Shown here: positions 1 through 64,000 of the stretch, piece after piece
How the letters are laid out: the number at the start of each line of letters is the position of its first letter
Position numbering within the stretch: the first letter of the stretch is position 1
Source of the DNA: Sanguibacter keddieii DSM 10542
GTDB lineage: Bacteria; Actinomycetota; Actinomycetes; Actinomycetales; Cellulomonadaceae
DNA: 64,000 nucleotides
NCBI RefSeq assembly: GCF_000024925.1
Contig: NC_013521.1
Span: forward strand, 558,001-622,000
Direction of reading: 5' to 3'
Notes under the pieces: model-generated
Database searches by the model: none
What the model was told of the DNA's origin: nothing
What the model saw: only the letters and a program-made list of their open reading frames with translations
Made by a program: the position numbers and the translations under genes

Positions 1-356
1 GGGTGCTCGTCGTCGCCGTCGTCGCGGGGCTGCTCGCCATCAACCCGAGCGGCACCATCCTCGAGCTCGTCGGCTTCGCCTGGGCCGGGTTCGGCGCGGC
101 CTTCGGCCCCGTCATCCTGCTGTCCCTCTACTGGCGCCGCCTCACCCGCCAGGGTGCCCTCGCCGGGATGATCACCGGCGCCGTCGTCGTGATCGTCTGG
201 GGGACCACCGCCCTGGGCGACACCCTCTACGAGATCGTCCCCGGCTTCCTCGCCAACCTCCTCGTCGCCGTCCTCGTCAGCCGCGCCACCGCTGTCGAGC
301 AGCCCGAGATCGAGGTCGAGTTCGACGAGGCGGCCGCGCAGGCAGCACGCGCCTGA
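1..356 (+). CDS. Sodium:solute symporter (PutP-like), C-terminal part
   Basis: This is the last ~118 residues of a membrane transporter whose start lies left of the window. At least three hydrophobic segments are visible, followed by a polar, acid-rich tail. The segment GFAWAGFGAAFGPVILLSLYWRR followed by a Gly/Ala helix is typical of the last core helices of sodium:solute symporters, especially the sodium/proline symporter PutP, which couples Na+ entry to solute uptake at the cytoplasmic membrane. Substrate cannot be decided from this part. A strong hairpin follows the stop by 17 bases. The apparent start at base 3 is internal. Confidence 0.8.
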   Translation, partial: VLVVAVVAGLLAINPSGTILELVGFAWAGFGAAFGPVILLSLYWRRLTRQGALAGMITGAVVVIVWGTTALGDTLYEIVPGFLANLLVAVLVSRATAVEQPEIEVEFDEAAAQAARA

Positions 357-373
357 GCAGGACCCCTCTTCCC

Positions 374-406
374 GCCCCGCAGGGCATGACCAAGGCCCTG
401 CGGGGC
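374..406 (+). terminator. Stem-loop terminator after the symporter gene
   Basis: Perfect 12-bp inverted repeat (GCCCCGCAGGGC / GCCCTGCGGGGC) with a 9-base loop, 17 bases after the symporter stop. There is no T-tract, as is common in high-GC actinobacteria. Confidence 0.7.
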
Positions 407-490
407 CCGACCACGAGCGACTAGTGTCTACAGGTGGACCTGCCGACGGGACGACCGTCGCGACCGACTCGACCTGAAGGGTGACGCCAC

Positions 491-2149
491 GTGGCTTCAT
501 ACGACCTCTCCGGAACGGCTGCCTGGAGCGCGCTGCGCGACGAGCACCAGACCCTCGCCGCGACGACGCTCCGCGAGCTCTTCGCCACCGACCCGGAGCG
601 CGGGACGCGCCTCACCGCGGACGCCGTCGAGCTGCACCTCGACTACTCCAAGAACCTCGTGACCGACTCGACCGTCGAGGCGCTCGTCGCGCTCGCGGAC
701 GAGGCCGGGCTGTCCGAGAAGATCGCCGCGATGTTCGCCGGCGAGCACATCAACCTCACCGAGGACCGCGCCGTGCTGCACACCGCGCTGCGCCTGCCGC
801 GCGACGCGTCGCTGGTCGTCGACGGGCAGGACGTCGTCGCCGACGTGCACGCCGTCCTCGACCGCATGGCCGAGTTCTCCGAGAAGGTGCGCTCCGGCGC
901 CTGGACCGGGCACTCGGGCAAGAAGATCACGACGGTCGTCAACATCGGCATCGGCGGCTCCGACCTCGGCCCCGTCATGGCCTACGAGGCGCTCCGCGAC
1001 TACGCCGACCGCGGCATCGAGTGCCGCTTCGTGTCGAACATCGACCCGACCGACGTGTTCGAGAAGGTCCACGACGTCGACTTCGAGAGCACCCTGTTCA
1101 TCGTCGCGTCCAAGACCTTCGGCACGCAGGAGACCCTGACGAACGCCCGGACCGCCCGCCAGTGGCTGGTCGAGGCGTACCAGGGCGACGAGGCCGCGGT
1201 GGCCAAGCACTTCGTGGCGGTCTCGACGAACGCCGAGCGCGTCGCCGACTTCGGCATCGACACGGCCAACATGTTCGGGTTCTGGGACTGGGTCGGCGGA
1301 CGCTACTCCTTCGACTCCGCGGTGGGCCTCGCACTCATGCTGTCGATCGGTGCAGACGGCTTCCGCCAGATGCTCGACGGCTTCCACCAGATGGACGAGC
1401 ACTTCCGCACCACGCCGTTCGCGCAGAACGTGCCCGTCCTCATGGGCCTGCTCAACGTCTGGTACAACAACTTCTTCGGCACCGGCAGCCACGCCGTCTT
1501 GCCGTACAGCCAGTACCTCAACCGGTTCCCGGCGTACCTGCAGCAGCTCACCATGGAGTCCAACGGCAAGTCCGTGCGCCTCGACGGGACGTCGGTCTCC
1601 GACGCCGTCGCGGGCGGCGCCGCAGGCCAGACCGGTGAGATCTTCTGGGGCGAGCCCGGCACCAACGGGCAGCACGCCTTCTACCAGCTGCTGCACCAGG
1701 GCACCAAGATGACGCCGGCCGACTTCATCGGCTTCGCGCTGCCCAACCACGACCTCGGCGAGATGCACGACCTCTTCATGTCGAACTTCTTCGCGCAGAC
1801 CGCGGCGCTCGCCTTCGGCAAGACGGCCGAGGAGGTCGCGGCCGACGGCACGCCGGCCGAGATCGTGAACCACAAGGTCATGCCGGGCAACCGCCCCACG
1901 AGCACGATCCTCGCGGAGAAGCTCACGCCGTCGGTCCTCGGCCAGCTCGTGGCCCTCTACGAGCACATCACGTTCACGCAGTCCGTGGTCTGGGGCATCA
2001 ACGCCTTCGACCAGTGGGGCGTCGAGCTCGGCAAGGTCATGGCCAACCAGCTCGCCCCCAAGCTCACCTCGACCGAGGCCCCGGCCAAGGACTCCGACGG
2101 GTCGACCGACGCGCTCATCGAGCGCTACCGGGCGTTCCGCGGGCGCTGA
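491..2149 (+). CDS. pgi: Glucose-6-phosphate isomerase
   Basis: Interconverts glucose-6-phosphate and fructose-6-phosphate in the cytoplasm, in glycolysis and gluconeogenesis. The 552-residue length is that of the long bacterial PGI type. Visible family features are [11 protein letters not shown] in the sugar-binding SIS domain, the segment around [18 protein letters not shown], and the C-terminal signature [13 protein letters not shown]. The GTG start has a GAAGG ribosome site 11 bases upstream. It is a single-gene unit between two hairpins. Nothing looks unusual, and base composition matches the neighbours. Confidence 0.98.
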
Positions 2150-2166
2150 CTGCCGTCTCCCACAGC

Positions 2167-2206
2167 GCAGCAGGCCACCACCCGTCCGCGGGTGGTGGCC
2201 TGCTGC
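2167..2206. terminator. Bidirectional terminator between pgi and the LapA-like gene
   Basis: Perfect 17-bp inverted repeat (GCAGCAGGCCACCACCC and its complement) with a 6-base loop. It sits 17 bases after the pgi stop and 24 bases after the stop of the convergent gene, so it can serve both. Confidence 0.8.
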
Positions 2207-2230
2207 GTCCTGGTCGCGGGTGCCCGGCGT

Positions 2231-2461
2231 CTACCGCTTCTTGCGCCGGCGGTAGAACGCGCCGGCGACGATCCCGCCGAGGAACATCAGGGCGAGGAAC
2301 AGCCACAGCGGGGAGTTCACGGTCATCCACAGCACGTGGATGGTGGTCTCCCCGCGGTTCTGCAGGATGAACACGACGGCGAGCACCACGAGCACGATGC
2401 TGAGCCACCGCTGCTTGAGGAAGGTGACGACCGCGTTCTCGGTCTGGGCTGGCTCGGTCAT
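2231..2461 (-). CDS. LapA-domain (DUF1049-like) small membrane protein
   Basis: A 76-residue protein with two membrane helices: roughly residues 18-36 (IVLVVLAVVFILQN) and 45-66 (PLWLFLALMFLGGIVAGAFY). It ends in a basic tail, RRRKKR. The pattern FILQNRGETTIHVLW between the helices matches LapA/DUF1049 proteins, which take part in envelope assembly in Gram-negatives and have no established role in actinobacteria. I chose the ATG preceded by GAGGAG eight bases upstream; a longer in-frame ORF exists but adds an Arg/Pro-rich, non-conserved stretch. Confidence 0.8.
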   Translation of the reverse strand: MTEPAQTENAVVTFLKQRWLSIVLVVLAVVFILQNRGETTIHVLWMTVNSPLWLFLALMFLGGIVAGAFYRRRKKR

Positions 2462-2588
2462 GGTGCTCCTCGGTGCGGCGGGACGTCTCTGGGTGTTCTC
2501 CTGCTGGTGAGACCATCCTCCCGTGGAGCGGGGTGCTGCTGCCACTCGTGACCACCCGGCGTGGCCCGGGGACCGGGCGGGCCAGGTT

Positions 2589-2606
2589 TTCACGCCTGCG
2601 GCGAAC
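2589..2606. promoter_or_regulatory. ClgR-type operator upstream of clpC
   Basis: TTCACGCCTGCGGCGAAC fits the actinobacterial ClgR consensus as I recall it (WNNWCGCYNANRGCGWWS) at 17 of 18 positions; the central A is G. ClgR activates clp protease genes in Corynebacterium, Streptomyces and Mycobacterium. The site lies about 100 bases before the clpC start, a normal activator position. Assignment is by motif only. Confidence 0.65.
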
Positions 2607-2707
2607 AACGGCATATCGAGCGAGACTCACCGGTTGCTGCCTACTAGAGTCGATGCGGTCAGGCCTGGGACCCTTCCAGCTCCGGCCCGCACCTGTGAGG
2701 AGCGCAC

Positions 2708-5284
2708 ATGTTCGAGAGATTCACCGACCGAGCCCGTCGGGTGGTCGTCCTTGCCCAAGAAGAGGCACGGATGCTCAACCACAACTACATCGGTACCGAG
2801 CACATCCTGCTCGGCCTCATCCACGAGGGCGAGGGTGTCGCGGCGAAGGCCCTGGAGTCCCTCGGCATCTCCCTCGACGCCGTGCGGTCACAGGTCACCG
2901 AGATCATCGGCGAGGGCCAGCAGGCCCCCTCGGGCCACATCCCCTTCACGCCGCGCGCCAAGAAGGTGCTCGAGCTGTCCCTGCGCGAGGCCCTGCAGCT
3001 CGGCCACAACTACATCGGCACCGAGCACATCCTGCTCGGCCTCATCCGTGAGGGCGAGGGCGTCGCCGCCCAGGTCCTCACGAAGCTGGGCGCCGACCTC
3101 AACCGCGTGCGCCAGCAGGTCATCCAGCTGCTCTCGGGCTACCAGGGCAAGGAGCCCGTCGCCTCGGGCGCACCTGCCGAGGGCACCCCGGCCGGCTCCG
3201 CCGTGCTCGACCAGTTCGGCCGCAACCTCACGCAGGCTGCCCGCGAGGGCAAGCTCGACCCCGTGATCGGTCGCGCCAAGGAGATCGAGCGCGTCATGCA
3301 GGTTCTCAGCCGACGCACCAAGAACAACCCGGTGCTCATCGGTGAGCCTGGCGTCGGCAAGACGGCCGTCGTCGAGGGCCTCGCCCAGGACATCGTCTCC
3401 GGCGACGTCCCCGAGACGCTCAAGGACAAGCAGCTCTACACGCTCGACCTCGGCTCGCTGGTGGCCGGGTCCCGCTACCGCGGTGACTTCGAGGAGCGCC
3501 TGAAGAAGGTCCTCAAGGAGATCCGCACCCGCGGCGACATCATCCTGTTCATCGACGAGATCCACACCCTCGTGGGTGCGGGTGCCGCCGAGGGCGCCAT
3601 CGACGCCGCGTCGATCCTCAAGCCGATGCTCGCCCGCGGGGAGCTCCAGACCATCGGAGCCACCACCCTCGACGAGTACCGCAAGCACATCGAGAAGGAC
3701 GCCGCCCTCGAGCGCCGGTTCCAGCCGGTCCAGGTCGCCGAGCCGTCCCTCCCGCACGCGATCGAGATCCTCAAGGGTCTGCGCGACCGCTACGAGGCGC
3801 ACCACCGCGTCTCCATCACGGACTCCGCGCTCGTGGCGGCGGCGACCCTCGCCGACCGTTACGTCAACGACCGCTTCCTCCCCGACAAGGCCATCGACCT
3901 CGTCGACGAGGCGGGCGCGCGTCTGCGCATCCGTCGCATGACCGCTCCGCCGGAGCTGCGCGAGCTCGACGAGCAGATCGCCGAGGCGCGCCGCAACAAG
4001 GAGTCGGCCATCGACGAGCAGGACTTCGAGAAGGCCGCCGGCCTGCGTGACACCGAGAAGCAGCTCACGCAGCAGCGCGCCGACAAGGAGAAGGCCTGGA
4101 AGTCCGGTGACCTCGACACGGTCGCCGAGGTGGACGAAGAGCTCATCGCCGAGGTGCTGGCCATGTCGACCGGCATCCCGGTCTTCAAGCTCACCGAGGA
4201 GGAGTCCTCGCGTCTGCTGAAGATGGAGGACGAGCTGCACAAGCGCGTCGTCGGTCAGGACATCGCCATCAAGGGCCTGTCGCAGGCGATCCGCCGTACG
4301 CGTGCTGGCCTCAAGGACCCGAAGCGTCCCGGTGGCTCGTTCATCTTCGCCGGTCCGACCGGTGTCGGTAAGACCGAGCTCGCCAAGGCGCTCGCCGAGT
4401 TCCTCTTCGGCGACGAGGACGCGCTCATCCAGCTCGACATGTCGGAGTTCTCGGAGAAGCACACCGTCTCGCGCCTCTTCGGCTCGCCTCCCGGCTACGT
4501 CGGCTACGACGAGGGTGGCCAGCTCACCGAGAAGGTGCGTCGCAAGCCGTTCTCCGTGGTCCTCTTCGACGAGGTCGAGAAGGCGCACGCGGACATCTTC
4601 AACTCGCTCCTGCAGATCCTCGAGGACGGTCGCCTGACCGACTCGCAGGGCCGCATGGTCGACTTCAAGAACACCGTGATCATCATGACCACCAACCTCG
4701 GTACCCGTGACATCGCCAAGGGCGTCCAGACCGGCTTCAACGCCGGCGGCGACACCGTGACGAGTTACGAGCGCATGAAGGCCAAGGTCAACGAGGAGCT
4801 CAAGCAGCACTTCCGCCCCGAGTTCCTCAACCGTGTCGACGACACCATCGTGTTCCCGCAGCTCACGCAGGACGAGATCGTCAAGATCGTCGACCTCATG
4901 ATCGCGAAGCTCGACGGCCGTCTGCGCGACAAGGACATGGGCATCGAGCTCACGCCCGCCGCCAAGATCCTCCTCTCCGAGAAGGGGTACGACCCGGTCC
5001 TGGGTGCACGGCCGCTGCGCCGCGCCATCCAGCGCGAGATCGAGGACGTCCTGTCGGAGAAGATCCTCTTCGGCGACATCAAGGCCGGCGAGATGATCCT
5101 CGTCGACGCCGAGGGCGAGGGTCTGCTGGGCGAGTTCTCGTTCCGCGGGGTCCCCAAGAACCTGCACAAGCGTGACGCCGTCGTCGTGGCTGCCGCCGCA
5201 GCGACCGGCGGGTCCGACGGCCCGGTGGGCCTGAGCGACCTCCCGCCGACCGGTGGGACCTCAGCCGCGGCCGACCCCGCCTGA
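2708..5284 (+). CDS. clpC: ATP-dependent Clp protease ATPase subunit ClpC
   Basis: An 858-residue AAA+ unfoldase that delivers substrates to ClpP1P2 in the cytoplasm. Order of domains: two Clp_N repeats (about 1-145, with the repeated [13 protein letters not shown] motif), first AAA module with Walker A GEPGVGKT at 212-219 and Walker B near 278-286, UVR domain in a coiled insert (about 420-455), second AAA module with Walker A GPTGVGKT at 549-556 and Walker B near 616-622, then the ClpB-type C-terminal domain. The UVR segment and short middle domain separate it from ClpB. The ATG has GAGGAG upstream. A ClgR-like operator precedes it and a hairpin follows. Confidence 0.98.
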
Positions 5285-5323
5285 CCGGCACGCACTGACC
5301 GACCGTAGATCGGCGCACGACCA

Positions 5324-5357
5324 GAAGAGCCCCGGACCACCTGGTCCGGGGCTCTTC
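5324..5357. terminator. Terminator after clpC
   Basis: 16-bp perfect stem (GAAGAGCCCCGGACCA and complement) with a 2-base apex, 39 bases after clpC. It is also suitably placed to end the convergent kinase transcript. Confidence 0.85.
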
Positions 5358-5429
5358 CGTCGTCTGGTGCGTGCCGTCAGGGAGCAGGACGGCGCCGTCG
5401 CGTCGTGCTCGGCTCGAGCCGGTCTGACC

Positions 5430-6068
5430 TCACGCGCTCGCGAGCGCTCGGATCTCCTTCTCGGCCTGGGCGACGCGGACGGCCCGGCAGCCCTGGGACG
5501 TCCAGCGGCGGACGAAGCCGGGCTCGTCGCGCATGAGGCCCCAGCCGCGGCGGACCAGGGTGAGCGGCGGCTTGCGGGACTCGCCGAGGTCGCGCAGCAG
5601 GCGGAACCAGAAGGTGACCAGGCGCGGGCGCGTGATGCAGACCGCGTCCGCGAGGATCCCCTCGGCGCGGCACGCGTCGACGAGCTCGGAGGCGAAGATC
5701 CCCTCGGCGACGATCAGGCGCGCACCGGTGACGTCCGCGTGCGTGGTCCCGGTGCGGGTCGACGTCGGGATGTCGTAGATCGGCAGGTCGGCGTGGCCCG
5801 TGGTGCAGAGCTCGACGAGGGTGCGCAGCGCGTCGTCGGCGTCCCAGCTGGCGGGGGAGTCCCAGTCCGCGATGCCGAACCTGCGGGGCATGTCCGGGTG
5901 GTCGTGGTCGTGGTAGAAGTCGTCGAGCTGGATCGACGGCAGCCCGAGCCGGCGCACCAGGCTCGACTTGCCGGAGCCCGAGGCGCCCGTCATGAGCACC
6001 ACGCGGGAGGACGGTCGGCGCGTCCCCGGGGGGAGGTCGAAGAGGCCGTCGGCGTCCTGTGCAGTCAC
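5430..6068 (-). CDS. Uridine kinase-like P-loop NTPase
   Basis: A 212-residue cytoplasmic protein. Walker A is GASGSGKS (residues 28-35), followed by QLDDFYHDHDHP, which matches the LDDFY segment of uridine/phosphoribulokinase-type kinases. DIPTSTRTG (the YDxP.. segment) and LIVAEGIF, with the Glu that precedes the lid, also fit. This supports phosphorylation of a nucleoside such as uridine for pyrimidine salvage, though the actual substrate is not fixed. The GTG start has GGAAGGA upstream. It stands alone, convergent with clpC. Confidence 0.8.
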   Translation of the reverse strand: MTAQDADGLFDLPPGTRRPSSRVVLMTGASGSGKSSLVRRLGLPSIQLDDFYHDHDHPDMPRRFGIADWDSPASWDADDALRTLVELCTTGHADLPIYDIPTSTRTGTTHADVTGARLIVAEGIFASELVDACRAEGILADAVCITRPRLVTFWFRLLRDLGESRKPPLTLVRRGWGLMRDEPGFVRRWTSQGCRAVRVAQAEKEIRALASA

Positions 6069-6164
6069 CCGACCATCCTTCCAGACGTCGTGGGGCCGAT
6101 CGGTGGTCGGAGGGCCCGACGGGGTGTGGTGTGCGGCACCGCAGCCTGCCGGTGCCGCGCGTCC

Positions 6165-6944
6165 TCAGGCCCGGCGGCGGAGCCGGACGACGACGGCGGA
6201 GAGCAGCGCGACCGCGGCTGCACCTGCTGCGACGGGCGCGACGGTCGAGTCCTCGAGCGGACCCTCCCAGCGCGCGACGGCGATCCATGCGAGCCCCCAC
6301 GCCATGGCGAGGTTGATGGCGATGCGGCCGCGCGTGTGCACGGCGTAGGCGACGGCGACGAGCGCGGCGACCACCACGAGGACGACGCCCCAGCCGGTTG
6401 ACCCGAGGCCGAGGTCGCCCGGCTCGGCGGTGGTGATCGCGGCGGCGACGTTCGCGATGGCCGCGACCGTCACCCAGCCGAGGTAGAGCCCGAAGGTCCC
6501 GTCGACCAGCACGGTCTCGACGAGCGAGGACGACGGGGTGGCGCGCATCCGCTCGAGGATCATGACGAGAGTGGTGAGCAGCGCGGCCATGACCACGACG
6601 CTCGCCCACACCGACCCGGCCTGGACCACGAGCAGCCACCCGGCGTTGAGCAGCATGGAGAGCGCGGCGAGCCATCCCATCGAGCGTTGACGGGCGGACT
6701 CGCGCTGCGACGGGAGCGCCTGCCAGACGGCGTAGGCGATGAGCCCGACGTAGATGACGGACCAGATGGAGAAGGCCGTGGTGCCCGGGGCAACCGGGGT
6801 GGCGCTGGCGGACAGCGCCCCGTCGGCCGCCTCAGAGGTCGGCGTCCCGCCGAAGGCTCCGGCGCCCCACGCGGCACCGAAGATCGCGACCACCGCGAGC
6901 ACGAGGACGGATATCTGCCGGGTCAGGTCACGGTTCGTCGTCAT
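6165..6944 (-). CDS. TspO/MBR-family (tryptophan-rich sensory protein-like) membrane protein
   Basis: A 259-residue integral membrane protein with about seven hydrophobic segments. FSIWSVIYVGLIAYAVWQALP corresponds to the conserved W-x-P/IY segment of the TspO family, and WLLVVQAGS and LYLGWVTVAAIANVAA to later helices. The family binds porphyrins and other hydrophobic ligands in the membrane; no specific role can be inferred here. I start it at the ATG that gives TTNRDLTRQ, which has GAGGG upstream, because a longer frame adds a non-conserved extension. It ends in RLRRRA. Confidence 0.75.
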   Translation of the reverse strand: MTTNRDLTRQISVLVLAVVAIFGAAWGAGAFGGTPTSEAADGALSASATPVAPGTTAFSIWSVIYVGLIAYAVWQALPSQRESARQRSMGWLAALSMLLNAGWLLVVQAGSVWASVVVMAALLTTLVMILERMRATPSSSLVETVLVDGTFGLYLGWVTVAAIANVAAAITTAEPGDLGLGSTGWGVVLVVVAALVAVAYAVHTRGRIAINLAMAWGLAWIAVARWEGPLEDSTVAPVAAGAAAVALLSAVVVRLRRRA

Positions 6945-7000
6945 CCCACGACCCTCGCACGGACCCCGCTTACCAGCATCCGGAACCACCCCCTCCCGCA

Positions 7001-7066
7001 CTCATGCTCGGGGCGCGAGGGCGGGACCCTGTGGGGCGCACCCGGCGGTCGCGCCCCGGGCATGAG
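7001..7066. terminator. Terminator after lutABC
   Basis: Long inverted repeat CTCATGC-(t)-CGGGGCGCGA paired with TCGCGCCCCG-(g)-GCATGAG, about 17 bp per arm with one mismatch and a 30-base loop. It starts 20 bases past the lutC stop. It could also block reading toward the TspO-family gene. Confidence 0.7.
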
Positions 7067-7085
7067 AGAGGGGGAGGAGGGGTGC

Positions 7086-7748
7086 TCAGCCCGCGATGAC
7101 GACGTGCAGGGTGCGTGGGCCGTGGACGCCCTCGACGCGGGAGAGCTCGATGTCGCTCGTGGCGCTCGGGCCGGAGATCCAGGTCTGCGGACGGTCGGGG
7201 TGCTCGGCGAGGACGGCGACGCCCTCGGGGACGGTCTCGACGACCTGGTCGCGGCGCACCACGCACACGTGGACGTCGGGCACGAGGGTCACGGCCCGGC
7301 GGCCCTGGTCGGGCTCGCCGTCGAGAACGATGGTGCCGGTGTCCGCGACGGACACGCGCGACGCGGTGACGACGGCGTCCACCTCGTCGAGCTCGAGGGC
7401 CGTCATCGGCTCCTCCCGGGAGTCCTCGAGGACCGCGACGGTCTCCGGGAGCGCGGAGAGCCAGGACCGCTCCAGACCTGCCGGCACCACGACGCTCCGG
7501 GCGCCCGGCAGCCCGGCGACGATCTCCGCGACCACCTGCGCCACGGCCGCATCGTCGGAGGCGTGGTGCACGGTCGCCCGGTAGTCGACGAGGCGGTCGA
7601 CGAGCATCTCGACAGCCCCTTCGGACCCGACGGCCAGCGGGCCGCTCGTACGGTACTCGCGCTCGACGGTCGTCACGGGTCCGCCGCCGGCGGTGACGTC
7701 CGAGAGGGCCGCCCGCACGCGCCCCATGATCTCCTCGCGTGCGCTCAT
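7086..7748 (-). CDS. lutC: LutC-like LUD-domain protein, L-lactate utilization
   Basis: Third gene of a lutABC operon for oxidation of L-lactate to pyruvate. The 220-residue protein has the LUD fold: SAREEIMGRVRAAL at the N-terminus, then SVVVPAGLERSWL, ASRVSVADTGTIVL with the conserved ADTGT segment, VTLVPDVHVCVV, and the C-terminal ISGPSATSDIE signature. It overlaps lutB by four bases (ATGA), so translation is coupled. LutC has no cofactor of its own and works in the LutABC complex. Regulation is likely through the LldR-type site before lutA. Confidence 0.92.
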   Translation of the reverse strand: MSAREEIMGRVRAALSDVTAGGGPVTTVEREYRTSGPLAVGSEGAVEMLVDRLVDYRATVHHASDDAAVAQVVAEIVAGLPGARSVVVPAGLERSWLSALPETVAVLEDSREEPMTALELDEVDAVVTASRVSVADTGTIVLDGEPDQGRRAVTLVPDVHVCVVRRDQVVETVPEGVAVLAEHPDRPQTWISGPSATSDIELSRVEGVHGPRTLHVVIAG

Positions 7749-9382
7749 GCGTCGTCGCCTCCGGTCGTGCTGCTCGTCCCGCTGGCGGGCCCCGCAGGCG
7801 CGGCCCCGCTGTCCGGCGCCGTCCCGTCCTCGTCGGGGTGCGTCCGCGCCCACCACTGGCGGAAGGTCTCCTTGGGCGGGACCGGCAGGTCGCGTGCCCC
7901 CGTCCACAGCGACCCCGGGTAGGGCAGCGACGAGATGCGGCCCTTCTTCCCACCCATGAGGCGCAGCACCGCGGTGCCCTTCTCGGCCTTCGCGAAGCGG
8001 TCGGCGTCGGACATGACGTACGAGGCGGCCTTCATGGCCGCGCCCCACGCGGTCGGGCGGTGCTTGGCCTTGTCCTCCTCGACGGTGCGCGCGCGCAGGT
8101 GGACCAGCAGCGACGGGATGTCGATCTTCACCGGGCACACCTCGTAGCAGGCGCCGCAGAGCGTCGACGCGAAGGGCAGTGTGCTGTTCGGGTCGGAGTG
8201 CCCGGTCGAGCCGGTGAGCTGCGGGGTGAGGATCGCGCCGATGGGCCCGGGGTACACGGAGCCGTAGGCGTGCCCGCCGACGCGCTCGTACACGGGGCAC
8301 ACGTTGAGGCACGCGGAGCAGCGGATGCACTTGAGGGCGGCCCGCCCGACGTCGTCGGAGAGTGCCTTGGTGCGCCCGTTGTCGAGGAGCACGAGGTGGA
8401 AGTCCTGCGGGCCGTCGCCGGGCGTGACCCCGGTCCACAGGCTCGTGTACGGGTTCATGCGCTCGCCGGTCGACGACCGGGGGAGCAGCTGCATGAACAC
8501 CTCGAGGTCGGTGTACGTCGGCACGAGCTTCTCGATCCCCATGACGGTGATGAGGGTCTCGGGGAGCGTCAGGCACATGCGGCCGTTGCCCTCGGACTCG
8601 ACGACGGCGAGCGTCCCGGTGTCGGCGACCGCGAAGTTCGCGCCGCTGATCGCGACCTTGGCGGACAGGAACTTGCGGCGCAGGTGCGCGCGCGCCGCCA
8701 TCGCGAGCTCGCGGGGGGCGTCGGTCATGCCCTCGGGCGTGGACTCCATGCGGTTGAGGAAGATCTCCCGGATCTCCGACCGGTTGCGGTGGATCGCCGG
8801 GACGAGGATGTGCGACGGCATGTCGTCGGCCAGCTGGACGATGAGCTCGGCGAGGTCCGTCTCGAAGGCGGCGATGCCCTCCTCGGCGAGGGCCTCGTTG
8901 AGGCCGATCTCCTGCGTCGCCATGGACTTGACCTTGACCACCTCGGTCTCGCCGGTGGCCTTGACCAGGTCGGCGACGATGCGGTTGGCCTCGGCGGCGT
9001 CGCGCGCCCAGTGGACGGTGCCGCCGCGCGCGGTGACGTTGCGCTCGAGCTCCTCGAGGAGCTCGGGCAGGCGGGCCATGACGTCGACCTTGATGTCCGA
9101 CCCGGCGGTGCGCAGCGCCTCCCAGTCGGGGACCTCGCCGACGACGGCGGCGCGCTTGGCCCGGATGGTCGACGTGGCGTGGGCGAGGTTGCGGCGCAGC
9201 TGGGTGTTGCCGAGCGCCTTGCGGGCAGCCTCGGGGAAGGTGTCGCCCCAGCGCAGCGGCTCGTCGGGGTGCGGGACCTCGTCGCCGGCGATGGCGGGGG
9301 CGAGCGCCCCGGGGGCGTCGGGCCCGTCGGTCGTCTGGGTGCCACGAGAGCGCAGGGTCGGCAGGCCGAGGAAGGTGCTCAT
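7745..9382 (-). CDS. lutB: LutB-like iron-sulfur protein, L-lactate utilization
   Basis: A 545-residue iron-sulfur subunit of the lactate oxidation complex. It has an N-terminal LUD domain (ADTGTLAVVESEGNGR) followed by two 4Fe-4S ligand sets, CIRCSACLNVCPVY and CGACYEVCPVKIDIP, and a C-terminal segment typical of LutB. It is longer than Bacillus LutB (about 470-480) because of an N-terminal extension and a low-complexity Gly/Ser/Thr tail ending GGDDA. It overlaps both lutA and lutC by ATGA junctions. Confidence 0.95.
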   Translation of the reverse strand: MSTFLGLPTLRSRGTQTTDGPDAPGALAPAIAGDEVPHPDEPLRWGDTFPEAARKALGNTQLRRNLAHATSTIRAKRAAVVGEVPDWEALRTAGSDIKVDVMARLPELLEELERNVTARGGTVHWARDAAEANRIVADLVKATGETEVVKVKSMATQEIGLNEALAEEGIAAFETDLAELIVQLADDMPSHILVPAIHRNRSEIREIFLNRMESTPEGMTDAPRELAMAARAHLRRKFLSAKVAISGANFAVADTGTLAVVESEGNGRMCLTLPETLITVMGIEKLVPTYTDLEVFMQLLPRSSTGERMNPYTSLWTGVTPGDGPQDFHLVLLDNGRTKALSDDVGRAALKCIRCSACLNVCPVYERVGGHAYGSVYPGPIGAILTPQLTGSTGHSDPNSTLPFASTLCGACYEVCPVKIDIPSLLVHLRARTVEEDKAKHRPTAWGAAMKAASYVMSDADRFAKAEKGTAVLRLMGGKKGRISSLPYPGSLWTGARDLPVPPKETFRQWWARTHPDEDGTAPDSGAAPAGPASGTSSTTGGDDA

Positions 9383-10182
9383 CGGGTGCTCACCTCCACG
9401 GGCGCCGCGCCCGCCGCGGCTGGCGGCCGGGTCGGCTCGGCGCGGGTGCTCGCGAGGATCTCGGCGAGATGCATCGTCCGCATGCCGGCACGGGTGCGGG
9501 TGAGGCCGCCGCCGATGTGCATGAGGCAGGAGTAGTCGCCGGCGGTGAGGACCTCCGCACCGGTCGACTTCACGTGGGTCATCTTGTCGCTGAGCATCGC
9601 CGTCGAGGTCTCGGAGTTCTTGATCGAGAAGGTCCCGCCGAACCCGCAGCAGGACTCGGCCTCGGGCAGCTCGACGAGGTCGATGCCGTCGACGGCGCGC
9701 AGCAGCTGCAGCGGCTTGTCGCCGACGTGCAGCATGCGCAGCGAGTGGCAGGTCGGGTGGTAGGTGACGCGGTGCGGGAAGTGCGCGCCGACGTCGGTCA
9801 CGCCGAGGACGTCGACGAGCAGCTCGGAGAGCTCGTAGGTCTTCGCGGCGACCGCGTCGGCCGTGGCGGCGAGGGCGTCCTGGCCGGCGCGACGGCAGAC
9901 CATCGCCTGCTGGTGCCGGATCGACCCGGTGCAGGATCCCGACGGGACGACGACCGCGTCCCACTCGGCGTCGAGCACGGGGGCGAAGGTCTCGACGTGG
10001 TTCTTGATGACGGGGAGGGCGTCGGCGTAGTACCCGGTGTTGACGTGCATCTGGCCGCAGCAGGTCTGCTTCGGCGGGAACACGACCTCGTGGCCGAGGC
10101 GCTCGAGGAGGGTGACGGTGGCCTGCGGGGCCTGGGGGAACATCGCGTCGGCGATGCAGGTGGCGGCGAGGGCGATGCGCAC
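9379..10182 (-). CDS. lutA: LutA-like (Fe-S)-binding oxidoreductase, L-lactate utilization
   Basis: First gene of lutABC, 267 residues. It contains two CCG-type cysteine-rich motifs: TCCGQMH near the N-terminus and SCCGFGGTFS in the second half. These ligate a non-canonical Fe-S cluster in LutA/GlpC/HdrB proteins. The start is taken at GTG (VRIALAATC) because AAGGA lies seven bases before it; an upstream in-frame ATG would add 18 residues and remove the leader. An LldR/FadR-type operator sits about 56 bases upstream. Confidence 0.92.
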   Translation of the reverse strand: MRIALAATCIADAMFPQAPQATVTLLERLGHEVVFPPKQTCCGQMHVNTGYYADALPVIKNHVETFAPVLDAEWDAVVVPSGSCTGSIRHQQAMVCRRAGQDALAATADAVAAKTYELSELLVDVLGVTDVGAHFPHRVTYHPTCHSLRMLHVGDKPLQLLRAVDGIDLVELPEAESCCGFGGTFSIKNSETSTAMLSDKMTHVKSTGAEVLTAGDYSCLMHIGGGLTRTRAGMRTMHLAEILASTRAEPTRPPAAAGAAPVEVSTR

Positions 10183-10237
10183 GGTGATCCTTGAGGTGGG
10201 GGCCGGGGATCTGACTTGCTGTCCACCATAACCCATG

Positions 10238-10248
10238 TGGTCAGACCA
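10238..10248. promoter_or_regulatory. LldR/FadR-type operator of the lut operon
   Basis: TGGTCAGACCA is a perfect palindrome around one base and fits the FadR-subfamily GntR consensus TNGTNNNACNA, used by LldR in Corynebacterium. It lies between lutA and the divergent gene. A FadR-type regulator is encoded 2 kb away (12160-12921) and is the natural candidate to bind it, with lactate as the likely inducer. The pairing is an inference. Confidence 0.7.
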
Positions 10249-10470
10249 TAGGGCAAGCGTTTTCCGTGGAGCAGCTGCACCGCGTCACCACCGTCGGGGA
10301 GGACAGACTGTGCCGACGCATCGACAGGTTGTGCCCGCGGGGCCGCGGGCACCCCTCGCGTGCTGTCAGATCAGCGAGGCGCACCACACACCCGAGCCGC
10401 GCCGCCGGCACGGGCGCGCGCCGCTGCGGGCACCGCCGACCGCAGCACCACCGTCGCTGGAGGAACTGAC

Positions 10471-11127
10471 ATGTCGAAGATCCGTACCGCGTGGGGCGCG
10501 TTCGAGGAGCGCCGCCCGGGGCTCGCGCAGCTGATCATGTTCTCGCTGCTCAGCTCGGGGATGACCGTCCTGCAGCTGGTCCTCATGCCAGCCATCAAGT
10601 GGGCCTTCGGGACGACGTCGCTGATCGACACGAGCTTCCAGTTGCTCGAGGTCGCCGCGGCGTCGGGCGACCAGCCGTTCTACGTCTTCGACTACGCCGC
10701 CGGGGCCCTGCCGCTCGGCGGCGGTGGGCTCGCCTACTTCCTGGCGGTCCAGATCACCCTGCTCGTCGCGCAGGTCATCAACTTCTTCCTGCAGCGCAAC
10801 ATCACCTTCAAGTCGAACTCCAACGTCTGGTGGGCCGCGTTCTGGTACACGGTGGCCTACGTGGTGATCACCTTCGGGGCGGCCGTGCTCCAGGCCTTCT
10901 ACAAGGACCCCGTCTACACGCTCTTCATGGACACCTGGGGCCTCGGCGCCGGTGGTGAGGCCCTGGCCGACGTCGCGACGATGCTCATCAACGCCTGCGT
11001 CTCGTTCTGGGTGTTCTTCCCGATCTTCAAGATCATCTTCAAGCAGGAGCCGGACGACGACGACGTCGCGCCGGACGCCGCGCAGGCCGACGGCGGCACC
11101 GAGGTGGTCGCGGCCGGCCTGCGCTGA
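10471..11127 (+). CDS. GtrA-like family membrane protein
   Basis: A 218-residue protein with four to five hydrophobic segments. INFFLQRNITFKS matches the NFxxNRxxTF signature of the GtrA family, where it follows the second helix. GtrA-like proteins are thought to help move lipid-linked sugars across the membrane for polysaccharide or glycolipid decoration. The C-terminus is an acidic soluble tail. The ATG has GGAGGAA upstream. It is monocistronic between divergent lutABC and convergent genes, and no glycosyltransferase is adjacent, so the partner is unknown. Confidence 0.75.
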   Translation: MSKIRTAWGAFEERRPGLAQLIMFSLLSSGMTVLQLVLMPAIKWAFGTTSLIDTSFQLLEVAAASGDQPFYVFDYAAGALPLGGGGLAYFLAVQITLLVAQVINFFLQRNITFKSNSNVWWAAFWYTVAYVVITFGAAVLQAFYKDPVYTLFMDTWGLGAGGEALADVATMLINACVSFWVFFPIFKIIFKQEPDDDDVAPDAAQADGGTEVVAAGLR

Positions 11128-11201
11128 GGTGCCAGTGCCGGGCCCGGGGGTCGGGCGGGGGCCGGTGGCGAGGGCCCGTGGAGAGGGCCCGCGAGGTGAC
11201 C

Positions 11202-11996
11202 TCAGCGACCGCTGCGGAGCTCTTCGGGCATGCCCGACGCCTTGGGCATCGCGATCGCGATCTCGCGGGTCACGGGGTGGTGCGGGTTGTTGAACAGCTG
11301 CTCGGGCGTCCCGGTCTCGACGAAGGTCCCGTCGGAGAGGACGTGCACGGTCGAGCAGATGCGCGCGATCATCTCGAGGTCGTGGGACACGAGCAGCAGG
11401 CCGATCTTCTGCTCGGCGACGATCTCGGAGATGCGTCGGCCGAGCTCGAGCCGCAGCGTGTGGTCGAGGGCGGTGGTCGGCTCGTCGAGGATGAGGACGT
11501 CCGGGCGCGTGGCGAGGGCCGAGGCGAGCGCGAGGCGCTGCTTCTCGCCGCCCGACAGGGTCCCGATGGTGCGCGACTCGTAGCGGTTCTCGAGCAGGAC
11601 GGTCGCGAGGGCGTCCTCGACCGTCCCGCCGGTCGCGCGGCCGGCCTTGCGGGCCTTGGCGAGCTCGGCCTCGAGGGCCTTGCGGACGGTGAGGCGCGAG
11701 TCCAGGCCGGTGAAGCCGTTCTGCTGGACGCGGCGGACCGACACCCCGAAGTTCTTCTTGGCGCCGAGGGCGAGCTTGTTGACGGTGCGGCCGTTGAAGG
11801 TCACGCGTCCGCCGCTCGGCTTGAGGACGCCGACGAGGGCGTGGATGAGCGTCGTCTTGCCGACCCCGGACTGGCCGATGACACCGATCGGCGCGCCGCC
11901 CCCGGTCAGCGTGAGGCTGACGTCGCGGATGACGGGCGTGCCGCCGTACCCGGCCGAGAGGTTCGTCGCGGTCAGGACGCTCTTCTGAGTGCTCAT
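11202..11996 (-). CDS. ABC transporter ATP-binding protein, oligopeptide/nickel type, lone subunit
   Basis: A 264-residue ATPase with Walker A GQSGVGKTT (about 41-49), Q-loop QQNGFTG, signature LSGGEKQRLALASA, Walker B DVLILDEPTTALD and H-loop LVSHD. The C-terminal NNPHHPVTREI resembles the extra segment of DppD/DppF-type ATPases that energise peptide or nickel importers. There is no permease or binding protein next to it, which is unusual, so its partners are elsewhere or it has a regulatory role. Divergent from the GntR gene across 163 bases in which I see no gene. Confidence 0.85.
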   Translation of the reverse strand: MSTQKSVLTATNLSAGYGGTPVIRDVSLTLTGGGAPIGVIGQSGVGKTTLIHALVGVLKPSGGRVTFNGRTVNKLALGAKKNFGVSVRRVQQNGFTGLDSRLTVRKALEAELAKARKAGRATGGTVEDALATVLLENRYESRTIGTLSGGEKQRLALASALATRPDVLILDEPTTALDHTLRLELGRRISEIVAEQKIGLLLVSHDLEMIARICSTVHVLSDGTFVETGTPEQLFNNPHHPVTREIAIAMPKASGMPEELRSGR

Positions 11997-12147
11997 CGTT
12001 CTCCGTTCGGGGCGTGCCCGGTGTCAAGACGTCGCGTGCGCGGTCTGCACGCCGACGAGGATCGAGGCGCCGACGTCTGCGAGCAGCGCGCACGCCATCA
12101 CCTGTTCGACGGACGAGGCCCGCGCAACGTTCCCACTGTATGCGCCC

Positions 12148-12160
12148 TAGGCTGGCCCGG
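12148..12160 (+). promoter_or_regulatory. Probable leaderless promoter (-10 TAGGCT) of the GntR gene
   Basis: TAGGCT (12148-12153) has the actinobacterial TAnnnT pattern and lies six bases before the GTG start at 12160. No ribosome-binding site is present. This spacing suggests transcription starts at or next to the start codon. Confidence 0.5.
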
Positions 12161-12921
12161 TGAGAACTCACGAGCGTGTGCTGGCCCGCATCGAGGCGGA
12201 CCTCTCCGCAGGTCGGTGGGCCGTGGGCGAGCGGCTTCCCGGCGAGCGGGCGATGGCCGAGGAGCTCGGCGTGTCCCGCCCGTCGGTGCGCGAGGCGCTG
12301 CGCGTGCTCGAGGCGATGGGGATCGTGCGGACCGCGGTCGGCTCAGGTCCGGACTCGGGTGCGACGGTCGTCAACCACCCTGCGGCAGGGCTCGGCTCTG
12401 CCGTGCGGCTGCACCTCGCCTCGGGCGCGCTGCCGGTCCACGACGTCGTCGAGCTGCGGGTGCTGCTCGAGACCTGGGCGGTCTCGAGCGCCGCGCGGCG
12501 GACCCCGGCGCCGTCCTTCGACGACGCCGAGGCGCTGCTCGACCAGATGGACGCCCCGGGGACGAGCGTCGAGGAGTTCCTCGAGCTCGACACCGCCTTC
12601 CACGTGGCCCTGGCCGCGGCGTCGGGGAACGTGCTCGTCGAGGCGGTCATGCTCGGGCTGCGCGGGGCCATCGGCGCCTACGTGGCCGAGGGCACCGCAC
12701 GGCTGACCGACTGGCCGGCCACCGCGGCGCGGCTGCGCTCGGAGCACCGTGAGGTGCTCCGAGCGGTGCGCGAGGGCGCGGCGGCCGAGGCAGGTGCTGC
12801 CGTCGCGGCGCACATCGACGGCTTCTACCGCGAGGCGGGTCTCGAGCGACCCGGGGACGCCGGTGGCACGGCCGGACCAGACGGTCCCGGTCCGGCCGAC
12901 GAGGTCAGTGCACGACCTTGA
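12160..12921 (+). CDS. FadR/GntR-family transcriptional regulator, LldR-like
   Basis: A 253-residue DNA-binding regulator. The N-terminal winged helix (about 1-70) contains RLPGERAMAEELGVSRPSVREALRVLEAMGIV, the GntR signature. The C-terminal FCD all-helical domain (about 80-225) has the expected polar ligand residues in DTAFHVALAAASGN and SEHREVLRAVREG, which usually bind a metal plus a small carboxylate. This fits lactate sensing, and the TGGTCAGACCA site before lutA is of the right type. The Pro/Gly-rich tail is disordered. It is expressed from a leaderless-type promoter. The 3' end overlaps the convergent SMR gene by 17 bases. Confidence 0.85.
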   Translation: MRTHERVLARIEADLSAGRWAVGERLPGERAMAEELGVSRPSVREALRVLEAMGIVRTAVGSGPDSGATVVNHPAAGLGSAVRLHLASGALPVHDVVELRVLLETWAVSSAARRTPAPSFDDAEALLDQMDAPGTSVEEFLELDTAFHVALAAASGNVLVEAVMLGLRGAIGAYVAEGTARLTDWPATAARLRSEHREVLRAVREGAAAEAGAAVAAHIDGFYREAGLERPGDAGGTAGPDGPGPADEVSARP

Positions 12922-13219
12922 GCCCGATGACGCAGGCGACGATGCCGAGCAGCAGCAGGATGCGCACCAGCGACGCAGGCTCGGCGCCCGTCGCCATCGC
13001 GTAGGTGACGGTGCCGACCGCGCCGATCCCGACCCAGACCGCGTAGGCGGTGCCGGTCGGGAGCTCGCGCATCGCGTAGGCGAGCCCGGCCATGCTGACC
13101 ACCAGCGCCGCGCCGAACACGACGGTGGGTGCCAGGCGGCTGAGCCCGTCGCTGCGGCCGAGGGCTGTCGCCCACACGGCCTCGAAGACACCAGAGATGA
13201 CAAGAACGATCCACGCCAT
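12905..13219 (-). CDS. SMR-family guanidinium exporter (Gdx/SugE type)
   Basis: A 104-residue protein with four membrane helices that works as an antiparallel dimer, exchanging guanidinium for protons. The essential Glu is in helix 1 (GVFEAVWA). PTGTAYAVWVGIGAVGT matches the SugE/Gdx branch rather than the EmrE multidrug branch. The decisive context is a guanidine-III riboswitch immediately upstream, which predicts guanidinium as the real substrate. The ATG has GGAGGT upstream, right next to the riboswitch, so control is probably at translation initiation. Confidence 0.92.
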   Translation of the reverse strand: MAWIVLVISGVFEAVWATALGRSDGLSRLAPTVVFGAALVVSMAGLAYAMRELPTGTAYAVWVGIGAVGTVTYAMATGAEPASLVRILLLLGIVACVIGLKVVH

Positions 13220-13232
13220 GAGAGACCTCCAC

Positions 13233-13274
13233 GCGCCGTCTTGTCGCTGACCGGGTACGGCGCACCTCGTCCGG
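13233..13274 (-). ncRNA. Guanidine-III (ykkC-III) riboswitch
   Basis: On the minus strand the segment begins CCGGACGAGGTGCGCCGTAC, continues CCGGTCAGCGACAAG and ends ACGGCGC. From memory it matches the Thermobifida fusca guanidine-III aptamer, with one extra base near the middle. Both pairing elements of the pseudoknot (CCGG with CCGGT, GCGCCGT with ACGGCGC) are present. It ends two bases before the GGAGGT ribosome site of the SMR exporter, so ligand binding can set ribosome access. Confidence 0.9.
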
Positions 13275-13441
13275 GGTGCCTGGGTGGCGGGGTGGACCAG
13301 GAAGCCGGGTGTGCGGTCGTCACGGGGGATGTGCACGGTCGGCGCGTCTGATCTGGCACCACCGTACCAGTTTCGGGATCGCGTGGCACGGGTCGGGGGC
13401 GATGGTGGTCGACGGCACACCGAGGGTGCCGGACCGCCCCG

Positions 13442-13864
13442 TCAGGAGCCGACGACCTCGATGGTCAGCGTCATCCCGGCGGCGCGGTGGCCGCTCACGC
13501 TGCACCAGCCGTCGAGGTCCTCGTCGATGACGCCGAGGTCGAGGGTCGCGGTCGTGTCACGGGCCAGCAGGTCGGTCGACAGGTCGTTCTCGAACACGAG
13601 GTCGTGCGGCATCGAGTCGGTGTTGGTGGTCTCGATGATCACGTGGGTCCCCGGCTCGACCTCGATGACGTCGGGCTCGAACCGCATGTCCTTCATGAGG
13701 ACGGTGACGGTCATGGTGCCGTCGTCGGCCAGGCTCGTGGCGCCGGCCACCTCTGGCTCGGAGGAGCACCCGGCCAGTGCGGCGACGGTGAAGACGGTCG
13801 CGCACACGGCGACGCGGCCGACGGCCGTGGCGTGGCGTGGGTGCGATGCGCGCGGAGCTCTCAC
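13442..13864 (-). CDS. Cupredoxin-like secreted lipoprotein
   Basis: About 140 residues. A basic N-region and hydrophobic core end in a lipobox (LAGC), so the mature protein is probably lipid-anchored outside the membrane. The rest is a small cupredoxin fold with type-1 copper ligands: His in MPHDLVF, Cys in WCSVSGHRAAGM, plus the following His and Met. This suggests electron transfer or copper handling. The GTG chosen (13864) gives a normal lipoprotein signal. A GTG at 13942 would extend it by 26 residues and place it five bases after the previous gene. Neither start has a strong ribosome site. Confidence 0.75.
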   Translation of the reverse strand: MRAPRASHPRHATAVGRVAVCATVFTVAALAGCSSEPEVAGATSLADDGTMTVTVLMKDMRFEPDVIEVEPGTHVIIETTNTDSMPHDLVFENDLSTDLLARDTTATLDLGVIDEDLDGWCSVSGHRAAGMTLTIEVVGS

Positions 13865-15942
13865 GCGGCGTGGCCGGGTATGCCGGCAGAGGCGGTTCGC
13901 AGGGTTGAGGCGGGTCGAGTGGCGGATATCGCGGTGGAACACGCCTCTACTGTACGCAGGAGTGCTCCTCGGCGAGGGCGCCGGCTGCGCGGAGGTCGAG
14001 GCGGCGGTCGAGCAGGACGGCCGTGAGGTCGAGCCGCAGGGTCTGACCGGCCTCGACGGTCAGGGGCGCGTCCCACGCGAGGGCCGGGCCCGCCCCGGGG
14101 AAGGTGGCGGCGCGGACGAACCACGGGGACGGCCCTCCCGGCTGGACGAGCAGCAGCGTGGTCCACGAGTCGCCGCGCCGCTGCGCGAGCGCGACCCACG
14201 GCGACCGCGACCCGTGCGCGGTGCTCTCGCCCTCGCCCCCGTGGCTGAGCACGACGGTCTCGTCGGACGGGGACGACCGCCAGAAGAGGCCGCCGTACCC
14301 GGCGCCGGGCCGTCCGGTGGCGCCCGGGCTGGTGATCGTCAGGTCGCCGTGGTCGGCGACGAGGTCGCTCGTCCAGCGCAGTGACCAGCCGTCGGACCCG
14401 GGCAGGACGGCCCCGCGGATGCTGCGGCGCTCGGACAGCAGCGGGTCGCCGTGCTGGTCGAGCCACGTCACCGCGTCGTCGAGCGTCCCGGTCACCGCGG
14501 AGGACAGCGTCACGGGTGCGGAGACCTGCTGGCCGTGGTTGGGCAGCAGCGTCGGTCCGACGTCGCGCACGAAGGTGCGCCCGCCCCAGAAGCTCGTCCC
14601 GTTGACCTCCGGGATCGCGACCGAGAAGCCGTAGTGGTGGCGGTGGTCGACGGGGCTCGCCTCGGTCATCAGGGCACCGGCGAGCGTGTGGACCGGGTGC
14701 AGGTGCGGTCGCGGTGCGTGGACGGCAGGCACGCCGTGGCCCGCGGTGTACCGGGCGAGGGGGAGACCGTCGCGGTCGAGCACGACGGTGTCGCCGTCGA
14801 CCCGCCACACGGGTGCACCGGGCGCTGCTTGGTCCAGCCCGGACGCGGGCTCGGCAGCCGCCGCGCGGACCGCACCGGCGGCACCGGGCGGGAGGTGCGG
14901 CGGCACCGTCGACCGCAGCCCGCACCGGACCCGTGCTGGCGCGCACCTCGAGGCGTGGTTCGAAGCGTGTGGTCTGCGCGGAGGTCGCGGTGCCCGTGAT
15001 GACGTCCTGCAGCTGGTGCCAGGCCTGTCGTCCGAGCTCGGCCTGCGGGATGGCGAGCGTGGTGAGCGACGGGGTCGCGTAGCGGGCGAGCTCGATGTCG
15101 TCGCAGCCGACGATCGAGATGTCGTCGGGCACGGCGACGCCGGTCTCGTTGAGGCGGGAGAGCAGCCCGAAGGCGACGAGGTCGTTGAAGGCGATCACGG
15201 CGGTCGCCCGGGTCGCGAGCACCTGCTCGACCACGGCGTACCCCTCGCCGACGGTCGGTCCGCAGGGCAGCACCGTGACGTCGAGGTCGGGGTGCACCAG
15301 CCGTGCCTCCTCGATCCCGGCGAGCCGCCAGCGGTTCGACGCGCTGCGCGCCGGGCCGGCGAGGTACACGACGCGGCGGTGACCCAGCGCAGCCAGGTGG
15401 TCGACCACCGCGCGCATGCCGCGCACGTAGTCGACCGAGACGCTCGGCGCCTCGTCGTTCGGGGCGGTCCGGTTGACGAGCACCGCGGGGCTCACCTGCG
15501 GGAGGAGCCCGGCGAGGACGTCGTCGGGCATGCGGGGCGAGGCGAGGACGAGGGCGTCGCAGCGCTGGCGCGCCTCGAGGGCGATCTCCGCCTCGTCGTC
15601 GGGGGACTCGCCGGTGTCCGCGACGAGGACCCGGTAGCCCTCGGGCGACGCAGCGCCCGTGACGCCGCGCAGGATCTGCTGGAACATCGGGTTGCCCAGG
15701 TCCGGCACCACGAGGCCGATGGTGTGGGTGCGACCGAGGGAGAGGGACCGGGCGACGTTGCTCGGGTGGTAGCGGAGCCGGGCGGCGGCCGCCTCGACGC
15801 GCACCGCGATGTCCGCCGCGACGGTCGACCGGCCGTTCATGACCCGGGAGACGGTCGCCCGCGAGACCCCCGCGGCGTCGGCGACGTCGCCGATCGTGGC
15901 GACGCCCGACCGACGCCGAGGTCCTGTGCCGGTCGTGGCCAT
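13861..15942 (-). CDS. LacI-family repressor whose frame runs on through the next gene
   Basis: Residues 1 to about 345 are a complete LacI-type repressor: helix-turn-helix ATIGDVADAAGVSRATVSRVMN, hinge RLRYHPSNVARSL, then a periplasmic-binding-protein-like sugar domain ending near RLEVRASTGPVR. The ATG has AAGGA seven bases upstream. There is no stop at the natural end. The frame stays open to 13861 and overlaps the whole DUF6807 gene in another frame, giving 693 codons with no recognisable similarity in the second half. Either the repressor and DUF6807 were joined by a frameshift, or a stop was lost. It probably controls the ABC/DUF6807/Gfo locus through the operators at 15997, 21802 and 21890. 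Confidence 0.75.
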   Translation of the reverse strand: MATTGTGPRRRSGVATIGDVADAAGVSRATVSRVMNGRSTVAADIAVRVEAAAARLRYHPSNVARSLSLGRTHTIGLVVPDLGNPMFQQILRGVTGAASPEGYRVLVADTGESPDDEAEIALEARQRCDALVLASPRMPDDVLAGLLPQVSPAVLVNRTAPNDEAPSVSVDYVRGMRAVVDHLAALGHRRVVYLAGPARSASNRWRLAGIEEARLVHPDLDVTVLPCGPTVGEGYAVVEQVLATRATAVIAFNDLVAFGLLSRLNETGVAVPDDISIVGCDDIELARYATPSLTTLAIPQAELGRQAWHQLQDVITGTATSAQTTRFEPRLEVRASTGPVRAAVDGAAAPPARCRRCGPRGGCRARVRAGPSSARCTRVAGRRRHRRARPRRSPPRPVHRGPRRACRPRTATAPAPGPHARRCPDDRGEPRRPPPPLRLLGRDPGGQRDELLGRAHLRARRRTDAAAQPRPAGLRTRDAVLRGDRDARRRGDVARPARRPAAVRAPQHPRGRPARVRRLVTALDERPRRRPRRPDDHQPGRHRTARRRVRRPLLAVVPVRRDRRAQPRGRGREHRARVAVAVGRARAAARRLVDHAAARPAGRAVPVVRPRRHLPRGGPGPRVGRAPDRRGRSDPAARPHGRPARPPPRPPRSRRPRRGALLRTVEACSTAISATRPASTLRTASAGIPGHAA
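13947..14906 (-). CDS. DUF6807 (PmoA-like) family protein, copy 1
   Basis: A 319-residue protein of a family often labelled 'PmoA', a misnomer since it is unrelated to methane monooxygenase. Motifs shared by the three copies in this window are HLHPVHTLAG, the His cluster SPVDHRHHYG, NGTSFWGGRTFVRD and AGYGGLFWR. The His-rich patches suggest metal or substrate binding. No signal peptide is seen, so it is likely cytoplasmic. Its GTG start lies inside the LacI frame and has no clear ribosome site. Both frames are open across the junction, so expression as a LacI fusion through a frameshift is possible. Function is not established; the genes around it are for sugar catabolism. Confidence 0.75.
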   Translation of the reverse strand: MPPHLPPGAAGAVRAAAAEPASGLDQAAPGAPVWRVDGDTVVLDRDGLPLARYTAGHGVPAVHAPRPHLHPVHTLAGALMTEASPVDHRHHYGFSVAIPEVNGTSFWGGRTFVRDVGPTLLPNHGQQVSAPVTLSSAVTGTLDDAVTWLDQHGDPLLSERRSIRGAVLPGSDGWSLRWTSDLVADHGDLTITSPGATGRPGAGYGGLFWRSSPSDETVVLSHGGEGESTAHGSRSPWVALAQRRGDSWTTLLLVQPGGPSPWFVRAATFPGAGPALAWDAPLTVEAGQTLRLDLTAVLLDRRLDLRAAGALAEEHSCVQ

Positions 15943-15996
15943 CGGTGGTCCTTCTTCCGTCACGGTGCGGGTCTGGCGTGGTGAAAGTACACCACG

Positions 15997-16012
15997 GTGA
16001 AATCGGTTGCTG
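15997..16012. promoter_or_regulatory. LacI-type operator (site 1) upstream of the LacI gene
   Basis: Reads CAGCAACCGATTTCAC on the minus strand, sharing CAACCGATTTC-type core with sites 21802-21817 and 21890-21905. It lies 55 bases before the LacI start, and an inverted repeat GTGGTG-N6-CACCAC (15978-15995) with a TACTTT -10-like box follows. Autoregulation is the simplest reading. Confidence 0.65.
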
Positions 16013-16050
16013 CGCGGCACCCAGGGGTGAGGTCAGGGGGTGTCACGTCG

Positions 16051-17262
16051 TCACGACGTGGGGTGGTCACCGGCGGCCGAGAAGGTCCACGGGGCGCCGA
16101 GGTCGCGGAACAGCGCGGGGCCGTCGGCGACCCTGTCGCACCACGCCTCGACCTCCGACACCACCGGTCGTGCGTCGTCGCCCTCGCCGGTCCAGGTCAC
16201 CAGTGCCGGTGGCACCGGGCGCGGGTCGGGCGCCGTGCGGACCGTCTCGAGCACCTGCGTGAACGCCCCGGTGGCCTCGAGCGGGCAGCGCAGCACGCCG
16301 TCGCCGCGCAGGCGGGCGTCGAGGAGGTCGTCGAGCAGCGGGACCCGGCTCCCGGCGAGGAGCTCGACCCCCTCGGGGCGGTGCACCTCGATGCGGTCGG
16401 TCTCGTAGTAGAGGACCAGCCGCGCCTGCGACCCGTGGACGGTGATCCTCGCCGGCGTGCGGACCGGCGCGCAGAGCGTGAGGGCGAAGGAGAACGTCGG
16501 GCCGTCGACCGACCGCACGAGCAGGCTCGAGGTGTCGTCGGCCTCGATGGGGTTGGCGCGGTAGAGGTCGACCTCGACCGACGCGACCTGCTCGGACCGC
16601 CCCACGCCGCCGAGCTCGAGCGCCGTGACCACGGCGTGCGCGAGCGGGTTGGTGACGACCCCGTCGACCACGTCCACGCCGTCCACGCGACGCCTCCCGG
16701 CCCATGCCGAGCGCTCCCAGTACGCGCGGGTGCGGGTCCACGACCCGACCGTCCCCACGTGCCGGACCTCGCCGACGACCCCGTCGGCCACCATCTGGCG
16801 TGCCGTGTCGAGGGCTGTCGACCCGAAGGTCTGGAACCCCACCTGGCACAGCCGACCCGTCTCGCGGACCACCTCGAGCAGCGCCGCGTGGTCGGCTGCC
16901 GACGGCGTCGGCGGCTTCTCGAGCATGACGTCGCACCCGGCGCGCAGCGCGGTCTCGGCCAGCGCGCGGTGCGTGTGCATCGGTGTCGACACGATCACCA
17001 CGTCAGGGCGCACCGAGGGGTCCGGGGAGGCGAGGTTCTCCTCGAGGGTCTCGAACCACGGGGTCCCGTCCGGGACGTCCTCGAGCGCACCCGGGTCGCG
17101 ATGGTCGACCACGGCCCCGAGCCGGGCGCGGCCCTGCGCAGCGAGCGCGGCGAGCCTCGTCCGGTAGTCGTGGCCGAACCCCAGGGGTCCGGCGAGCGTG
17201 ATGGTCGGCACGCCCGACGGGTCGGGCCGGTGGGCTCGGGCGGGGGAGGAGGCTGGGAGCAC
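16051..17262 (-). CDS. Gfo/Idh/MocA-family dehydrogenase
   Basis: A 403-residue NAD(P)-dependent oxidoreductase. The N-terminal Rossmann segment is VPTITLAGPLGFGHDYRTRLAAL with the nucleotide loop slightly altered (GPLGFG). The catalytic Lys is in MLEKPPT. The C-terminal domain begins with QVGFQTFGS, and the usual GGG.hxDH His segment is replaced by VTNPLAHAVVTALELGG. These changes make it a divergent member, so substrate and even activity are uncertain. The GTG start has GAGAGG upstream and lies 60 bases after the DUF6807 copy. A longer open frame to 19524 is spurious. Likely cotranscribed with the ABC importer. Confidence 0.85.
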   Translation of the reverse strand: MLPASSPARAHRPDPSGVPTITLAGPLGFGHDYRTRLAALAAQGRARLGAVVDHRDPGALEDVPDGTPWFETLEENLASPDPSVRPDVVIVSTPMHTHRALAETALRAGCDVMLEKPPTPSAADHAALLEVVRETGRLCQVGFQTFGSTALDTARQMVADGVVGEVRHVGTVGSWTRTRAYWERSAWAGRRRVDGVDVVDGVVTNPLAHAVVTALELGGVGRSEQVASVEVDLYRANPIEADDTSSLLVRSVDGPTFSFALTLCAPVRTPARITVHGSQARLVLYYETDRIEVHRPEGVELLAGSRVPLLDDLLDARLRGDGVLRCPLEATGAFTQVLETVRTAPDPRPVPPALVTWTGEGDDARPVVSEVEAWCDRVADGPALFRDLGAPWTFSAAGDHPTS

Positions 17263-17321
17263 GGTGGTCCTCTCGGGGCGGGGGAGATCGGGCTGCGCGG
17301 GTCGGTGCTGGGCGGGGCTCG

Positions 17322-18263
17322 TCAGCCGTGCGTCGACGGCACCGCGGCGGCAGGCAGTGCGGCGGCAGGCAGGGCGGCGACGGCCTGCTCGGCGAGCGCG
17401 CCGGCCTCCTCGAGGTCGAGCGCGCGGTCGACGACCGCCCCCACGAGCCCGAGGTGCAGGGTCTCTCCCTGCGCGACGGTCCGGGTGCGGTCCCACGCGA
17501 CGGCCGGACCTGCACCGTCGTACTCGGTAGCCCGCAGGAACCACGGCAGGACGGTCCCGGTCTGGGCGAGGACGAGGGTGACGGCCTCGGTGCCGCGGTG
17601 CTGGACGAAGGCCACCCACGGGCTCGTCGAGCCGTGCGCTCGGTCCTCGCCCTCGCCCTCGACGCTGAGCACCTGCCGGGAGTCGGCGGCGCCGAGCCTC
17701 CAGAGGACCCCGCCGTACCCGGCGCCGACCCGGCCGTTCGTGGCCGGGCTGTCGAAGGCGAGGTCCTTCTCGGAGGCGAGCAGGTCGCTGGACCAGCCGA
17801 GCGCCCAGGCACCGCCCGTCAGGTCGACGGCGGTCACCTGGCGGCGCTCGCGGAGCAGCGGGACGCCGTGCTCGTCGAGGTACACGAGGTGCTGGACCAG
17901 GTGCGGCCCCTCGAGGTCGGTCGAGAGGGGCTGCTGCCGCCCGTGGTTGTCGAGCAGGGTCGAGCCCTGGTCCCGCACGTAGGTGCGCCCGCCCCAGAAG
18001 CTGGTCCCGTCGACGACGGGCAGTGCCATCGACACCCCCATGTGGTGGACGTGGTCGGCCGGCCGGACGTCGGTGAGCGGTGTCCCGGCGGTCGAGCGCA
18101 CGGGGTGCAGGTACGGGCGCGGCGACGCCGACGGCTCCATGTCGCTGCCGTCGCGGTACTCGGCGAGGACGGTGTGGTCCCGGACGAGGCGCGCGCCGTG
18201 CTGGCCGTCCGGCTGCCAGGTGGCGCTGCTCGGGGAGGGGGTGGGGCTGTCGGGCGGGGTCAT
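17322..18263 (-). CDS. DUF6807 (PmoA-like) family protein, copy 2
   Basis: A 313-residue paralogue of the proteins at 13947 and 58751. Conserved patches are PYLHPVRSTAG, RPADHVHHMGVSMA, DGTSFWGGRTYVRDQG, NHGRQ, AGYGGVLWR and SPWVAF. It looks cytoplasmic. It sits directly after the sugar-binding lipoprotein gene, separated by a strong hairpin, and before a Gfo/Idh/MocA dehydrogenase. This context repeats at 57552-59764. The Ala-rich C-terminal tail contains short repeats (ALPAAALPAAAVP). The role is probably in processing an imported sugar, but the chemistry is unknown. Confidence 0.8.
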   Translation of the reverse strand: MTPPDSPTPSPSSATWQPDGQHGARLVRDHTVLAEYRDGSDMEPSASPRPYLHPVRSTAGTPLTDVRPADHVHHMGVSMALPVVDGTSFWGGRTYVRDQGSTLLDNHGRQQPLSTDLEGPHLVQHLVYLDEHGVPLLRERRQVTAVDLTGGAWALGWSSDLLASEKDLAFDSPATNGRVGAGYGGVLWRLGAADSRQVLSVEGEGEDRAHGSTSPWVAFVQHRGTEAVTLVLAQTGTVLPWFLRATEYDGAGPAVAWDRTRTVAQGETLHLGLVGAVVDRALDLEEAGALAEQAVAALPAAALPAAAVPSTHG

Positions 18264-18300
18264 GCGGTGTCACCTCGTCGGTTCGCGGGGGTGTGGTGGT

Positions 18301-18348
18301 GCGACGCGCCAGGCGCCCGGGGCGGGCGGCCCGCGCCTGGCGCGTCGC
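18301..18348 (-). terminator. Intra-operon stem-loop after the sugar-binding protein gene
   Basis: Perfect 16-bp inverted repeat (GCGACGCGCCAGGCGC and complement) with a 16-base GC-rich loop, located 8 bases after the binding-protein stop and 37 bases before the next start. In ABC operons such hairpins act as partial terminators or RNA stabilisers, giving more binding protein than downstream enzymes. Confidence 0.7.
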
Positions 18349-18356
18349 GGCGGGTG

Positions 18357-19709
18357 TCAGGAGACGGCGGTCTGCAGCTCGGCCTCGAAGCGCTCGGCGG
18401 CCTCCTGCGGGGTGATGCGCTCGAAGAAGACCTCGGAGGCGAGGCGCAGCATGATGTCGGGCATCGAGCCGGCGCCGGCCGGCGGGACGGACGGCGAGGC
18501 GACGAGGTCGCCGCGGACCTCGGTGAGGAAGGTGGCGGCCGCCTGGTCGGAGGCCTCGAGGTCGTCCTGGATGGCCTCCAGCACGTCGTTGTTCACGGGG
18601 AGCCCGCGGTCCGAGAGGATGAGCTCGCCGGCCTCGGGGTCGTTGACGAGGAAGTCGACGAGCTTCGCGGCGGCGGCCTGCTTCGCGGGGTTGGACGAGG
18701 ACGAGACGCCGTAGTTCATCGCGGCCTTGAGGTACATGCCGGGCTGGTCGAGCTCGGTCTCGCCCGGGAAGCGGAGCAGCTGCAGCTCGCGCCCGGAGGC
18801 GTTCGACAGCGCGGAGAGCTGGTTCGACCAGAAGGCGGACATGGCGCCGGTGTTGGTCGCGACGAGGGACTGCTCGACGCCGGCGGCCTGGATCTCCTCG
18901 GAGGTCGCGGCGGGCGCGATCGCGCCGGCCTGCTGCAGGTCGAGGATCTGCTGGTACCAGGCGGCGACGTTCTCGGTGCTGAAGCCGAGCTGACCGTCGG
19001 CGGTGAACAGCGACTCGCCGTTCTGGCGCAGCCAGATCTGCAGGGCCGGGTCGAGGAACCCGTAGTTCTGCACGCCGTAGACGCCCGAGTCGCTGGCTGC
19101 GGCGACGTCGGTCGCGAAGGTGGAGAACTCGTCCCAGGTCCAGGTGGTGTCGTCCGGCATGGCGACGCCGGAGTCGGCGACCACCTGCGGGTCGACCACG
19201 AGGGCGTGGACGTTGACGCCCGAGGGGAGCGCGTAGAGCGTGCCGTCGATCCTGCCGAGGTCGACGTAGTCGGTGTCGATGCCGTCGAGCGAGATGTCGA
19301 GCTCTTCGAGGTCGGTGATCACGCCGTTCTCGGCGTACTCGGCGATGTACCGCTCCTCGAGGGTGATGACGTCGGGCGCGTCCCCGCCGGCGACCGAGGT
19401 GTTGAGGCGGTCGAAGTAGCCGTTCCAGGCGGTGAAGTCGGCCTGGACGGTGATGCCGGGGTTCTTCTCCTCGAAGAGGTCGAGGGCCTCCTGCGTCACG
19501 CGGTGGCGGGTGTCGGACCCCCACCAGGCGAACCGGATGGTGACGTCGCCGTCTGCCGCGGCGTCGTCGTCGCCGCCCGAGCTGCCGCAGGCGGTGAGGA
19601 CGAGGGTCGCGGCGAGGGCGACCGCGGTCGTGCGGGTCAGCCGGGAGCGTGCCGCGGCACCGGGTGCGGCGGGCAGTGCTGCGGAGGTCTTCCGAGGGCG
19701 CAAGAACAT
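18357..19709 (-). CDS. ABC sugar transporter substrate-binding lipoprotein
   Basis: A 450-residue extracellular binding protein of the COG1653 (family 1) type. The signal peptide has a long basic N-region and ends in the lipobox LVLTAC, so Cys41 carries the lipid. It opens with TIRFAWWGSDTRHRVTQEALDLFEEKNPGI, the usual start of oligosaccharide-binding proteins, and has the C-terminal NPAKQAAAAKLVDFLVNDPEAG segment. It is encoded after its two permeases; no ATPase gene is present, as is usual where a shared MsiK-type ATPase serves many importers. The substrate is likely a pectin-derived oligosaccharide, judged from neighbours. Confidence 0.93.
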   Translation of the reverse strand: MFLRPRKTSAALPAAPGAAARSRLTRTTAVALAATLVLTACGSSGGDDDAAADGDVTIRFAWWGSDTRHRVTQEALDLFEEKNPGITVQADFTAWNGYFDRLNTSVAGGDAPDVITLEERYIAEYAENGVITDLEELDISLDGIDTDYVDLGRIDGTLYALPSGVNVHALVVDPQVVADSGVAMPDDTTWTWDEFSTFATDVAAASDSGVYGVQNYGFLDPALQIWLRQNGESLFTADGQLGFSTENVAAWYQQILDLQQAGAIAPAATSEEIQAAGVEQSLVATNTGAMSAFWSNQLSALSNASGRELQLLRFPGETELDQPGMYLKAAMNYGVSSSSNPAKQAAAAKLVDFLVNDPEAGELILSDRGLPVNNDVLEAIQDDLEASDQAAATFLTEVRGDLVASPSVPPAGAGSMPDIMLRLASEVFFERITPQEAAERFEAELQTAVS

Positions 19710-19810
19710 GGCGTGAGTTCCGTTCTCTGGGTGTGCGGGACGGCTCTGTCCCGCCGGTCAGGTGTGCGGTTCGGTCGGGTGCTGCTGGGTGACGGGTGCT
19801 GCGTGGTGGG

Positions 19811-20749
19811 CTACTTGATGCCGGTGGTCGCGATGCCCTTGACGAGGTACTTCTGGCCGAAGAGGAAGACCAGGAAGATCGGGACGAGGGACACGACGGA
19901 CATGGCGAACATCGAGCCCCACGAGCTCTCGCCCGTGGAGTCGAGGAACGCGCTGAGGGCGATCGGCACCGTGTACATCTCGGGCCGGGTGAGGAAGATG
20001 AGCTGGGAGAAGAAGTCGTTCCACGTCCAGATGAACGTGAAGATCGCGGTGGTGGCCAGGGCCGGGACGGCGAGCGGCATCATGATCTGCGCGTAGATGC
20101 GTCCGTGGCCGCAGCCGTCGATGCGCGCGGCGTCGTCGAGCTCGCGGGGGATCCCGCGGAAGAACTGGACCATGAGGAAGATGAAGAACGCGTCCGTGGC
20201 CAGCAGCTTCGGCAGGATCAACGGCCAGAAGGTGTTGATGAGGTCGAGCTGGGAGAACATCACGTACTGCGGGACGATGATCACGTGGATCGGCAGCATG
20301 ATCGTCAGCAGCATGATGGCGAACCACCACTTGCGGCCGCGGAACTCGAGCCGCGCGAAGGCGTAGGCGGCCATCGAGCAGGTGAGCAGGTTGCCGACGA
20401 GCGAGCCGGCGACGACGATCGCGGAGTTGATCATGTACCGGCCGAAGGGGCTCGCGAGGGCGTCCCAGCCGCCGGTGTAGTTGTCCCAGTCGATGGCGTT
20501 GGGGATGAGCCCGGTCTCGCGGAAGATCAGGGCGTCAGGCTTGAGGGAGCTCGAGACCATCCACAGCAGCGGGTACAGCATGAGGATCGCGAAGAGCACG
20601 AGCCCGACGTGGCGCACGACCGAACGGGTGCTGCGCCGCCAGGGGGGCCGCGCGGTGCGCGTCTTCCCGGCCGGGGGACTGCCCGGCGACGGTGCCGGGG
20701 GAGTGGTCTGCTCGGTGGGCGCGGCGTGGCGCGCTGCGGTGTCAGTCAT
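19811..20749 (-). CDS. ABC sugar transporter permease (MalG type)
   Basis: A 312-residue inner-membrane permease with six helices. The EAA loop that contacts the ATPase is FRGIPRELDDAARIDGCGHGRIYAQIMMPL. The end KGIATTGIK is typical of MalG-type subunits. The N-terminal 35 residues are a Pro/Ala/Thr-rich cytoplasmic leader. It overlaps the preceding permease gene by eight bases and is followed after about 100 bases by the binding protein gene. Confidence 0.95.
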   Translation of the reverse strand: MTDTAARHAAPTEQTTPPAPSPGSPPAGKTRTARPPWRRSTRSVVRHVGLVLFAILMLYPLLWMVSSSLKPDALIFRETGLIPNAIDWDNYTGGWDALASPFGRYMINSAIVVAGSLVGNLLTCSMAAYAFARLEFRGRKWWFAIMLLTIMLPIHVIIVPQYVMFSQLDLINTFWPLILPKLLATDAFFIFLMVQFFRGIPRELDDAARIDGCGHGRIYAQIMMPLAVPALATTAIFTFIWTWNDFFSQLIFLTRPEMYTVPIALSAFLDSTGESSWGSMFAMSVVSLVPIFLVFLFGQKYLVKGIATTGIK

Positions 20750-21671
20750 TGTAGAAGACCCAATACCTCGAGGCGAAGAAGTTCACGGCGGTGAGGCCCG
20801 CGATGATGGCGAGCAGCAGCCAGGCCATGGCCGACGCGTAGCCCATGTTGAGGTTCCGGAAACCCTCCTGGTACAGGTACAGCGTGTAGAAGAGGGTCGA
20901 GTCGGCGGGGCCGCCCGTGCCGCCCGAGACCACGTAGGCCTGCGTGAAGCTCTGGAACGAGTTGATGACCTGCAGGACCAGGTTGAAGAAGATGATCGGC
21001 GTGAGCAGCGGGATCGTCACGGACCGGAACTGCTGCAGCTTGCTCGCGCCGTCGAGGGATGCCGCCTCGTAGTACATGTCGGGGATCTGGCGCAGCCCGG
21101 CGAGGAAGATGACCATCGGGGCGCCGAACATCCAGACCTGCAGGATGACCAGGGTGCCGAGCGCGTAGTCGGGGTGCGAGACCCAGCCCTGCCCCTCGAT
21201 GCCGAACCAGCCGAGCACCATGTTGACGAGCCCGTTGGACCCGAACACCTGCCGCCAGAGGATCGCGATGGCGACCGAGCCGCCCATGAGCGAGGGCAGG
21301 TAGAACGCGGAGCGGTAGAAGGACAGGCCGCGCATCCCGCGGTCGAGCAGGAGCGCGAGGCCGAGGGCGGCGGCGAGCTGCAGCGGCACGGAGATCGCGA
21401 CGTACACGAGGGTGACCCAGAGCGCCTGGTGCAGGCGGGTGTCCTCGAGCATCCGGGAGAAGTTGTCGAGGCCGACGAACTCGGGGGCCCGCAGCAGGTT
21501 GTAGTCGGTGAAGGACAGGTAGCCCGAGGCGAGGAGCGGTCCGGCGGTGATGAGCGCCAGGCCGAGGAACCACGGGGCGAGGAAGAAAGCGGCGGCGCGG
21601 CCGTCGCCCTTGCGGGTGGGGGTCGCCGCTCCGCGCTTGCGGAGCGTGCTGAGCTCGTTGAGCGCGCTCAC
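20742..21671 (-). CDS. ABC sugar transporter permease (MalF type)
   Basis: A 309-residue permease with six helices, the first gene of the importer operon. The coupling motif is LRQIPDMYYEAASLDGASKLQQFRSVTIPLLTP. FVVSGGTGGP-type sequence (AYVVSGGTGGPADSTLFYTLYLY) before the last helices is typical of the UgpA/MalF class. The upstream 314-base divergent intergenic region holds two LacI-type operators, the closer one about 130 bases away. Confidence 0.95.
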   Translation of the reverse strand: MSALNELSTLRKRGAATPTRKGDGRAAAFFLAPWFLGLALITAGPLLASGYLSFTDYNLLRAPEFVGLDNFSRMLEDTRLHQALWVTLVYVAISVPLQLAAALGLALLLDRGMRGLSFYRSAFYLPSLMGGSVAIAILWRQVFGSNGLVNMVLGWFGIEGQGWVSHPDYALGTLVILQVWMFGAPMVIFLAGLRQIPDMYYEAASLDGASKLQQFRSVTIPLLTPIIFFNLVLQVINSFQSFTQAYVVSGGTGGPADSTLFYTLYLYQEGFRNLNMGYASAMAWLLLAIIAGLTAVNFFASRYWVFYND

Positions 21672-21801
21672 CGTCGCACCGGTGGTTCTCGGTGGGCGGC
21701 TGGTGCCGCGGCGGGGGTCGGCATGGGTGCTCCTGATCTCGTCGTTGAGGAGGTGGACACGGTCAGCCCGAGGGCTGTGGTCGGGCTCCTCGCTGCTCTG
21801 C

Positions 21802-21817
21802 GAGAAACCGATTTCTC
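21802..21817. promoter_or_regulatory. LacI-type operator (site 2)
   Basis: GAGAAACCGATTTCTC, a 16-base palindrome with one mismatched pair around the central CG. Same core as sites at 15997 and 21890. Likely target of the LacI protein encoded at 15942. Confidence 0.7.
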
Positions 21818-21889
21818 CGATGGAACCACACGAGGGGGGTCGAGGTCCAGGGGGCTGGTGGTCGAGCCTGCCGTGTCCTACGATGTTCG

Positions 21890-21905
21890 TGGAAACCGGT
21901 TACCC
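21890..21905. promoter_or_regulatory. LacI-type operator (site 3)
   Basis: TGGAAACCGGTTACCC, sharing AAACCGrTT with site 2. It lies about 80 bases before the Gfo/Idh/MocA gene at 21986, in position to control that promoter. Confidence 0.65.
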
Positions 21906-21985
21906 GAAGAACGCCCTCGAGCCCTGCACCGGAGCAGCCCTCGACGGGCGCCCGAGGTGCCTGCCGCCCGACGAGAGGTTCACCG

Positions 21986-23410
21986 ATGAGCTCCGCACCG
22001 TCCGTCCCCGTCCGCCGCTACGCCGTCGTCGGCACGGGGTCGCGCGCCGGCATGTACGTCCGCTCGATGCTCGGTGCGCACGCCGACGTCGCAGCACCCG
22101 TCGCGTGGTGCGACACCAACGAGGTCCGCATGGACGTGTACGACGCGCTGCTCGCCGAGCACGGCGTCGCACCGCTGCCGCGCTACGCGCCCGACGCCTT
22201 CACCGCGCTGCTCGACGAGCAGCGCCCGGACGTCGTCGTCGTGACCTCTCCCGACAGCACGCACACCCGCTACGTGGTCGAGGCGCTCGACCGCGGGGTC
22301 GACGTGGTCTGCGAGAAGCCCATGACCATCGACGTCGAGGGTCTGCAGGCCATCACGGAGGCGGCAGGGCGCTCGACGGCCCAGCTGGTCGTCACCTTCA
22401 ACTACCGGTACTCGCCGCGCAACAGCGAGGTCCGACGGCTGATCTCCGAGGGAGCAGTCGGTGACGTCACCTCGGTGACCTTCGAGTGGCTGCTCGACAC
22501 CGTGCACGGGGCGGACTACTTCCGGCGCTGGCACCGCGACAAGTCGCTCTCCGGAGGGCTCGGCGTCCACAAGTCGACGCACCACGTGGACCTCGTCAAC
22601 TGGTGGGTGGGGGACGTCCCCGAGACCGTCTCCGCCCTGGGGTCCCTCGCGTTCTACGGCGACGAGCGCGCGTCCGAACGCGGGCTCGGGCCGCGCCCCG
22701 CGCGCGGTCGCGACGGCGCGGACGACGACCCCTTCGCCCTCGACATGGCGGCCGACGACACCCTGCGCCGCCTCTACCTCGAGGCGGAGGGCTCCGACGG
22801 GTACGTCCGCGACCAGGACGTCTTCGCGCCGGGCGTGACCATCGAGGACAACCTCGCGGTCCTCGTGGGCTACCGCGGCGGACCGGTGCTCACCTACTCC
22901 CTCAACGCGCACAGCCCCTGGGAGGGCTACCGCGTCGCGATCAACGGGACGCAGGGTCGGCTCGAGCTCGACGTCGTCGAGCGCACCCACGTGCACCCGG
23001 GCTCGGCGGGCAAGATGCTCGGGCCCGACGGCAAGAAGGCCCCGGTCGTCGACCCGAGCGTCACCCACGTGGACGGCGAGGGCGGCGCCCGGACCTTCGG
23101 CTCGCGGCTGGTGCTCCAGCGCCACTGGGAGCAGGCCGAGGAGCTCGAGATCCCCGAGGGCGCCGGCGCGCACGGTGGCGGCGACGCGATGCTCCTCGAC
23201 GACGTCTTCCGCGGGCCGGGCGAGGACCCGCTGCGCCGGCAGGCACGCTACGTCGACGGGGTGCGCAGCGTGATCGTCGGCATCGCCGCGAACGAGTCGC
23301 TGCGCACCGGCCAGACGGTACGGCTGGGTGACCTCGGCGTCGCGCTCGACGACGACGGCGCCCAGAGTTCGCAGACCTCAGAACCGCGCGCCGTCTCTGC
23401 GGGGGTGTGA
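21986..23410 (+). CDS. Gfo/Idh/MocA-family dehydrogenase, long subfamily
   Basis: A 474-residue NAD(P)-dependent oxidoreductase. Rossmann start RYAVVGTGSRAGMYV, catalytic Lys in CEKPMT, and a long C-terminal domain with FNYRYSPRNSEVR, HGADYFRRWHRDK, SGGLGVHKSTHHVDLVNWW (probable catalytic His) and YVRDQDVF. The protein at 56074 shares all these motifs and is a close paralogue. Family members oxidise a sugar hydroxyl to a ketone, or the reverse. It is the first gene of a two-gene unit with the altronate dehydratase (3-base gap) and lies behind LacI operators, so it should act on the same imported sugar. Confidence 0.9.
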   Translation: MSSAPSVPVRRYAVVGTGSRAGMYVRSMLGAHADVAAPVAWCDTNEVRMDVYDALLAEHGVAPLPRYAPDAFTALLDEQRPDVVVVTSPDSTHTRYVVEALDRGVDVVCEKPMTIDVEGLQAITEAAGRSTAQLVVTFNYRYSPRNSEVRRLISEGAVGDVTSVTFEWLLDTVHGADYFRRWHRDKSLSGGLGVHKSTHHVDLVNWWVGDVPETVSALGSLAFYGDERASERGLGPRPARGRDGADDDPFALDMAADDTLRRLYLEAEGSDGYVRDQDVFAPGVTIEDNLAVLVGYRGGPVLTYSLNAHSPWEGYRVAINGTQGRLELDVVERTHVHPGSAGKMLGPDGKKAPVVDPSVTHVDGEGGARTFGSRLVLQRHWEQAEELEIPEGAGAHGGGDAMLLDDVFRGPGEDPLRRQARYVDGVRSVIVGIAANESLRTGQTVRLGDLGVALDDDGAQSSQTSEPRAVSAGV

Positions 23411-23413
23411 CCC

Positions 23414-24991
23414 GTGACGACCACCCCCCACGCCGGCCTCGCGGCCGAGCAGCTCGACCTCGCCGACGTCCTCCTCGTGCTGCGCGAGGGCGACGACGTC
23501 GCGGTGACCACCCGTGACCTGCGACCGGGCACCGTGCTGCGGAGCAGCGGTGCGGGTGCGGTGGGCCTCGAGGTGCTCGACAGCGTCCCGCGCGGCCACA
23601 AGATCGCCCTCGTCGACATCCCGGAGGGTGCGCAGGTCCGCAAGTACGGCCAGTCGATCGGCGTCGCGACCCGGCCGGTCTCGGCGGGCCAGCACGTGCA
23701 CGCCCACAACCTCGGCATGGACCTGGCGGAGCGCGAGCACGAGTTCGCGACCGTGCACCACGAGCTCCCCGAGCCGTCCGGGCCGCGTCCCACCTTCGAG
23801 GGCTACCGGCGTGCCGGCGGGCGGGTCGGTACCCGGAACTACATCGGCATCCTCACCTCCGTGAACTGCTCGGCGAGCACCGCGAAGATGATCGCCGACC
23901 AGTTCCGCGGCCCGGTGCTCGACGAGCACGAGCACGTCGACGGCGTCATGGCCCTCACGCACGACTCGGGCTGCGGCCTGGTGCCGGTGAGCGAGGGCGC
24001 GCAGATGCTCGTGCGCACCCTCAAGGGTTATGCGGAGCACCCGAACTTCGCCGGGATCCTCGTGGTCGGGCTCGGCTGCGAGATGATCGCGGTCGGCTCG
24101 CTCCTCGACGGCCTCGACCTCTCGCCCGACACCGTGGTCCAGCACCTCACCATCCAGGAGTCCGGCGGCATCCGCGCCACCGTGCGCCAGGGCGTGGCAG
24201 CGGTCCGCGCGATGCTCCCGGACGTCGACTCCCGTCGCCGCGAGACCTGCGACGTCTCCGAGCTGGTGGTCGGGCTCAACTGCGGTGGTTCCGACGGGTA
24301 CTCGGGCATCACCGCGAACCCGGCGCTCGGCGTCGCCTCCGACCTGCTCGTCTCCTACGGCGCGACCACCGTGCTGGCCGAGACCCCCGAGGTGTTCGGC
24401 GCAGAGCACCTGCTCACGCGTCGTGCCGTCAGCGAGGAGGTGGGCCGCCGGCTGCTGGACCGCATCGACTGGTGGCAGGACTACGCCGCGGCTGGCGGAG
24501 GGTCTCTCGACAACAACCCGTCGCCCGGCAACAAGGCCGGCGGGCTCACCACCATCCTCGAGAAGTCTCTCGGTGCGGTCGCCAAGGGCGGCCAGGCCGA
24601 CCTCGTCGAGGTGTACCGGTACGCCGACCGCATCACCGCCAAGGGCTTCTGCTTCATGGACACCCCGGGCTACGACCCGGTGTCGGTGACGGGGCTCATC
24701 GCGGGCGGCTCGACGGTGGTCTGCTTCACGACGGGGCGCGGCTCGGTGCTCGGCGCCAAGCCCACGCCGTCGCTCAAGCTCGCGACCAACAGCGAGCTCT
24801 ACGCGCGGCAGGCCGAGGACATCGACATCAACTGCGGTCGCATCGTCGACGGCACCGCGACGCTCGAGGAGGTCGGTCGGGAGATCTTCGGCGAGATCCT
24901 CGCCGTCGCGTCGGGCAAGGAAACGGTCTCGGAGGACCTCGACCTCGGCCAGGACGAGTTCATCCCGTGGCAGCTCGGGACGGTCACCTGA
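23414..24991 (+). CDS. uxaA: Altronate dehydratase family protein
   Basis: A 525-residue cytoplasmic enzyme of the UxaA/GarD family, Fe2+-dependent, which dehydrates D-altronate to 2-keto-3-deoxygluconate. The N-terminal SAF domain (about 15-105, VPRGHKIALVDIPEGAQVRKYGQSIG) is followed by a linker and the catalytic domain with GYRRAGGRVGTRNYIGIL, HDSGCG, GLNCGGSDGYSGITANPALG and DNNPSPGNKAGGLTTI. All match full-length UxaA. The GTG start follows the Gfo stop by 3 bases. Galactarate or another aldonate remains possible as substrate, but the nearby uxaC and uxuB-like genes favour uronate catabolism. Confidence 0.92.
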   Translation: MTTTPHAGLAAEQLDLADVLLVLREGDDVAVTTRDLRPGTVLRSSGAGAVGLEVLDSVPRGHKIALVDIPEGAQVRKYGQSIGVATRPVSAGQHVHAHNLGMDLAEREHEFATVHHELPEPSGPRPTFEGYRRAGGRVGTRNYIGILTSVNCSASTAKMIADQFRGPVLDEHEHVDGVMALTHDSGCGLVPVSEGAQMLVRTLKGYAEHPNFAGILVVGLGCEMIAVGSLLDGLDLSPDTVVQHLTIQESGGIRATVRQGVAAVRAMLPDVDSRRRETCDVSELVVGLNCGGSDGYSGITANPALGVASDLLVSYGATTVLAETPEVFGAEHLLTRRAVSEEVGRRLLDRIDWWQDYAAAGGGSLDNNPSPGNKAGGLTTILEKSLGAVAKGGQADLVEVYRYADRITAKGFCFMDTPGYDPVSVTGLIAGGSTVVCFTTGRGSVLGAKPTPSLKLATNSELYARQAEDIDINCGRIVDGTATLEEVGREIFGEILAVASGKETVSEDLDLGQDEFIPWQLGTVT

Positions 24992-25078
24992 CGCGAGACC
25001 GGGCGTGCCGTTCGGTGCGTCGAGCTGGTCGGTCTGTCAGGGGGCAGACGCGGCCGCACCCGATGTGTGTATTGATTG

Positions 25079-25101
25079 TCGATAACATCGATGATCGATA
25101 A
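25079..25101. promoter_or_regulatory. Repeated TCGATAA elements before the DUF2975 gene
   Basis: Two TCGATAA copies at 25079-25085 and 25095-25101, with ATCGAT between them, form an imperfect inverted repeat in an AT-rich patch 10 to 32 bases before the start codon. It is a plausible operator for the XRE regulator encoded at 25790. Confidence 0.45.
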
Positions 25102-25110
25102 GGGGGCGTC

Positions 25111-25803
25111 ATGAAGACCGAGGTGACCAGCGAGACGACAGTCCGGCCGGCAGGGGGCCGGTCCCGGCGAGGGGTCTGGGTCGGCAGGCTGGTGACGACC
25201 GGCGTGGTCGCCGTCGCCGTCCTCACGGTCCTGGGAGACCTCGTGAGGACGGTCGTCACGAGCACCGGCCGCGTGCTGGTCACCTTCGGCGGTGCGGACC
25301 CGCGCCTCCGCCTGTCCGACCTGCCGCAGATGATCCAGGCCGACCTCCGCGAGGGGGCGACCGGCACCCTCGCGGACCTCGACCTCGGGATGCGCCTGCT
25401 CGGCGCTGCGCCGTCCCTCGTCCATGCGGTCACCGTCGCGCTCGCGGCCTGGTTGCTGCTGCGGGTGCTGCGCGGCATCTCGGGCGGGACGCCTTTCAGC
25501 CCTCGTGTGCTCGGCAGCTGGAGCCGACTGTCCGTCGTGCTCCTCGCCGGCGGCCTGCTGCACGCGCTCCTCGAGACTGCAGCGGTCGTCTACCTCAGCT
25601 CTCGCATCGGGCTGCTCTTCGGGGTCGGACGGGTGACGTCGGAGCAGAGCGAGGCCTTCCTCGGTGGCGACTACCAGGGGATCGGCATCGACGTGCCGCA
25701 CTGGCCGGTCCCGGTCCTGGTCGCCGGCCTCGTCGCGCTCGCCCTCACCACCGCCTTCCGTGCGGGCGCCCGGCTCGAGAGGGACGTCGATGGCGTCGTC
25801 TGA
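25111..25803 (+). CDS. DUF2975-like membrane protein
   Basis: A 230-residue protein with four predicted membrane helices (about 25-45, 105-128, 147-168, 198-215). TPFSPRVLGSWSRLSVVLLAGGL resembles the FxxxNVxRLRxIG segment of DUF2975 proteins, which have four helices and are nearly always followed by a YozG-type XRE regulator. That is the case here, with a 14-base overlap. The role is unknown. A strong AAGGGGG ribosome site precedes the ATG, behind the TCGATAA repeats. Confidence 0.7.
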   Translation: MKTEVTSETTVRPAGGRSRRGVWVGRLVTTGVVAVAVLTVLGDLVRTVVTSTGRVLVTFGGADPRLRLSDLPQMIQADLREGATGTLADLDLGMRLLGAAPSLVHAVTVALAAWLLLRVLRGISGGTPFSPRVLGSWSRLSVVLLAGGLLHALLETAAVVYLSSRIGLLFGVGRVTSEQSEAFLGGDYQGIGIDVPHWPVPVLVAGLVALALTTAFRAGARLERDVDGVV

Positions 25804-26047
25804 CCGCACGGACGACGAGCCGCTCGTCGCGCACCGCATCGTCTGCCACCTCGACAGCGCGCTCGCGCGCCGCGGCATGACGCTCACCGAGCTCTCCGAG
25901 CGCACGGGGATCACCATGGCGAACCTGTCGATCCTCAAGAACAACCGGGCCAAGGCCATCCGCTTCACCACGCTGACCCTCGTGTGCGACGCCCTCGGCG
26001 CAACCCCTGCGGAGCTCTTCACGGTGACGCCGCGGGACGAGGGCTGA
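25790..26047 (+). CDS. XRE-family (Cro/CI-like, YozG type) regulator
   Basis: An 85-residue DNA-binding protein consisting almost wholly of one helix-turn-helix domain: [57 protein letters not shown]. This is the YozG/DUF2975-partner subgroup. It overlaps the membrane protein gene by 14 bases, starts at an ATG with GAGAGGGA upstream, and probably regulates its own promoter. Confidence 0.88.
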
Positions 26048-26056
26048 CGGGCTCTC

Positions 26057-26087
26057 GGGAATGTTCTGACGGCCCGGACGTTATAAT
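26057..26087 (+). promoter_or_regulatory. SigH/SigR-like promoter (and TATAAT) of the sigma factor gene
   Basis: GGGAAT (26057-26062) and GTT (26080-26082) give GGAA-N18-GTT, the consensus of the stress sigma factor SigH/SigR. A perfect TATAAT overlaps it at 26082-26087, so vegetative transcription is also possible. About 190 bases of leader follow, in which I see no gene. Confidence 0.6.
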
Positions 26088-26280
26088 GGAGGTACACGGC
26101 TCCGGACGACCCGTCGTAGCCCCTTCCCTTCACCGATGGTCTCGCGTGAAGCTCATGCACCCCGACGGCACCGAGCCGTGCCGAGCAGGCGGGGCGGCAT
26201 CACTCCCCACGGCGGCGCGGGAACGTACTGCACGACGGCCACGCGGCTCTGCTCAGCGGCTCGACGATGGAAGAAGACTG

Positions 26281-27309
26281 ATGACCACGGCACTCTCCGC
26301 ACGGACACCGACCTCACCGACCGCCTCGCAGACGGACGACAGCTTCGTCCTGTCGACCGACGAGGAGGACGCTCCGGCGCCCACAGTACTCGCGGCCGGC
26401 GCGACGGCCGACCCGGTCAAGGACTACCTCAAGATCATCGGGCGCGTCCCCCTGCTCAACGCCGAGCAGGAGATCGAGATCGCCATGCGCATCGAGGCGG
26501 GCATGCTCGCCGCGCACTACCTCGAGTCCGGGGAGTACCCCAAGGGCGCCACCAAGCGTGAGCTCGAGGTCATCACCGCCGACGGCGTCCGCGCCAAGAG
26601 CCACCTCGTCGAGGCCAACCTGCGCCTCGTGGTGTCGATCGCCAAGAAGTACACCGGCCGCGGCCTGCTGTTCCTCGACCTCATCCAGGAGGGCAACACC
26701 GGCCTCATCCGCGCGGTCGAGAAGTTCGACTACGCCAAGGGCTTCAAGTTCTCGACCTACGCCACGTGGTGGATCCGCCAGGCCATCACCCGCGGCATGG
26801 CCGACCAGGCCCGCACCATCCGTATCCCGGTGCACATGGTCGAGGTCATCAACAAGGTGTCCCGCGCTCAGCGCCAGATGCTCCAGGACCTCGGCCGCGA
26901 GCCGACGCCCGAGGAGCTCGCGCTCGAGCTCGACATGACGCCCGAGAAGGTCCTCGAGGTGCAGAAGCACGGTCGTGAGCCCATCTCGCTCCACACCCCC
27001 CTCGGTGAGGAGGGCGGCAGCGAGTTCGGCGACCTCATCGAGGACACCGAGGCCGTGGTCCCCGCGGACGCCGTGAACTTCAGCTTCCTGCAGCAGCAGA
27101 TCCACGGGATCCTCGACACCCTGTCCGAGCGCGAGGCCGGCGTCATCACCATGCGCTACGGCCTCACGGACGGTCTGCCCAAGACCCTCGACCAGATCGG
27201 GCACGTGTACGGCGTGACGCGCGAGCGCATCCGCCAGATCGAGTCCAAGACGATGTCCAAGCTGCGCCACCCCAGCCGCTCCCAGGTGCTGCGCGACTAC
27301 CTCGACTGA
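26281..27309 (+). CDS. sigB: RNA polymerase sigma factor, SigB/HrdB-like group 1-2
   Basis: A 342-residue sigma-70 factor. Region 1.2 begins near [16 protein letters not shown]; region 2 contains [27 protein letters not shown] and the -10 recognising segment [22 protein letters not shown]; region 3 HMVEVINKV; region 4 [20 protein letters not shown]. It lacks the long acidic extension of actinobacterial SigA, and its length fits SigB of mycobacteria and corynebacteria. The promoter carries a SigH-type motif, as is known for sigB in Mycobacterium. It could still be a primary factor in this lineage. A strong terminator follows. Confidence 0.85.
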
Positions 27310-27324
27310 GTCCGCACACCCTGC

Positions 27325-27366
27325 ACGACGACGCCCGCCCGGGAGATCCCGGGCGGGCGTCGTCGT
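27325..27366. terminator. Terminator between the sigma gene and uxaC
   Basis: Perfect 20-bp stem (ACGACGACGCCCGCCCGGGA and complement) with a 2-base apex, 15 bases after the sigma gene. It is about 60 bases downstream of the convergent uxaC stop and can serve both. Confidence 0.9.
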
Positions 27367-27428
27367 ACCGGGAGCCTGGGCCGCCTGCGAGCTGCTGCCA
27401 CGCCGCGGTCCAGGTGTGTGGCGGCCGC

Positions 27429-28907
27429 CTACCCGCGCCGTGCGTACGCGGCCTTCGGGAGGGTGTACGCGAGGTCCACGGCCGTCTCGGTCGCCTCGTC
27501 GAGGTCGAGGCGGTGCTCGACGACGAGCCGCGCGAGGTATCCCGCGTCGACCCGGCGGGACAGGTCGTGGCGGGCCGGGATGGAGCAGAAGGCGCGGGTG
27601 TCGTCCACGAAGCCGGTCGTGTTGTAGAAGCCGGCCGTCTCGGTCGAGGTCTCCCGGAACCGGCGCATGCCGTCCGGGGAGTCGAGGAACCACCAGGGCG
27701 CACCGAGGCGCACCGCCGGGTACACACCGGCCAGCGGGGCCAGCTCGCGCGAGTAGACGGTCTCGTCGATGGTGAAGAGCACCAGCCGGAAGCCGGGGTG
27801 GTGCCCGAAGGCCTCGAGGAGGGGGCGCAGCGACCGCGTGTACTCGACCTGCACGGGGATGTCGTAGCCCTTGTCGGCCCCGAAGGTTTCCAGCACGGAC
27901 CTGTCGTGGTCGCGGAGCACACCCGGGTGCAGCTGCATGACCAGGCCGTCCTCGGCCGACATCGCGGCCATCTGGAACAGCATGTGACCGCTGAAGGCCT
28001 GCGCCTCTGCCGGGCTCGGTGCGACGCCGCTCAGCGCCAGGTCGAAGATGCGGTGCGCCTCGGCGTCGGCGAGCGGGGTGGTGTCGGCGAGGAGGTGACC
28101 GTGGTCGGTGGCCCGGGCCCCGGCGGCCACGAAGGCGGCACGGCGCTCGCGGAGCGCCTCGAGGTACGCCGGGTACGACGTGACGTCGACACCCGAGGCC
28201 GTGGCGAGCAGGTCCACGTCGCCACGCCACCCGGGACGGTCGAGGTGCAGCAGCGGGTCCGGTCGGAAGGTGGGCACCACCCGCTCGCCCCACCCGGCGG
28301 CCGCGAGGTTCGCGTGGTGGTTCAGCGGGCTCCACGCGGGGTCCGTCGACGCGAGGATCTCGATGTCGAAGCGGTCGAAGAGCGCGCGCGGGCGGAAGGC
28401 GTCGCTGCGCAGCGCTGCGTCGAGGTGGTCGTAGATCCGGTCGGCGGACTCCGCCGAGGGGCGCTCGGCGACGCCGAACACCTCGACGAGCTCGTGCTCC
28501 ATCCAGTACCGGGTGGGCGTCCCGCGGAACAGGTGCCAGCTCTCGCAGAACCGGCGCCACACGGCGCGCGGGTCCTGCTCCGGCACGACCGTGCTCGTGG
28601 GGTCGACCGGGGCGATGCCCAGCCGGTCGACGCTCGCCCCCTGGGACACGAGCATCCGGACCAGGTAGTGGTCGGGGACCACGAGCAGCTCGGCCGGGTT
28701 GCCGAAGGGGAGGTTCTCGTCGATGGTCTGCGCCTCGACGTGCCCGTGCATCGACACGATCGGCAGGCTCCGGGTCTGCTGGTAGATCTCCCGGGCGGCG
28801 GCGCGCGTCGAGGGGTCGGCGGGCAGCGCCCGGTCGTCGTGGAGGGTCCAGCCGGCCGCGCCGTCGGGCAGCGGGTAGGTGGCGGTGCTGGGCGTCGCGG
28901 TGCTCAC
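27429..28907 (-). CDS. uxaC: Glucuronate/galacturonate isomerase
   Basis: A 492-residue amidohydrolase-fold enzyme that converts D-galacturonate to D-tagaturonate and D-glucuronate to D-fructuronate, the first step of intracellular uronate catabolism. Family marks are SMHGHVEAQTIDENLPF (metal-binding HxH near the N-terminus), EILASTDPAW, FRPDPLLHLD, MQLHPGVLRDHD and FCSIPARHDLSRR near the C-terminus. The GTG start has GAGGAG upstream; a longer frame to 29288 is not conserved. It is divergent from a LacI regulator, and both promoters carry a CGTTTGCAG element. Confidence 0.95.
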   Translation of the reverse strand: MSTATPSTATYPLPDGAAGWTLHDDRALPADPSTRAAAREIYQQTRSLPIVSMHGHVEAQTIDENLPFGNPAELLVVPDHYLVRMLVSQGASVDRLGIAPVDPTSTVVPEQDPRAVWRRFCESWHLFRGTPTRYWMEHELVEVFGVAERPSAESADRIYDHLDAALRSDAFRPRALFDRFDIEILASTDPAWSPLNHHANLAAAGWGERVVPTFRPDPLLHLDRPGWRGDVDLLATASGVDVTSYPAYLEALRERRAAFVAAGARATDHGHLLADTTPLADAEAHRIFDLALSGVAPSPAEAQAFSGHMLFQMAAMSAEDGLVMQLHPGVLRDHDRSVLETFGADKGYDIPVQVEYTRSLRPLLEAFGHHPGFRLVLFTIDETVYSRELAPLAGVYPAVRLGAPWWFLDSPDGMRRFRETSTETAGFYNTTGFVDDTRAFCSIPARHDLSRRVDAGYLARLVVEHRLDLDEATETAVDLAYTLPKAAYARRG

Positions 28908-28934
28908 GGTCGTCTCCTCGTTGAAACACTGTGT

Positions 28935-28946
28935 GATCGTTTGCAG
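28935..28946. promoter_or_regulatory. LacI-type half operator before uxaC
   Basis: GATCGTTTGCAG, sharing CGTTTGCAG with the site at 29067-29080 in front of the divergent lacI gene. It lies 28 bases upstream of the uxaC start, where a repressor would block transcription. Confidence 0.5.
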
Positions 28947-29053
28947 TCCATCGTGCCCCGCGGAGCACGACGTGTGCAAGGCCGGAAGTGAGCCGATCTC
29001 AGAGTCGACTGTGCCCCTGGCTGCGGGTGGGGCGGCGCAGAGGAGGGTCGATC

Positions 29054-29083
29054 TTGACACAGGACCGAAAACGTTTGCAGACT
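29054..29083 (+). promoter_or_regulatory. Promoter with embedded LacI operator before the uronate regulator
   Basis: A perfect -35 TTGACA (29054-29059) is followed after 18 bases by CAGACT (29078-29083). The spacer and -10 contain GAAAACGTTTGCAG (29067-29080), an operator-like sequence with a central AACGTT. This layout indicates autoregulation by the LacI protein encoded at 29194. Confidence 0.6.
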
Positions 29084-29193
29084 GAGAGCCGCGGAAGTGC
29101 GCCTCGGTCCTCCGGGCGGTGGCGCCTCCGGCCGACGACAGGGCGCACACGGCGCGCCCCGCGCGGGACGAGGATCGACGAGGAGGTCGGCTG

Positions 29194-30309
29194 ATGGCGA
29201 CGGTGCGCGACGTGGCAGCGCTCGCAGGTGTCTCGATCTCGACGGTCTCCCGTGCGCTCTCGGCGCCCGGCATGGTCTCGGAGTCCACCCGGGAGCGCGT
29301 CGAGCAGGCGGCGAAGAAGCTCGACTACCGTCCCAACCCGACGGCGCGCGGGCTGCGCGTCGGACGGACCACCACCCTCGGCCTGCTGGTCCCCGACCTC
29401 GAGAACCCCTTCTTCGCGTCGATCACCAAGGCCGTGCAGAGCCGCGGCAGGACGAGCGGCTACGCCGTGCTCATCGCCGACTCCGACGAGGACGCGAGCC
29501 AGGAGCTCGAGCTGGTCTCGATGCTCGCCGCGCAGGTCGACGGACTCGTCCTCGCCTCGCCCAGGTCCTCGGACGTCTCCCTCCTGGCGGCGGTCGACGG
29601 CCTGCCGACCGTCCTGCTCAACCGCGAGGTCGACGGCCTCGCCTCGCTCGCCGTCGACAACGCCGGTGGGGTCCGCCAGTCCCTCGGCCACCTCAGGGCT
29701 CTCGGTCACCGGACGGTGGCGGCGGTGAGCGGCCCGGCCGGCTCGTGGTCCGGCGCGGAGCGCCGACGGGGCCTCGAGGTCGCAGGAGCCGAGCTCGGCG
29801 TCGAGGTCGTGGACGTCGGGCACTTCCGCCCGACCTTCGCCGGGGGCGTCGCCGCCGCCGACCTCGTGGCGGCGAGCGGCGCGACCGCGGTGCTCACCTA
29901 CAACGACCTCCAGGCGCTGGGCCTCGTCGACCGCCTCCGCCAGCGCGGGCTCGAGGTGCCGCGCGACCTGTCGGTCGTCGGCTTCGACGACGTCTCGGTC
30001 GCGACGCTCGTCTCGCCCGCGCTCACCACGGTGCAGATCCCGCTGGCTGCCCTCGGGCGGGGAGCGGTCGACCTGGTCGTCGAGCAGCTCGACGGCGGAG
30101 ACGACGCACCCGCCCCCGGGCGCCGTCGAGCGGCTGCGGCGCGCGAGGACCGCGAGCTCCTCGACCTCGAGGACGCTGCTCCTGACGGTGGGGGCGACCG
30201 CGACGACGACCTCTCCGACCTCGCCGAGGACCACCTGCCGCAGCGCTCCAGGCTGTCCGTCGAGCTGGTGGTCCGGGGGACGACCAGCGTCCCGGCCGCC
30301 GTCGCCTGA
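29194..30309 (+). CDS. LacI-family regulator of hexuronate genes
   Basis: A 371-residue repressor. Helix-turn-helix TVRDVAALAGVSISTVSRALS, hinge KLDYRPNPTARGLRVG, then the sugar-binding domain ending SVELVVRGTTSV. It sits between uxaC and the uxuB-like gene and is probably induced by a uronate intermediate. Odd feature: between the last helix (DLVVEQLDGG) and the final strand there is an insert of about 45 residues, first basic, then very acidic (EDRELLDLEDAAPDGGGDRD), which LacI proteins normally lack. AGGAGG precedes the ATG. Confidence 0.9.
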   Translation: MATVRDVAALAGVSISTVSRALSAPGMVSESTRERVEQAAKKLDYRPNPTARGLRVGRTTTLGLLVPDLENPFFASITKAVQSRGRTSGYAVLIADSDEDASQELELVSMLAAQVDGLVLASPRSSDVSLLAAVDGLPTVLLNREVDGLASLAVDNAGGVRQSLGHLRALGHRTVAAVSGPAGSWSGAERRRGLEVAGAELGVEVVDVGHFRPTFAGGVAAADLVAASGATAVLTYNDLQALGLVDRLRQRGLEVPRDLSVVGFDDVSVATLVSPALTTVQIPLAALGRGAVDLVVEQLDGGDDAPAPGRRRAAAAREDRELLDLEDAAPDGGGDRDDDLSDLAEDHLPQRSRLSVELVVRGTTSVPAAVA

Positions 30310-30370
30310 GGCGCCCTCCCGACCCGACGACCGCGGTGCCCCGGTGCCGCCCGACCGAAGGACCGACTCG

Positions 30371-32017
30371 ATGACGAGCACCGACCAGACCAGCACGCAG
30401 CCTCCCGCGACGGACCGCCTGACCCTCCATACCTACGGGGAGGTCTCGCAGCGGTCCGGTGTCACGGGGCCGGCGGTCGACCCGTCGGCCGTGACCGTCG
30501 GGATCGTGCACCTCGGCATCGGGGCGTTCCACCGCGCGCACCAGGCGGTGTTCACCGAGGATGCCGCGGCGGCCGCCGGTGAGACCGGCTGGGGGATCCT
30601 CGGGGTCACCCAGCGCTCGACCGCGGTGGTCGACCAGCTCGTGCCGCAGGACGGCCTGTACGGCGTGCGGACCGTCGGCAAGGACTCGTCCTCCCTGCGC
30701 CTCGTCGGCTCCGTGCGCGGCGTCGCGTTCCCGGGCGAGGAGACGCAGCGGGTGCTCGACGCGATCGCCGCGCCGACCACGCACGTCGTGACGCTGACCG
30801 TGACGGAGAAGGGCTACCGCGCGGGGGCCGACGGCCGGCTCGACCTCGGGGACCGAGACGTCCTCGCCGACCTCGAGGCGCTCGTCGGCGAGAGCCGCGG
30901 GGCGGACGCGCTCGCACGCCAGACCGGCACCGCGGTGCAGGGCGGGGCGACGACGCCCGACGTCGTCGAGGACGCCGTGCCGGCACGCAGCGCGATCGGC
31001 CTGCTGGTCCGCGGGCTCGCGGCGCGAGCACGCGCCGGTGGTGAGCCCCTGACGGTGCTCACCTGCGACAACCTGCTCGACAACGGTCACGTGCTCGAGG
31101 GTCTCGTCGGCCAGGCTCTCGACGCCGCGGCCGGGCTGCCCGGCGCAGACCTGGAGCAGGTCGAGCGGCTGCGGGCGTGGCTGCGCGCCTCGGTGACCTT
31201 CCCGTGCACCATGGTCGACCGCATCGTGCCCGCCACGACCGAGGGCGACCGCGCCGCGGCCGAGGAGGCGACGGGAGTGCGCGACGAGGGTCTCGTGGTC
31301 GCCGAGCCGTTCATGCAGTGGGTCATCGAGGACAGGTTCGCCGGTCCTCGGCCCGCGTGGGAGCTCGCCGGAGCCACGCTCACCGACGACGTCGCGCCCT
31401 TCGAGCGGGCCAAGCTGCGCATGCTCAACGGCACGCACTCGCTGCTCGCCTACCTGGGCTCGATCGCCGGGCACCGGCTCATCGCCGACGCCGTCGCTGA
31501 CCCCGAGCTACTCGCGGCGGCCCGGTCGCTGCTCGTCGACGACGTCACGCCGACGCTCGTCGCACCGCAGGGTCTCGACCTCGCCACCTACGCGGAGTCG
31601 CTCCTCGAGCGCTTCGCCAACCCCGCGCTGGGCCACACGACGATCCAGGTGGCGATGGACGGCTCCAAGAAGCTGCCCATCCGTTTCCTCGCCACGGCCG
31701 CCGACAGGCTCGCTGACGGCGCCGTCCCCGACGCGGTGGCGCACGGCGTCGCGGGCTGGGTCGTGTTCGTCGCGGTCGGCCGCACGGTCGCCGGCGAGCC
31801 GCTGCGCCTCGACGACCCGATCGCCGACGAGCTGCGGGCCGCCGCGGCCGAGGTCGCGGGGCCCGACGAGGTGGGACCGGTCCACGCCGAGGCCCTGGTG
31901 CGGCGGATGCTCGCGGTCGAGCAGGTGTTCCCCGCCGAGGTCCGCGACCACGCCGGCTTCCGGGACGCCGTCGTCGCCCACACCGAGCGGCTGCTCGCGG
32001 GGTACCCGGGTCGCTGA
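30371..32017 (+). CDS. uxuB: Mannitol dehydrogenase family protein, probable fructuronate/tagaturonate reductase
   Basis: A 548-residue NAD-dependent polyol dehydrogenase. The Rossmann segment is VGIVHLGIGAFHRAHQA. The catalytic motif K-x4-N-x2-H appears as KLRMLNGTH around residues 348-356, preceded by FPCTMVDRIVP and FMQWVIEDRF. These are shared by mannitol 2-dehydrogenase, UxuB (fructuronate to mannonate) and related enzymes. Position after the LacI gene and beside uxaC favours a uronate role: UxaC product reduced here, then dehydrated. Reduction of tagaturonate to altronate, feeding UxaA, would complete a galacturonate route. GAAGGA precedes the ATG. Confidence 0.85.
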   Translation: MTSTDQTSTQPPATDRLTLHTYGEVSQRSGVTGPAVDPSAVTVGIVHLGIGAFHRAHQAVFTEDAAAAAGETGWGILGVTQRSTAVVDQLVPQDGLYGVRTVGKDSSSLRLVGSVRGVAFPGEETQRVLDAIAAPTTHVVTLTVTEKGYRAGADGRLDLGDRDVLADLEALVGESRGADALARQTGTAVQGGATTPDVVEDAVPARSAIGLLVRGLAARARAGGEPLTVLTCDNLLDNGHVLEGLVGQALDAAAGLPGADLEQVERLRAWLRASVTFPCTMVDRIVPATTEGDRAAAEEATGVRDEGLVVAEPFMQWVIEDRFAGPRPAWELAGATLTDDVAPFERAKLRMLNGTHSLLAYLGSIAGHRLIADAVADPELLAAARSLLVDDVTPTLVAPQGLDLATYAESLLERFANPALGHTTIQVAMDGSKKLPIRFLATAADRLADGAVPDAVAHGVAGWVVFVAVGRTVAGEPLRLDDPIADELRAAAAEVAGPDEVGPVHAEALVRRMLAVEQVFPAEVRDHAGFRDAVVAHTERLLAGYPGR

Positions 32018-32084
32018 CGCCTCGTCCAGGTGGGGTGCTGGACTGGGTGCGCGAGGGACCGGCGACTCCGGGGCCTGCGAGTCC

Positions 32085-33173
32085 TCAGCCCCGCGCCTCG
32101 AGCCGCGCGAGCAGCTCGGGGCGCGGCGGCACGGCCTTCTGCACCGCCTCGAGCACGGTCCGCCCCTTGGCCACGACGACGTCCAGGTCGAGCCCGGGAG
32201 CTGCGAGCAGCGCGTCGTAGAGCGGGCCGACCGAGGACTCCATGAAGCTCCCCTGGAGCGCGAGGGTCGTGAGCGGCACGCTGCGCGCGTCCGACACGGC
32301 GTTGATGTCAGCACCTGCGTCCAGCAACGCAGCGACCACGCGGCCGTCCTGCTCGGCCTCGCGCTCTCCGTGCCGGGCGAGCGCGAGGTGCAGCACGCTC
32401 TCGCCGGTCGCGGTGCGCAGCGTGACGTCGGCGCCGTCGGCGACCAGCCGAGGCACGAGAGCTGTCCGCACGGTGAGGTCGGCGTTGCGCAGGACGGCGT
32501 GCAGCAGGCTGTCGCCCGTCTCCGCGTCGACCGCCGCGGCGTCCGCTGGTGAGTACCTCGCGAGGATCTCGTCGAGCGTCTGCCACGCTGCGGTCTGGGT
32601 GAGCGGCTCGTCGACGGGCGCCTGGTCGATCTGCTGCAGATAGGCCATGACGTGCTCGAGCAGCTGGGGCTTGCGGCGCCAGAGCCGTGCGTGGTCGAGC
32701 ACCGAGCGCCCGCGGCGGTTCTTCTCGAGCAGCTCGAGCCCGGGCTGGTCGAAGAACGCCCGGTAGTACGGCTCGAGCTCCGCCGGGGAGAGCTTCGGGT
32801 GGTCGACGTCCTCGACGGGGCGGAGGCCGTGACGCCCGGCTGCCTTGTTCATGTCCGCACCGGCGGCGATGAGGTGGCGGACCAGCGGCGGGTCGATCTC
32901 GGGGTCCCGTGCCCGCGACAGCAGGACGTGCAGCAGGGTGTACCCCTCCGAGACCCTCGGGTTCGGGTCGGCGCCGTCGTCGAGCAGGCGGTGCGTGAGG
33001 AGCGCGCGGGTCTCCGGGTCGTGCCGTCCGACGGCGCTCGTCAGGAGAGACCTCCCGGAGCGGTCCCGGTAGGTCGGCCACGTCGTCGGGTCGTAGACCG
33101 CGAAGATCTCCTCGGCGGACGCCTTCTCCACCCAGTAGCCCGAGATCGTGGGAGGAGCCTCCTCCGCGCTCAT
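32085..33173 (-). CDS. Ankyrin-repeat protein
   Basis: A 362-residue protein, apparently cytoplasmic, with several ankyrin-like repeats: DGADPNPRVSEGYTLLHVLL, AAGADMNKAAGRHG, DGADVTLRTATGESVLHLAL and DAGADINAVSDARSVPLTTLAL. The intervening helices are longer than in canonical repeats. Ankyrin repeats bind other proteins; no enzymatic motif is visible. The ATG overlaps the upstream cupin gene by four bases, so the two are translationally coupled. Confidence 0.8.
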   Translation of the reverse strand: MSAEEAPPTISGYWVEKASAEEIFAVYDPTTWPTYRDRSGRSLLTSAVGRHDPETRALLTHRLLDDGADPNPRVSEGYTLLHVLLSRARDPEIDPPLVRHLIAAGADMNKAAGRHGLRPVEDVDHPKLSPAELEPYYRAFFDQPGLELLEKNRRGRSVLDHARLWRRKPQLLEHVMAYLQQIDQAPVDEPLTQTAAWQTLDEILARYSPADAAAVDAETGDSLLHAVLRNADLTVRTALVPRLVADGADVTLRTATGESVLHLALARHGEREAEQDGRVVAALLDAGADINAVSDARSVPLTTLALQGSFMESSVGPLYDALLAAPGLDLDVVVAKGRTVLEAVQKAVPPRPELLARLEARG

Positions 33174-33529
33174 CCGAGGTCCGCAGCGGCGTCTGAGGTC
33201 TCCGCAGGCTGTGCCGGCCGCACCTGCACGATGACGACGGTCATCTCGGTGTCGGCCCACGAGGTGTGCTGCTCTCCGCGGGACCACCGCACCGTGGTGC
33301 CGGCCGAGACGGCGTGCTCGACGCCGTCGCCTGCGGCGACCCGGCCGGTGCCGCTGACCACGTGGAACACCTGGTCGGTCCCGGCCGCGTGCCGGGGGAG
33401 CGAGCTGCCTGGCGCGAGCGTCGCGACGTCGACCCGGGTGTGCCGGGCGGAGGTCCCGTCGGCGAGCAGCGCCATGCCGATCCCGGGTGCGTCGTCGAAG
33501 GTGGCGGGGCTCGTGGTGGAGATGTCCAT
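33170..33529 (-). CDS. Small cupin-domain protein
   Basis: A 119-residue single-domain cupin: APGSSLPRHAAGTDQVFHVVSGTGRVAAGDG (first cupin motif, with one of the usual His residues missing) and EHAVSAGTTVRWSRGEQHTSW (second motif, ending in His). Such proteins bind metals or small ligands or act as sugar-binding regulators. It is the first gene of a pair with the ankyrin protein through an ATGA overlap. A much longer frame upstream is not coding-like. Confidence 0.8.
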   Translation of the reverse strand: MDISTTSPATFDDAPGIGMALLADGTSARHTRVDVATLAPGSSLPRHAAGTDQVFHVVSGTGRVAAGDGVEHAVSAGTTVRWSRGEQHTSWADTEMTVVIVQVRPAQPAETSDAAADLG

Positions 33530-33884
33530 GCGTGACCTTAGCGCGGACCGGGGCTCGTGCCGTTGACAGTCCTCACCCGCTCTGCCAAGGTCGGTGGCAC
33601 CGACGGGAAGCGCATTCCCGCCGGACGACACCACCTCGGCAGGTTCACCGTTGAGCCCGCAGGGCGTGTTGAAACGATTCACAGGTTTGAGCAGGCGTCG
33701 CCCTCGACGTCGTCCCACCCGTACGACCTCGCACCACCCGCACCACTCCCGTCGCACGGCAGCACGCCGTGCGTGCCGCGTCGAGGACGACCGGCCCAGG
33801 GAGGTGGCGTGGTCTTCCTCGCCCGTGCACGGACGCACGGCGAGGGAGCCGACCGTCCGAGATCCCACGAGCAGGAGACCTTTC
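33530..33884 (+). promoter_or_regulatory. Upstream region of the rhamnogalacturonan lyase gene
   Basis: 355 bases with no supported gene. It carries a repressor-type palindrome at 33669-33682, and AGGAGA lies just before the ATG at 33885. About 200 bases of leader would follow a promoter near the operator. Confidence 0.6.
33669..33682. promoter_or_regulatory. Shared operator (TTGAAACGATTCAC), copy a
   Basis: Palindrome TGAAACGATTCA with central CG. The 14-base site fits TTGNAWCGATTCAM together with copies at 45228, 45374 and 56001. Position upstream of the lyase gene suggests regulation by one LacI-type repressor not encoded next to it. Confidence 0.65.
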
Positions 33885-36800
33885 ATGCAGAGCAACCACC
33901 CCGGGGGCACACCCCCGAGGGCCGGCGGGCCGATGACGCCCCGCCGGCACCGGAGCAGGACCCTGAGAGCGGCGGTCGCGGCAGCCGCGGCCTTCTCGAC
34001 AGCGCTGACCGCCGTCGTCGTCGCGACCCCGTCCGTCGCCGCTGACGCGTCCGACGAGGTCGTCGCCACGCAGGACGCGACGCCCGCCGCGCCCGAGACA
34101 GACGCTGCCGCGACCCCCGAGGCCGAGGACCAGCCCGAGGGCGAGACAGCGCCGGCTGAACCTGAGGAGGGAGCGACCGAGCCCGAGGCCGACCTACCCG
34201 CGCCTCAGCCCGAGGTACCGGAGCCCGAGGCCCCCGGAACCGACGCTGTCGCCCCCGAGACCACCGAGGACCCCGACACCACAGAGGTGACCGCCGCAGA
34301 CGACCCCGTCGACCCCGCGCTCGCGGCCCCGGCCTGGGTCCGCACGGCGCGCGTCACCGACACGGCGGCGACGCTCCGCTGGGACCAGGTCGCCGGTGCC
34401 ACGGGCTACGTCCTGACCCGTGCCGACACCCCTGACGGCGAGCAGGTCGAGGTCGGCCGGACCGGCGAGCGCGCCTTCACCCTCGTCGACGAGGCCGCCG
34501 ACACGTCGGTGGTGGGCTTCTACCGGGTCGCCGCGACCACGGCCGCCGGCCGCTCGGGCTTCTCCGCCGCGACGGCCACGCCCGTCGCCACCCCCGCGGA
34601 GCTCCCCGAGGGCGGCGAGCTGCGGCTCGACCTCGGGCCGGGGGCCGTCGAGGACGGCTGGACCGCCCTCGACGCCACCTCGGCGTACACGACCGAGTCA
34701 CGCATCGGCTTCGTCGACCCCGCGCAGGTGACGTCCACGGACCGCGGGGGCGACGACGCCCTGCGGTCCGACTTCGTCACCGTGGGCGACACCGAGCTGG
34801 TCGTCGACCTCCCGGCCGGGGACTACACGGTCTCCCTCGTCGCCGGGGACAGCGCCGGACCCACGGACATCTCGATCACCGCCGAGACCATCGCCAAGGT
34901 CCAGCCGACCACCCGCCCAGCGGGCGAGACGCTCGAGATGTCCTTCGACATCGCGCTCGTCGACGGCCAGCTCAACCTCGAGCTGGGCGGCACCGCCGCC
35001 AACCTCGCGGCGCTGACGATCACCCGCCTGCCGGACCGAGCACCCGGGTCGCCGACGGTGTTCCTCACCGGCGACTCGACCGTCCAGAGCTACACCTCGG
35101 GGTACGCCCCGCAGGCCGGCTGGGGTCAGATGCTCGACCGGTTCCTCGACGACGAGGTCACGGTCGACAACCACGCGATCGGCGGCCGCAGCACCAAGAA
35201 CTTCATCAGCCAGGGACGCCTCGACGAGGTCCTCCGGCAGATCACCCCGGGCGACCACCTCGTGGTCCAGTTCGGCCACAACGACAACTCCTACGGCGTC
35301 GACGACCGCTACGCGGGACCGGCCGACTACGCGGAGTACCTGCGGACCTTCGTCGAGGGCGCCCAGCAGCGCGGCGCGACGCCCGTCGTCGTGACCCCGG
35401 TCTCGCGCCGCGCGGTCGACGGCGACGGCCGCTTCACCGTGTCGTTCCCCGAGTACGTCCAGGCGGCCACGGACCTCGCGGCCGACGAGGGCGTGGCCCT
35501 CGTCGACCTGTCCCGGCTGAGCCGGGAGTACCTCGACTCGATCGGCGCGGAGGCGGCGAAGTCGGTGTTCCTGCACGTGCCGGCCGGCGTCTACCCCGGC
35601 CGTCCGGCGGGGACGACCGACGACACCCACTTCCAGGAGTACGGCGCGATCCAGCTGGCCCGGCTCGTCGCCGGCGCCGTGGCGGACCTCGACGTCCCGC
35701 TCGCGGCGCACGTCCTCGAGGTCGAGCCGCCCGCCGCGGTCCCGGCCGCCCCGACCGGCCTGGTCGCGGGCGACGTCTCGAACGCCGGCGCGCTGCTGCG
35801 CTGGGCCCCCGTCGAGGGGGCCGACATCTACACCGTGCACCGCAAGGCTGCCGACGCGACCGACGACGCCTACGCGCTCGTCGGCTCGTCGACCCTCCCG
35901 CAGTCTGCGGTGACGGGCCTGACCGAGGGCACCGCGTACGACTTCCGGGTGGTCGCGGTCAACGGTCGCGGCGACTCGGAGCCGTCGGCACCCGTGCGCG
36001 TCACCACCTCGCACGCGCTGTACAGGTTCGACGTGCAGCTCGCCGGCAACCCGCTCATGCCCGGCTACACCGAGGTGAACGAGAAGTCGCTCTACACGCC
36101 CGAGACGGGCTTCGGCTTCCTCGACGTGACCGGTCTCGGCGGTCGTGACCGCGGGGTCGGCTTCACGCCGCCGCCGAACGACCTCCAGCGGGACTTCCTG
36201 CTGCCCGGTCCGCAGCACGTCTTCGCGCTCGACGTGCCGAACGGCACCTACGCCGTGAAGACCTACAACGGTGACTGGATCGGTACCAGCCGCTCCAACG
36301 TCGTCATCGAGGGCAAGGACTACGGTGCGTCGAACGCGGGCGCCGGCGGGGTCTCCGAGAAGACCTCGTCGCCGGTGCTCGTCACCGACGGCCAGCTGAA
36401 CATCCAGCTCACCGGGACGTCGTCGCGGCTCAACGGCATCGAGGTCACCCCGCTGATGCTCGCGCCGCAGCAGCTGGTCCTCGACGACCTCGTGGTCGAC
36501 GGCACCACGGTGACCACCAGCTTCTCGTGGGAGGGCGTCGCTGCCGCGGCGACCTACCGGCTGTACCGCCAGGGCGCCAACGAGCAGGTCCCGGTCCTCG
36601 TCTCCGACGCGGCAGGCACCACCGGGACCGACTCGGGTGCCGCCGTCGGCCAGGTGTACACGTACACCGTGACCGCCGTCGACGCGGCAGGCCTCGAGTC
36701 CGTGGCGTCCAACGCGCTCGAGGTCGTCACGGTCGACCCCGACGTCACGGCACCCGCCGTGCCGACAGGCCTGGCGCTCGGTGCCGTCGGCAAGAACGAC

Positions 36801-39527
36801 GTGACCCTCACCTGGGAAGCGCAGGACGACGCGATCGCCTGGTCGGTCTACCGCTCGGCGACCGCCGACGGCGACGCCGTGCTCCTCGGCACGTCGACCA
36901 CGCCCACCTTCACCGACACCACGGTCCTCACGACCGTGCCGTACCACTACGAGGTGAGCGCGGTGAACGCCGGCGGCGAGTCCGGTCGCTCCGCACGCGT
37001 CGCCTCGACCGCCGACACCGTCCTGGTCCGCCAGGCCGAGCACCTCGACCGGTCGCCCGTCGCGGTCGCCGTCGACGACGGCGTCTACCTCGGGTGGCGC
37101 ATGCTGGGCCTCGACCCCGAGGAGATCGGCTTCACCGTCCAGCGCGACGGCACGACGATCACCCCGGCGCCGATCACCACGAGCACCAACTACGTCGACC
37201 CCGACGGGACCGTCGACTCGGTGTACACCGTCACCCCCGTCTACGCGGGCCTGCGCTCGACGCCCACGGCCGAGTTCGGCGTGTGGGCCGACGGCTCGCT
37301 CGACATCCCGCTCGACAAGCCCGCCGACGGCTACACCAAGGACGGCCAGCCCTTCACGTACTCGGCCGGCGACACCACCGTCGGGGACCTCGACGGCGAC
37401 GGCGAGTACGAGCTCGTCGTCATGTGGTCGCCGAGCAACAGCAAGGACAACTCGCAGGGTGGCTACACCGGCGAGGTGCTGATCGACGCGTACCGCCTCG
37501 ACGGGACGCGCCTGTGGCGCATCTCGATGGGGCCGAACATCCGCGCCGGGGCGCACTACACGCAGATGATGCTGTTCGACCTCGACTCCGACGGTCGCGC
37601 CGAGCTCATGCTCAAGACGGCCGACGGCACGGTCGACGGCGTGGGCACGGTCATCGGCGACGCCGGGGCCGACTACCGGAACTCGGGCGGGTACGTCCTC
37701 GACGGACCCGAGTTCCTCACCGTGTTCGACGGGGAGACCGGCGCCGCCGTGGACACCGTCGACTACGACCCGCCGCGCGGTGACGTGGGTGCTTGGGGCG
37801 ACGGCTACGGCAACCGTGTCGACCGGTTCCTCGCGGGCATCGCCTACCTCGACGGCGAGCACCCGAGCGCGGTCTTCAGCCGCGGCTACTACACCCGCAC
37901 CGTGATCGCCGCCTACGACTTCGACGGCACGTCGATCTCGCAGCGGTGGGTGTTCGACTCGGACGTCGCAGGGCGCCAGTACGAGGGCCAGGGCAACCAC
38001 AACCTGTCCGTGGCCGACGTCGACGGCGACCAGAAGGACGAGATCGTCTTCGGGTCCATGACCATCGACGACGACGGCACCGTCCTCTACTCGACCGGTC
38101 TGGGCCACGGCGACGCCATGCACGTGTCGGACCTCGACCCCTCGCGGCCCGGCCTCGAGGTGTTCGCCGTGCACGAGTCTGCTCCCTCGCAGCAGGGCAT
38201 CGGTGCGACCATGCGCGACGCCGCCACCGGCGAGGTGCTGTGGTCGATGCCGGCCACCCGCGACGTCGGACGTGGTGCCTCGGGCGACATCGACCCGCGG
38301 TACGACGGTGCCGAGTCGTGGGCCGTCACGGCCGACGGCGCGTGGGACAGCCGGGACGGCGAGATGCGCGCCGCCGACGGCACGGTCATCACCGACAGCA
38401 TCCCTGCGGCGAACTTCCTCACGTGGTGGGACGGCGACCTCCTCCGGGAGATCACCGACCACGACTTCACGGTCGAGACCCGCACCGGTGTCCCGACGGT
38501 GTCGAAGTGGGACTGGGAGGCCGGTCAGACCGTCCGCCTCGAGACCTTCGACGGGACCCGGTCGAACAACGACACCAAGGGGAACCCCGCCCTCCAGGCC
38601 GACCTGTTCGGCGACTGGCGCGAGGAGCTCGTGTACCGCACGGACGACTCGACGGCGCTGCGCGTCTTCACCACGACGGACGTCACGGAGCACCGCCTGC
38701 GCACGCTCATGCACGACCCGGTCTACCGGCTCGGCGTGGCGTGGCAGAACGTCTCGTACAACCAGCCGCCGCACCCCTCGTTCTTCCTCGGGGAGGGCAT
38801 GGAGACGCCAGCTGCACCGTCGATCACGTACACCGGGGTCGAGGGGAACGGCGTCGTGACGGAGCCGACCGGTCCGCCGGTCGCCGCCGACGAGTCCGCG
38901 CTGCTGCCCGGGCTCGAGGACCTGGTGACCGTCCCGGAGGGCACCTACCGCCCGGGCGACACCGTCCCGGTGACGCTCGTCGACGAGAGCCGCGTCGGCG
39001 ACTGGATGTCGGTGTGGCTGCGCTCCGAGCCCGTGCTGCTGGGTGACTGGCAGCGCGTCTCGGCCGAGAGCGGCCTCGACGCGGTCATCCCGCTCGACGC
39101 CGAGCCGGGCACGCACCGCCTCGTGGTGCAGGACGGCGCTGACGAGGTGGTCGGCTGGACCGCGCTCGTCGTGGTCGCCGACGAGGAGCCGGGCGTCGAC
39201 CCGGGCCCGGGTGTGGACCCCGGTCCCGGCGTGGACCCCGGTCCCGGGGGAGACCCCGACCCGGGCACGGACCCTGCTCCCGGGACCGCCCCGGGCGCTG
39301 GTCCCGGTGCCGGCGGCGGCGCTGGGGGTGGGGGTGCCGTCGTCGACGCCGACGGCCCTGACGCCGGCTCCTCCGCCACCGGTGGCTCCGGGCCGTCGGC
39401 GCTGAGCGCGACCGGCGCCCAGGTCGGCGCCGTGGTCGCGGCGGGCGTGCTCCTGCTGCTCGCCGGCGCGGTGCTGCTCGTGGTGCGACGCCGCCACGGC
39501 CAGGCAGGCCACGGCGACGGGGCCTGA
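33885..39527 (+). CDS. Multidomain surface rhamnogalacturonan acetylesterase / PL11 rhamnogalacturonan lyase
   Basis: A 1,880-residue exported enzyme. Order: signal peptide (to about 53), acidic Pro/Glu/Thr region, Fn3-like domain, galactose-binding-like domain, CE12-type SGNH esterase (Ser motif GDST near 396, GGRSTKNF, FGHND, and DDTHF near 580), Fn3, a second galactose-binding-like domain, two Fn3-like domains, then a PL11 rhamnogalacturonan lyase (about 1045-1650, opening RQAEHLDRSPVAV, with calcium-type DLDGDGEYELVV repeats). A DPGPGV-repeat linker, sortase-like motif LSATG near 1840, a membrane helix and RRRHGQ follow. It should deacetylate and cut RG-I at the cell surface. Start chosen at the ATG with AGGAGA. 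Confidence 0.93.
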   Translation: MQSNHPGGTPPRAGGPMTPRRHRSRTLRAAVAAAAAFSTALTAVVVATPSVAADASDEVVATQDATPAAPETDAAATPEAEDQPEGETAPAEPEEGATEPEADLPAPQPEVPEPEAPGTDAVAPETTEDPDTTEVTAADDPVDPALAAPAWVRTARVTDTAATLRWDQVAGATGYVLTRADTPDGEQVEVGRTGERAFTLVDEAADTSVVGFYRVAATTAAGRSGFSAATATPVATPAELPEGGELRLDLGPGAVEDGWTALDATSAYTTESRIGFVDPAQVTSTDRGGDDALRSDFVTVGDTELVVDLPAGDYTVSLVAGDSAGPTDISITAETIAKVQPTTRPAGETLEMSFDIALVDGQLNLELGGTAANLAALTITRLPDRAPGSPTVFLTGDSTVQSYTSGYAPQAGWGQMLDRFLDDEVTVDNHAIGGRSTKNFISQGRLDEVLRQITPGDHLVVQFGHNDNSYGVDDRYAGPADYAEYLRTFVEGAQQRGATPVVVTPVSRRAVDGDGRFTVSFPEYVQAATDLAADEGVALVDLSRLSREYLDSIGAEAAKSVFLHVPAGVYPGRPAGTTDDTHFQEYGAIQLARLVAGAVADLDVPLAAHVLEVEPPAAVPAAPTGLVAGDVSNAGALLRWAPVEGADIYTVHRKAADATDDAYALVGSSTLPQSAVTGLTEGTAYDFRVVAVNGRGDSEPSAPVRVTTSHALYRFDVQLAGNPLMPGYTEVNEKSLYTPETGFGFLDVTGLGGRDRGVGFTPPPNDLQRDFLLPGPQHVFALDVPNGTYAVKTYNGDWIGTSRSNVVIEGKDYGASNAGAGGVSEKTSSPVLVTDGQLNIQLTGTSSRLNGIEVTPLMLAPQQLVLDDLVVDGTTVTTSFSWEGVAAAATYRLYRQGANEQVPVLVSDAAGTTGTDSGAAVGQVYTYTVTAVDAAGLESVASNALEVVTVDPDVTAPAVPTGLALGAVGKNDVTLTWEAQDDAIAWSVYRSATADGDAVLLGTSTTPTFTDTTVLTTVPYHYEVSAVNAGGESGRSARVASTADTVLVRQAEHLDRSPVAVAVDDGVYLGWRMLGLDPEEIGFTVQRDGTTITPAPITTSTNYVDPDGTVDSVYTVTPVYAGLRSTPTAEFGVWADGSLDIPLDKPADGYTKDGQPFTYSAGDTTVGDLDGDGEYELVVMWSPSNSKDNSQGGYTGEVLIDAYRLDGTRLWRISMGPNIRAGAHYTQMMLFDLDSDGRAELMLKTADGTVDGVGTVIGDAGADYRNSGGYVLDGPEFLTVFDGETGAAVDTVDYDPPRGDVGAWGDGYGNRVDRFLAGIAYLDGEHPSAVFSRGYYTRTVIAAYDFDGTSISQRWVFDSDVAGRQYEGQGNHNLSVADVDGDQKDEIVFGSMTIDDDGTVLYSTGLGHGDAMHVSDLDPSRPGLEVFAVHESAPSQQGIGATMRDAATGEVLWSMPATRDVGRGASGDIDPRYDGAESWAVTADGAWDSRDGEMRAADGTVITDSIPAANFLTWWDGDLLREITDHDFTVETRTGVPTVSKWDWEAGQTVRLETFDGTRSNNDTKGNPALQADLFGDWREELVYRTDDSTALRVFTTTDVTEHRLRTLMHDPVYRLGVAWQNVSYNQPPHPSFFLGEGMETPAAPSITYTGVEGNGVVTEPTGPPVAADESALLPGLEDLVTVPEGTYRPGDTVPVTLVDESRVGDWMSVWLRSEPVLLGDWQRVSAESGLDAVIPLDAEPGTHRLVVQDGADEVVGWTALVVVADEEPGVDPGPGVDPGPGVDPGPGGDPDPGTDPAPGTAPGAGPGAGGGAGGGGAVVDADGPDAGSSATGGSGPSALSATGAQVGAVVAAGVLLLLAGAVLLVVRRRHGQAGHGDGA

Positions 39528-39581
39528 GCCCTGGGTCGAGCCGCACGGCTCGCCCACGGGCTGACCACCGTCTGGCGACGT

Positions 39582-39616
39582 CTCGCCCCCGGGTGCTCCT
39601 CGCGCCCGGGGGCGAG
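39582..39616 (+). terminator. Terminator after the lyase gene
   Basis: 15-bp stem CTCGCCCCCGGGTGC paired with GCGCCCGGGGGCGAG (one imperfect pair), 55 bases after the stop and before the next start. Confidence 0.75.
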
Positions 39617-39654
39617 CGCGTGCGCACCCGCCCCCGACCTGCCATGGTGTGCAG

Positions 39655-40641
39655 ATGACGGTCAACCTCAGCCCCCTGGGACTCGGGACGTCCCAGCTCG
39701 GGAACCTCTACCGGCAGACGACGGACGCCGAGGCCTCCGGTGCGGTCGACACCGCGTGGGACGGCGGCGTGCGCTACTTCGACACCGCCCCCGCCTACGG
39801 CCGCGGCCTCTCCGAGCGCCGTCTCGGTGCCCTGCTCGCAGACCGACCGCGCGACGAGTACGTGCTCTCGACCAAGGTGGGTCGCCGCCTCGTCCCCTCG
39901 CCCGAGACCGCCGACGAGCGCGACAGCATGTTCGACGTCCCGGCCGACCACCGGCTCGAGTACGACCTCAGCCGTGACGGCATCCGACGCTCCCTGCACG
40001 ACAGCCTCGACCGTCTCGGCCTCGACCGCGTCGACGTCCTCTACCTCCACGACCCCGACGACCACGAGGAGCAGGCGCTCTCGACCGCGATCCCCGCGAT
40101 GGTCGAGCTGCGCGAGGAGGGCCTCGTCCGCGCCGTCGGGGCCGGCATGAACCAGACGGCGATGCTCACCCGGTTCGTCCAGGAGACCGACATCGACCTG
40201 GTGCTGTGCGCCGGGCGCTACACGCTCCTCGAGCAGGGCGCGCTCGCGGACCTGCTGCCGGCCGCGCTCGCCCACGACGTGGGCGTCGTCGTCGGAGGGG
40301 TCTTCAACTCCGGGCTGCTCGCACGACCACGGCCGCCCGAGGGCGCGCTCTACAACTACTCCGAGGCCCCGGCCGCGCTGCTCGAGCGCGCCCGGAAGAT
40401 CGCCGACGCCTGCGAGCGCCACGGCGTGACGCTGCCCGACGCGGCCCTCGCCTTCGTCCGGGCCCACCCGGCCGTGGTGTCGACGGTCGTGGGTGCTCGC
40501 GGGGCGGACCAGGTCTCGGCCTTCCTCGACGCGGCCCGGACGCCCGTCCCCGTGGAGCTGTGGGCCGAGCTCCGTGAGGCCTGGCTGCTCGACCCGATGG
40601 CCCCCGTCCCGCACGCGAGCCTGCCGGACATCAGCATCTGA
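39655..40641 (+). CDS. Aldo/keto reductase, L-fucose/D-threo-aldose 1-dehydrogenase-like
   Basis: A 328-residue TIM-barrel NAD(P) oxidoreductase. The catalytic tetrad is in place: Asp43 and Tyr48 (YFDTAPAYGRGLSERRLG), Lys74 (STKVGR), His132 (LYLHDPDDH). The pattern PLGLGTSQLGNLYR and QTDIDLVLCAGRYTLLEQ-like middle segment (DIDLVLCAGRYTLLEQGA) match aldose 1-dehydrogenases that oxidise L-fucose, L-galactose or related sugars to lactones. It fits with the GH95 gene nearby, which would release such sugars. No ribosome site is seen; the ATG at 39655 or GTG at 39649 may be read from a leaderless transcript. Confidence 0.88.
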   Translation: MTVNLSPLGLGTSQLGNLYRQTTDAEASGAVDTAWDGGVRYFDTAPAYGRGLSERRLGALLADRPRDEYVLSTKVGRRLVPSPETADERDSMFDVPADHRLEYDLSRDGIRRSLHDSLDRLGLDRVDVLYLHDPDDHEEQALSTAIPAMVELREEGLVRAVGAGMNQTAMLTRFVQETDIDLVLCAGRYTLLEQGALADLLPAALAHDVGVVVGGVFNSGLLARPRPPEGALYNYSEAPAALLERARKIADACERHGVTLPDAALAFVRAHPAVVSTVVGARGADQVSAFLDAARTPVPVELWAELREAWLLDPMAPVPHASLPDISI

Positions 40642-40680
40642 GGGTGGCGGCGGGCGTCATGAGCGACGACCCCGCGTCTA

Positions 40681-40695
40681 TTGTGGTGGACACAA
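40681..40695. promoter_or_regulatory. Probable autoregulatory operator of the toxin-antitoxin pair
   Basis: TTGTG-GTGGA-CACAA, a perfect 5-bp inverted repeat of the kind bound by ribbon-helix-helix dimers. TTGTGG here and TATCGT (40703-40708) form a -35/-10 pair with 16-base spacing. Confidence 0.6.
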
Positions 40696-40728
40696 ATGGG
40701 AGTATCGTGCGACATTATCCCCACGGCG

Positions 40729-40995
40729 ATGACGTGGGCCGACAGTGCGAGCGAGCACGAGATCCCACAGGGTGAAGCGCTCTACGCCATGCTCAACGCT
40801 CACGCCATGTACGACGACTTCGAGGATCCGAGGCCCGGGCGCGACACGAGCCCGCGGCTCTACATCGGCCCCAGCCGCTTCGGCACCATGGAGGTCATGG
40901 TGAACATCACCCCACCCGGTGACGTCCGCGTCTTCCACGTCATGAGGCTCCGCGAGAGCACTCGCAACACCGTCGGATATGAGGAGGAGCGATGA
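40729..40995 (+). CDS. Putative type II toxin (BrnT-like)
   Basis: An 88-residue protein. ALYAMLNAHAMYDDFEDPRPG, RLYIGPSRFGTMEVMVNI and VRVFHVMRLRES resemble small actinobacterial proteins encoded next to ribbon-helix-helix antitoxins and are reminiscent of BrnT-type RNase folds. No catalytic residue can be named with confidence. The start is uncertain: ATG at 40729 is downstream of the inferred promoter, while an ATG at 40696 would overlap it. It overlaps the antitoxin gene by ATGA, toxin first, as in BrnTA and HigBA. Confidence 0.6.
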   Translation: MTWADSASEHEIPQGEALYAMLNAHAMYDDFEDPRPGRDTSPRLYIGPSRFGTMEVMVNITPPGDVRVFHVMRLRESTRNTVGYEEER

Positions 40996-41324
40996 GCTCA
41001 GAGACCGACCGGCAGCTGGCCCAGTGGGCCGAGTCCGGACTCACCAAGCCCCGGCGAGCCGTCACCGGCCCGCAGGCCGGCGCAGAGGCGCGCGCGATGC
41101 TCGAGACTGCGGGTGTCGACGTCGCAGCCGTCGAGCGCAGGGTCGGGCGCCCGCGCCTGGACGGTTCTCCTCCCAAGCCTCACGGGCAGCGCTCCCCCCG
41201 TGTCAACGTCGCAGTCAGCGACCAGACCAACCAGGCGATCGAGTCAGCGCGGCTCAAGCTCGGGGTGAGCCGCAGCGACTTCGTGCGCAAGGCGCTCGAC
41301 TCCTACATCGCCAGCGCCTCGTAG
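40992..41324 (+). CDS. Ribbon-helix-helix antitoxin
   Basis: A 110-residue protein. The C-terminal 45 residues are a ribbon-helix-helix domain: [37 protein letters not shown], with the initial strand that contacts DNA. The N-terminal part (about 1-60) is the likely toxin-binding region. Coupled by a four-base overlap to the putative toxin. It should repress the pair through the TTGTG...CACAA site. Confidence 0.75.
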
Positions 41325-41382
41325 GCTGGTCACGGCCGCACCGTCGCGGTCGCCACCGTCCCGCGATCACAGGAGATCCGTA

Positions 41383-43953
41383 GTGACCGAGCGCGCCGTC
41401 GCCCCTTCTTCCCTCCGCTCCGACCTCGACAACGAGGCGGCCGCACGGCCGCTCGTCCTGGCCTACGACGCCCCGGCCGGGCGCTGGACCGAGGCCTTGC
41501 CGGTCGGCAACGGGCGTCTGGGGGCGATGTGCTTCGGCGGGACCACGGACGACCGGGTCCAGGTCAACGACGACACCTGCTGGTCGGGTTCGCCGGCGAC
41601 GACCGCCGGTCGGCGGCACTTCGAGACGGGGGAGGGGCCGGGGATCGTCGACGACGCGCGGGCTGCGCTCGCCGCGGGTGATGTCCGCGCCGCTGAGCGC
41701 GCCGTCCAGCGCCTCCAGCACGGGCACTCGCAGGCGTACCAGCCGCTCGTCGACCTGCTGCTCGTCGAGGTGGACCCCGCCGGTGGCGCGGTGGACCCCG
41801 AGCCGAGGACTGGCTACGCCCGGTCCCTCGACCTGCGGACGGCCGTCGCCCGCCACACCTGGACAGGGGCGGGCGGGACCGTCGTCCAGGAGACGTGGTC
41901 CAGCGCCCCGCGCGGTGTCCTGGTCGTCGACCGGCGTGCTACCGACGGCACGCTCCCGGCGCTGCGGGTGTCGCTCACCTCTCCGCACCCGACCCTGGAC
42001 GTGCAGGGCACACCGACCGGCCTCGCGGTCACGGTACGGATGCCCTCGGACGTCGTGCCCGACCACGAGCCGGCTGACGTGCACGTCCGCTACGACCCCG
42101 CACCGGGTGCCGCCGTGACCGCGGCGGTCCATGTCGCCGTGCACACCGACGGCATCGTCGGCGACGGCGGTCCCTCGGCGACGGCAGACGCGGTCGAGGT
42201 CGTCGGCGCCACCTACGTCACCCTGGTGCTCGGCACCGAGACGGACTTCGTCGACGCCGAGACCGCACCCCACGGCGACGTCGACTCCCTGCGCGCGGCG
42301 GTCGCGCTGCGGACCTCGGGCGTCGTCGACGCGATCACCGCCTCCGGTCTCCCGGCCCTGCGCGCCGAGCACGTCGCCGACCACGACGCCCTCTTCGGTC
42401 GCGTCGAGATCGACCTCGGGCCCGCGCCCGACAGTGGGCTCACCGTCCCCGAGCGTCTCGCCCGTCACGCTGCGGGAGCACCGGACCCGGCGCTCGCGGC
42501 CCTCCAGGCGCAGTACGGCCGGTATCTCATGATCGCGGGGTCCCGTCCGGGGACCCGCCCGATGAACCTCCAGGGCATCTGGAACGAGAGCGTCGTCCCG
42601 CCGTGGAGCAGCAACTACACGACCAACATCAACACCGAGATGAACTACTGGCCTGCTGGTCCGGCGAACCTCGACGAGTGCCACGAGCCGCTCACCTCCT
42701 GGCTGGCAGACCTCGCCCGGACCGGCGGGGACACCGCCCGCGAGGTCTACGGCCTCCCCGGGTGGGCCGCGCACCACAACTCAGACGTCTGGGGTTTCTC
42801 GCTGCCGGCGGGCGACGGGGACTCGGACCCGTCGTGGACGGCGTGGCCGCTCGGCGGCGTGTGGTTGGCCACGCACCTGTGGGACCGGTACGACTGGTCC
42901 CGCGACCTGGGCTTCCTCGCCGACGCCTGGCCGCTGCTGCGCGGTGCGGCGGACTTCGCGCTCGCCTGGCTCGTCGAGCAGCCCGACGGCACCCTCGGCA
43001 CGTCGCCCGCGACCTCCCCGGAGAACCGGTACGTCGCCCCCGACGGTCTCCCGGCCGCGGTGACGGTCTCGACGACCTCCGACCTCGCGATGGTCCGCGA
43101 GCTGCTCGGGCGCTGCCTCGACGCGGCGCAGGTCCTCGTCGAGGCCGACGCGCCGCTCCCCGCAGGTGCGCCGGCGCCCGCCGACGAGGCCTGGCAGGCT
43201 GCGGCCCGCGCCGCCCTCGACCGGCTGCCCCTCGAGCGCGTCCTCCCCGACGGTCGTCTCGCCGAGTGGTCGACCGACCTCGTCGACGCCGAGCCCGAGC
43301 ACCGGCACCAGTCGCACCTCGTCGGCGTCTACCCCGGCAGCAGGGTCGACCCGCAGACCGAGCCCGGTCTCGCGGCGGCCGCGCTCGCCACGCTCGACGC
43401 CCGCGGCCCGGACTCCACGGGCTGGTCGCTCGCCTGGCGTCTCGCGTTGCGCGCCCGGCTGCGTGACGTCGACGGGGCCGAGGCCGCACTGGGCGCGTTC
43501 CTGCGGCCGACCGCCGACGGAGCACCCGCGGGCGCCCCGCCCGGCACGGGTGCCGGGGTGTACCCGAACCTCTTCTGCGCGCACCCGCCGTTCCAGGTCG
43601 ACGGGAACCTGGGGTTCACCGCCGGTGTCGCCGAGATGCTGCTGCAGTCGCACCGGACGACCGCGGAGACCACCGTCGTCGAGCTCCTCCCAGCCCTGCC
43701 GTCGGGGTGGCAGGACGGGAGGGCGACCGGTCTCCGGGCGCGCGGCGGGGTCACGGTCGACCTCGTCTGGCAGTCAGGCCTGGTGGTCGAGGTGGTCCTC
43801 GCCGGCCCCGCCGGTCGCCGGGTGGAGCTCACGCTGCCGACGGCCGACGGGCGCCACACCGTGGTGACCGCGGTCGGAGACGGGGACGACGCCGACGACC
43901 TGGTCGGAGGTGCTCAGGTCCGGTCAGTCCCGACCGGCCTCGGTGTCGCGTGA
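41383..43953 (+). CDS. GH95-family alpha-L-fucosidase/alpha-L-galactosidase
   Basis: An 856-residue glycoside hydrolase of the inverting family GH95. The N-terminal beta domain has [19 protein letters not shown] and [10 protein letters not shown]. The catalytic (alpha/alpha)6 barrel has [19 protein letters not shown] and [11 protein letters not shown] (about 415-425), which holds the Asn residues that activate water, and later [13 protein letters not shown] and [17 protein letters not shown] with the conserved Asp. There is no signal peptide, so it acts inside the cell on imported oligosaccharides. Pectin side chains carry L-galactose or L-fucose. GTG start with AGGAGA. Its 3' end overlaps the MFS gene by 30 bases. 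Confidence 0.93.
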
Positions 43954-45213
43954 GCGGTGTGCCCGCAGCGCGAGCGCGACGACCGCCGTCGCGGCCAGCC
44001 CGCAGACCCCGGTGAGCACCAGGCCGCCGCGCACCCCGAGGTGTTCGGTGAACGCCCCCTGGATCAGCCCGCCGGCCGCGTGCCCGCCGAGCAGCAGCGG
44101 CATGTAGAACGCCATGACACGGCCGCGGACCTTCGGTGCGGCGCTCAGCTGGACGTAGGTCGCGGCGCTGGTGAGGAAGAACATCGTGGCGGCGCCGATC
44201 ACCGCGAGCATCACGAGGAACACGGCGTGGTTCGGCGACAGCGCACCGACGCCCTCGGCGACGGCGAAGATGCCAGCCCCGATGACGACGGTCCGCACCC
44301 GGAGGTTCCGCAGCCTCGCAGCGGTGACGGCGCCGACGAGCCCGCCGACGGCGCTCACCGAGTTGTAGAGGCCGAAGCCGCCGGAGCCTGTCTGCCACTC
44401 GAAGTCGGCGAAGGCGGCGAGGACCACGGGGCCGTTCATCCCGAAGGCGCCCATGAGCCCTGCGAGGACCACCACCCACAGGAGGCGCGGCCGGTCGAGG
44501 ATGTACCGGGCGCCCTCCCTGAGCTGGCCCTTGGCGCGTGCCACCACGGGCACCCGCGTCATCTCACGGGCCCGCATGAGGCCGAAGAGCGTGACGACCA
44601 CCAGGCACAGCACCGAGTTGGCCGCGAAGGCCCATCCCTGGCCCACCTGGTGGATGAGAGCGCCGGCGATCGCGGGCCCCACCATGCCGCTCAGCTGGTT
44701 GAGCGCGTTGTTGGTGCTGATCGCGGAGCGGAGCATGCTGTCGCCCACGAGCTCGTTGACGAGGACCTGCCGGGCCGGCTGGTCGATCACCGCGACACAG
44801 CCGAGCAGGAACGCGAAGCAGTAGATGAGCGGCACGGTGACCAGACCGGCGATGGTGAGGCTCGCCAGCACGGCGGCGAGGACCGCGGCAGTGCCCTGGG
44901 CTCCCATGACGAGGCGTCGCTTGTCGTGCCGGTCGGCGATGACGCCGCCCATCGGCCCGAAGGCCAGCAGGGGGAGGAACTGCAGGGCGACGACGACCCC
45001 GACGGCCGCCGGGCTCTGGGTGAGCTGGAGGACCAGCCAGTCCTGGGACAGGCGCAGCATCCACACGCCGGTCCCGCCGCTGAACTGCGCGACGAGGAAC
45101 AGCCGGTAGTTGTGGTTGCGCAGCAGGCTCGGCGCCGGCGTCGCAGCAGGCGGGGTGGGGTGCTCGGAGGGATCGTTCGGTGTGCTCGGACGGGGGTCGA
45201 GCGGATCAGTCAC
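43924..45213 (-). CDS. MFS transporter, exporter (enterobactin exporter EntS-like/MFS_3)
   Basis: A 429-residue permease with about 12 helices. [37 protein letters not shown] and the loop [21 protein letters not shown] are characteristic of MFS_3-type exporters. A second-half repeat [15 protein letters not shown] corresponds to the matching loop. It may export sugars or toxic products. A shared operator copy lies 15 bases before the GTG start, tying it to the polysaccharide regulon despite the generic family. Confidence 0.88.
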
Positions 45214-45227
45214 AGAGACGCCTTCGT

Positions 45228-45241
45228 CTGAATGGATTCAA
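45228..45241. promoter_or_regulatory. Shared operator (CTGAATGGATTCAA), copy b
   Basis: Palindrome TGAATGGATTCA directly upstream of the MFS start. It is the weakest of the four copies of TTGNAWCGATTCAM (two differences). Confidence 0.5.
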
Positions 45242-45347
45242 CCCTGAGCAGCCTACTCGCACGGAAAGCGCCTGCACAGCGGGTGCCCGGACCGGTGTCC
45301 GGAACGCGAGGATCGGCCCGGATGCAGCGTGGAGCCTCGGAAAGGGC

Positions 45348-45387
45348 TTGCCACTGTGACGCGGGTCGCTGTATTGTAACGATTCAC
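45348..45387 (+). promoter_or_regulatory. Promoter and shared operator (copy c) of the ABC importer
   Basis: TTGCCA (45348-45353) and TATTGT (45372-45377) are spaced by 18 bases. TTGTAACGATTCAC (45374-45387) overlaps the -10 box. It differs from the copy before the lyase gene at one position. Repressor binding here would block polymerase. Confidence 0.7.
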
Positions 45388-45465
45388 TTCTACGGTTGAA
45401 GGCAGTGGGCGGCCCAGGCAACGATGACAGGGCGCTCTTCAATCACCATGAGCAAGGAGGCTCAG

Positions 45466-46782
45466 ATGTCGATCAAGCGATCCGCCCTCAAGGGCATCGC
45501 CCTCGCAGCGGTTGCGTCGTTCGCACTCACCGCGTGCGGAGGCGGGGGGAGCGAAGCGGCCCCCACCGAGACCCTGAACACCGAAGAGGACGTCACCATC
45601 GTCTTCAACTGGTGGGGCAACGACGACCGGGCCGACAAGTACGAGGAGGCGGTCGACCTCTTCGAGGAGAAGTACCCCAACATCAAGGTCCAGACCGGGT
45701 TCCAGGCCTGGGACGACTACTGGTCCTCGCGCAACACCGAGGCCGCGGGCTCCTCGCTCCCCGACGTGCTGCAGATGGACCTGTCCTACCTGCGTCAGTA
45801 CGGGTCGACCAACCAGCTCCTCAACCTCGACGGGCAGATCGGCACCTCCCTCGACGTCTCCGGCCTCGAGGACAGCCTCCTCGAGGCGGGCAAGCTCGAG
45901 GGGTCGCAGTACGGCATCGCCACCTCGACGAACACGCTCGCGATGTTCTACAACCCGGACCTGCTCGAGCAGGTCGGCATGGAGGCGCTCCCCGAGGACT
46001 ACACCTGGGACGACCTCAACACCTTCATCACCGAGGCGTCTGCGGCCGGCGAAGGCGCGGAGCCGCGGGTCTACGGGTCTGGCGACTACACCACGACCTT
46101 CTGGTTCTTCCTGCAGTGGCTCGTCCAGCAGGACATCCAGCCCTTCACCGACGACGGCCAGCTGAACTTCACGCGTGAGGACATGACGGCCTGGCTCAAC
46201 GTGGCCGAGCCCATCCGCACCCCGGTCGACGCGACCTACCCGATCTCGCGCGGCATCCAGCTGCTCCCGCTCGGCGGCTTCACCGTCGAGGAGAACGTCA
46301 CCGAGATGAGCTGGGACAACTTCCTCGCCGGCTACACGGCGGACTCCGGCAACGAGAACATCCAGATGCTGCCGATCCCGTCCGACGCCGACGGTGACAA
46401 GAAGATGTTCCTCAAGCCGTCCATGCTGCTCTCGGCCTCGGCCAACTCCGAGCACCCGGCCGCTGCCGCGACGCTCATCGACTTCCTCATCAACGACCCC
46501 GAGGTCGGCCGGATCTTCGGCACCTCCAAGGGTGTCCCCGCGGTCCAGGCGCAGCGTGACGCCATGGAGCTCGAGGAGGGCTCGGTCGACGCCCGCGTCG
46601 TGGCCTACGAGGAGTCCGTCGCGGAGTACGCGACGGAGGCCGCACCGCTGCCCGTCCAGGGCTTTGGCACCATCGAGGCGGAGTTCAAGCGCCTCGGCGA
46701 AGAGTTCGCCTACCGCAACATCACGGTCGAGCAGTACGTCGACCAGTGGTTCACCGAGGCGGAGATGTCTGTCGGTCAGTGA
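45466..46782 (+). CDS. ABC sugar transporter substrate-binding lipoprotein, probable RG-oligosaccharide
   Basis: A 438-residue lipoprotein: KRSALKGIALAAVASFALTAC gives a signal peptide with lipobox LTAC. The mature protein opens with TIVFNWWGNDDRADKYEEAVDLFEEKYPNIKV, typical of family 1 sugar-binding proteins. It is the first gene of an importer with two permeases and a DUF624 protein. In Bacillus subtilis the rhamnogalacturonan locus pairs YesOPQ importers with YesL (DUF624), and this operon shares an operator with the PL11 lyase, so RG-I oligosaccharides are a reasonable substrate. AAGGAGG precedes the ATG. Confidence 0.93.
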   Translation: MSIKRSALKGIALAAVASFALTACGGGGSEAAPTETLNTEEDVTIVFNWWGNDDRADKYEEAVDLFEEKYPNIKVQTGFQAWDDYWSSRNTEAAGSSLPDVLQMDLSYLRQYGSTNQLLNLDGQIGTSLDVSGLEDSLLEAGKLEGSQYGIATSTNTLAMFYNPDLLEQVGMEALPEDYTWDDLNTFITEASAAGEGAEPRVYGSGDYTTTFWFFLQWLVQQDIQPFTDDGQLNFTREDMTAWLNVAEPIRTPVDATYPISRGIQLLPLGGFTVEENVTEMSWDNFLAGYTADSGNENIQMLPIPSDADGDKKMFLKPSMLLSASANSEHPAAAATLIDFLINDPEVGRIFGTSKGVPAVQAQRDAMELEEGSVDARVVAYEESVAEYATEAAPLPVQGFGTIEAEFKRLGEEFAYRNITVEQYVDQWFTEAEMSVGQ

Positions 46783-46815
46783 CCGACCTGACGCCCCTCG
46801 CGTGACCGTGTGATC

Positions 46816-46848
46816 GCGGGGGCCGCGCCCACCCTGGCCGGCCCCCGC
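46816..46848 (+). terminator. Intra-operon stem-loop after the binding-protein gene
   Basis: 9-bp GC stem (GCGGGGGCC / GGCCCCCGC) with a 15-base loop, between the binding-protein stop and the first permease. It has the same position as the hairpin at 18301 in the other importer operon and probably a similar differential-expression role. Confidence 0.65.
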
Positions 46849-46880
46849 GCCCCCGATGCACCGCACCCCCTCACGAACGG

Positions 46881-47846
46881 ATGACTACCGTGTCCCTCAC
46901 TGCCGAGGCGACCGGGAACCGGACTGCTCCACCGACCAAGGGCTCGCAGGCGCGACGCTCTCGGAAAGCAGCCGAGACCCGCGCCGGTTACGCGTTCCTC
47001 ACCCCCTGGCTGCTGGGATTCCTCCTGCTGACCGCGGGACCGATGATCGCGTCCCTGTACCTGGCCTTCACGAACTACAACCTGTTCAGCGCACCTGAGT
47101 GGATCGGGTTCGACAACTTCACGCGGATGTTCTCCGACCCGCAGTACATCCAGTCGGTCAAGGTGACCGGTCTGTACGTGCTCATCGGGACCCCGATCAA
47201 GCTGATCGCCGCACTCGCCGTCGCGATGCTGCTCAACAGCAAGCGTCGCGGCCAGGGTGCCTACCGGTCGATCTTCTACGCGCCCTCGCTCATCGGCGCG
47301 AGCGTCTCGATCGCCATCGTGTGGAAGGCCATGTTCATCGACGACGGTGTCGTCGACCAGATCGGCCAGGTCTTCGGGCGTGACGCTGGTGGCTGGGTCG
47401 GCAACCCGAGCATGACCATGCCGATGATGATCCTGCTGACCGTGTGGCAGTTCGGTGCCCCGATGGTCATCTTCCTCGCGGGCCTCAAGCAGGTCCCCAA
47501 CGAGCTCTACGAGGCTGCCGAGATGGACGGAGCCGGCCCGGTCCGCAAGTTCCTGCGGATCACGCTGCCGATGCTCTCCCCGGTGCTCTTCTTCAACCTG
47601 CTGCTCGAGACCATCCACTCGTTCCAGATCTTCGGCTCCGCCTTCATCATCTCGGGCGGCACCGGTGGTCCCGCCGGGTCGACGCTCTTCTACACCCTGT
47701 ACCTCTACCGTCGCGGTTTCGTGGACTTCCAGATGGGCTACGCCGCGGCGATGGCCTGGGTCCTCGTGCTCGCCGTCGGCATCATCACCTTCATCTTCTT
47801 CAAGACGTCGAAGTCGTGGGTCCACTACTCAGGGGAGACAAAATGA
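46881..47846 (+). CDS. ABC sugar transporter permease (MalF/UgpA type)
   Basis: A 321-residue permease with six helices and a 40-residue basic leader. Coupling motif LKQVPNELYEAAEMDGAGPVRKFLRITLPMLSP and IISGGTGGPAGSTLFYTLYLYRRGF near the end. The ATG at 46881 has a weak ribosome site; a GTG nine bases later with GGATGA is an alternative. It overlaps the next permease by ATGA. Confidence 0.95.
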   Translation: MTTVSLTAEATGNRTAPPTKGSQARRSRKAAETRAGYAFLTPWLLGFLLLTAGPMIASLYLAFTNYNLFSAPEWIGFDNFTRMFSDPQYIQSVKVTGLYVLIGTPIKLIAALAVAMLLNSKRRGQGAYRSIFYAPSLIGASVSIAIVWKAMFIDDGVVDQIGQVFGRDAGGWVGNPSMTMPMMILLTVWQFGAPMVIFLAGLKQVPNELYEAAEMDGAGPVRKFLRITLPMLSPVLFFNLLLETIHSFQIFGSAFIISGGTGGPAGSTLFYTLYLYRRGFVDFQMGYAAAMAWVLVLAVGIITFIFFKTSKSWVHYSGETK

Positions 47847-48766
47847 CCTCCGTCCTGCAGAAGAACGTCGAGACCCCGGAGCACCCGGACAACCTCGAGC
47901 GCAGCGCCGAGCTGCGCCGCGAGGCCAAGCGGAAGTCGCTGATCAAGGCGGCCGTGTTCCACGTGTTCGTCCTCGCGGTCGCCGCGGTGATCCTCTACCC
48001 GGCGCTGTGGATGCTCATGTCCTCGCTCAAGCCGTCGAGCGAGATCGTCGGCAACATCAGCCTCATCCCCGACAACGCGTCCTTCGACAACTTCGTCAAG
48101 GCGCTCAGCGGTATCGGCGGGGTGTCCTTCTGGACGTTCTTCGGCAACTCGCTGTTCCTCGCGGTGATGTCGGTGGTCGGCGTGATCCTCTCCGCCACCA
48201 TCACGGCCTACGCCTTCGCGCGGATCGAGTTCCCGGGCCGCAAGGTGTGGTTCTCGATGATGATCGCGACGCTCCTGCTGCCGTTCCACGTGGTGATCAT
48301 CCCGCAGTACATCATGTTCAACGAGCTCGGCCTGGTGAACACCTTCGTGCCGCTGCTCATCGGCAAGTTCCTGGCCGCCGAGGCGTTCTTCGTGTTCCTC
48401 ATGGTGCAGTTCATGCGCAACCTGCCGCGTGAGCTCGACGAGGCCGCCCGCATCGACGGGGCCGGTCACGTGCGGATCTTCCGGTCGATCATGCTGCCGC
48501 TCATGAAGCCGCCTGTGATGACCGCGTCGATCTTCGCGTTCATCTGGAGCTGGAACGACTTCTTCGGGCCGCTGCTCTACCTCAAGAAGCCCGACCTGTT
48601 CTCGCTGCCGGTCGCCCTGCGCATCTACGTCGACCAGACGTCGGTGTCGGACTACGGCGCGCAGATGGCCATGGCCGTGCTCGCCCTCGTGCCGGTGCTG
48701 CTGTTCTTCGTCATCTTCCAGCGGTTCATCGTCGAGGGTGTCTCGACCCAGGGCTTGAAGGGCTGA
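47843..48766 (+). CDS. ABC sugar transporter permease (MalG type)
   Basis: A 307-residue permease with six helices. Coupling motif MRNLPRELDEAARIDGAGHVRIFRSIMLPL, and the ending QRFIVEGVSTQGLKG is typical. The ATG overlaps the preceding stop and has AGGGGAGA just upstream. A longer frame starting at 47444 is an artefact. Confidence 0.95.
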   Translation: MTSVLQKNVETPEHPDNLERSAELRREAKRKSLIKAAVFHVFVLAVAAVILYPALWMLMSSLKPSSEIVGNISLIPDNASFDNFVKALSGIGGVSFWTFFGNSLFLAVMSVVGVILSATITAYAFARIEFPGRKVWFSMMIATLLLPFHVVIIPQYIMFNELGLVNTFVPLLIGKFLAAEAFFVFLMVQFMRNLPRELDEAARIDGAGHVRIFRSIMLPLMKPPVMTASIFAFIWSWNDFFGPLLYLKKPDLFSLPVALRIYVDQTSVSDYGAQMAMAVLALVPVLLFFVIFQRFIVEGVSTQGLKG

Positions 48767-48770
48767 GCCC

Positions 48771-49472
48771 GTGTCGACCACAGTGGTGCCCATGACCACG
48801 CGCCGTGACAGCACCTCCGGCTCGTCCGTCCCCGCCGAAGGGGCTCGCCCGGCGCGTCGTCGCCGGTGGGGCCAGCAGGGAGCCGTCCCCGGCTCCTTCG
48901 GCAAGTTCGCGTTCTTCGCCGAGGTGATGCTCACCGGCCTGTACGTCGCGGTCCTCAGCATCCCGGTGGTCACGGCGCTCCCCGCGCTCACCGCCGGGGT
49001 GCGCCACCTGCGACGCTTCGTCGCCGGTGAGGCCGACGCGGTGTCGATGGTCTGGGCCGACTTCAAGGCCGCCTGCTCCGGTGTGTGGTTCGTGGCGGTC
49101 GGCTCGCTCGCGGCGCTGTTCCTCGTGGTGCTCAACCTGTGGGCCTCGTCGACCGGTCCGCTGCCTGGTGGTGCGCTCGTCGGCCTCGTCAGCGCGGCCT
49201 TCGGGGTCGCCCTCCTCGTCGGGCTGCTGCGCGCCGCGGGGGAGTGGGAGCCAGGTGCTCGGTGGACCACGCTCGTGGCCTCCGGGATCCGCGGCATCGC
49301 CGCCGACGTCCAGGGCTCGGCGCTGCTGCTGTCGGGCGTCCTCATGGCCGGGGTCTTCGTCTGGATGCTCAAGCCGCTCGCGCTCGTCGTCGGAGGCCTC
49401 GTCGCCCTCGCGGTGATGAGCGTCGGGCACCGCGAGCGGGCCGCTCGAGACCGGGCTGCCCGCTCGCGGTGA
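48771..49472 (+). CDS. DUF624 (YesL-like) membrane protein
   Basis: A 233-residue protein with four to five membrane helices after a basic, disordered leader. Match to YesL: FAEVMLTGLYVAVLSIPVVTALPALTAGVRHLRRFVAGE. YesL/DUF624 proteins regularly follow carbohydrate ABC importers in Firmicutes and actinobacteria; their role is not established. It starts four bases after the permease stop, so it belongs to the importer operon. Confidence 0.85.
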   Translation: MSTTVVPMTTRRDSTSGSSVPAEGARPARRRRWGQQGAVPGSFGKFAFFAEVMLTGLYVAVLSIPVVTALPALTAGVRHLRRFVAGEADAVSMVWADFKAACSGVWFVAVGSLAALFLVVLNLWASSTGPLPGGALVGLVSAAFGVALLVGLLRAAGEWEPGARWTTLVASGIRGIAADVQGSALLLSGVLMAGVFVWMLKPLALVVGGLVALAVMSVGHRERAARDRAARSR

Positions 49473-49529
49473 CCGTGGTGTGGAGCTGCTGGGCTGCTGC
49501 TCACCGGTGGGTCGACCTCGACCGCTGCC

Positions 49530-49985
49530 TCAGCGCAGCGTGAACGTGACGCTCGCGGAGCTGGCCATGTCGGCGCTGCGGGCGTGCAGCCTGTACTCCC
49601 CGGGCGGGAGCGCGGGGAACTGCTCGGTGTCCCAGCCGAAGCTCCACCGGCCGTCCGCGCCGACCTGAGCCAGCCCGAGGTGCCCGCTGTCTGAGGGGGT
49701 GCCCAGAGACTGGAGATCCAGGACGACCGTCTGCCCTGGCGTGCCGGTGCCGGAGGCCGACACCCGGCCCCGGTCGACGGTGGACCCCGTCTGAGGTGAG
49801 GTGATGGAGACGGGCCTGTCGGCCTTCTGGTCAGCTGCCGCGGAGTTCGTCGTGGTCGACTGCGCTGACGCGGCGGCGGTCGTCGTAGGGCCGTTCGCCG
49901 TGGCCGCCACCGGGACGAGGGCGAGCGCGGTACCGGTCAGCCCGGCGACGACGAGTCGTGTGGTGGTGCGGTGCGTGGTGGACAT
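49530..49985 (-). CDS. Small secreted Ig-like protein, copy A
   Basis: A 151-residue exported protein: a twin-segment signal peptide (STTHRTTTRLVVAGLTGTALALVPVAATA), a Thr/Ser/Ala-rich linker, then one beta-sandwich domain starting VSITSPQTGSTVDRGRVSASGTGTPGQTV and ending SASVTFTLR, similar to bacterial Ig-like domains with 'TSP.xG.....GxGxPG' patterns. No catalytic motif. Tandem paralogue of the gene at 50250, with a much better conserved 5' leader than coding sequence. Confidence 0.75.
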   Translation of the reverse strand: MSTTHRTTTRLVVAGLTGTALALVPVAATANGPTTTAAASAQSTTTNSAAADQKADRPVSITSPQTGSTVDRGRVSASGTGTPGQTVVLDLQSLGTPSDSGHLGLAQVGADGRWSFGWDTEQFPALPPGEYRLHARSADMASSASVTFTLR

Positions 49986-50091
49986 GGGTGTCTCTTCTCG
50001 TCGGCCGGCCCGTAGCCAGACCGGCGTGAGCGGTCCGTGCGGTCGATCGCATGGACCGCGCAGGCGTTCAGCCTGGTCGTCGCAGCGTAAG
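49986..50091 (-). promoter_or_regulatory. Conserved 5' leader of copy A
   Basis: 106 bases immediately upstream of the start codon aligning without gaps to 50715-50820, with about 11 differences. The distal ~30 bases, read CTTACGCTGCGACGACC on the minus strand, are identical. Similarity stops abruptly after that point, which suggests a transcribed leader with a promoter (TACGCT as -10). Confidence 0.6.
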
Positions 50092-50249
50092 CACGCGCCA
50101 TGTGGATCCGTGTGAGGGTCTGCGTCAACCCATGTGTCACCCAGCCTGGGGGCTCGAGCGGTACCTGTCGGTAGTCAGCAGTGCGGACGGTAGCTTTACC
50201 TGCAGCTTCCGCCCGCACTGCTGCTACGGGTGGACGAAGATCGCCCCTC

Positions 50250-50714
50250 TCAGCGCACGGTGAAGCGGATCAGTGCCTCGTTCCGGTCCAGCATGCCGTA
50301 GCCAGCGGTCATCGAGTACTGCCCTGGAGCGAGCAGGTCGCGCGGGGACGTCGTCACGACGGTCCACCGGCCGTCGGCGCCCACCCGGGCGTCGGCGAAG
50401 TGACCGCTGTCGGATGGCGTGGTCCTCGAGAAGATCCACAGCATGACCCACGCCCCTGGGGTACCTGTGCCGGAGAACCTGATATGGGTGCCTGCTGCGA
50501 TGACGGCCCCGTTCTGGGGAGAGGTGATCGTGACGGGCCTGTCGTACCTCCGGTCCGTCGCCGAGGCGGACGGCGTCGTGTTCGTCGCCTGAGTCGGGTT
50601 GGCTGTGGTCGCGGTCGTGTCGTTCGCGACGGCTGCGACCGGGACGAGGGCGAGCACGGTGCCTGTCAACCCGGCGACGACGAGCCGGGCGGTCTTTCGG
50701 GGTGTGGTGGACAT
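50250..50714 (-). CDS. Small secreted Ig-like protein, copy B
   Basis: A 154-residue paralogue of copy A: signal peptide STTPRKTARLVVAGLTGTVLALVPVAAVA, a Thr/Ala/Ser linker, and one Ig-like domain VTITSPQNGAVIAAGTHIRFSGTGTPG through ALIRFTVR. The shared DSGHFADARVGADGRW segment confirms homology. The domain seems to bind nothing obvious. The pair probably arose by tandem duplication including the leader. Confidence 0.75.
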   Translation of the reverse strand: MSTTPRKTARLVVAGLTGTVLALVPVAAVANDTTATTANPTQATNTTPSASATDRRYDRPVTITSPQNGAVIAAGTHIRFSGTGTPGAWVMLWIFSRTTPSDSGHFADARVGADGRWTVVTTSPRDLLAPGQYSMTAGYGMLDRNEALIRFTVR

Positions 50715-50820
50715 GGGGATCTCTTCTCGTCGGCCGGCCCTCCGTCGGACCGGCGTGGGCGGTCCGTGGGGTCGATCGCCTGGACCGTGCAGGCGTTCAG
50801 CCTGGTCGTCGCAGCGTAAG
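50715..50820 (-). promoter_or_regulatory. Conserved 5' leader of copy B
   Basis: Counterpart of 49986-50091, the same length and gap-free. Contains GC-rich inverted segments around GCCGGTCC/GGCCGGCC that could fold. An overlapping reading frame is present in both copies but its differences are not silent. Confidence 0.6.
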
Positions 50821-50894
50821 GAGACCCCTGGTGGGACGGTGTGAGTTCCTGTGCGAGCCCTGGCACTGGCCGTCCCCTGTCGACCAGCCGAGCG

Positions 50895-52259
50895 TCAACC
50901 GGTCTGCGCGCCTCCGCGTGACGGCGCCGGCCGGCTCGCCCGGCGCGTCACGAGGTAGAGCACGGCGCCGACGGCGAGCAGGATCCCGGCGCGCAGCCAG
51001 GTCCCGGCGGACTGCTGGGTGAGGAGCGCGACGCAGCTGATCACCCCGAGCACCGGCACCACGGTGACCACCCGGAAGTGGTCCTCTTCGACCTCGTCCT
51101 TGCGGAGCACGAGGACCGCGACGTTGGTGCTGATGAACACGATGAGCAGCAGGAGCACGACGGTCTCGGCGAGCACCTGGAGCTCGCCGGTGAACACGAG
51201 GGCCATCGCGACGACGGTGGTCACCACGATCGCGACCCACGGCGTCCGGCGCCCCGGGAGCACGCGGGCGAGGACCGGGGGCAGCAGGCCCTGCGAGGCC
51301 ATGCCGTAGGTGAGGCGGCTGGCCATGATCATGGTGAGCAGCGCGCCGTTGGCGACGGCGACGAGGGCGATCGCGGCGAAGACCCGCTCGGGGACGACGT
51401 CGGCGACGGAGACGACCTCGAGCAGCGGTCCGGTGGACCCGGCGAGGGTCTCCGGGCTGACGACGGCCACCGCCGCGACCCCCACGGCCACGTAGACGGC
51501 GCCCGCGGTGAGCAGCGACGCGAAGAGCGCCCTCGGGTAGGTGCGGCGCACGTCGACGACCTCCTCGGCGAGGTTCGCGGAGGTCTCGAAGCCGACGAAG
51601 GAGTAGAAGGCCAGCAGGGCGGCGCCGAGGACGGCGAGGGCTGGTGCGGTGCCCTCCGTGAACTCGATCGTGCGTCCGAGGTCGCCCTCGCCGCGGCCGA
51701 GGACGACCGCCGCGAGCACCACGATCAGGAGCAGGCCGGACAGCTCGACCACCGTCATGGCGACGTTCGCCCGGAGCGACTCCTTGATGCCCCGCATGTT
51801 GAGCAGGGCCACGAGGAGGAGGAACCCGACGGCGGCGAGCGTGGTCGGCATCGACACGAAGGTGGTGAGGTAGTCGCCGGCGAAGGCGATCGCCAGGCCC
51901 GCAGCGCTCGTGACGCCGGCGGCGAGCATGCTGTACCCGACGAGGAAGGACACCCACGGCGTCTTGAAGGCACGCTCGGCGAAGACCGCGGCCCCGCCGG
52001 CCTTCGGGTACTTGGTGACGAGCTCGGCATAGGACCCCGCGGTGAGGAGCGCGAGCCCGAGGGCCACGAGCAGCGGCAGCCACACGGCGCCGCCCACCTC
52101 GCCGGCCATCACGCCGACCAGCGCGTACACGCCGGCACCGAGGACGTCCCCGAGGATGAAGACGTAGAGGAGCCTGCCGGTCACCGTGCGGGAGAGGGGC
52201 GGCTGCTGGTCAGCGCCGCCGGTCTGGTGCTCGTCGGACGTCGGTGCGTCGTGCGTCAT
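50895..52259 (-). CDS. APC-superfamily amino acid permease
   Basis: A 454-residue permease with about 12 helices. The first helix LLYVFILGDVLGAGVYALVGVMAGEVGGAVWLPLLVA has the unwound GxG segment of APC transporters, and FYSFVGFETSANLAEEV is the helix-6 signature of the cationic/neutral amino acid branch (COG0531, YbaT/CAT-like). The N-terminal leader is polar. Exact substrate unknown. It stands alone, with an unusually clean start but no visible operator. Confidence 0.9.
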   Translation of the reverse strand: MTHDAPTSDEHQTGGADQQPPLSRTVTGRLLYVFILGDVLGAGVYALVGVMAGEVGGAVWLPLLVALGLALLTAGSYAELVTKYPKAGGAAVFAERAFKTPWVSFLVGYSMLAAGVTSAAGLAIAFAGDYLTTFVSMPTTLAAVGFLLLVALLNMRGIKESLRANVAMTVVELSGLLLIVVLAAVVLGRGEGDLGRTIEFTEGTAPALAVLGAALLAFYSFVGFETSANLAEEVVDVRRTYPRALFASLLTAGAVYVAVGVAAVAVVSPETLAGSTGPLLEVVSVADVVPERVFAAIALVAVANGALLTMIMASRLTYGMASQGLLPPVLARVLPGRRTPWVAIVVTTVVAMALVFTGELQVLAETVVLLLLIVFISTNVAVLVLRKDEVEEDHFRVVTVVPVLGVISCVALLTQQSAGTWLRAGILLAVGAVLYLVTRRASRPAPSRGGAQTG

Positions 52260-52418
52260 GGTGGGCTCTCGTCAGCTCTGGGGCGGTGCCGGGTGGTCAG
52301 GGACCACCCGGAACCCGCCGTTGTCCTGACGGGTCCGACCGGCGCAGGATCACCCCGTGCCAGCCGTCGCCTCACTGTAGGACCGCGGGGGACGACCTGC
52401 CCCTCGGGGTGCCGGCAG

Positions 52419-52459
52419 GAGGACCCACCGCGGAGAGCCGTGGCCCGCGGTGGGTCCTC
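52419..52459 (-). terminator. Terminator after the chemoreceptor gene
   Basis: 15-bp perfect stem (GAGGACCCACCGCGG / CCGCGGTGGGTCCTC) with an 11-base loop, three bases beyond the chemoreceptor stop. The remaining bases to 52259 hold no supported gene. Confidence 0.8.
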
Positions 52460-52462
52460 GGG

Positions 52463-53407
52463 TCACCCGTCCCGCAGCACCGTGAGGAACTCCTGGACCG
52501 AGGACTCGAGGTGCACGGCGGCGTCCGTCAGCGCCTGGTCGGTGCTGGTGCCGGTCGAGATCCGCTCGGCGAGGCCGGTGACGCCGCCGCGCATGGCGTC
52601 GACGCTCTCGTCGATCTTGCCGAGGGCCCCGGCCACCTCGGAGATGACCTCCTGCGAGGCGCCGAGCTGCTCCTCGACGCGGGTGCTCGCCTTGGCGGTC
52701 TCGTCGGCGAGGCGCCCGACCTCGTCGGCGACGACGGCGAAGCCCCGGCCGGCGGCACCGACGCGTGCGGCCTCGATCGACGCGTTGAGCGCGAGGAGAC
52801 GGGTCTGGCGGGTGACGTCGGTGATGAGGCCGATGACCTGGCGGATGGTCTCCGACGACTCGCCGAGCCGCCCGACGGCGTCGCTGGCCTCGCCCGCCCG
52901 CTGGACGACGGTCGCGGTGACGCCCTGGAGGTCGCCGACGGTGCCGGCCATGCTCCGCGCGGTCTGCCCGACGGCCTGCGACACGTGCAGCACGTCGCGC
53001 TCGAAGTCCTCGACGAGGGTCCCGCGGGCGGTCTCCGCGGCGCGCAGCCGTGCGGCGTCCTCCGCCATGGTCAGGCGCGCCTCGTTGATGGTGACGGCCT
53101 GCGAGCGGAACGCACCCGAGAGGCCGGTGAGCATGAGCTCGCGCTCGAAGCGGCCGGTGCCGGCCGCGGCCAGGGCTGCGCCCGCCTCGCGGATGAACGC
53201 GTCGGTGACGTCGAAGAACCTGTTGACGTCGTCACGGACCGACGCGAAGCCGAGGGCGTCGGCCTCGGGGACCGCGACGACCCGGCGCTCCATGTCGCCG
53301 CGGGCACCGGCGCGGGCGGCGTCGGAGACGGCCTCGAGGGCTGCTGCGTAGGCGGCGACCTGGGCCTCGAGCTCGGCGGTGCGGCGTCGTGCGCCACCCC
53401 ACCTCAT
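52463..53407 (-). CDS. Soluble methyl-accepting chemotaxis protein signalling domain
   Basis: A 314-residue receptor-like protein without membrane segments. A helical N-terminal part (about 10-110) is followed by a coiled-coil signalling domain with the tip region [50 protein letters not shown], which binds CheA/CheW in chemoreceptors. The helical arms are short. It overlaps the PAS protein gene by ATGA. The two look like a split Aer-type redox receptor. The ATG has GGGAGG upstream. Motility genes are not in the window. Confidence 0.9.
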
Positions 53408-53988
53408 CGGGCACCTCCCGCGACGCTCCACAGCCACTCGCTGTAGGTCTGGCCCTGGGCGGCGAGCTGCTCGCGCAGCCAGGTGAGGGACGCCTCGTCG
53501 GCGCCGCGTCCGCTGTGCTGGGCCTCGACACGGCGCATGTCGGCGTACAGGCGCTCGACCTGGGCGCGCGCCGACGCGCTCACGGCGCGGCGCGTGGAGT
53601 GGTAGCCGACGGTGCGGCCCTGGGCGTCGCGCGACGGGGTGACGTGCGCGAAGACCCAGTAGTGGGCACCGTCCAGAGCCAGGTTCTGCACGTACGCGAA
53701 CAGCTCCTCGCCAGAGCGGAGCGTGTCCCAGAGCAGCCGGAAGATGCCGCGGGGCATGTCCGGGTGCCGGATGAGGTTGTGCGGGCGACCGATGGCGTCG
53801 GGCTCGTCGATCGCGGAGATCGTGAGGAACACGTCGTTCGTGTAGGTGAGCCGGCCCTTGAGGTCGGTCTTGCTGACGATCAGCTGGTCGTCCGCGAGGA
53901 CGCGCTCGACCCCTGTGGGCCGGACGGCCGTCAGGCGGTCCCCTGCAGGACGGACCTCTGTGGGTCGGACAGCGACGGTGCTGGACAT
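53404..53988 (-). CDS. PAS-domain sensor (Aer-like)
   Basis: A 194-residue protein with one PAS domain (about 30-140): [48 protein letters not shown] is the Aer-type PAS signature, where FAD usually binds near the HP-D-MP segment. A helical C-terminal segment rich in Arg and Glu may dimerise with the chemoreceptor gene product, which follows after a four-base overlap. Likely senses redox state or oxygen. GGGGGGA precedes the ATG. Confidence 0.88.
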
Positions 53989-54179
53989 CTGGTCCCCCCG
54001 GACTCAGGCGAGCGTCCGGACACCCGGACGTGCTGCCTCATCGGCGGACGACCGGCGAGTATGACCAGATCGGTCAGGACTCTGGCGAGGTCTGCGGTTT
54101 CCCGCACACCTCCAGTTCACCCGCAGGTCGCAGGCGTGGCGACGAGGTGCGCGGTGGCGACGGTGCTGGCGCCGACGCC

Positions 54180-54223
54180 GACGGCCCCCGAACCACGGTC
54201 GTCGTCGTGGTGCGGGGGCCGTC
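54180..54223 (-). terminator. Terminator after the arabinofuranosidase gene
   Basis: GACGGCCCCCG...CGGGGGCCGTC, an 11-bp stem extended by ACCAC/GTGGT, followed by TTGTG. It lies 27 bases after the GH51 stop. The rest of 53989-54249 holds no supported gene. Confidence 0.75.
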
Positions 54224-54249
54224 TTGTGCGTGTGGCGTCGGGCTGTGCC

Positions 54250-55833
54250 TCAGGCGCGCTTGGCGAACCCGTGCCAGGCGGACCAGCTCTCGGGGGCGAG
54301 GGTGAAGGTCACCGTGCCGCCCTCGACCGACGGTGCGTCGCGCTCGACGGTGCCGACCTTCTCGGCCTCGACCTTGCCGTGGCGCTCGCCGACGTGGTCG
54401 GCGAGCAGCTCGAGGCCGCCCTCGACGCTGACGTCGAGGCCCGCGGTCCGGACGGTGACCGTCGCGGGCTCCGCGGAGCGGTTGACGAGGAAGAACGACA
54501 GCGCGCCGCTGGCGCCGTGCTCGCCGGCCTCGTCCCACGTCGCGGCCGCGGTGACGAGGGGGACCTCGCCGTGCTCCTTGGTGGTCATGGTCGGCGACGC
54601 GACGCGCAGGTCGAGGACCGACCCCTGGGCGAGACGTGCGGTGTTCGCGAAGGGGTGGAAGGTGGTCTGGCGCCAGGCGTCGCCACCGGGCTCCGTCATG
54701 ATCGGTGCGATGACGTTGACGAGCTGCGCGAGCGCTGCGACGGGCACGCGGTCCGCGTGGTTGAGCAGCGTGATGAGCAGGTCGCCGACGACCACGGCGT
54801 CGAGGGCCGAGTAGATGTCCTCGATGATGCGCGGGGCGTCGCGCTGGATCGGCAGGTTCTTCTCGCCCGGGAACTTGGTGTCGAGGTACCAGACGTTCCA
54901 CTCGTCGAAGGAGATGGTGATCTTCTTGTCGGAGCGGCGCTCGGCGCCGACGGCGTCGGCCGAGGCGACCACTCGGTCGATGAACCGGTCCATGCTCGTG
55001 GCCGAGCCGAGGAAGCTGGCGCGGTCGCCGTGGCGCTCCTCGTAGTACGCGTGCATCGAGATGTGGTCGACGATGTCGTAGGTGTAGGAGAGCACGGTGC
55101 GCTCCCACTCCCCGAAGGTGGGCATGCCCATCGACGACGAGCCGCAGACCACGAGCTTGATGCTGGTGTCGACGAGCTGCATGGCCTTGCCGGCCTCGGC
55201 GGCGAGCTTGCCGTACTCGTGGGCGTCCTTGTGGCCGATCTGCCACGGGCCGTCCATCTCGTTGCCGAGGCACCACAGCTTGACGCCGTAGGGCTCGGCG
55301 CGGCCGTTGGCGATGCGCAGGTCGGCCCAGCGGCTGCCGGCCTCGCCGTTGCAGTACTCGACGAGCGCTGCGGCGGCCGCGACGCCGCGGGTGCCGAGGT
55401 TGACGGCCATCATGGGCTCGATGCCCTCGCGCTCGGCCCACTGGAGGAACTCGTCGGTGCCGACGGTGTTGGGCTCGATGGTGCGCCACGCGAGGTCGAT
55501 GAACGGCTTGCGGTCCTCGACCGGGCCGACGGCGTCCTCCCACACGTAGTTGGACACGAAGTTGCCGCCGGGGTAGCGGACCATGCTCACCCCGAGCTCC
55601 TTGGTGAGGTCGGCGACGTCGCGACGGAAGCCGTGGTCGTCGGCCGTGCTGTGCGTCGGCTCGTAGATGCCGGTGTAGACGGCGCGGCCGAGGTGCTCGA
55701 CGAACGACCCGAAGAGGCGGCGGTCGATCTCGCCGACCTGGAAGTCGGGGTGCAGCGACACGGTCGCGGCGACGGGCTGGGTGGGGGCGCTGTCTGCGGC
55801 GCCGGACGCGGTGGTCGCTGCGTCGTTTTCCAT
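54250..55833 (-). CDS. abfA: GH51 alpha-L-arabinofuranosidase
   Basis: A 527-residue intracellular retaining arabinofuranosidase. Acid/base Glu192 is in LWCLGNEMDGPWQ, nucleophile Glu311 in TISFDEWNVWY. Opening DRRLFGSFVEHLGRAVYTGIYEP and VRYPGGNFVSNYVWED are GH51 signatures; a C-terminal beta domain starts near 390. It would trim arabinose from RG-I side chains or arabinan oligosaccharides. The ATG has GGAGG upstream. A perfect 14-base palindrome overlaps its inferred -35. Confidence 0.96.
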   Translation of the reverse strand: MENDAATTASGAADSAPTQPVAATVSLHPDFQVGEIDRRLFGSFVEHLGRAVYTGIYEPTHSTADDHGFRRDVADLTKELGVSMVRYPGGNFVSNYVWEDAVGPVEDRKPFIDLAWRTIEPNTVGTDEFLQWAEREGIEPMMAVNLGTRGVAAAAALVEYCNGEAGSRWADLRIANGRAEPYGVKLWCLGNEMDGPWQIGHKDAHEYGKLAAEAGKAMQLVDTSIKLVVCGSSSMGMPTFGEWERTVLSYTYDIVDHISMHAYYEERHGDRASFLGSATSMDRFIDRVVASADAVGAERRSDKKITISFDEWNVWYLDTKFPGEKNLPIQRDAPRIIEDIYSALDAVVVGDLLITLLNHADRVPVAALAQLVNVIAPIMTEPGGDAWRQTTFHPFANTARLAQGSVLDLRVASPTMTTKEHGEVPLVTAAATWDEAGEHGASGALSFFLVNRSAEPATVTVRTAGLDVSVEGGLELLADHVGERHGKVEAEKVGTVERDAPSVEGGTVTFTLAPESWSAWHGFAKRA

Positions 55834-55909
55834 CGTTGTACTACCTCCGTTGGCAATGTCCCCGATGGGGAGAGGGGTTCGAGACGACGGTACCCGATCG
55901 AGACGCGGA

Positions 55910-55923
55910 TCGGAACGTTCCGA
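55910..55923. promoter_or_regulatory. LacI-type palindrome at the abfA promoter
   Basis: TCGGAACGTTCCGA, a perfect palindrome with central AACGTT, typical of LacI-family operators. It overlaps the inferred -35 (TTCCGA) with TACCGT 17 bases further as -10 on the minus strand. Confidence 0.65.
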
Positions 55924-56000
55924 GAGCTCCTGGTGCGAGAACCCGAGATCCGGGCGATCGCGGGAGAGCGCTTCCCCGCGCGGTGGTCGGCAGAGTAGGG

Positions 56001-56014
56001 TTGGATCGATTCAA
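56001..56014. promoter_or_regulatory. Shared operator (TTGGATCGATTCAA), copy d
   Basis: Palindromic TTGGATCGATTCAA, 60 bases before the Gfo/Idh/MocA operon, just after TAGGGT (55996-56001, a -10-like box). Fits TTGNAWCGATTCAM with the copies at 33669, 45228 and 45374. Confidence 0.7.
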
Positions 56015-56073
56015 CGGCGTCGAGGACGATGCCGCACCGCAGTTCACCGTCGAGATGCGCCTGGAGCAGCTTC

Positions 56074-57555
56074 GTGACCTCCGAGAGACCCACCACCCGC
56101 CGCCGCTACGCGATCGTGGGGCTGGGGCACCGCAGCCACATGTACGTCGACGCGATCCTCGGCGACCACGCCGACGTCGCCGAGCTCGCCGCGTTCTGCG
56201 AGCCCAACCCGGGCCGCGCCGCGGTCTACACCGACCTCGCCGCCGAGCGCGGACGCCCCGGCGTGCCCACCTTCGCCCCGGCCGACCTCGAGCAGATGAT
56301 CACCGACGAGCGCGTCGACACCGTCGTCGTCACCACCCCGGACGCGACCCACGCCGACCTCGTCGCCCGTGCCCTGCGCGCCGGTGCGGACGTCGTCGTC
56401 GAGAAGCCGCTCACCACGACCGCGGAGGGCTGCCGCACCATCACCGACGCGGTCGCCGAGACCAGCCGCTCGGTGGTCATGACCTTCAACTACCGCTACG
56501 CGCCGCGCAACAGCGAGCTCCGCCGCGTCATCGCCTCCGGAGAGATCGGCGAGGTCACCTCGGTGCACTTCGAGTGGGTCCTCGACTCCGTGCACGGCGC
56601 CGACTACTTCCGCCGCTGGCACCGCCTCAAGGACGTCTCCGGCGGGCTGCTCATCCACAAGTCGAGCCACCACTTCGACCTCGTCAACTGGTGGATCGCG
56701 GACGCCCCGACCCGTGTCTACGCCCGCGGCGGTCTCAAGGTCTACGGCGACACCTCGCCCGTCGCCCAGGAGATGGCCGAGCGCGACGCCGCGGCCGGCC
56801 TGCCGCCCCGCCCCGTGCGTGGCACCGGCAGCGCCGACGGGACCCTCGGCTGGGAGGGACGCGAGGGAGACCGCTGGTCCCTCGACCTGCGCGCCGACGA
56901 GCGGCTCCAGGCCCTCTACCTCGACTCCGAGCACCACGACGGCTACGTCCGCGACCAGGACGTGTTCTCCCCGGGCATCACCATCGAGGACAACCTCGCG
57001 CTGCTCGTCGACTACGAGCGCGGCGCGACCCTCACCTACTCCCTCAACGCCCACGGCCCCTGGGAGGGGTACCGCGTGAGCGTCAACGGCACGAGGGGTC
57101 GGGCCGAGCTCGAGGTGGTCGAGCGCGGCTCGGTCGAGCTCGACGAGCGCGGCCGGTCGATCCTCGACCCGAGCGCCAACCCCGGGGCGTGGGAGGGCGA
57201 CGACGTGCGTCCTTTCGGCGACCGGCTCACCGTGCAGAAGCACTGGGAGCGGGCCCGCGAGGTCCCCATCCCCGAGGGCGTCGGCGGCCACGGCGGGGGA
57301 GACGCGATCCTGCTGCAGGACGTGTTCCGCACCCCGGTCGAGGGCCCGCGCCACGACCCCCTCGGCCGCCCGGCCGGCTACGTCGACGGCGTCCGCGCCG
57401 TCGCCGTCGGCATCAGCGGCAACGCCTCGCTGGTCAGCGGCCAGCCGGTCGACGTCGCCGACCTCGGCCTGGGCGTGAGCATCTCGGTGCCGTCCCCCGC
57501 AGCCCCCGACACCACCCCGACCTCAGCCCCCACCACCTCTGGAGCGACCGCATGA
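56074..57555 (+). CDS. Gfo/Idh/MocA-family dehydrogenase, long subfamily
   Basis: A 493-residue NAD(P) oxidoreductase, close paralogue of the protein at 21986: RRYAIVGLGHRSHMY Rossmann, Lys in VVEKPLT, FNYRYAPRNSELR, DSVHGADYFRRWHRLKD, SGGLLIHKSSHHFDLVNWW, YVRDQDVF, LNAHGPWEGYRV. First gene of a four-gene operon with ATGA/GTGA overlaps: Gfo, Gfo, DUF6807, cupin. The GTG at 56074 (with GGAG) is preferred; a GTG-free longer frame begins at 56029. A Pro/Thr-rich tail follows the domain. Confidence 0.9.
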   Translation: MTSERPTTRRRYAIVGLGHRSHMYVDAILGDHADVAELAAFCEPNPGRAAVYTDLAAERGRPGVPTFAPADLEQMITDERVDTVVVTTPDATHADLVARALRAGADVVVEKPLTTTAEGCRTITDAVAETSRSVVMTFNYRYAPRNSELRRVIASGEIGEVTSVHFEWVLDSVHGADYFRRWHRLKDVSGGLLIHKSSHHFDLVNWWIADAPTRVYARGGLKVYGDTSPVAQEMAERDAAAGLPPRPVRGTGSADGTLGWEGREGDRWSLDLRADERLQALYLDSEHHDGYVRDQDVFSPGITIEDNLALLVDYERGATLTYSLNAHGPWEGYRVSVNGTRGRAELEVVERGSVELDERGRSILDPSANPGAWEGDDVRPFGDRLTVQKHWERAREVPIPEGVGGHGGGDAILLQDVFRTPVEGPRHDPLGRPAGYVDGVRAVAVGISGNASLVSGQPVDVADLGLGVSISVPSPAAPDTTPTSAPTTSGATA

Positions 57556-58754
57556 CCCGCACCTACCGCGCAGCCATCGTCGGGACCGGCGGCATCGCGA
57601 ACGCGCACGCCCAGGCGATTGCCGACTCCGCCGGACGCGTCGTCCTCACCCACGCCGTCGACGTCGACCAGACGCGCGCCGACGCCTTCGCCCAGACCTG
57701 GGGCCCCACCGCGGGCGCCGGGACCCAGCCCGTCGCCTCGACCGACCTCGCCGAGGTCCTCGCCAGCACGACGGCCGACGGCGCCGGCCTCGACCTCGTG
57801 CACGTGTGCACCCCGCCGCAGTCGCACTTCGCCCTCGCTGCCCAGGTGCTGCGCGCCGGCGTCGACGTCCTCCTCGAGAAGCCGCCGACGCTCTCCCTCG
57901 CCGAGCTCGACGAGCTCATCGCCCTCGAGGGCCAGACCGGCGCGCACGTGAGCGTCGTGTTCCAGCACCGCTTCGGGTCCGGCGCCCTGCGCCTGCGCGC
58001 GCTCCTCGACGACCCGGCCGCCCCGCTCGGCCGTCCGCTCGTGGCCGTGTGCCACACGCTCTGGTACCGCGACGCCGAGTACTTCGCGGCCCCGTGGCGC
58101 GGACGCTGGGACACCGAGGGCGGTGGACCGACCATGGGGCACGGCATCCACCAGTTCGACCTGCTCCTCGCCACCCTCGGCCCGTGGGCCGAGGTCACCG
58201 CGCTCGCCGGTCGCCAGGCGCGCGACACCGACACCGAGGACGTGTCGATGGCCCTGGTCCGCTTCGAGAACGGTGCGCTCGCGAGCATCGTCAACTCGGT
58301 GGTCTCGCCCCGGCAGACCTCCCAGCTGCGCTTCGACATGGAGCACGCGACCGTCGACCTCGAGCACCTCTACGGGTACACGGACGACCACTGGAGCCTG
58401 ACGCCGGCGCCCGGCCACGACGAGCTCGCGTCGCTGTGGTCCACCGACCCCGACGCGCCGGTGTCGAGCCACTCGTCCCAGCTCGCCGCCATCGTCGACG
58501 CGCTCGACGTCGGGCAGGCCCCGCCCGTCACCGCGACGGACGCACGCCTCACGGTCGAGCTCGTCGCCGCGCTCTACGCCTCGGCATTCACCGGGCAGCC
58601 GGTGCGCCGCGGCGACATCGGGCCCGACCACCCCTTCGCCGCGAGCATGGAGGGCACCGGAGCCCCGTGGGCAGCCGTGCCCGCAGGAGCTCCGGCTGCC
58701 TCGCCCGCAACCACCCCGACCACCCCGACCACCCCGACCGAGGAGAACCGATGA
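57552..58754 (+). CDS. Gfo/Idh/MocA-family dehydrogenase, short subfamily
   Basis: A 400-residue NAD(P) oxidoreductase. RAAIVGTGGIANAHAQAI, Lys in LEKPPT, QHRFGSGALRLR, and GGGPTMGHGIHQFDLLLATLG, which carries the conserved catalytic His/Asp region. Unlike the divergent member at 16051, the active site looks intact. Two different Gfo proteins side by side suggest sequential oxidation and reduction of a sugar. Coupled by ATGA overlaps on both sides; the C-terminal tail is Thr/Pro-rich. Confidence 0.9.
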   Translation: MTRTYRAAIVGTGGIANAHAQAIADSAGRVVLTHAVDVDQTRADAFAQTWGPTAGAGTQPVASTDLAEVLASTTADGAGLDLVHVCTPPQSHFALAAQVLRAGVDVLLEKPPTLSLAELDELIALEGQTGAHVSVVFQHRFGSGALRLRALLDDPAAPLGRPLVAVCHTLWYRDAEYFAAPWRGRWDTEGGGPTMGHGIHQFDLLLATLGPWAEVTALAGRQARDTDTEDVSMALVRFENGALASIVNSVVSPRQTSQLRFDMEHATVDLEHLYGYTDDHWSLTPAPGHDELASLWSTDPDAPVSSHSSQLAAIVDALDVGQAPPVTATDARLTVELVAALYASAFTGQPVRRGDIGPDHPFAASMEGTGAPWAAVPAGAPAASPATTPTTPTTPTEENR

Positions 58755-59764
58755 CCCGCCTCACCCTGTCCGACGACGGCGCCGCGCTCACCGTCCGCCT
58801 CGCCGCGCCCGAGGGTGGCGGCGCCCCGGTCGACCTCGTCCGCTACGTGTACCAGCCCACGGACGTGCAGCTCGAGTCGCCCCGGCCGTACTTCCACCCC
58901 CTGCGCACCGTCGGCGGTGACCTCGTCAGCCTGTTCCGGCCCCACGACCACGTGTGGCACAAGGGCATCGCCTGGTCGCTGCCCAACGTCGGTCCGCACA
59001 ACTTCTGGGGCGGCCCCACCTACGTCCGCGGGCAGGAGTACGTGCAGCTCGACAACGACGGCTCGATGGTCCACGACGGGTTCACCGCCGAGCACGCGGG
59101 CGACGACGGCGTCACCGTGACCGAGTCGCTCACCTGGGTGACGCAGGCCGGCGAGCGCGTGGTCAAGGAGTCGCGGACCTTCACCGTGACGCTCGCCGAC
59201 GGCGGCACCGAGGCGGGTGCCAGCAGCGACGGCACCGACGGTCCTGCGTGGGTGCTCACCTTCCAGACCACCATGACCAACATCTCCGGCGCTGCGCTGC
59301 CCATCGGCAGCCCGACCACCAACGGCCGCGAGAACGCCGGCTACGGCGGTCTCTTCTGGCGCGGCCCGAGGTCCTTCACCGGCGGCACCATCCTCGCCCC
59401 GGGATTCGCCGGCGGGGAGGAGATCCGCGGTCAGCGCGCACCGTGGGTCGGCTTCACCGGCACGCACGACGAGACCGCCCACCGCTCGACCCTCGTCATG
59501 GTCGACTCGCCCGACAACCCCCGCGGCCCCACCTCGCCCGGCCTCGACCCCGAGTGGTTCGCGCGCAACGAGTGGTTCGCCTGCGTGTGCGCCGCGCCCG
59601 CCTTCAGCGAGGAGATCCCCTTCGCGCCCGACGAGTCCCTGACCTTCCGGTACGCCGTGGTGATCGCCGACGGGGGAGCGGACGCCGAGCGCGGCGCCAG
59701 CCTCGCCGAGACGGGCAGCCAGACGCTGGCCGCCCGCCGCGCACCTGCCGGGGCGCGCGGGTGA
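58751..59764 (+). CDS. DUF6807 (PmoA-like) family protein, copy 3
   Basis: A 337-residue paralogue of the proteins at 13947 and 17322. Shared patches are RPYFHPLRTVGGDL, RPHDHVWHKGIAWS, HNFWGGPTYVRGQ, NAGYGGLFWR and RAPWVGF. Copy 3 is more divergent from copies 1 and 2 than these are from each other. No signal peptide. It lies between a Gfo dehydrogenase and a cupin, with overlapping ends. The conserved His residues (HP, DHxxH) suggest metal binding and an enzymatic role in sugar conversion. Confidence 0.82.
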   Translation: MTRLTLSDDGAALTVRLAAPEGGGAPVDLVRYVYQPTDVQLESPRPYFHPLRTVGGDLVSLFRPHDHVWHKGIAWSLPNVGPHNFWGGPTYVRGQEYVQLDNDGSMVHDGFTAEHAGDDGVTVTESLTWVTQAGERVVKESRTFTVTLADGGTEAGASSDGTDGPAWVLTFQTTMTNISGAALPIGSPTTNGRENAGYGGLFWRGPRSFTGGTILAPGFAGGEEIRGQRAPWVGFTGTHDETAHRSTLVMVDSPDNPRGPTSPGLDPEWFARNEWFACVCAAPAFSEEIPFAPDESLTFRYAVVIADGGADAERGASLAETGSQTLAARRAPAGARG

Positions 59765-60597
59765 CCCACCCGTTCCCCGGCGGCACGAGCGTCTCCCACC
59801 TGAGCGTCTACGACTGGCCGACGACCGACGGTGCCGGGCTCGTCGGCGGCGGGACGCCCCACCTGCACACCGCCTCCGACGAGGGCTACGTGGTGCTCGC
59901 AGGCTCCGGGTCCGTCCAGACCCTCGGGCCCGACGGCTACGCCGAGCACCCGCTCGGGGCCGGGACGCTGCTGTGGTTTCAGCCGGGCGTCGTGCACCGG
60001 CTGGTCAACGACGGCGACCTCGAGATCCTCGTGGTGATGTCGAACGCCGGCCTCCCCGAGGCCGGCGACGCGGTCATGACCTTCCCGGCCGACGTGCTGG
60101 CCGACGCAGAGCGGTACCGGGCGGCGGCGACGCTGCCCGGTGCCAATGCCAATGCCGGTGCCGTTCCCGATCCCGGTGCCGGGATCGGTGCCGTTCCCGG
60201 TGGTGTGGGCATCGCAGGTGCTGGCCGCAGCGGCGACGCCGTGACACCGGACGGTCAGGCCGACGGGGCGGTGGCTGCTGCCGCACGGGCCCGGCGTGAC
60301 CTCGCCGTCGGAGGGTTCGGGGTCCTGCGGGACCGCGTGCTCGTCGAAGGGCCGGAGGTCCCGATGGGGGAGCTCTACGACGCGGCGGCCCGGCTGGTCC
60401 AGGACAAGGTGCCCGGCTGGCAGGAGCGCTGGGACAGCACGGTCCGGCAGACCACCACCCGGACCGCCGACGCCCTCGAGGCGCTCGCGGCCGGCTCCGC
60501 CCCTCACCTGCGCACCGCCGAGACCGCCTCGGTCCAGGCGCGGCCAGCCCCCCTGCGCTACGGCATGTGCGGCCGCCTCCGCACCTGGCCCCTCTGA
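59761..60597 (+). CDS. Cupin-domain protein with C-terminal extension
   Basis: A 278-residue protein. The cupin (about 10-110) is TPHLHTASDEGYVVLAGSGSVQTLGPDGYAEHPLGAGTLLWFQPGVVHRLVNDGDLEILVVMSNAGLPE, with His-x-His and the later His as metal ligands. A Gly/Ala/Pro linker with short repeats (GAVPDPGAGIGAVPGG) leads to a helical C-terminal part ending in PLRYGMCGRLRTWPL. It may act as an isomerase or hydrolase, or bind the product of the Gfo/DUF6807 step. GTG overlaps the previous stop. Confidence 0.8.
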   Translation: MTHPFPGGTSVSHLSVYDWPTTDGAGLVGGGTPHLHTASDEGYVVLAGSGSVQTLGPDGYAEHPLGAGTLLWFQPGVVHRLVNDGDLEILVVMSNAGLPEAGDAVMTFPADVLADAERYRAAATLPGANANAGAVPDPGAGIGAVPGGVGIAGAGRSGDAVTPDGQADGAVAAAARARRDLAVGGFGVLRDRVLVEGPEVPMGELYDAAARLVQDKVPGWQERWDSTVRQTTTRTADALEALAAGSAPHLRTAETASVQARPAPLRYGMCGRLRTWPL

Positions 60598-60792
60598 CCT
60601 TCCCAGCCCCGCCCCTCCCTGACCCGACCCGACCCTCCCAGACCGGACCGTCCCCTGACGCCGAGTTCGGCAGTTCGGAGCGAGTTCGTGCCATAGAAGT
60701 ACCGAACTCGCTCCGAAGTACCGAAGTCGCTCCGAAGTACCGAAGTCGACGTCTCCACCCAGCACCCACCCCCGACCGTCCGAGGACCGCTC
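60598..60792 (+). other. Intergenic region before the CE7 gene, holding a repeat block
   Basis: 195 bases without a gene. The central part is a repeat and inverted-repeat block listed separately; the flanks are C-rich (60598-60660). Confidence 0.6.
60674..60750. repeat. Three 19-bp tandem repeats plus a 15-bp inverted repeat
   Basis: GAAGTACCGAACTCGCTCC repeats at 60696-60714, 60715-60733 and (17 bases) 60734-60750 with C/G change at one position. The left arm TTCGGAGCGAGTTCG (60674-60688) is the exact complement of 60703-60717. The block could form alternative hairpins. Confidence 0.85.
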
Positions 60793-61785
60793 ATGCCCCA
60801 GTTCGACCTGCCGCTCGACCAGCTCGTCACCTACCTGCCGGACCGCGAGGAGCCGGCGGACTTCGACGACTTCTGGCGCCGCACCCTCGACGAGCAGGAC
60901 GCCGAGCACCCCCTCGAGGCGACCTTCGAGCAGGTCGACACGGGTCTGACCGAGATCGTCACGGAGGACGTGACCTTCATCGGCTTCGGCGGTCAGCCCG
61001 TCAAGGCGTGGCTGCACCGCCCCGCCCGCGCGACCGGTCCGCTGCCGACCGTCGTCACCTACATCGGGTACGGGGGAGGGCGCGGGCTGCGCCACGAGCA
61101 CGTGCTGCACGCCGCCGCGGGCCGCGCGCACCTCGTCATGGACAACCGCGGCCAGGGCAGCGGCCACCAGATCGGCGACACGGGGGACTCCGGGCAGACC
61201 GGCGCCCACGCCGCCGGGTTCCTCACCTCGGGGATCGACTCGCCCGAGACGTACTTCTACCGCCGCATCTTCACCGACGCCGAGCGGGCCGTGCGGGTCG
61301 CCCGCGGGCACGACGCCGTCGACACCTCGGCCGTCATGGTGTCGGGCGGGTCGCAGGGCGGCGCGCTGTGCCTGGCTGCCGCGGCCCTCACCGAGCTGCG
61401 CGACGGCCTCGGGGAGCCTGCGCTGCGGGCGGCGATCGTCGACGTGCCCTTCCTGGCGCACGTCCGACGGGCGTCGGTGGTCACGGGTGCCCGGCCCTAC
61501 GGCGAGCTCGTCGAGTACCTGCACACGCACCGTGACCGCGTGGAGCAGGCCTTCCGCACGCTGAGCTACGTCGACGGCGTCAACCTCGCGGCGCGCATCA
61601 CGGTGCCGGGGCTGTTCTCCGTCGGGCTCATGGACGAGGTCTGCCCGCCGTCGACGGTCTACGCGACCTACAACCACTACGCGGGCCCCAAGGAGATGGT
61701 CGTCTACCCCTACAACGGCCACGAGAACGGCGGCCCGTTCCAGGAGGCCGAGCACCTGCGCTTCGCCCGCGAGCACGTGGGCTGA
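60793..61785 (+). CDS. CE7-family acetylesterase (acetylxylan esterase/cephalosporin deacetylase-like)
   Basis: A 330-residue alpha/beta hydrolase of family CE7. Ser187 (SGGSQGG), Asp281 (GLMDEVCPPST) and His310 (NGHENGG) form the triad. VTYIGYGGGRGLRHE is the oxyanion-hole segment, and VMDNRGQGSG matches the RGQG motif. No signal peptide, so it removes acetyl groups from imported oligosaccharides. The ATG at 60793 has no strong ribosome site, and the repeat block lies just upstream. It is the last gene before the AT-richer region. Confidence 0.93.
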   Translation: MPQFDLPLDQLVTYLPDREEPADFDDFWRRTLDEQDAEHPLEATFEQVDTGLTEIVTEDVTFIGFGGQPVKAWLHRPARATGPLPTVVTYIGYGGGRGLRHEHVLHAAAGRAHLVMDNRGQGSGHQIGDTGDSGQTGAHAAGFLTSGIDSPETYFYRRIFTDAERAVRVARGHDAVDTSAVMVSGGSQGGALCLAAAALTELRDGLGEPALRAAIVDVPFLAHVRRASVVTGARPYGELVEYLHTHRDRVEQAFRTLSYVDGVNLAARITVPGLFSVGLMDEVCPPSTVYATYNHYAGPKEMVVYPYNGHENGGPFQEAEHLRFAREHVG

Positions 61786-61827
61786 GCTGGGAATCTGTAG
61801 GTCTGGGCCAAATCGACTGCTTCTGCC

Positions 61828-62094
61828 GTGCTCGTGTCCACGGAGCATGACTTGCTGGAGCTTGTGGAGCGCGCGCCTCTAGCGAGGCAGCGTGGCGCCA
61901 AGAACGTTGTCTGGAGATTATCGAGTCCACAAACTTCTCCTCTGTCCCTTGCGGATGTGCCCATCGACGTGGAGGATCGTCCCAGGTCCGCTCTTCCGAA
62001 CGCCTCAGACGGTGACGCTCGATCCCATCTCACTAGGAGGAGAGGAGGCGCAGGCATCTGCCCAAATCGTAGGAGGAATATTGGACTCGTCTGA
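61828..62094 (+). CDS. Doubtful small ORF upstream of the NACHT gene
   Basis: An 88-codon frame starting at GTG and ending 14 bases inside the NACHT gene. It is polar with no recognised domain (STEHDLLELVERAPLARQRG near the N-terminus). It could be a decayed gene, an expressed small partner, or chance. I list it because it alone would fill the gap and overlaps the next start in the usual coupled manner. Confidence 0.25.
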   Translation: MLVSTEHDLLELVERAPLARQRGAKNVVWRLSSPQTSPLSLADVPIDVEDRPRSALPNASDGDARSHLTRRRGGAGICPNRRRNIGLV

Positions 62095-64000
62095 ATTTTA
62101 TCAGAGGTTTGTGAATTTATATCCCCTCGAGAGGCCGGCGGGCGAACACGCCAGCCCACACGAGATGTTTTCAGCGCTCGACTTTAAACTTCGATTCCTG
62201 TCAATCATAGCGAATTCCGTCTTAAGATCAAGTGACGAAATTGAAGCGCCGAAGATCGGGCGGTCACCCGGACTGGGCGCCTGGGTGTCATATTTGCGAG
62301 TTTGTCGGGATACTCTCGGCCAGTCGCGGGGGGAAGCGTCCAAACTGACACATGGTGCGGTCGATAGTGCACTCACCGCCTACGATGGCGGGATCGATAT
62401 GGGGATCAGCAAGATTCGTACCCCAAAGAAGCTACGCGACCACTTGGGGCACGGTGGAGCGTTGCCCCCATATGCTGAAGTTTCGGAGCCGCTCAGGGGG
62501 TTGCTCGATTCAGTGGATGTAGCTATTGAAAAATTACTCGGAGCAACCGGCTTGGTTCTATCCGAATCGAACGGATCGACTCGAGCAAGTTTCAAATTCG
62601 AAGACAGGGAGGTCTCAACCTGGCCGCTGATCTTCAGTCCGACCACCGATGAGTGGTGCATTTTTTCAAGGTATGTGGCGAACGGCCGGCCATCCTACTT
62701 CTCCTTCGGTACGGATCGCGTCGAAGCGTCAAGTATTCCCGACAACCTAGGCGGAGCACTTAATCGGATCTTGGATTCCACCGCTCCGCGGGGGGCTCTT
62801 GGGGCTTTCAAGGAGGATGTAACTAGCGATCTCCGTGGCTTCACCGAAGAGCTCGAGGAAGATCTGACTCCTGGTGATCGAGATCACGGTTTCGAGGTGT
62901 GGTGGAAAAAGGCGACGGGCACAGGGATTGGCTTTGAGGAAAGAGTAGACTACTTCCGGCTCGGTCCGGATGACATGCGTCAATGGCGATCGCCTGAAAA
63001 ATGGGTGCCCTATTCTCGTTACCTTCGGGAGATTGCCAACTGGCCCCTAACGGCCCGCCGGATTCGAATAGCCTTAGAAGAGCACTCAAGGAAACTGGCG
63101 TCTCAAGAAGTTCAGAATCTGGGTTGGCGCCTGGGTGGGGAGGGGCAATACCGTGAGTCTTCGTTGCTGGTGACAGACCTGGATGGGTCCAATCGAAGCG
63201 AGTCATCATTCTCTGACCTGCTCAATTCTGTTGACGAGGACCTCCAGGCGAATAGGCCGCAAACGCAAGTCGTATTTGTCAACGGCGAAGCGGGCATAGG
63301 AAAAACCCGAGCGATGATCGGCGCTGCGCTTCATCGCGCAAGAACGATTGAGGAGGAGGCAGGAGAGCACCGTGATTCCGATCTGCCCCTTCTTCTATAC
63401 GTCGGCTCGTCTGGGCAGGTTTTGAGTCAACTCGATAACGTTATAGCTGCTGCGGTTTCAAGTACGCGAAGCATTACAGCCGCTGCCGTTAAGGCGCTCT
63501 GTCGAAACGGGCTCATGGCACTTCTCGTTGATGGATTCGACGAACTCTTGGGCAACGTCAGATATAACGATGCCTTAGGGTCCTTGCGCCCGTGGCTAGA
63601 AGACATGGGCGGGCGTGGGGTGCTGATGGTTTCGGCGCGCTCGTCTTACTACGTCGGTCAATACAAGGCAAGCGTAAGACGGGCGCACGAGGGCAGTGCC
63701 ATGAGCGTGCACCACAAAATCGCAGAGATTCAACTTTGGAAAGCGCGAGACATTCGAGAAGTATTAACTTCCTATGGGGTTGACCCGAGCGTGCTTGTCA
63801 ACTTGAGCGAAGAGGACCGGCAATTGCTCAGGCTCCCCTTCTTCACAAGGGCGTTCATCGAAATGTGCCTGTCTGAAGAAGCGGGCATCCCAACAGGAAC
63901 TTCCTTGCCCGAGCACTTGCTAGATCAGTATCTGACTCGTGAAGAAGGGAAAATACTTGATGAGTCGGGAAGATCTGTAATCTCTCACAGAGAACTGAAG
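62081..64000 (+). CDS. HEPN-like plus NACHT NTPase (STAND), probable antiphage effector; runs off the window
   Basis: 640 residues are visible and the 3' end lies outside. A HEPN-like segment carries R119-D-H-L-G-H124 in KKLRDHLGHG, followed by a helix, the R-x4-H pattern of HEPN ribonucleases. The middle (160-400) is unrecognised. A NACHT-type domain follows: Walker A GEAGIGKT (402-409), Walker B LLVDGFDELLG (D484, D487, E488), then the sensor strand GVLMVSARSSYY. The C-terminal sensor repeats, if any, lie beyond the window. The TTG start has AGGAGG four bases upstream; GTG at 62012 and ATG at 61955 are in-frame alternatives. Composition differs from the neighbours, indicating transfer. Confidence 0.8.
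   Translation, partial: MDSSEFYQRFVNLYPLERPAGEHASPHEMFSALDFKLRFLSIIANSVLRSSDEIEAPKIGRSPGLGAWVSYLRVCRDTLGQSRGEASKLTHGAVDSALTAYDGGIDMGISKIRTPKKLRDHLGHGGALPPYAEVSEPLRGLLDSVDVAIEKLLGATGLVLSESNGSTRASFKFEDREVSTWPLIFSPTTDEWCIFSRYVANGRPSYFSFGTDRVEASSIPDNLGGALNRILDSTAPRGALGAFKEDVTSDLRGFTEELEEDLTPGDRDHGFEVWWKKATGTGIGFEERVDYFRLGPDDMRQWRSPEKWVPYSRYLREIANWPLTARRIRIALEEHSRKLASQEVQNLGWRLGGEGQYRESSLLVTDLDGSNRSESSFSDLLNSVDEDLQANRPQTQVVFVNGEAGIGKTRAMIGAALHRARTIEEEAGEHRDSDLPLLLYVGSSGQVLSQLDNVIAAAVSSTRSITAAAVKALCRNGLMALLVDGFDELLGNVRYNDALGSLRPWLEDMGGRGVLMVSARSSYYVGQYKASVRRAHEGSAMSVHHKIAEIQLWKARDIREVLTSYGVDPSVLVNLSEEDRQLLRLPFFTRAFIEMCLSEEAGIPTGTSLPEHLLDQYLTREEGKILDESGRSVISHRELK

Follow-up and report, generated by a model that had tools for sequence, protein, structure and literature searches.

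The window analysed here, a 64,000-nucleotide stretch of the Sanguibacter keddieii genome, carries at positions 33885–39527 of the forward strand a gene that frame translation gives as a single open reading frame of 1,880 residues, running without an internal stop from an ATG at 33885 to a stop codon at 39525–39527. Its third-position GC of 0.94 matches that of the other genes, a codon bias typical of a genuine gene. The first-pass annotation of this DNA had placed a CE12-type esterase and a PL11 lyase on this one chain, and the Pfam matches, the catalytic residues and the uninterrupted frame bear this out. An assembly join of two genes, which it had named as a possible flaw, is ruled out by the occurrence of the identical domain order on one chain in 80 contigs (the best 80 of 248 loci from the genome scan described below). 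The CE12-PL11 fusion chain is real, was correctly read from the start, and is mostly explained. Its features are as follows.

33870–33879, +, Shine-Dalgarno-like AGGAGA region, about 10 bases 5′ of the ATG
33885–39527, +, CE12-PL11 fusion gene with sorting signal, 1,880 residues (open reading frame and Pfam)
33885–34040, +, probable Sec signal peptide, residues 1–52: RRHRSR, Ala-rich core, ..PSVA (inspection)
34041–34325, +, acidic Pro/Glu/Ala-rich linker, residues 53–147 (inspection)
34326–34604, +, Fn3-like domain, residues 148–240 (inspection; homologs)
34623–34982, +, GBD1, YxiM/agarase-type galactose-binding-like domain, residues 247–366 (PF21254; PDB 2o14; AlphaFold model)
35055–35669, +, CE12 rhamnogalacturonan acetylesterase domain, residues 391–595 (Pfam, alignment, Foldseek match to 1deo)
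35748–36002, +, Fn3, residues 622–706 (PF00041)
36021–36404, +, GBD2, second YxiM-type galactose-binding-like domain, about residues 712–838 (PF21254; 2o14 by profile)
36420–36722, +, Fn3-like domain, residues 846–946 (all-beta in AlphaFold models; kept in homologs)
36744–36998, +, Fn3, residues 954–1038 (PDB 3mpc, E=1.7e-8; kept in homologs)
37029–37286, +, PL11 N-terminal beta-sheet domain, residues 1049–1134 (PF18370)
37299–38819, +, PL11 catalytic eight-bladed propeller, residues 1139–1645 (PF21348, E=2e-246; YesX, YesW and 4cag)
38322–38360, +, lengthened YesX-like cleft loop, about residues 1480–1492 (landmark spacing against YesX and YesW)
38871–39206, +, Ig-like stalk domain preceding the anchor (genome copies before LxxTG tails)
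39207–39401, +, DPGPG/Gly-rich linker, presumably wall-spanning (inspection)
39402–39524, +, predicted cell-wall sorting signal: LSATG (39402–39416), hydrophobic helix, RRR (NF058582; tail comparison)

From the N-terminus to the C-terminus, the chain comprises a signal peptide, acidic linker, Fn3-like domain, GBD1, CE12, Fn3, GBD2, two Fn3 domains, PL11, the Ig-like stalk, a linker, and LSATG-helix-RRR. A Pfam scan of the protein returned RGL11_C (E=2e-246), RGI_lyase (8e-28), AGA-YXIM_GBD and fn3 over two stretches each, and GDSL, while AlphaFold models of the first and second parts have mean pLDDT values of 89 and 84, respectively. The Fn3 repeats proposed in the first-pass annotation were recovered with PF00041, PDB 3mpc and the homologs. 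The extra N-terminal GBD of most homologs is absent in S. keddieii, which has the acidic linker and Fn3-like domain there. A third GBD near the N-terminus was seen in about 50 homologs (e.g. locus L024).

The esterase and its galactose-binding-like domains

The CE12 domain contains the SGNH/GDSL blocks GDST, GGRS, GHND and DDTH, with the motifs GDST at residue 396, AIGGRS at 431, FGHND at 463 and DDTHF at 579. The catalytic residues Ser398, Gly434, Asn466, Asp579 and His582 are invariant in 34 aligned sequences. A Foldseek search with the first AlphaFold model gave YxiM (2o14) as the best match, covering residues 246–572, and the RG acetylesterase 1deo over the catalytic part (TMt 0.75). We infer that the CE12 part deacetylates RG-I.

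PF21254 (AGA-YXIM_GBD) matches GBD2 with 33.8 bits (cut-off 27) and was found in 32 of the 32 GBD2 sequences scanned, from S. keddieii and 31 homologs. GBD1 and the homologous GBD2 domains thus share one Pfam family, so the duplicated galactose-binding-like domain, as first annotated, is real. Searched against the PDB, a profile of the 32 GBD2 sequences found YxiM 2o14 (E=6e-15) as the sole credible match. CBM35 was considered as an identity for GBD2 and rejected by sequence, the same profile having matched no CBM35 structure up to E=1.

The lyase

The PL11 part is an eight-bladed propeller with its catalytic and Ca-binding residues in place. R1463, K1565, Y1625, H1372 and H1408 align with YesW R452, K535, Y595, H363 and H399, with the roles of the Arg/Lys/Tyr set and the Ca-binding His residues taken from PL11 relatives (PMC8787155), and all of these are invariant in 86 fused and 12 unfused PL11 sequences. 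The closest PDB entry by both sequence and fold is YesX; Foldseek of the second AlphaFold model ranked YesX 2zuy first, followed by YesW, with TMt of 0.94–0.95.

YesX is an exo-lyase (PDB title of 2zuy; PMC9314435; PMC7596534). The spacing between landmarks flanking the cleft loop is 36 residues in YesX, 27 in both YesW and 4cag, and 36 in S. keddieii, and it lies between 34 and 37 residues in 86 of 86 fused lyases. Members of the Paenibacillus type have the first loop, with the second insertion absent. The extra cleft loop of YesX was reportedly identified by Ochiai and colleagues in 2009 as responsible for exo action. Because the YesX-type loop is present, attack from chain ends is probable, and the fused lyase is probably exolytic, a call that depends on one loop.

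A second PL11 gene lies elsewhere in the S. keddieii genome, at 2850155–2852380 (1,085-residue frame), with its PL11 matches in two pieces; the genome search gave no CE12 match for this gene.

The sorting signal, stalk and sortase

The C-terminus carries an LxxTG motif, LSATG at residues 1840–1844, followed by a hydrophobic helix and the positive tail RRR, exactly as first annotated. In a whole-genome scan, the tail scored 33.5 bits (E=2.7e-7, rank 2) against the NCBIfam LAVTG sorting-signal model NF058582, above its cut-off of 27; on the whole protein the same model gave 25.9 bits, just below that cut-off. The P3 residue is serine, which departs from a strict LAXTG signal with alanine at P3.

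The first-pass annotation had likened LSATG to class E signals and proposed a search for such a sortase; a genome lacking sortases altogether would have counted against its reading. We searched the 4,253,413 bp genome (one contig) and found one sortase, the sole PF04203 match. It belongs to class E (NF033747, 241.8 bits, cut-off 160), is related to SrtE1, and has 5utt as its closest PDB entry. Its S3 tyrosine, Tyr144, aligns with Tyr229 of SrtE1, which has been proposed to make the enzyme choose signals of the alanine type; class E sortases prefer alanine over proline at P3 (PMC5148588).

The genome encodes 18 proteins with a C-terminal L[A/S/P]xTG-helix-Arg tail (10 with alanine, 5 with serine and 3 with proline at P3), gathered by a family search that may have missed some. 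We know of no demonstration of cleavage of a class E signal with serine at P3. The Ig-like stalk domain occurs in six copies in the genome, all six directly before LxxTG tails, and no Pfam family matched the copy at 38871–39206. Taken together, the prediction of a sortase signal in the LSATG tail holds at the level of sequence. Among the remaining proteins with such tails are a GH53 galactanase (LSETG), a pullulanase (LSLTG), a GH30-like protein (LASTG) and a subtilase (LSQTG). GH53 enzymes cleave galactan in the side chains of RG-I, and the cell surface may thus be a place where both these branches and the backbone are attacked.

Spread and ancestry of the fusion

We scanned 84,980 genomes and kept the best 80 of 248 loci, a sample biased towards full-length relatives since the query was full-length. 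In all 80, CE12 and PL11 lie on one chain, and the order GBD-CE12-Fn3-GBD-Fn3-Fn3-PL11 was found wherever the contig was complete, answering the proposed search for proteins of the same domain order. The hosts of these best 80 loci are Actinomycetota (Sanguibacter, Cellulomonas, Isoptericola, Arthrobacter, Microbacterium, Kribbella, Tessaracoccus and others) and Bacillota (Paenibacillus, Metabacillus, Aquibacillus, Lederbergia and others), and the fusion is thus not unique to S. keddieii. Of 296 genomes drawn evenly from the phylum, two contained the fusion (S. keddieii counted) and six had only unfused PL11; of 59 relatives, searched with residues 239–1648, eight carried the fusion.

The first reading had treated the fusion as special to this protein, in contrast to separate Bacillus enzymes. 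The enzymes of B. subtilis are indeed separate, but many other Bacillota have them fused, and the widespread fusion was reported in 2023. In their account of this architecture, Hobbs et al. 2023 (Microb Genom, PMC10483417) list CE12 with PL11 in 50 proteins, give the arrangement CE12:CBM35:PL11, propose synergy, and state that to their knowledge 0 of the 50 had been characterised.

Pairwise distances for CE12 and PL11 across 86 fused proteins are strongly correlated, with a Mantel r of 0.86 against at most 0.12 in 500 permutations, and the GBDs group by their place in the chain and not by species. Both observations suggest one old fusion kept together, and a single fusion event followed by descent and transfer is the simplest reading of these sequences. 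In the PL11 tree, the copy from Sporosarcina beigongshangi (Bacillota) falls within the actinobacterial clade, which suggests a recent transfer. A GBD-Fn3-PL11 paralog without CE12 adjoins the fused gene in two Cellulomonas (L033:14012–17722 and L074:14048–17683) and one Isoptericola (L039:5299–8535).

A conserved core with a variable C-terminal module

The C-terminal module varies from one fused protein to another. Only S. keddieii and S. inulinus have a tail of the class E type; LPxTA-type tails are found in two Aquibacillus proteins, SLH domains in five Paenibacillus proteins, CBM5/12 at the C-terminus in four proteins, and Ig-like domains at the C-terminus in many, while 13 proteins end no more than 60 residues past the lyase. 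The Aquibacillus LPxTA tails (loci L086 and L091) are apparently an independent gain of wall anchoring. Most fused proteins lack a recognised anchor, and most homologs, those of other Sanguibacter among them, lack the tail.

A missing sortase was rejected as the reason for the missing tail, since 12 of the 12 tested genomes of tail-less relatives carry a class E sortase. The absence of the tail from most homologs despite this sortase suggests that anchoring is not needed for the basic job of the enzyme, and that the core is conserved while placement is what changes. We propose tentatively, with somewhat less than even confidence, that an old deacetylase-exolyase core has had its C-terminal module repeatedly exchanged to set its place (free, carbohydrate-bound, S-layer-type, or wall-bound via different sortases). 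On the same proposal, the Sanguibacter class E sortase would accept serine at P3, and the enzyme would form a surface set for dismantling RG-I with the GH53 galactanase. The fusion itself is already known, and the anchored tail is a rare new variation on it. What is new is the form predicted to be anchored by a class E sortase with serine at P3, the variable C-terminal module, and the YesX-like loop in 86 of 86 fused lyases. The last two, with the exolytic character that the loop suggests, go beyond the first-pass annotation.

Gene neighbourhood and proposed mechanism

Nearby genes encode UxaA- and UxaB-like enzymes, a LacI regulator, GH95, sugar ABC transporters, an arabinofuranosidase and an acetyl xylan esterase, a set that fits pectin use. 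Conservation of this context is modest, with sugar ABC permeases in the flanks of about 20 of the best 80 of 248 loci.

We consider it likely that the protein is secreted, that the housekeeping class E sortase displays it on the cell wall, and that it acts there on RG-I as a bifunctional enzyme, deacetylating its substrate and then cleaving it, probably exolytically. The sortase would cut LSATG between Thr and Gly and link the protein to peptidoglycan, placing the lyase at the wall-proximal end and the esterase distally, with the Fn3 domains, stalk and linker as spacers. The GBDs would hold acetylated RG-I while CE12 strips acetyl groups from GalA first. PL11 would then split the exposed Rha-GalA linkages by beta-elimination, a Ca-dependent step that probably proceeds from chain ends, and would release small unsaturated products close to the ABC sugar importers of the cell. 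An exolytic lyase would have to stop at every acetylated residue it reached, so it is this type of lyase that would gain most from a deacetylase on its own chain. We infer that deacetylation and cleavage are coordinated at the wall, as first suggested.

Three other readings bear on parts of this mechanism. The lyase could be endolytic like YesW, the fusion merely holding together two pectinases that act independently; endo and exo members of PL11 share their catalytic residues, and most of the characterised members listed in PMC8787155 are endo. The YesX-like spacing throughout the fused lyases, against the shorter spacing in YesW and 4cag, and the standing of YesX as nearest PDB entry in both sequence and fold make this somewhat unlikely. 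Alternatively, the CE12 domain could act on another acetylated polymer such as xylan or homogalacturonan, so that the two domains have no common chain as target. As described by Hobbs et al., CE12 activities span pectin, RG and xylan (PMC10483417), but here the domain shares its chain with an RG lyase, co-evolving strictly with it across two phyla, and is homologous to the fungal RG acetylesterase 1deo, and we regard this reading as quite improbable.

The tail, in turn, could serve as a transmembrane anchor only, or the bifunctional enzyme could be shed, with LSATG escaping the sortase. The P3 residue here is serine, whereas alanine or proline was tested for class E (PMC5148588), the tail is missing in most homologs, and the case for processing is drawn from sequence. 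Against this, LSxTG with the same layout ends 5 of the 18 tails of the genome, the sortase retains the class E S3 tyrosine, the tail exceeds the cut-off of the actinobacterial sorting model NF058582 in the genome scan, and the stalk domain is found solely before such tails, leaving an unprocessed tail improbable.

The wall-displayed, deacetylating lyase that we favour offers a natural test of whether acetylated RG-I is attacked faster when deacetylase and lyase are joined in a single chain; the S. keddieii and S. inulinus proteins, predicted to be anchored, can be compared with the closely related unanchored protein of S. gelidistatuariae. It also suggests L-S-x-T-G as a regular class E sortase signal, in which case more actinobacterial proteins would be predicted to reside in the wall.

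Comparison with known systems

The closest described protein is Metabacillus HUW50_16055 (CE12:CBM35:PL11; PMC10483417), which likewise has CE12, a binding domain and PL11 on one chain, with the CE12 triad and PL11 propeller conserved in both proteins. The published outline of its architecture makes no mention of a cell-wall anchor, whereas one is predicted in S. keddieii, and the middle domain that the outline names CBM35 matches AGA-YXIM_GBD in the S. keddieii family (32/32).

The class E substrates of SrtE1 in S. coelicolor (LAXTG; PMC5148588) similarly combine LxxTG, a hydrophobic helix and arginines with a class E sortase bearing the S3 tyrosine. The substrates described there are chaplins, not polysaccharide lyases, and the S. 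keddieii fusion protein and four others of its genome have serine at P3, unlike LAXTG.

Bacillus subtilis YxiM (2o14) has a GBD followed by a GDSL/CE12-type esterase, as in S. keddieii, but lacks the lyase, the second GBD and the sorting signal. YesT, YesW and YesX of B. subtilis belong to the same enzyme families, and YesX also has the lengthened cleft loop. They are, however, separate single-enzyme proteins, and of the two systems only that of S. keddieii has the GBD and Fn3 chain and the predicted wall anchor.
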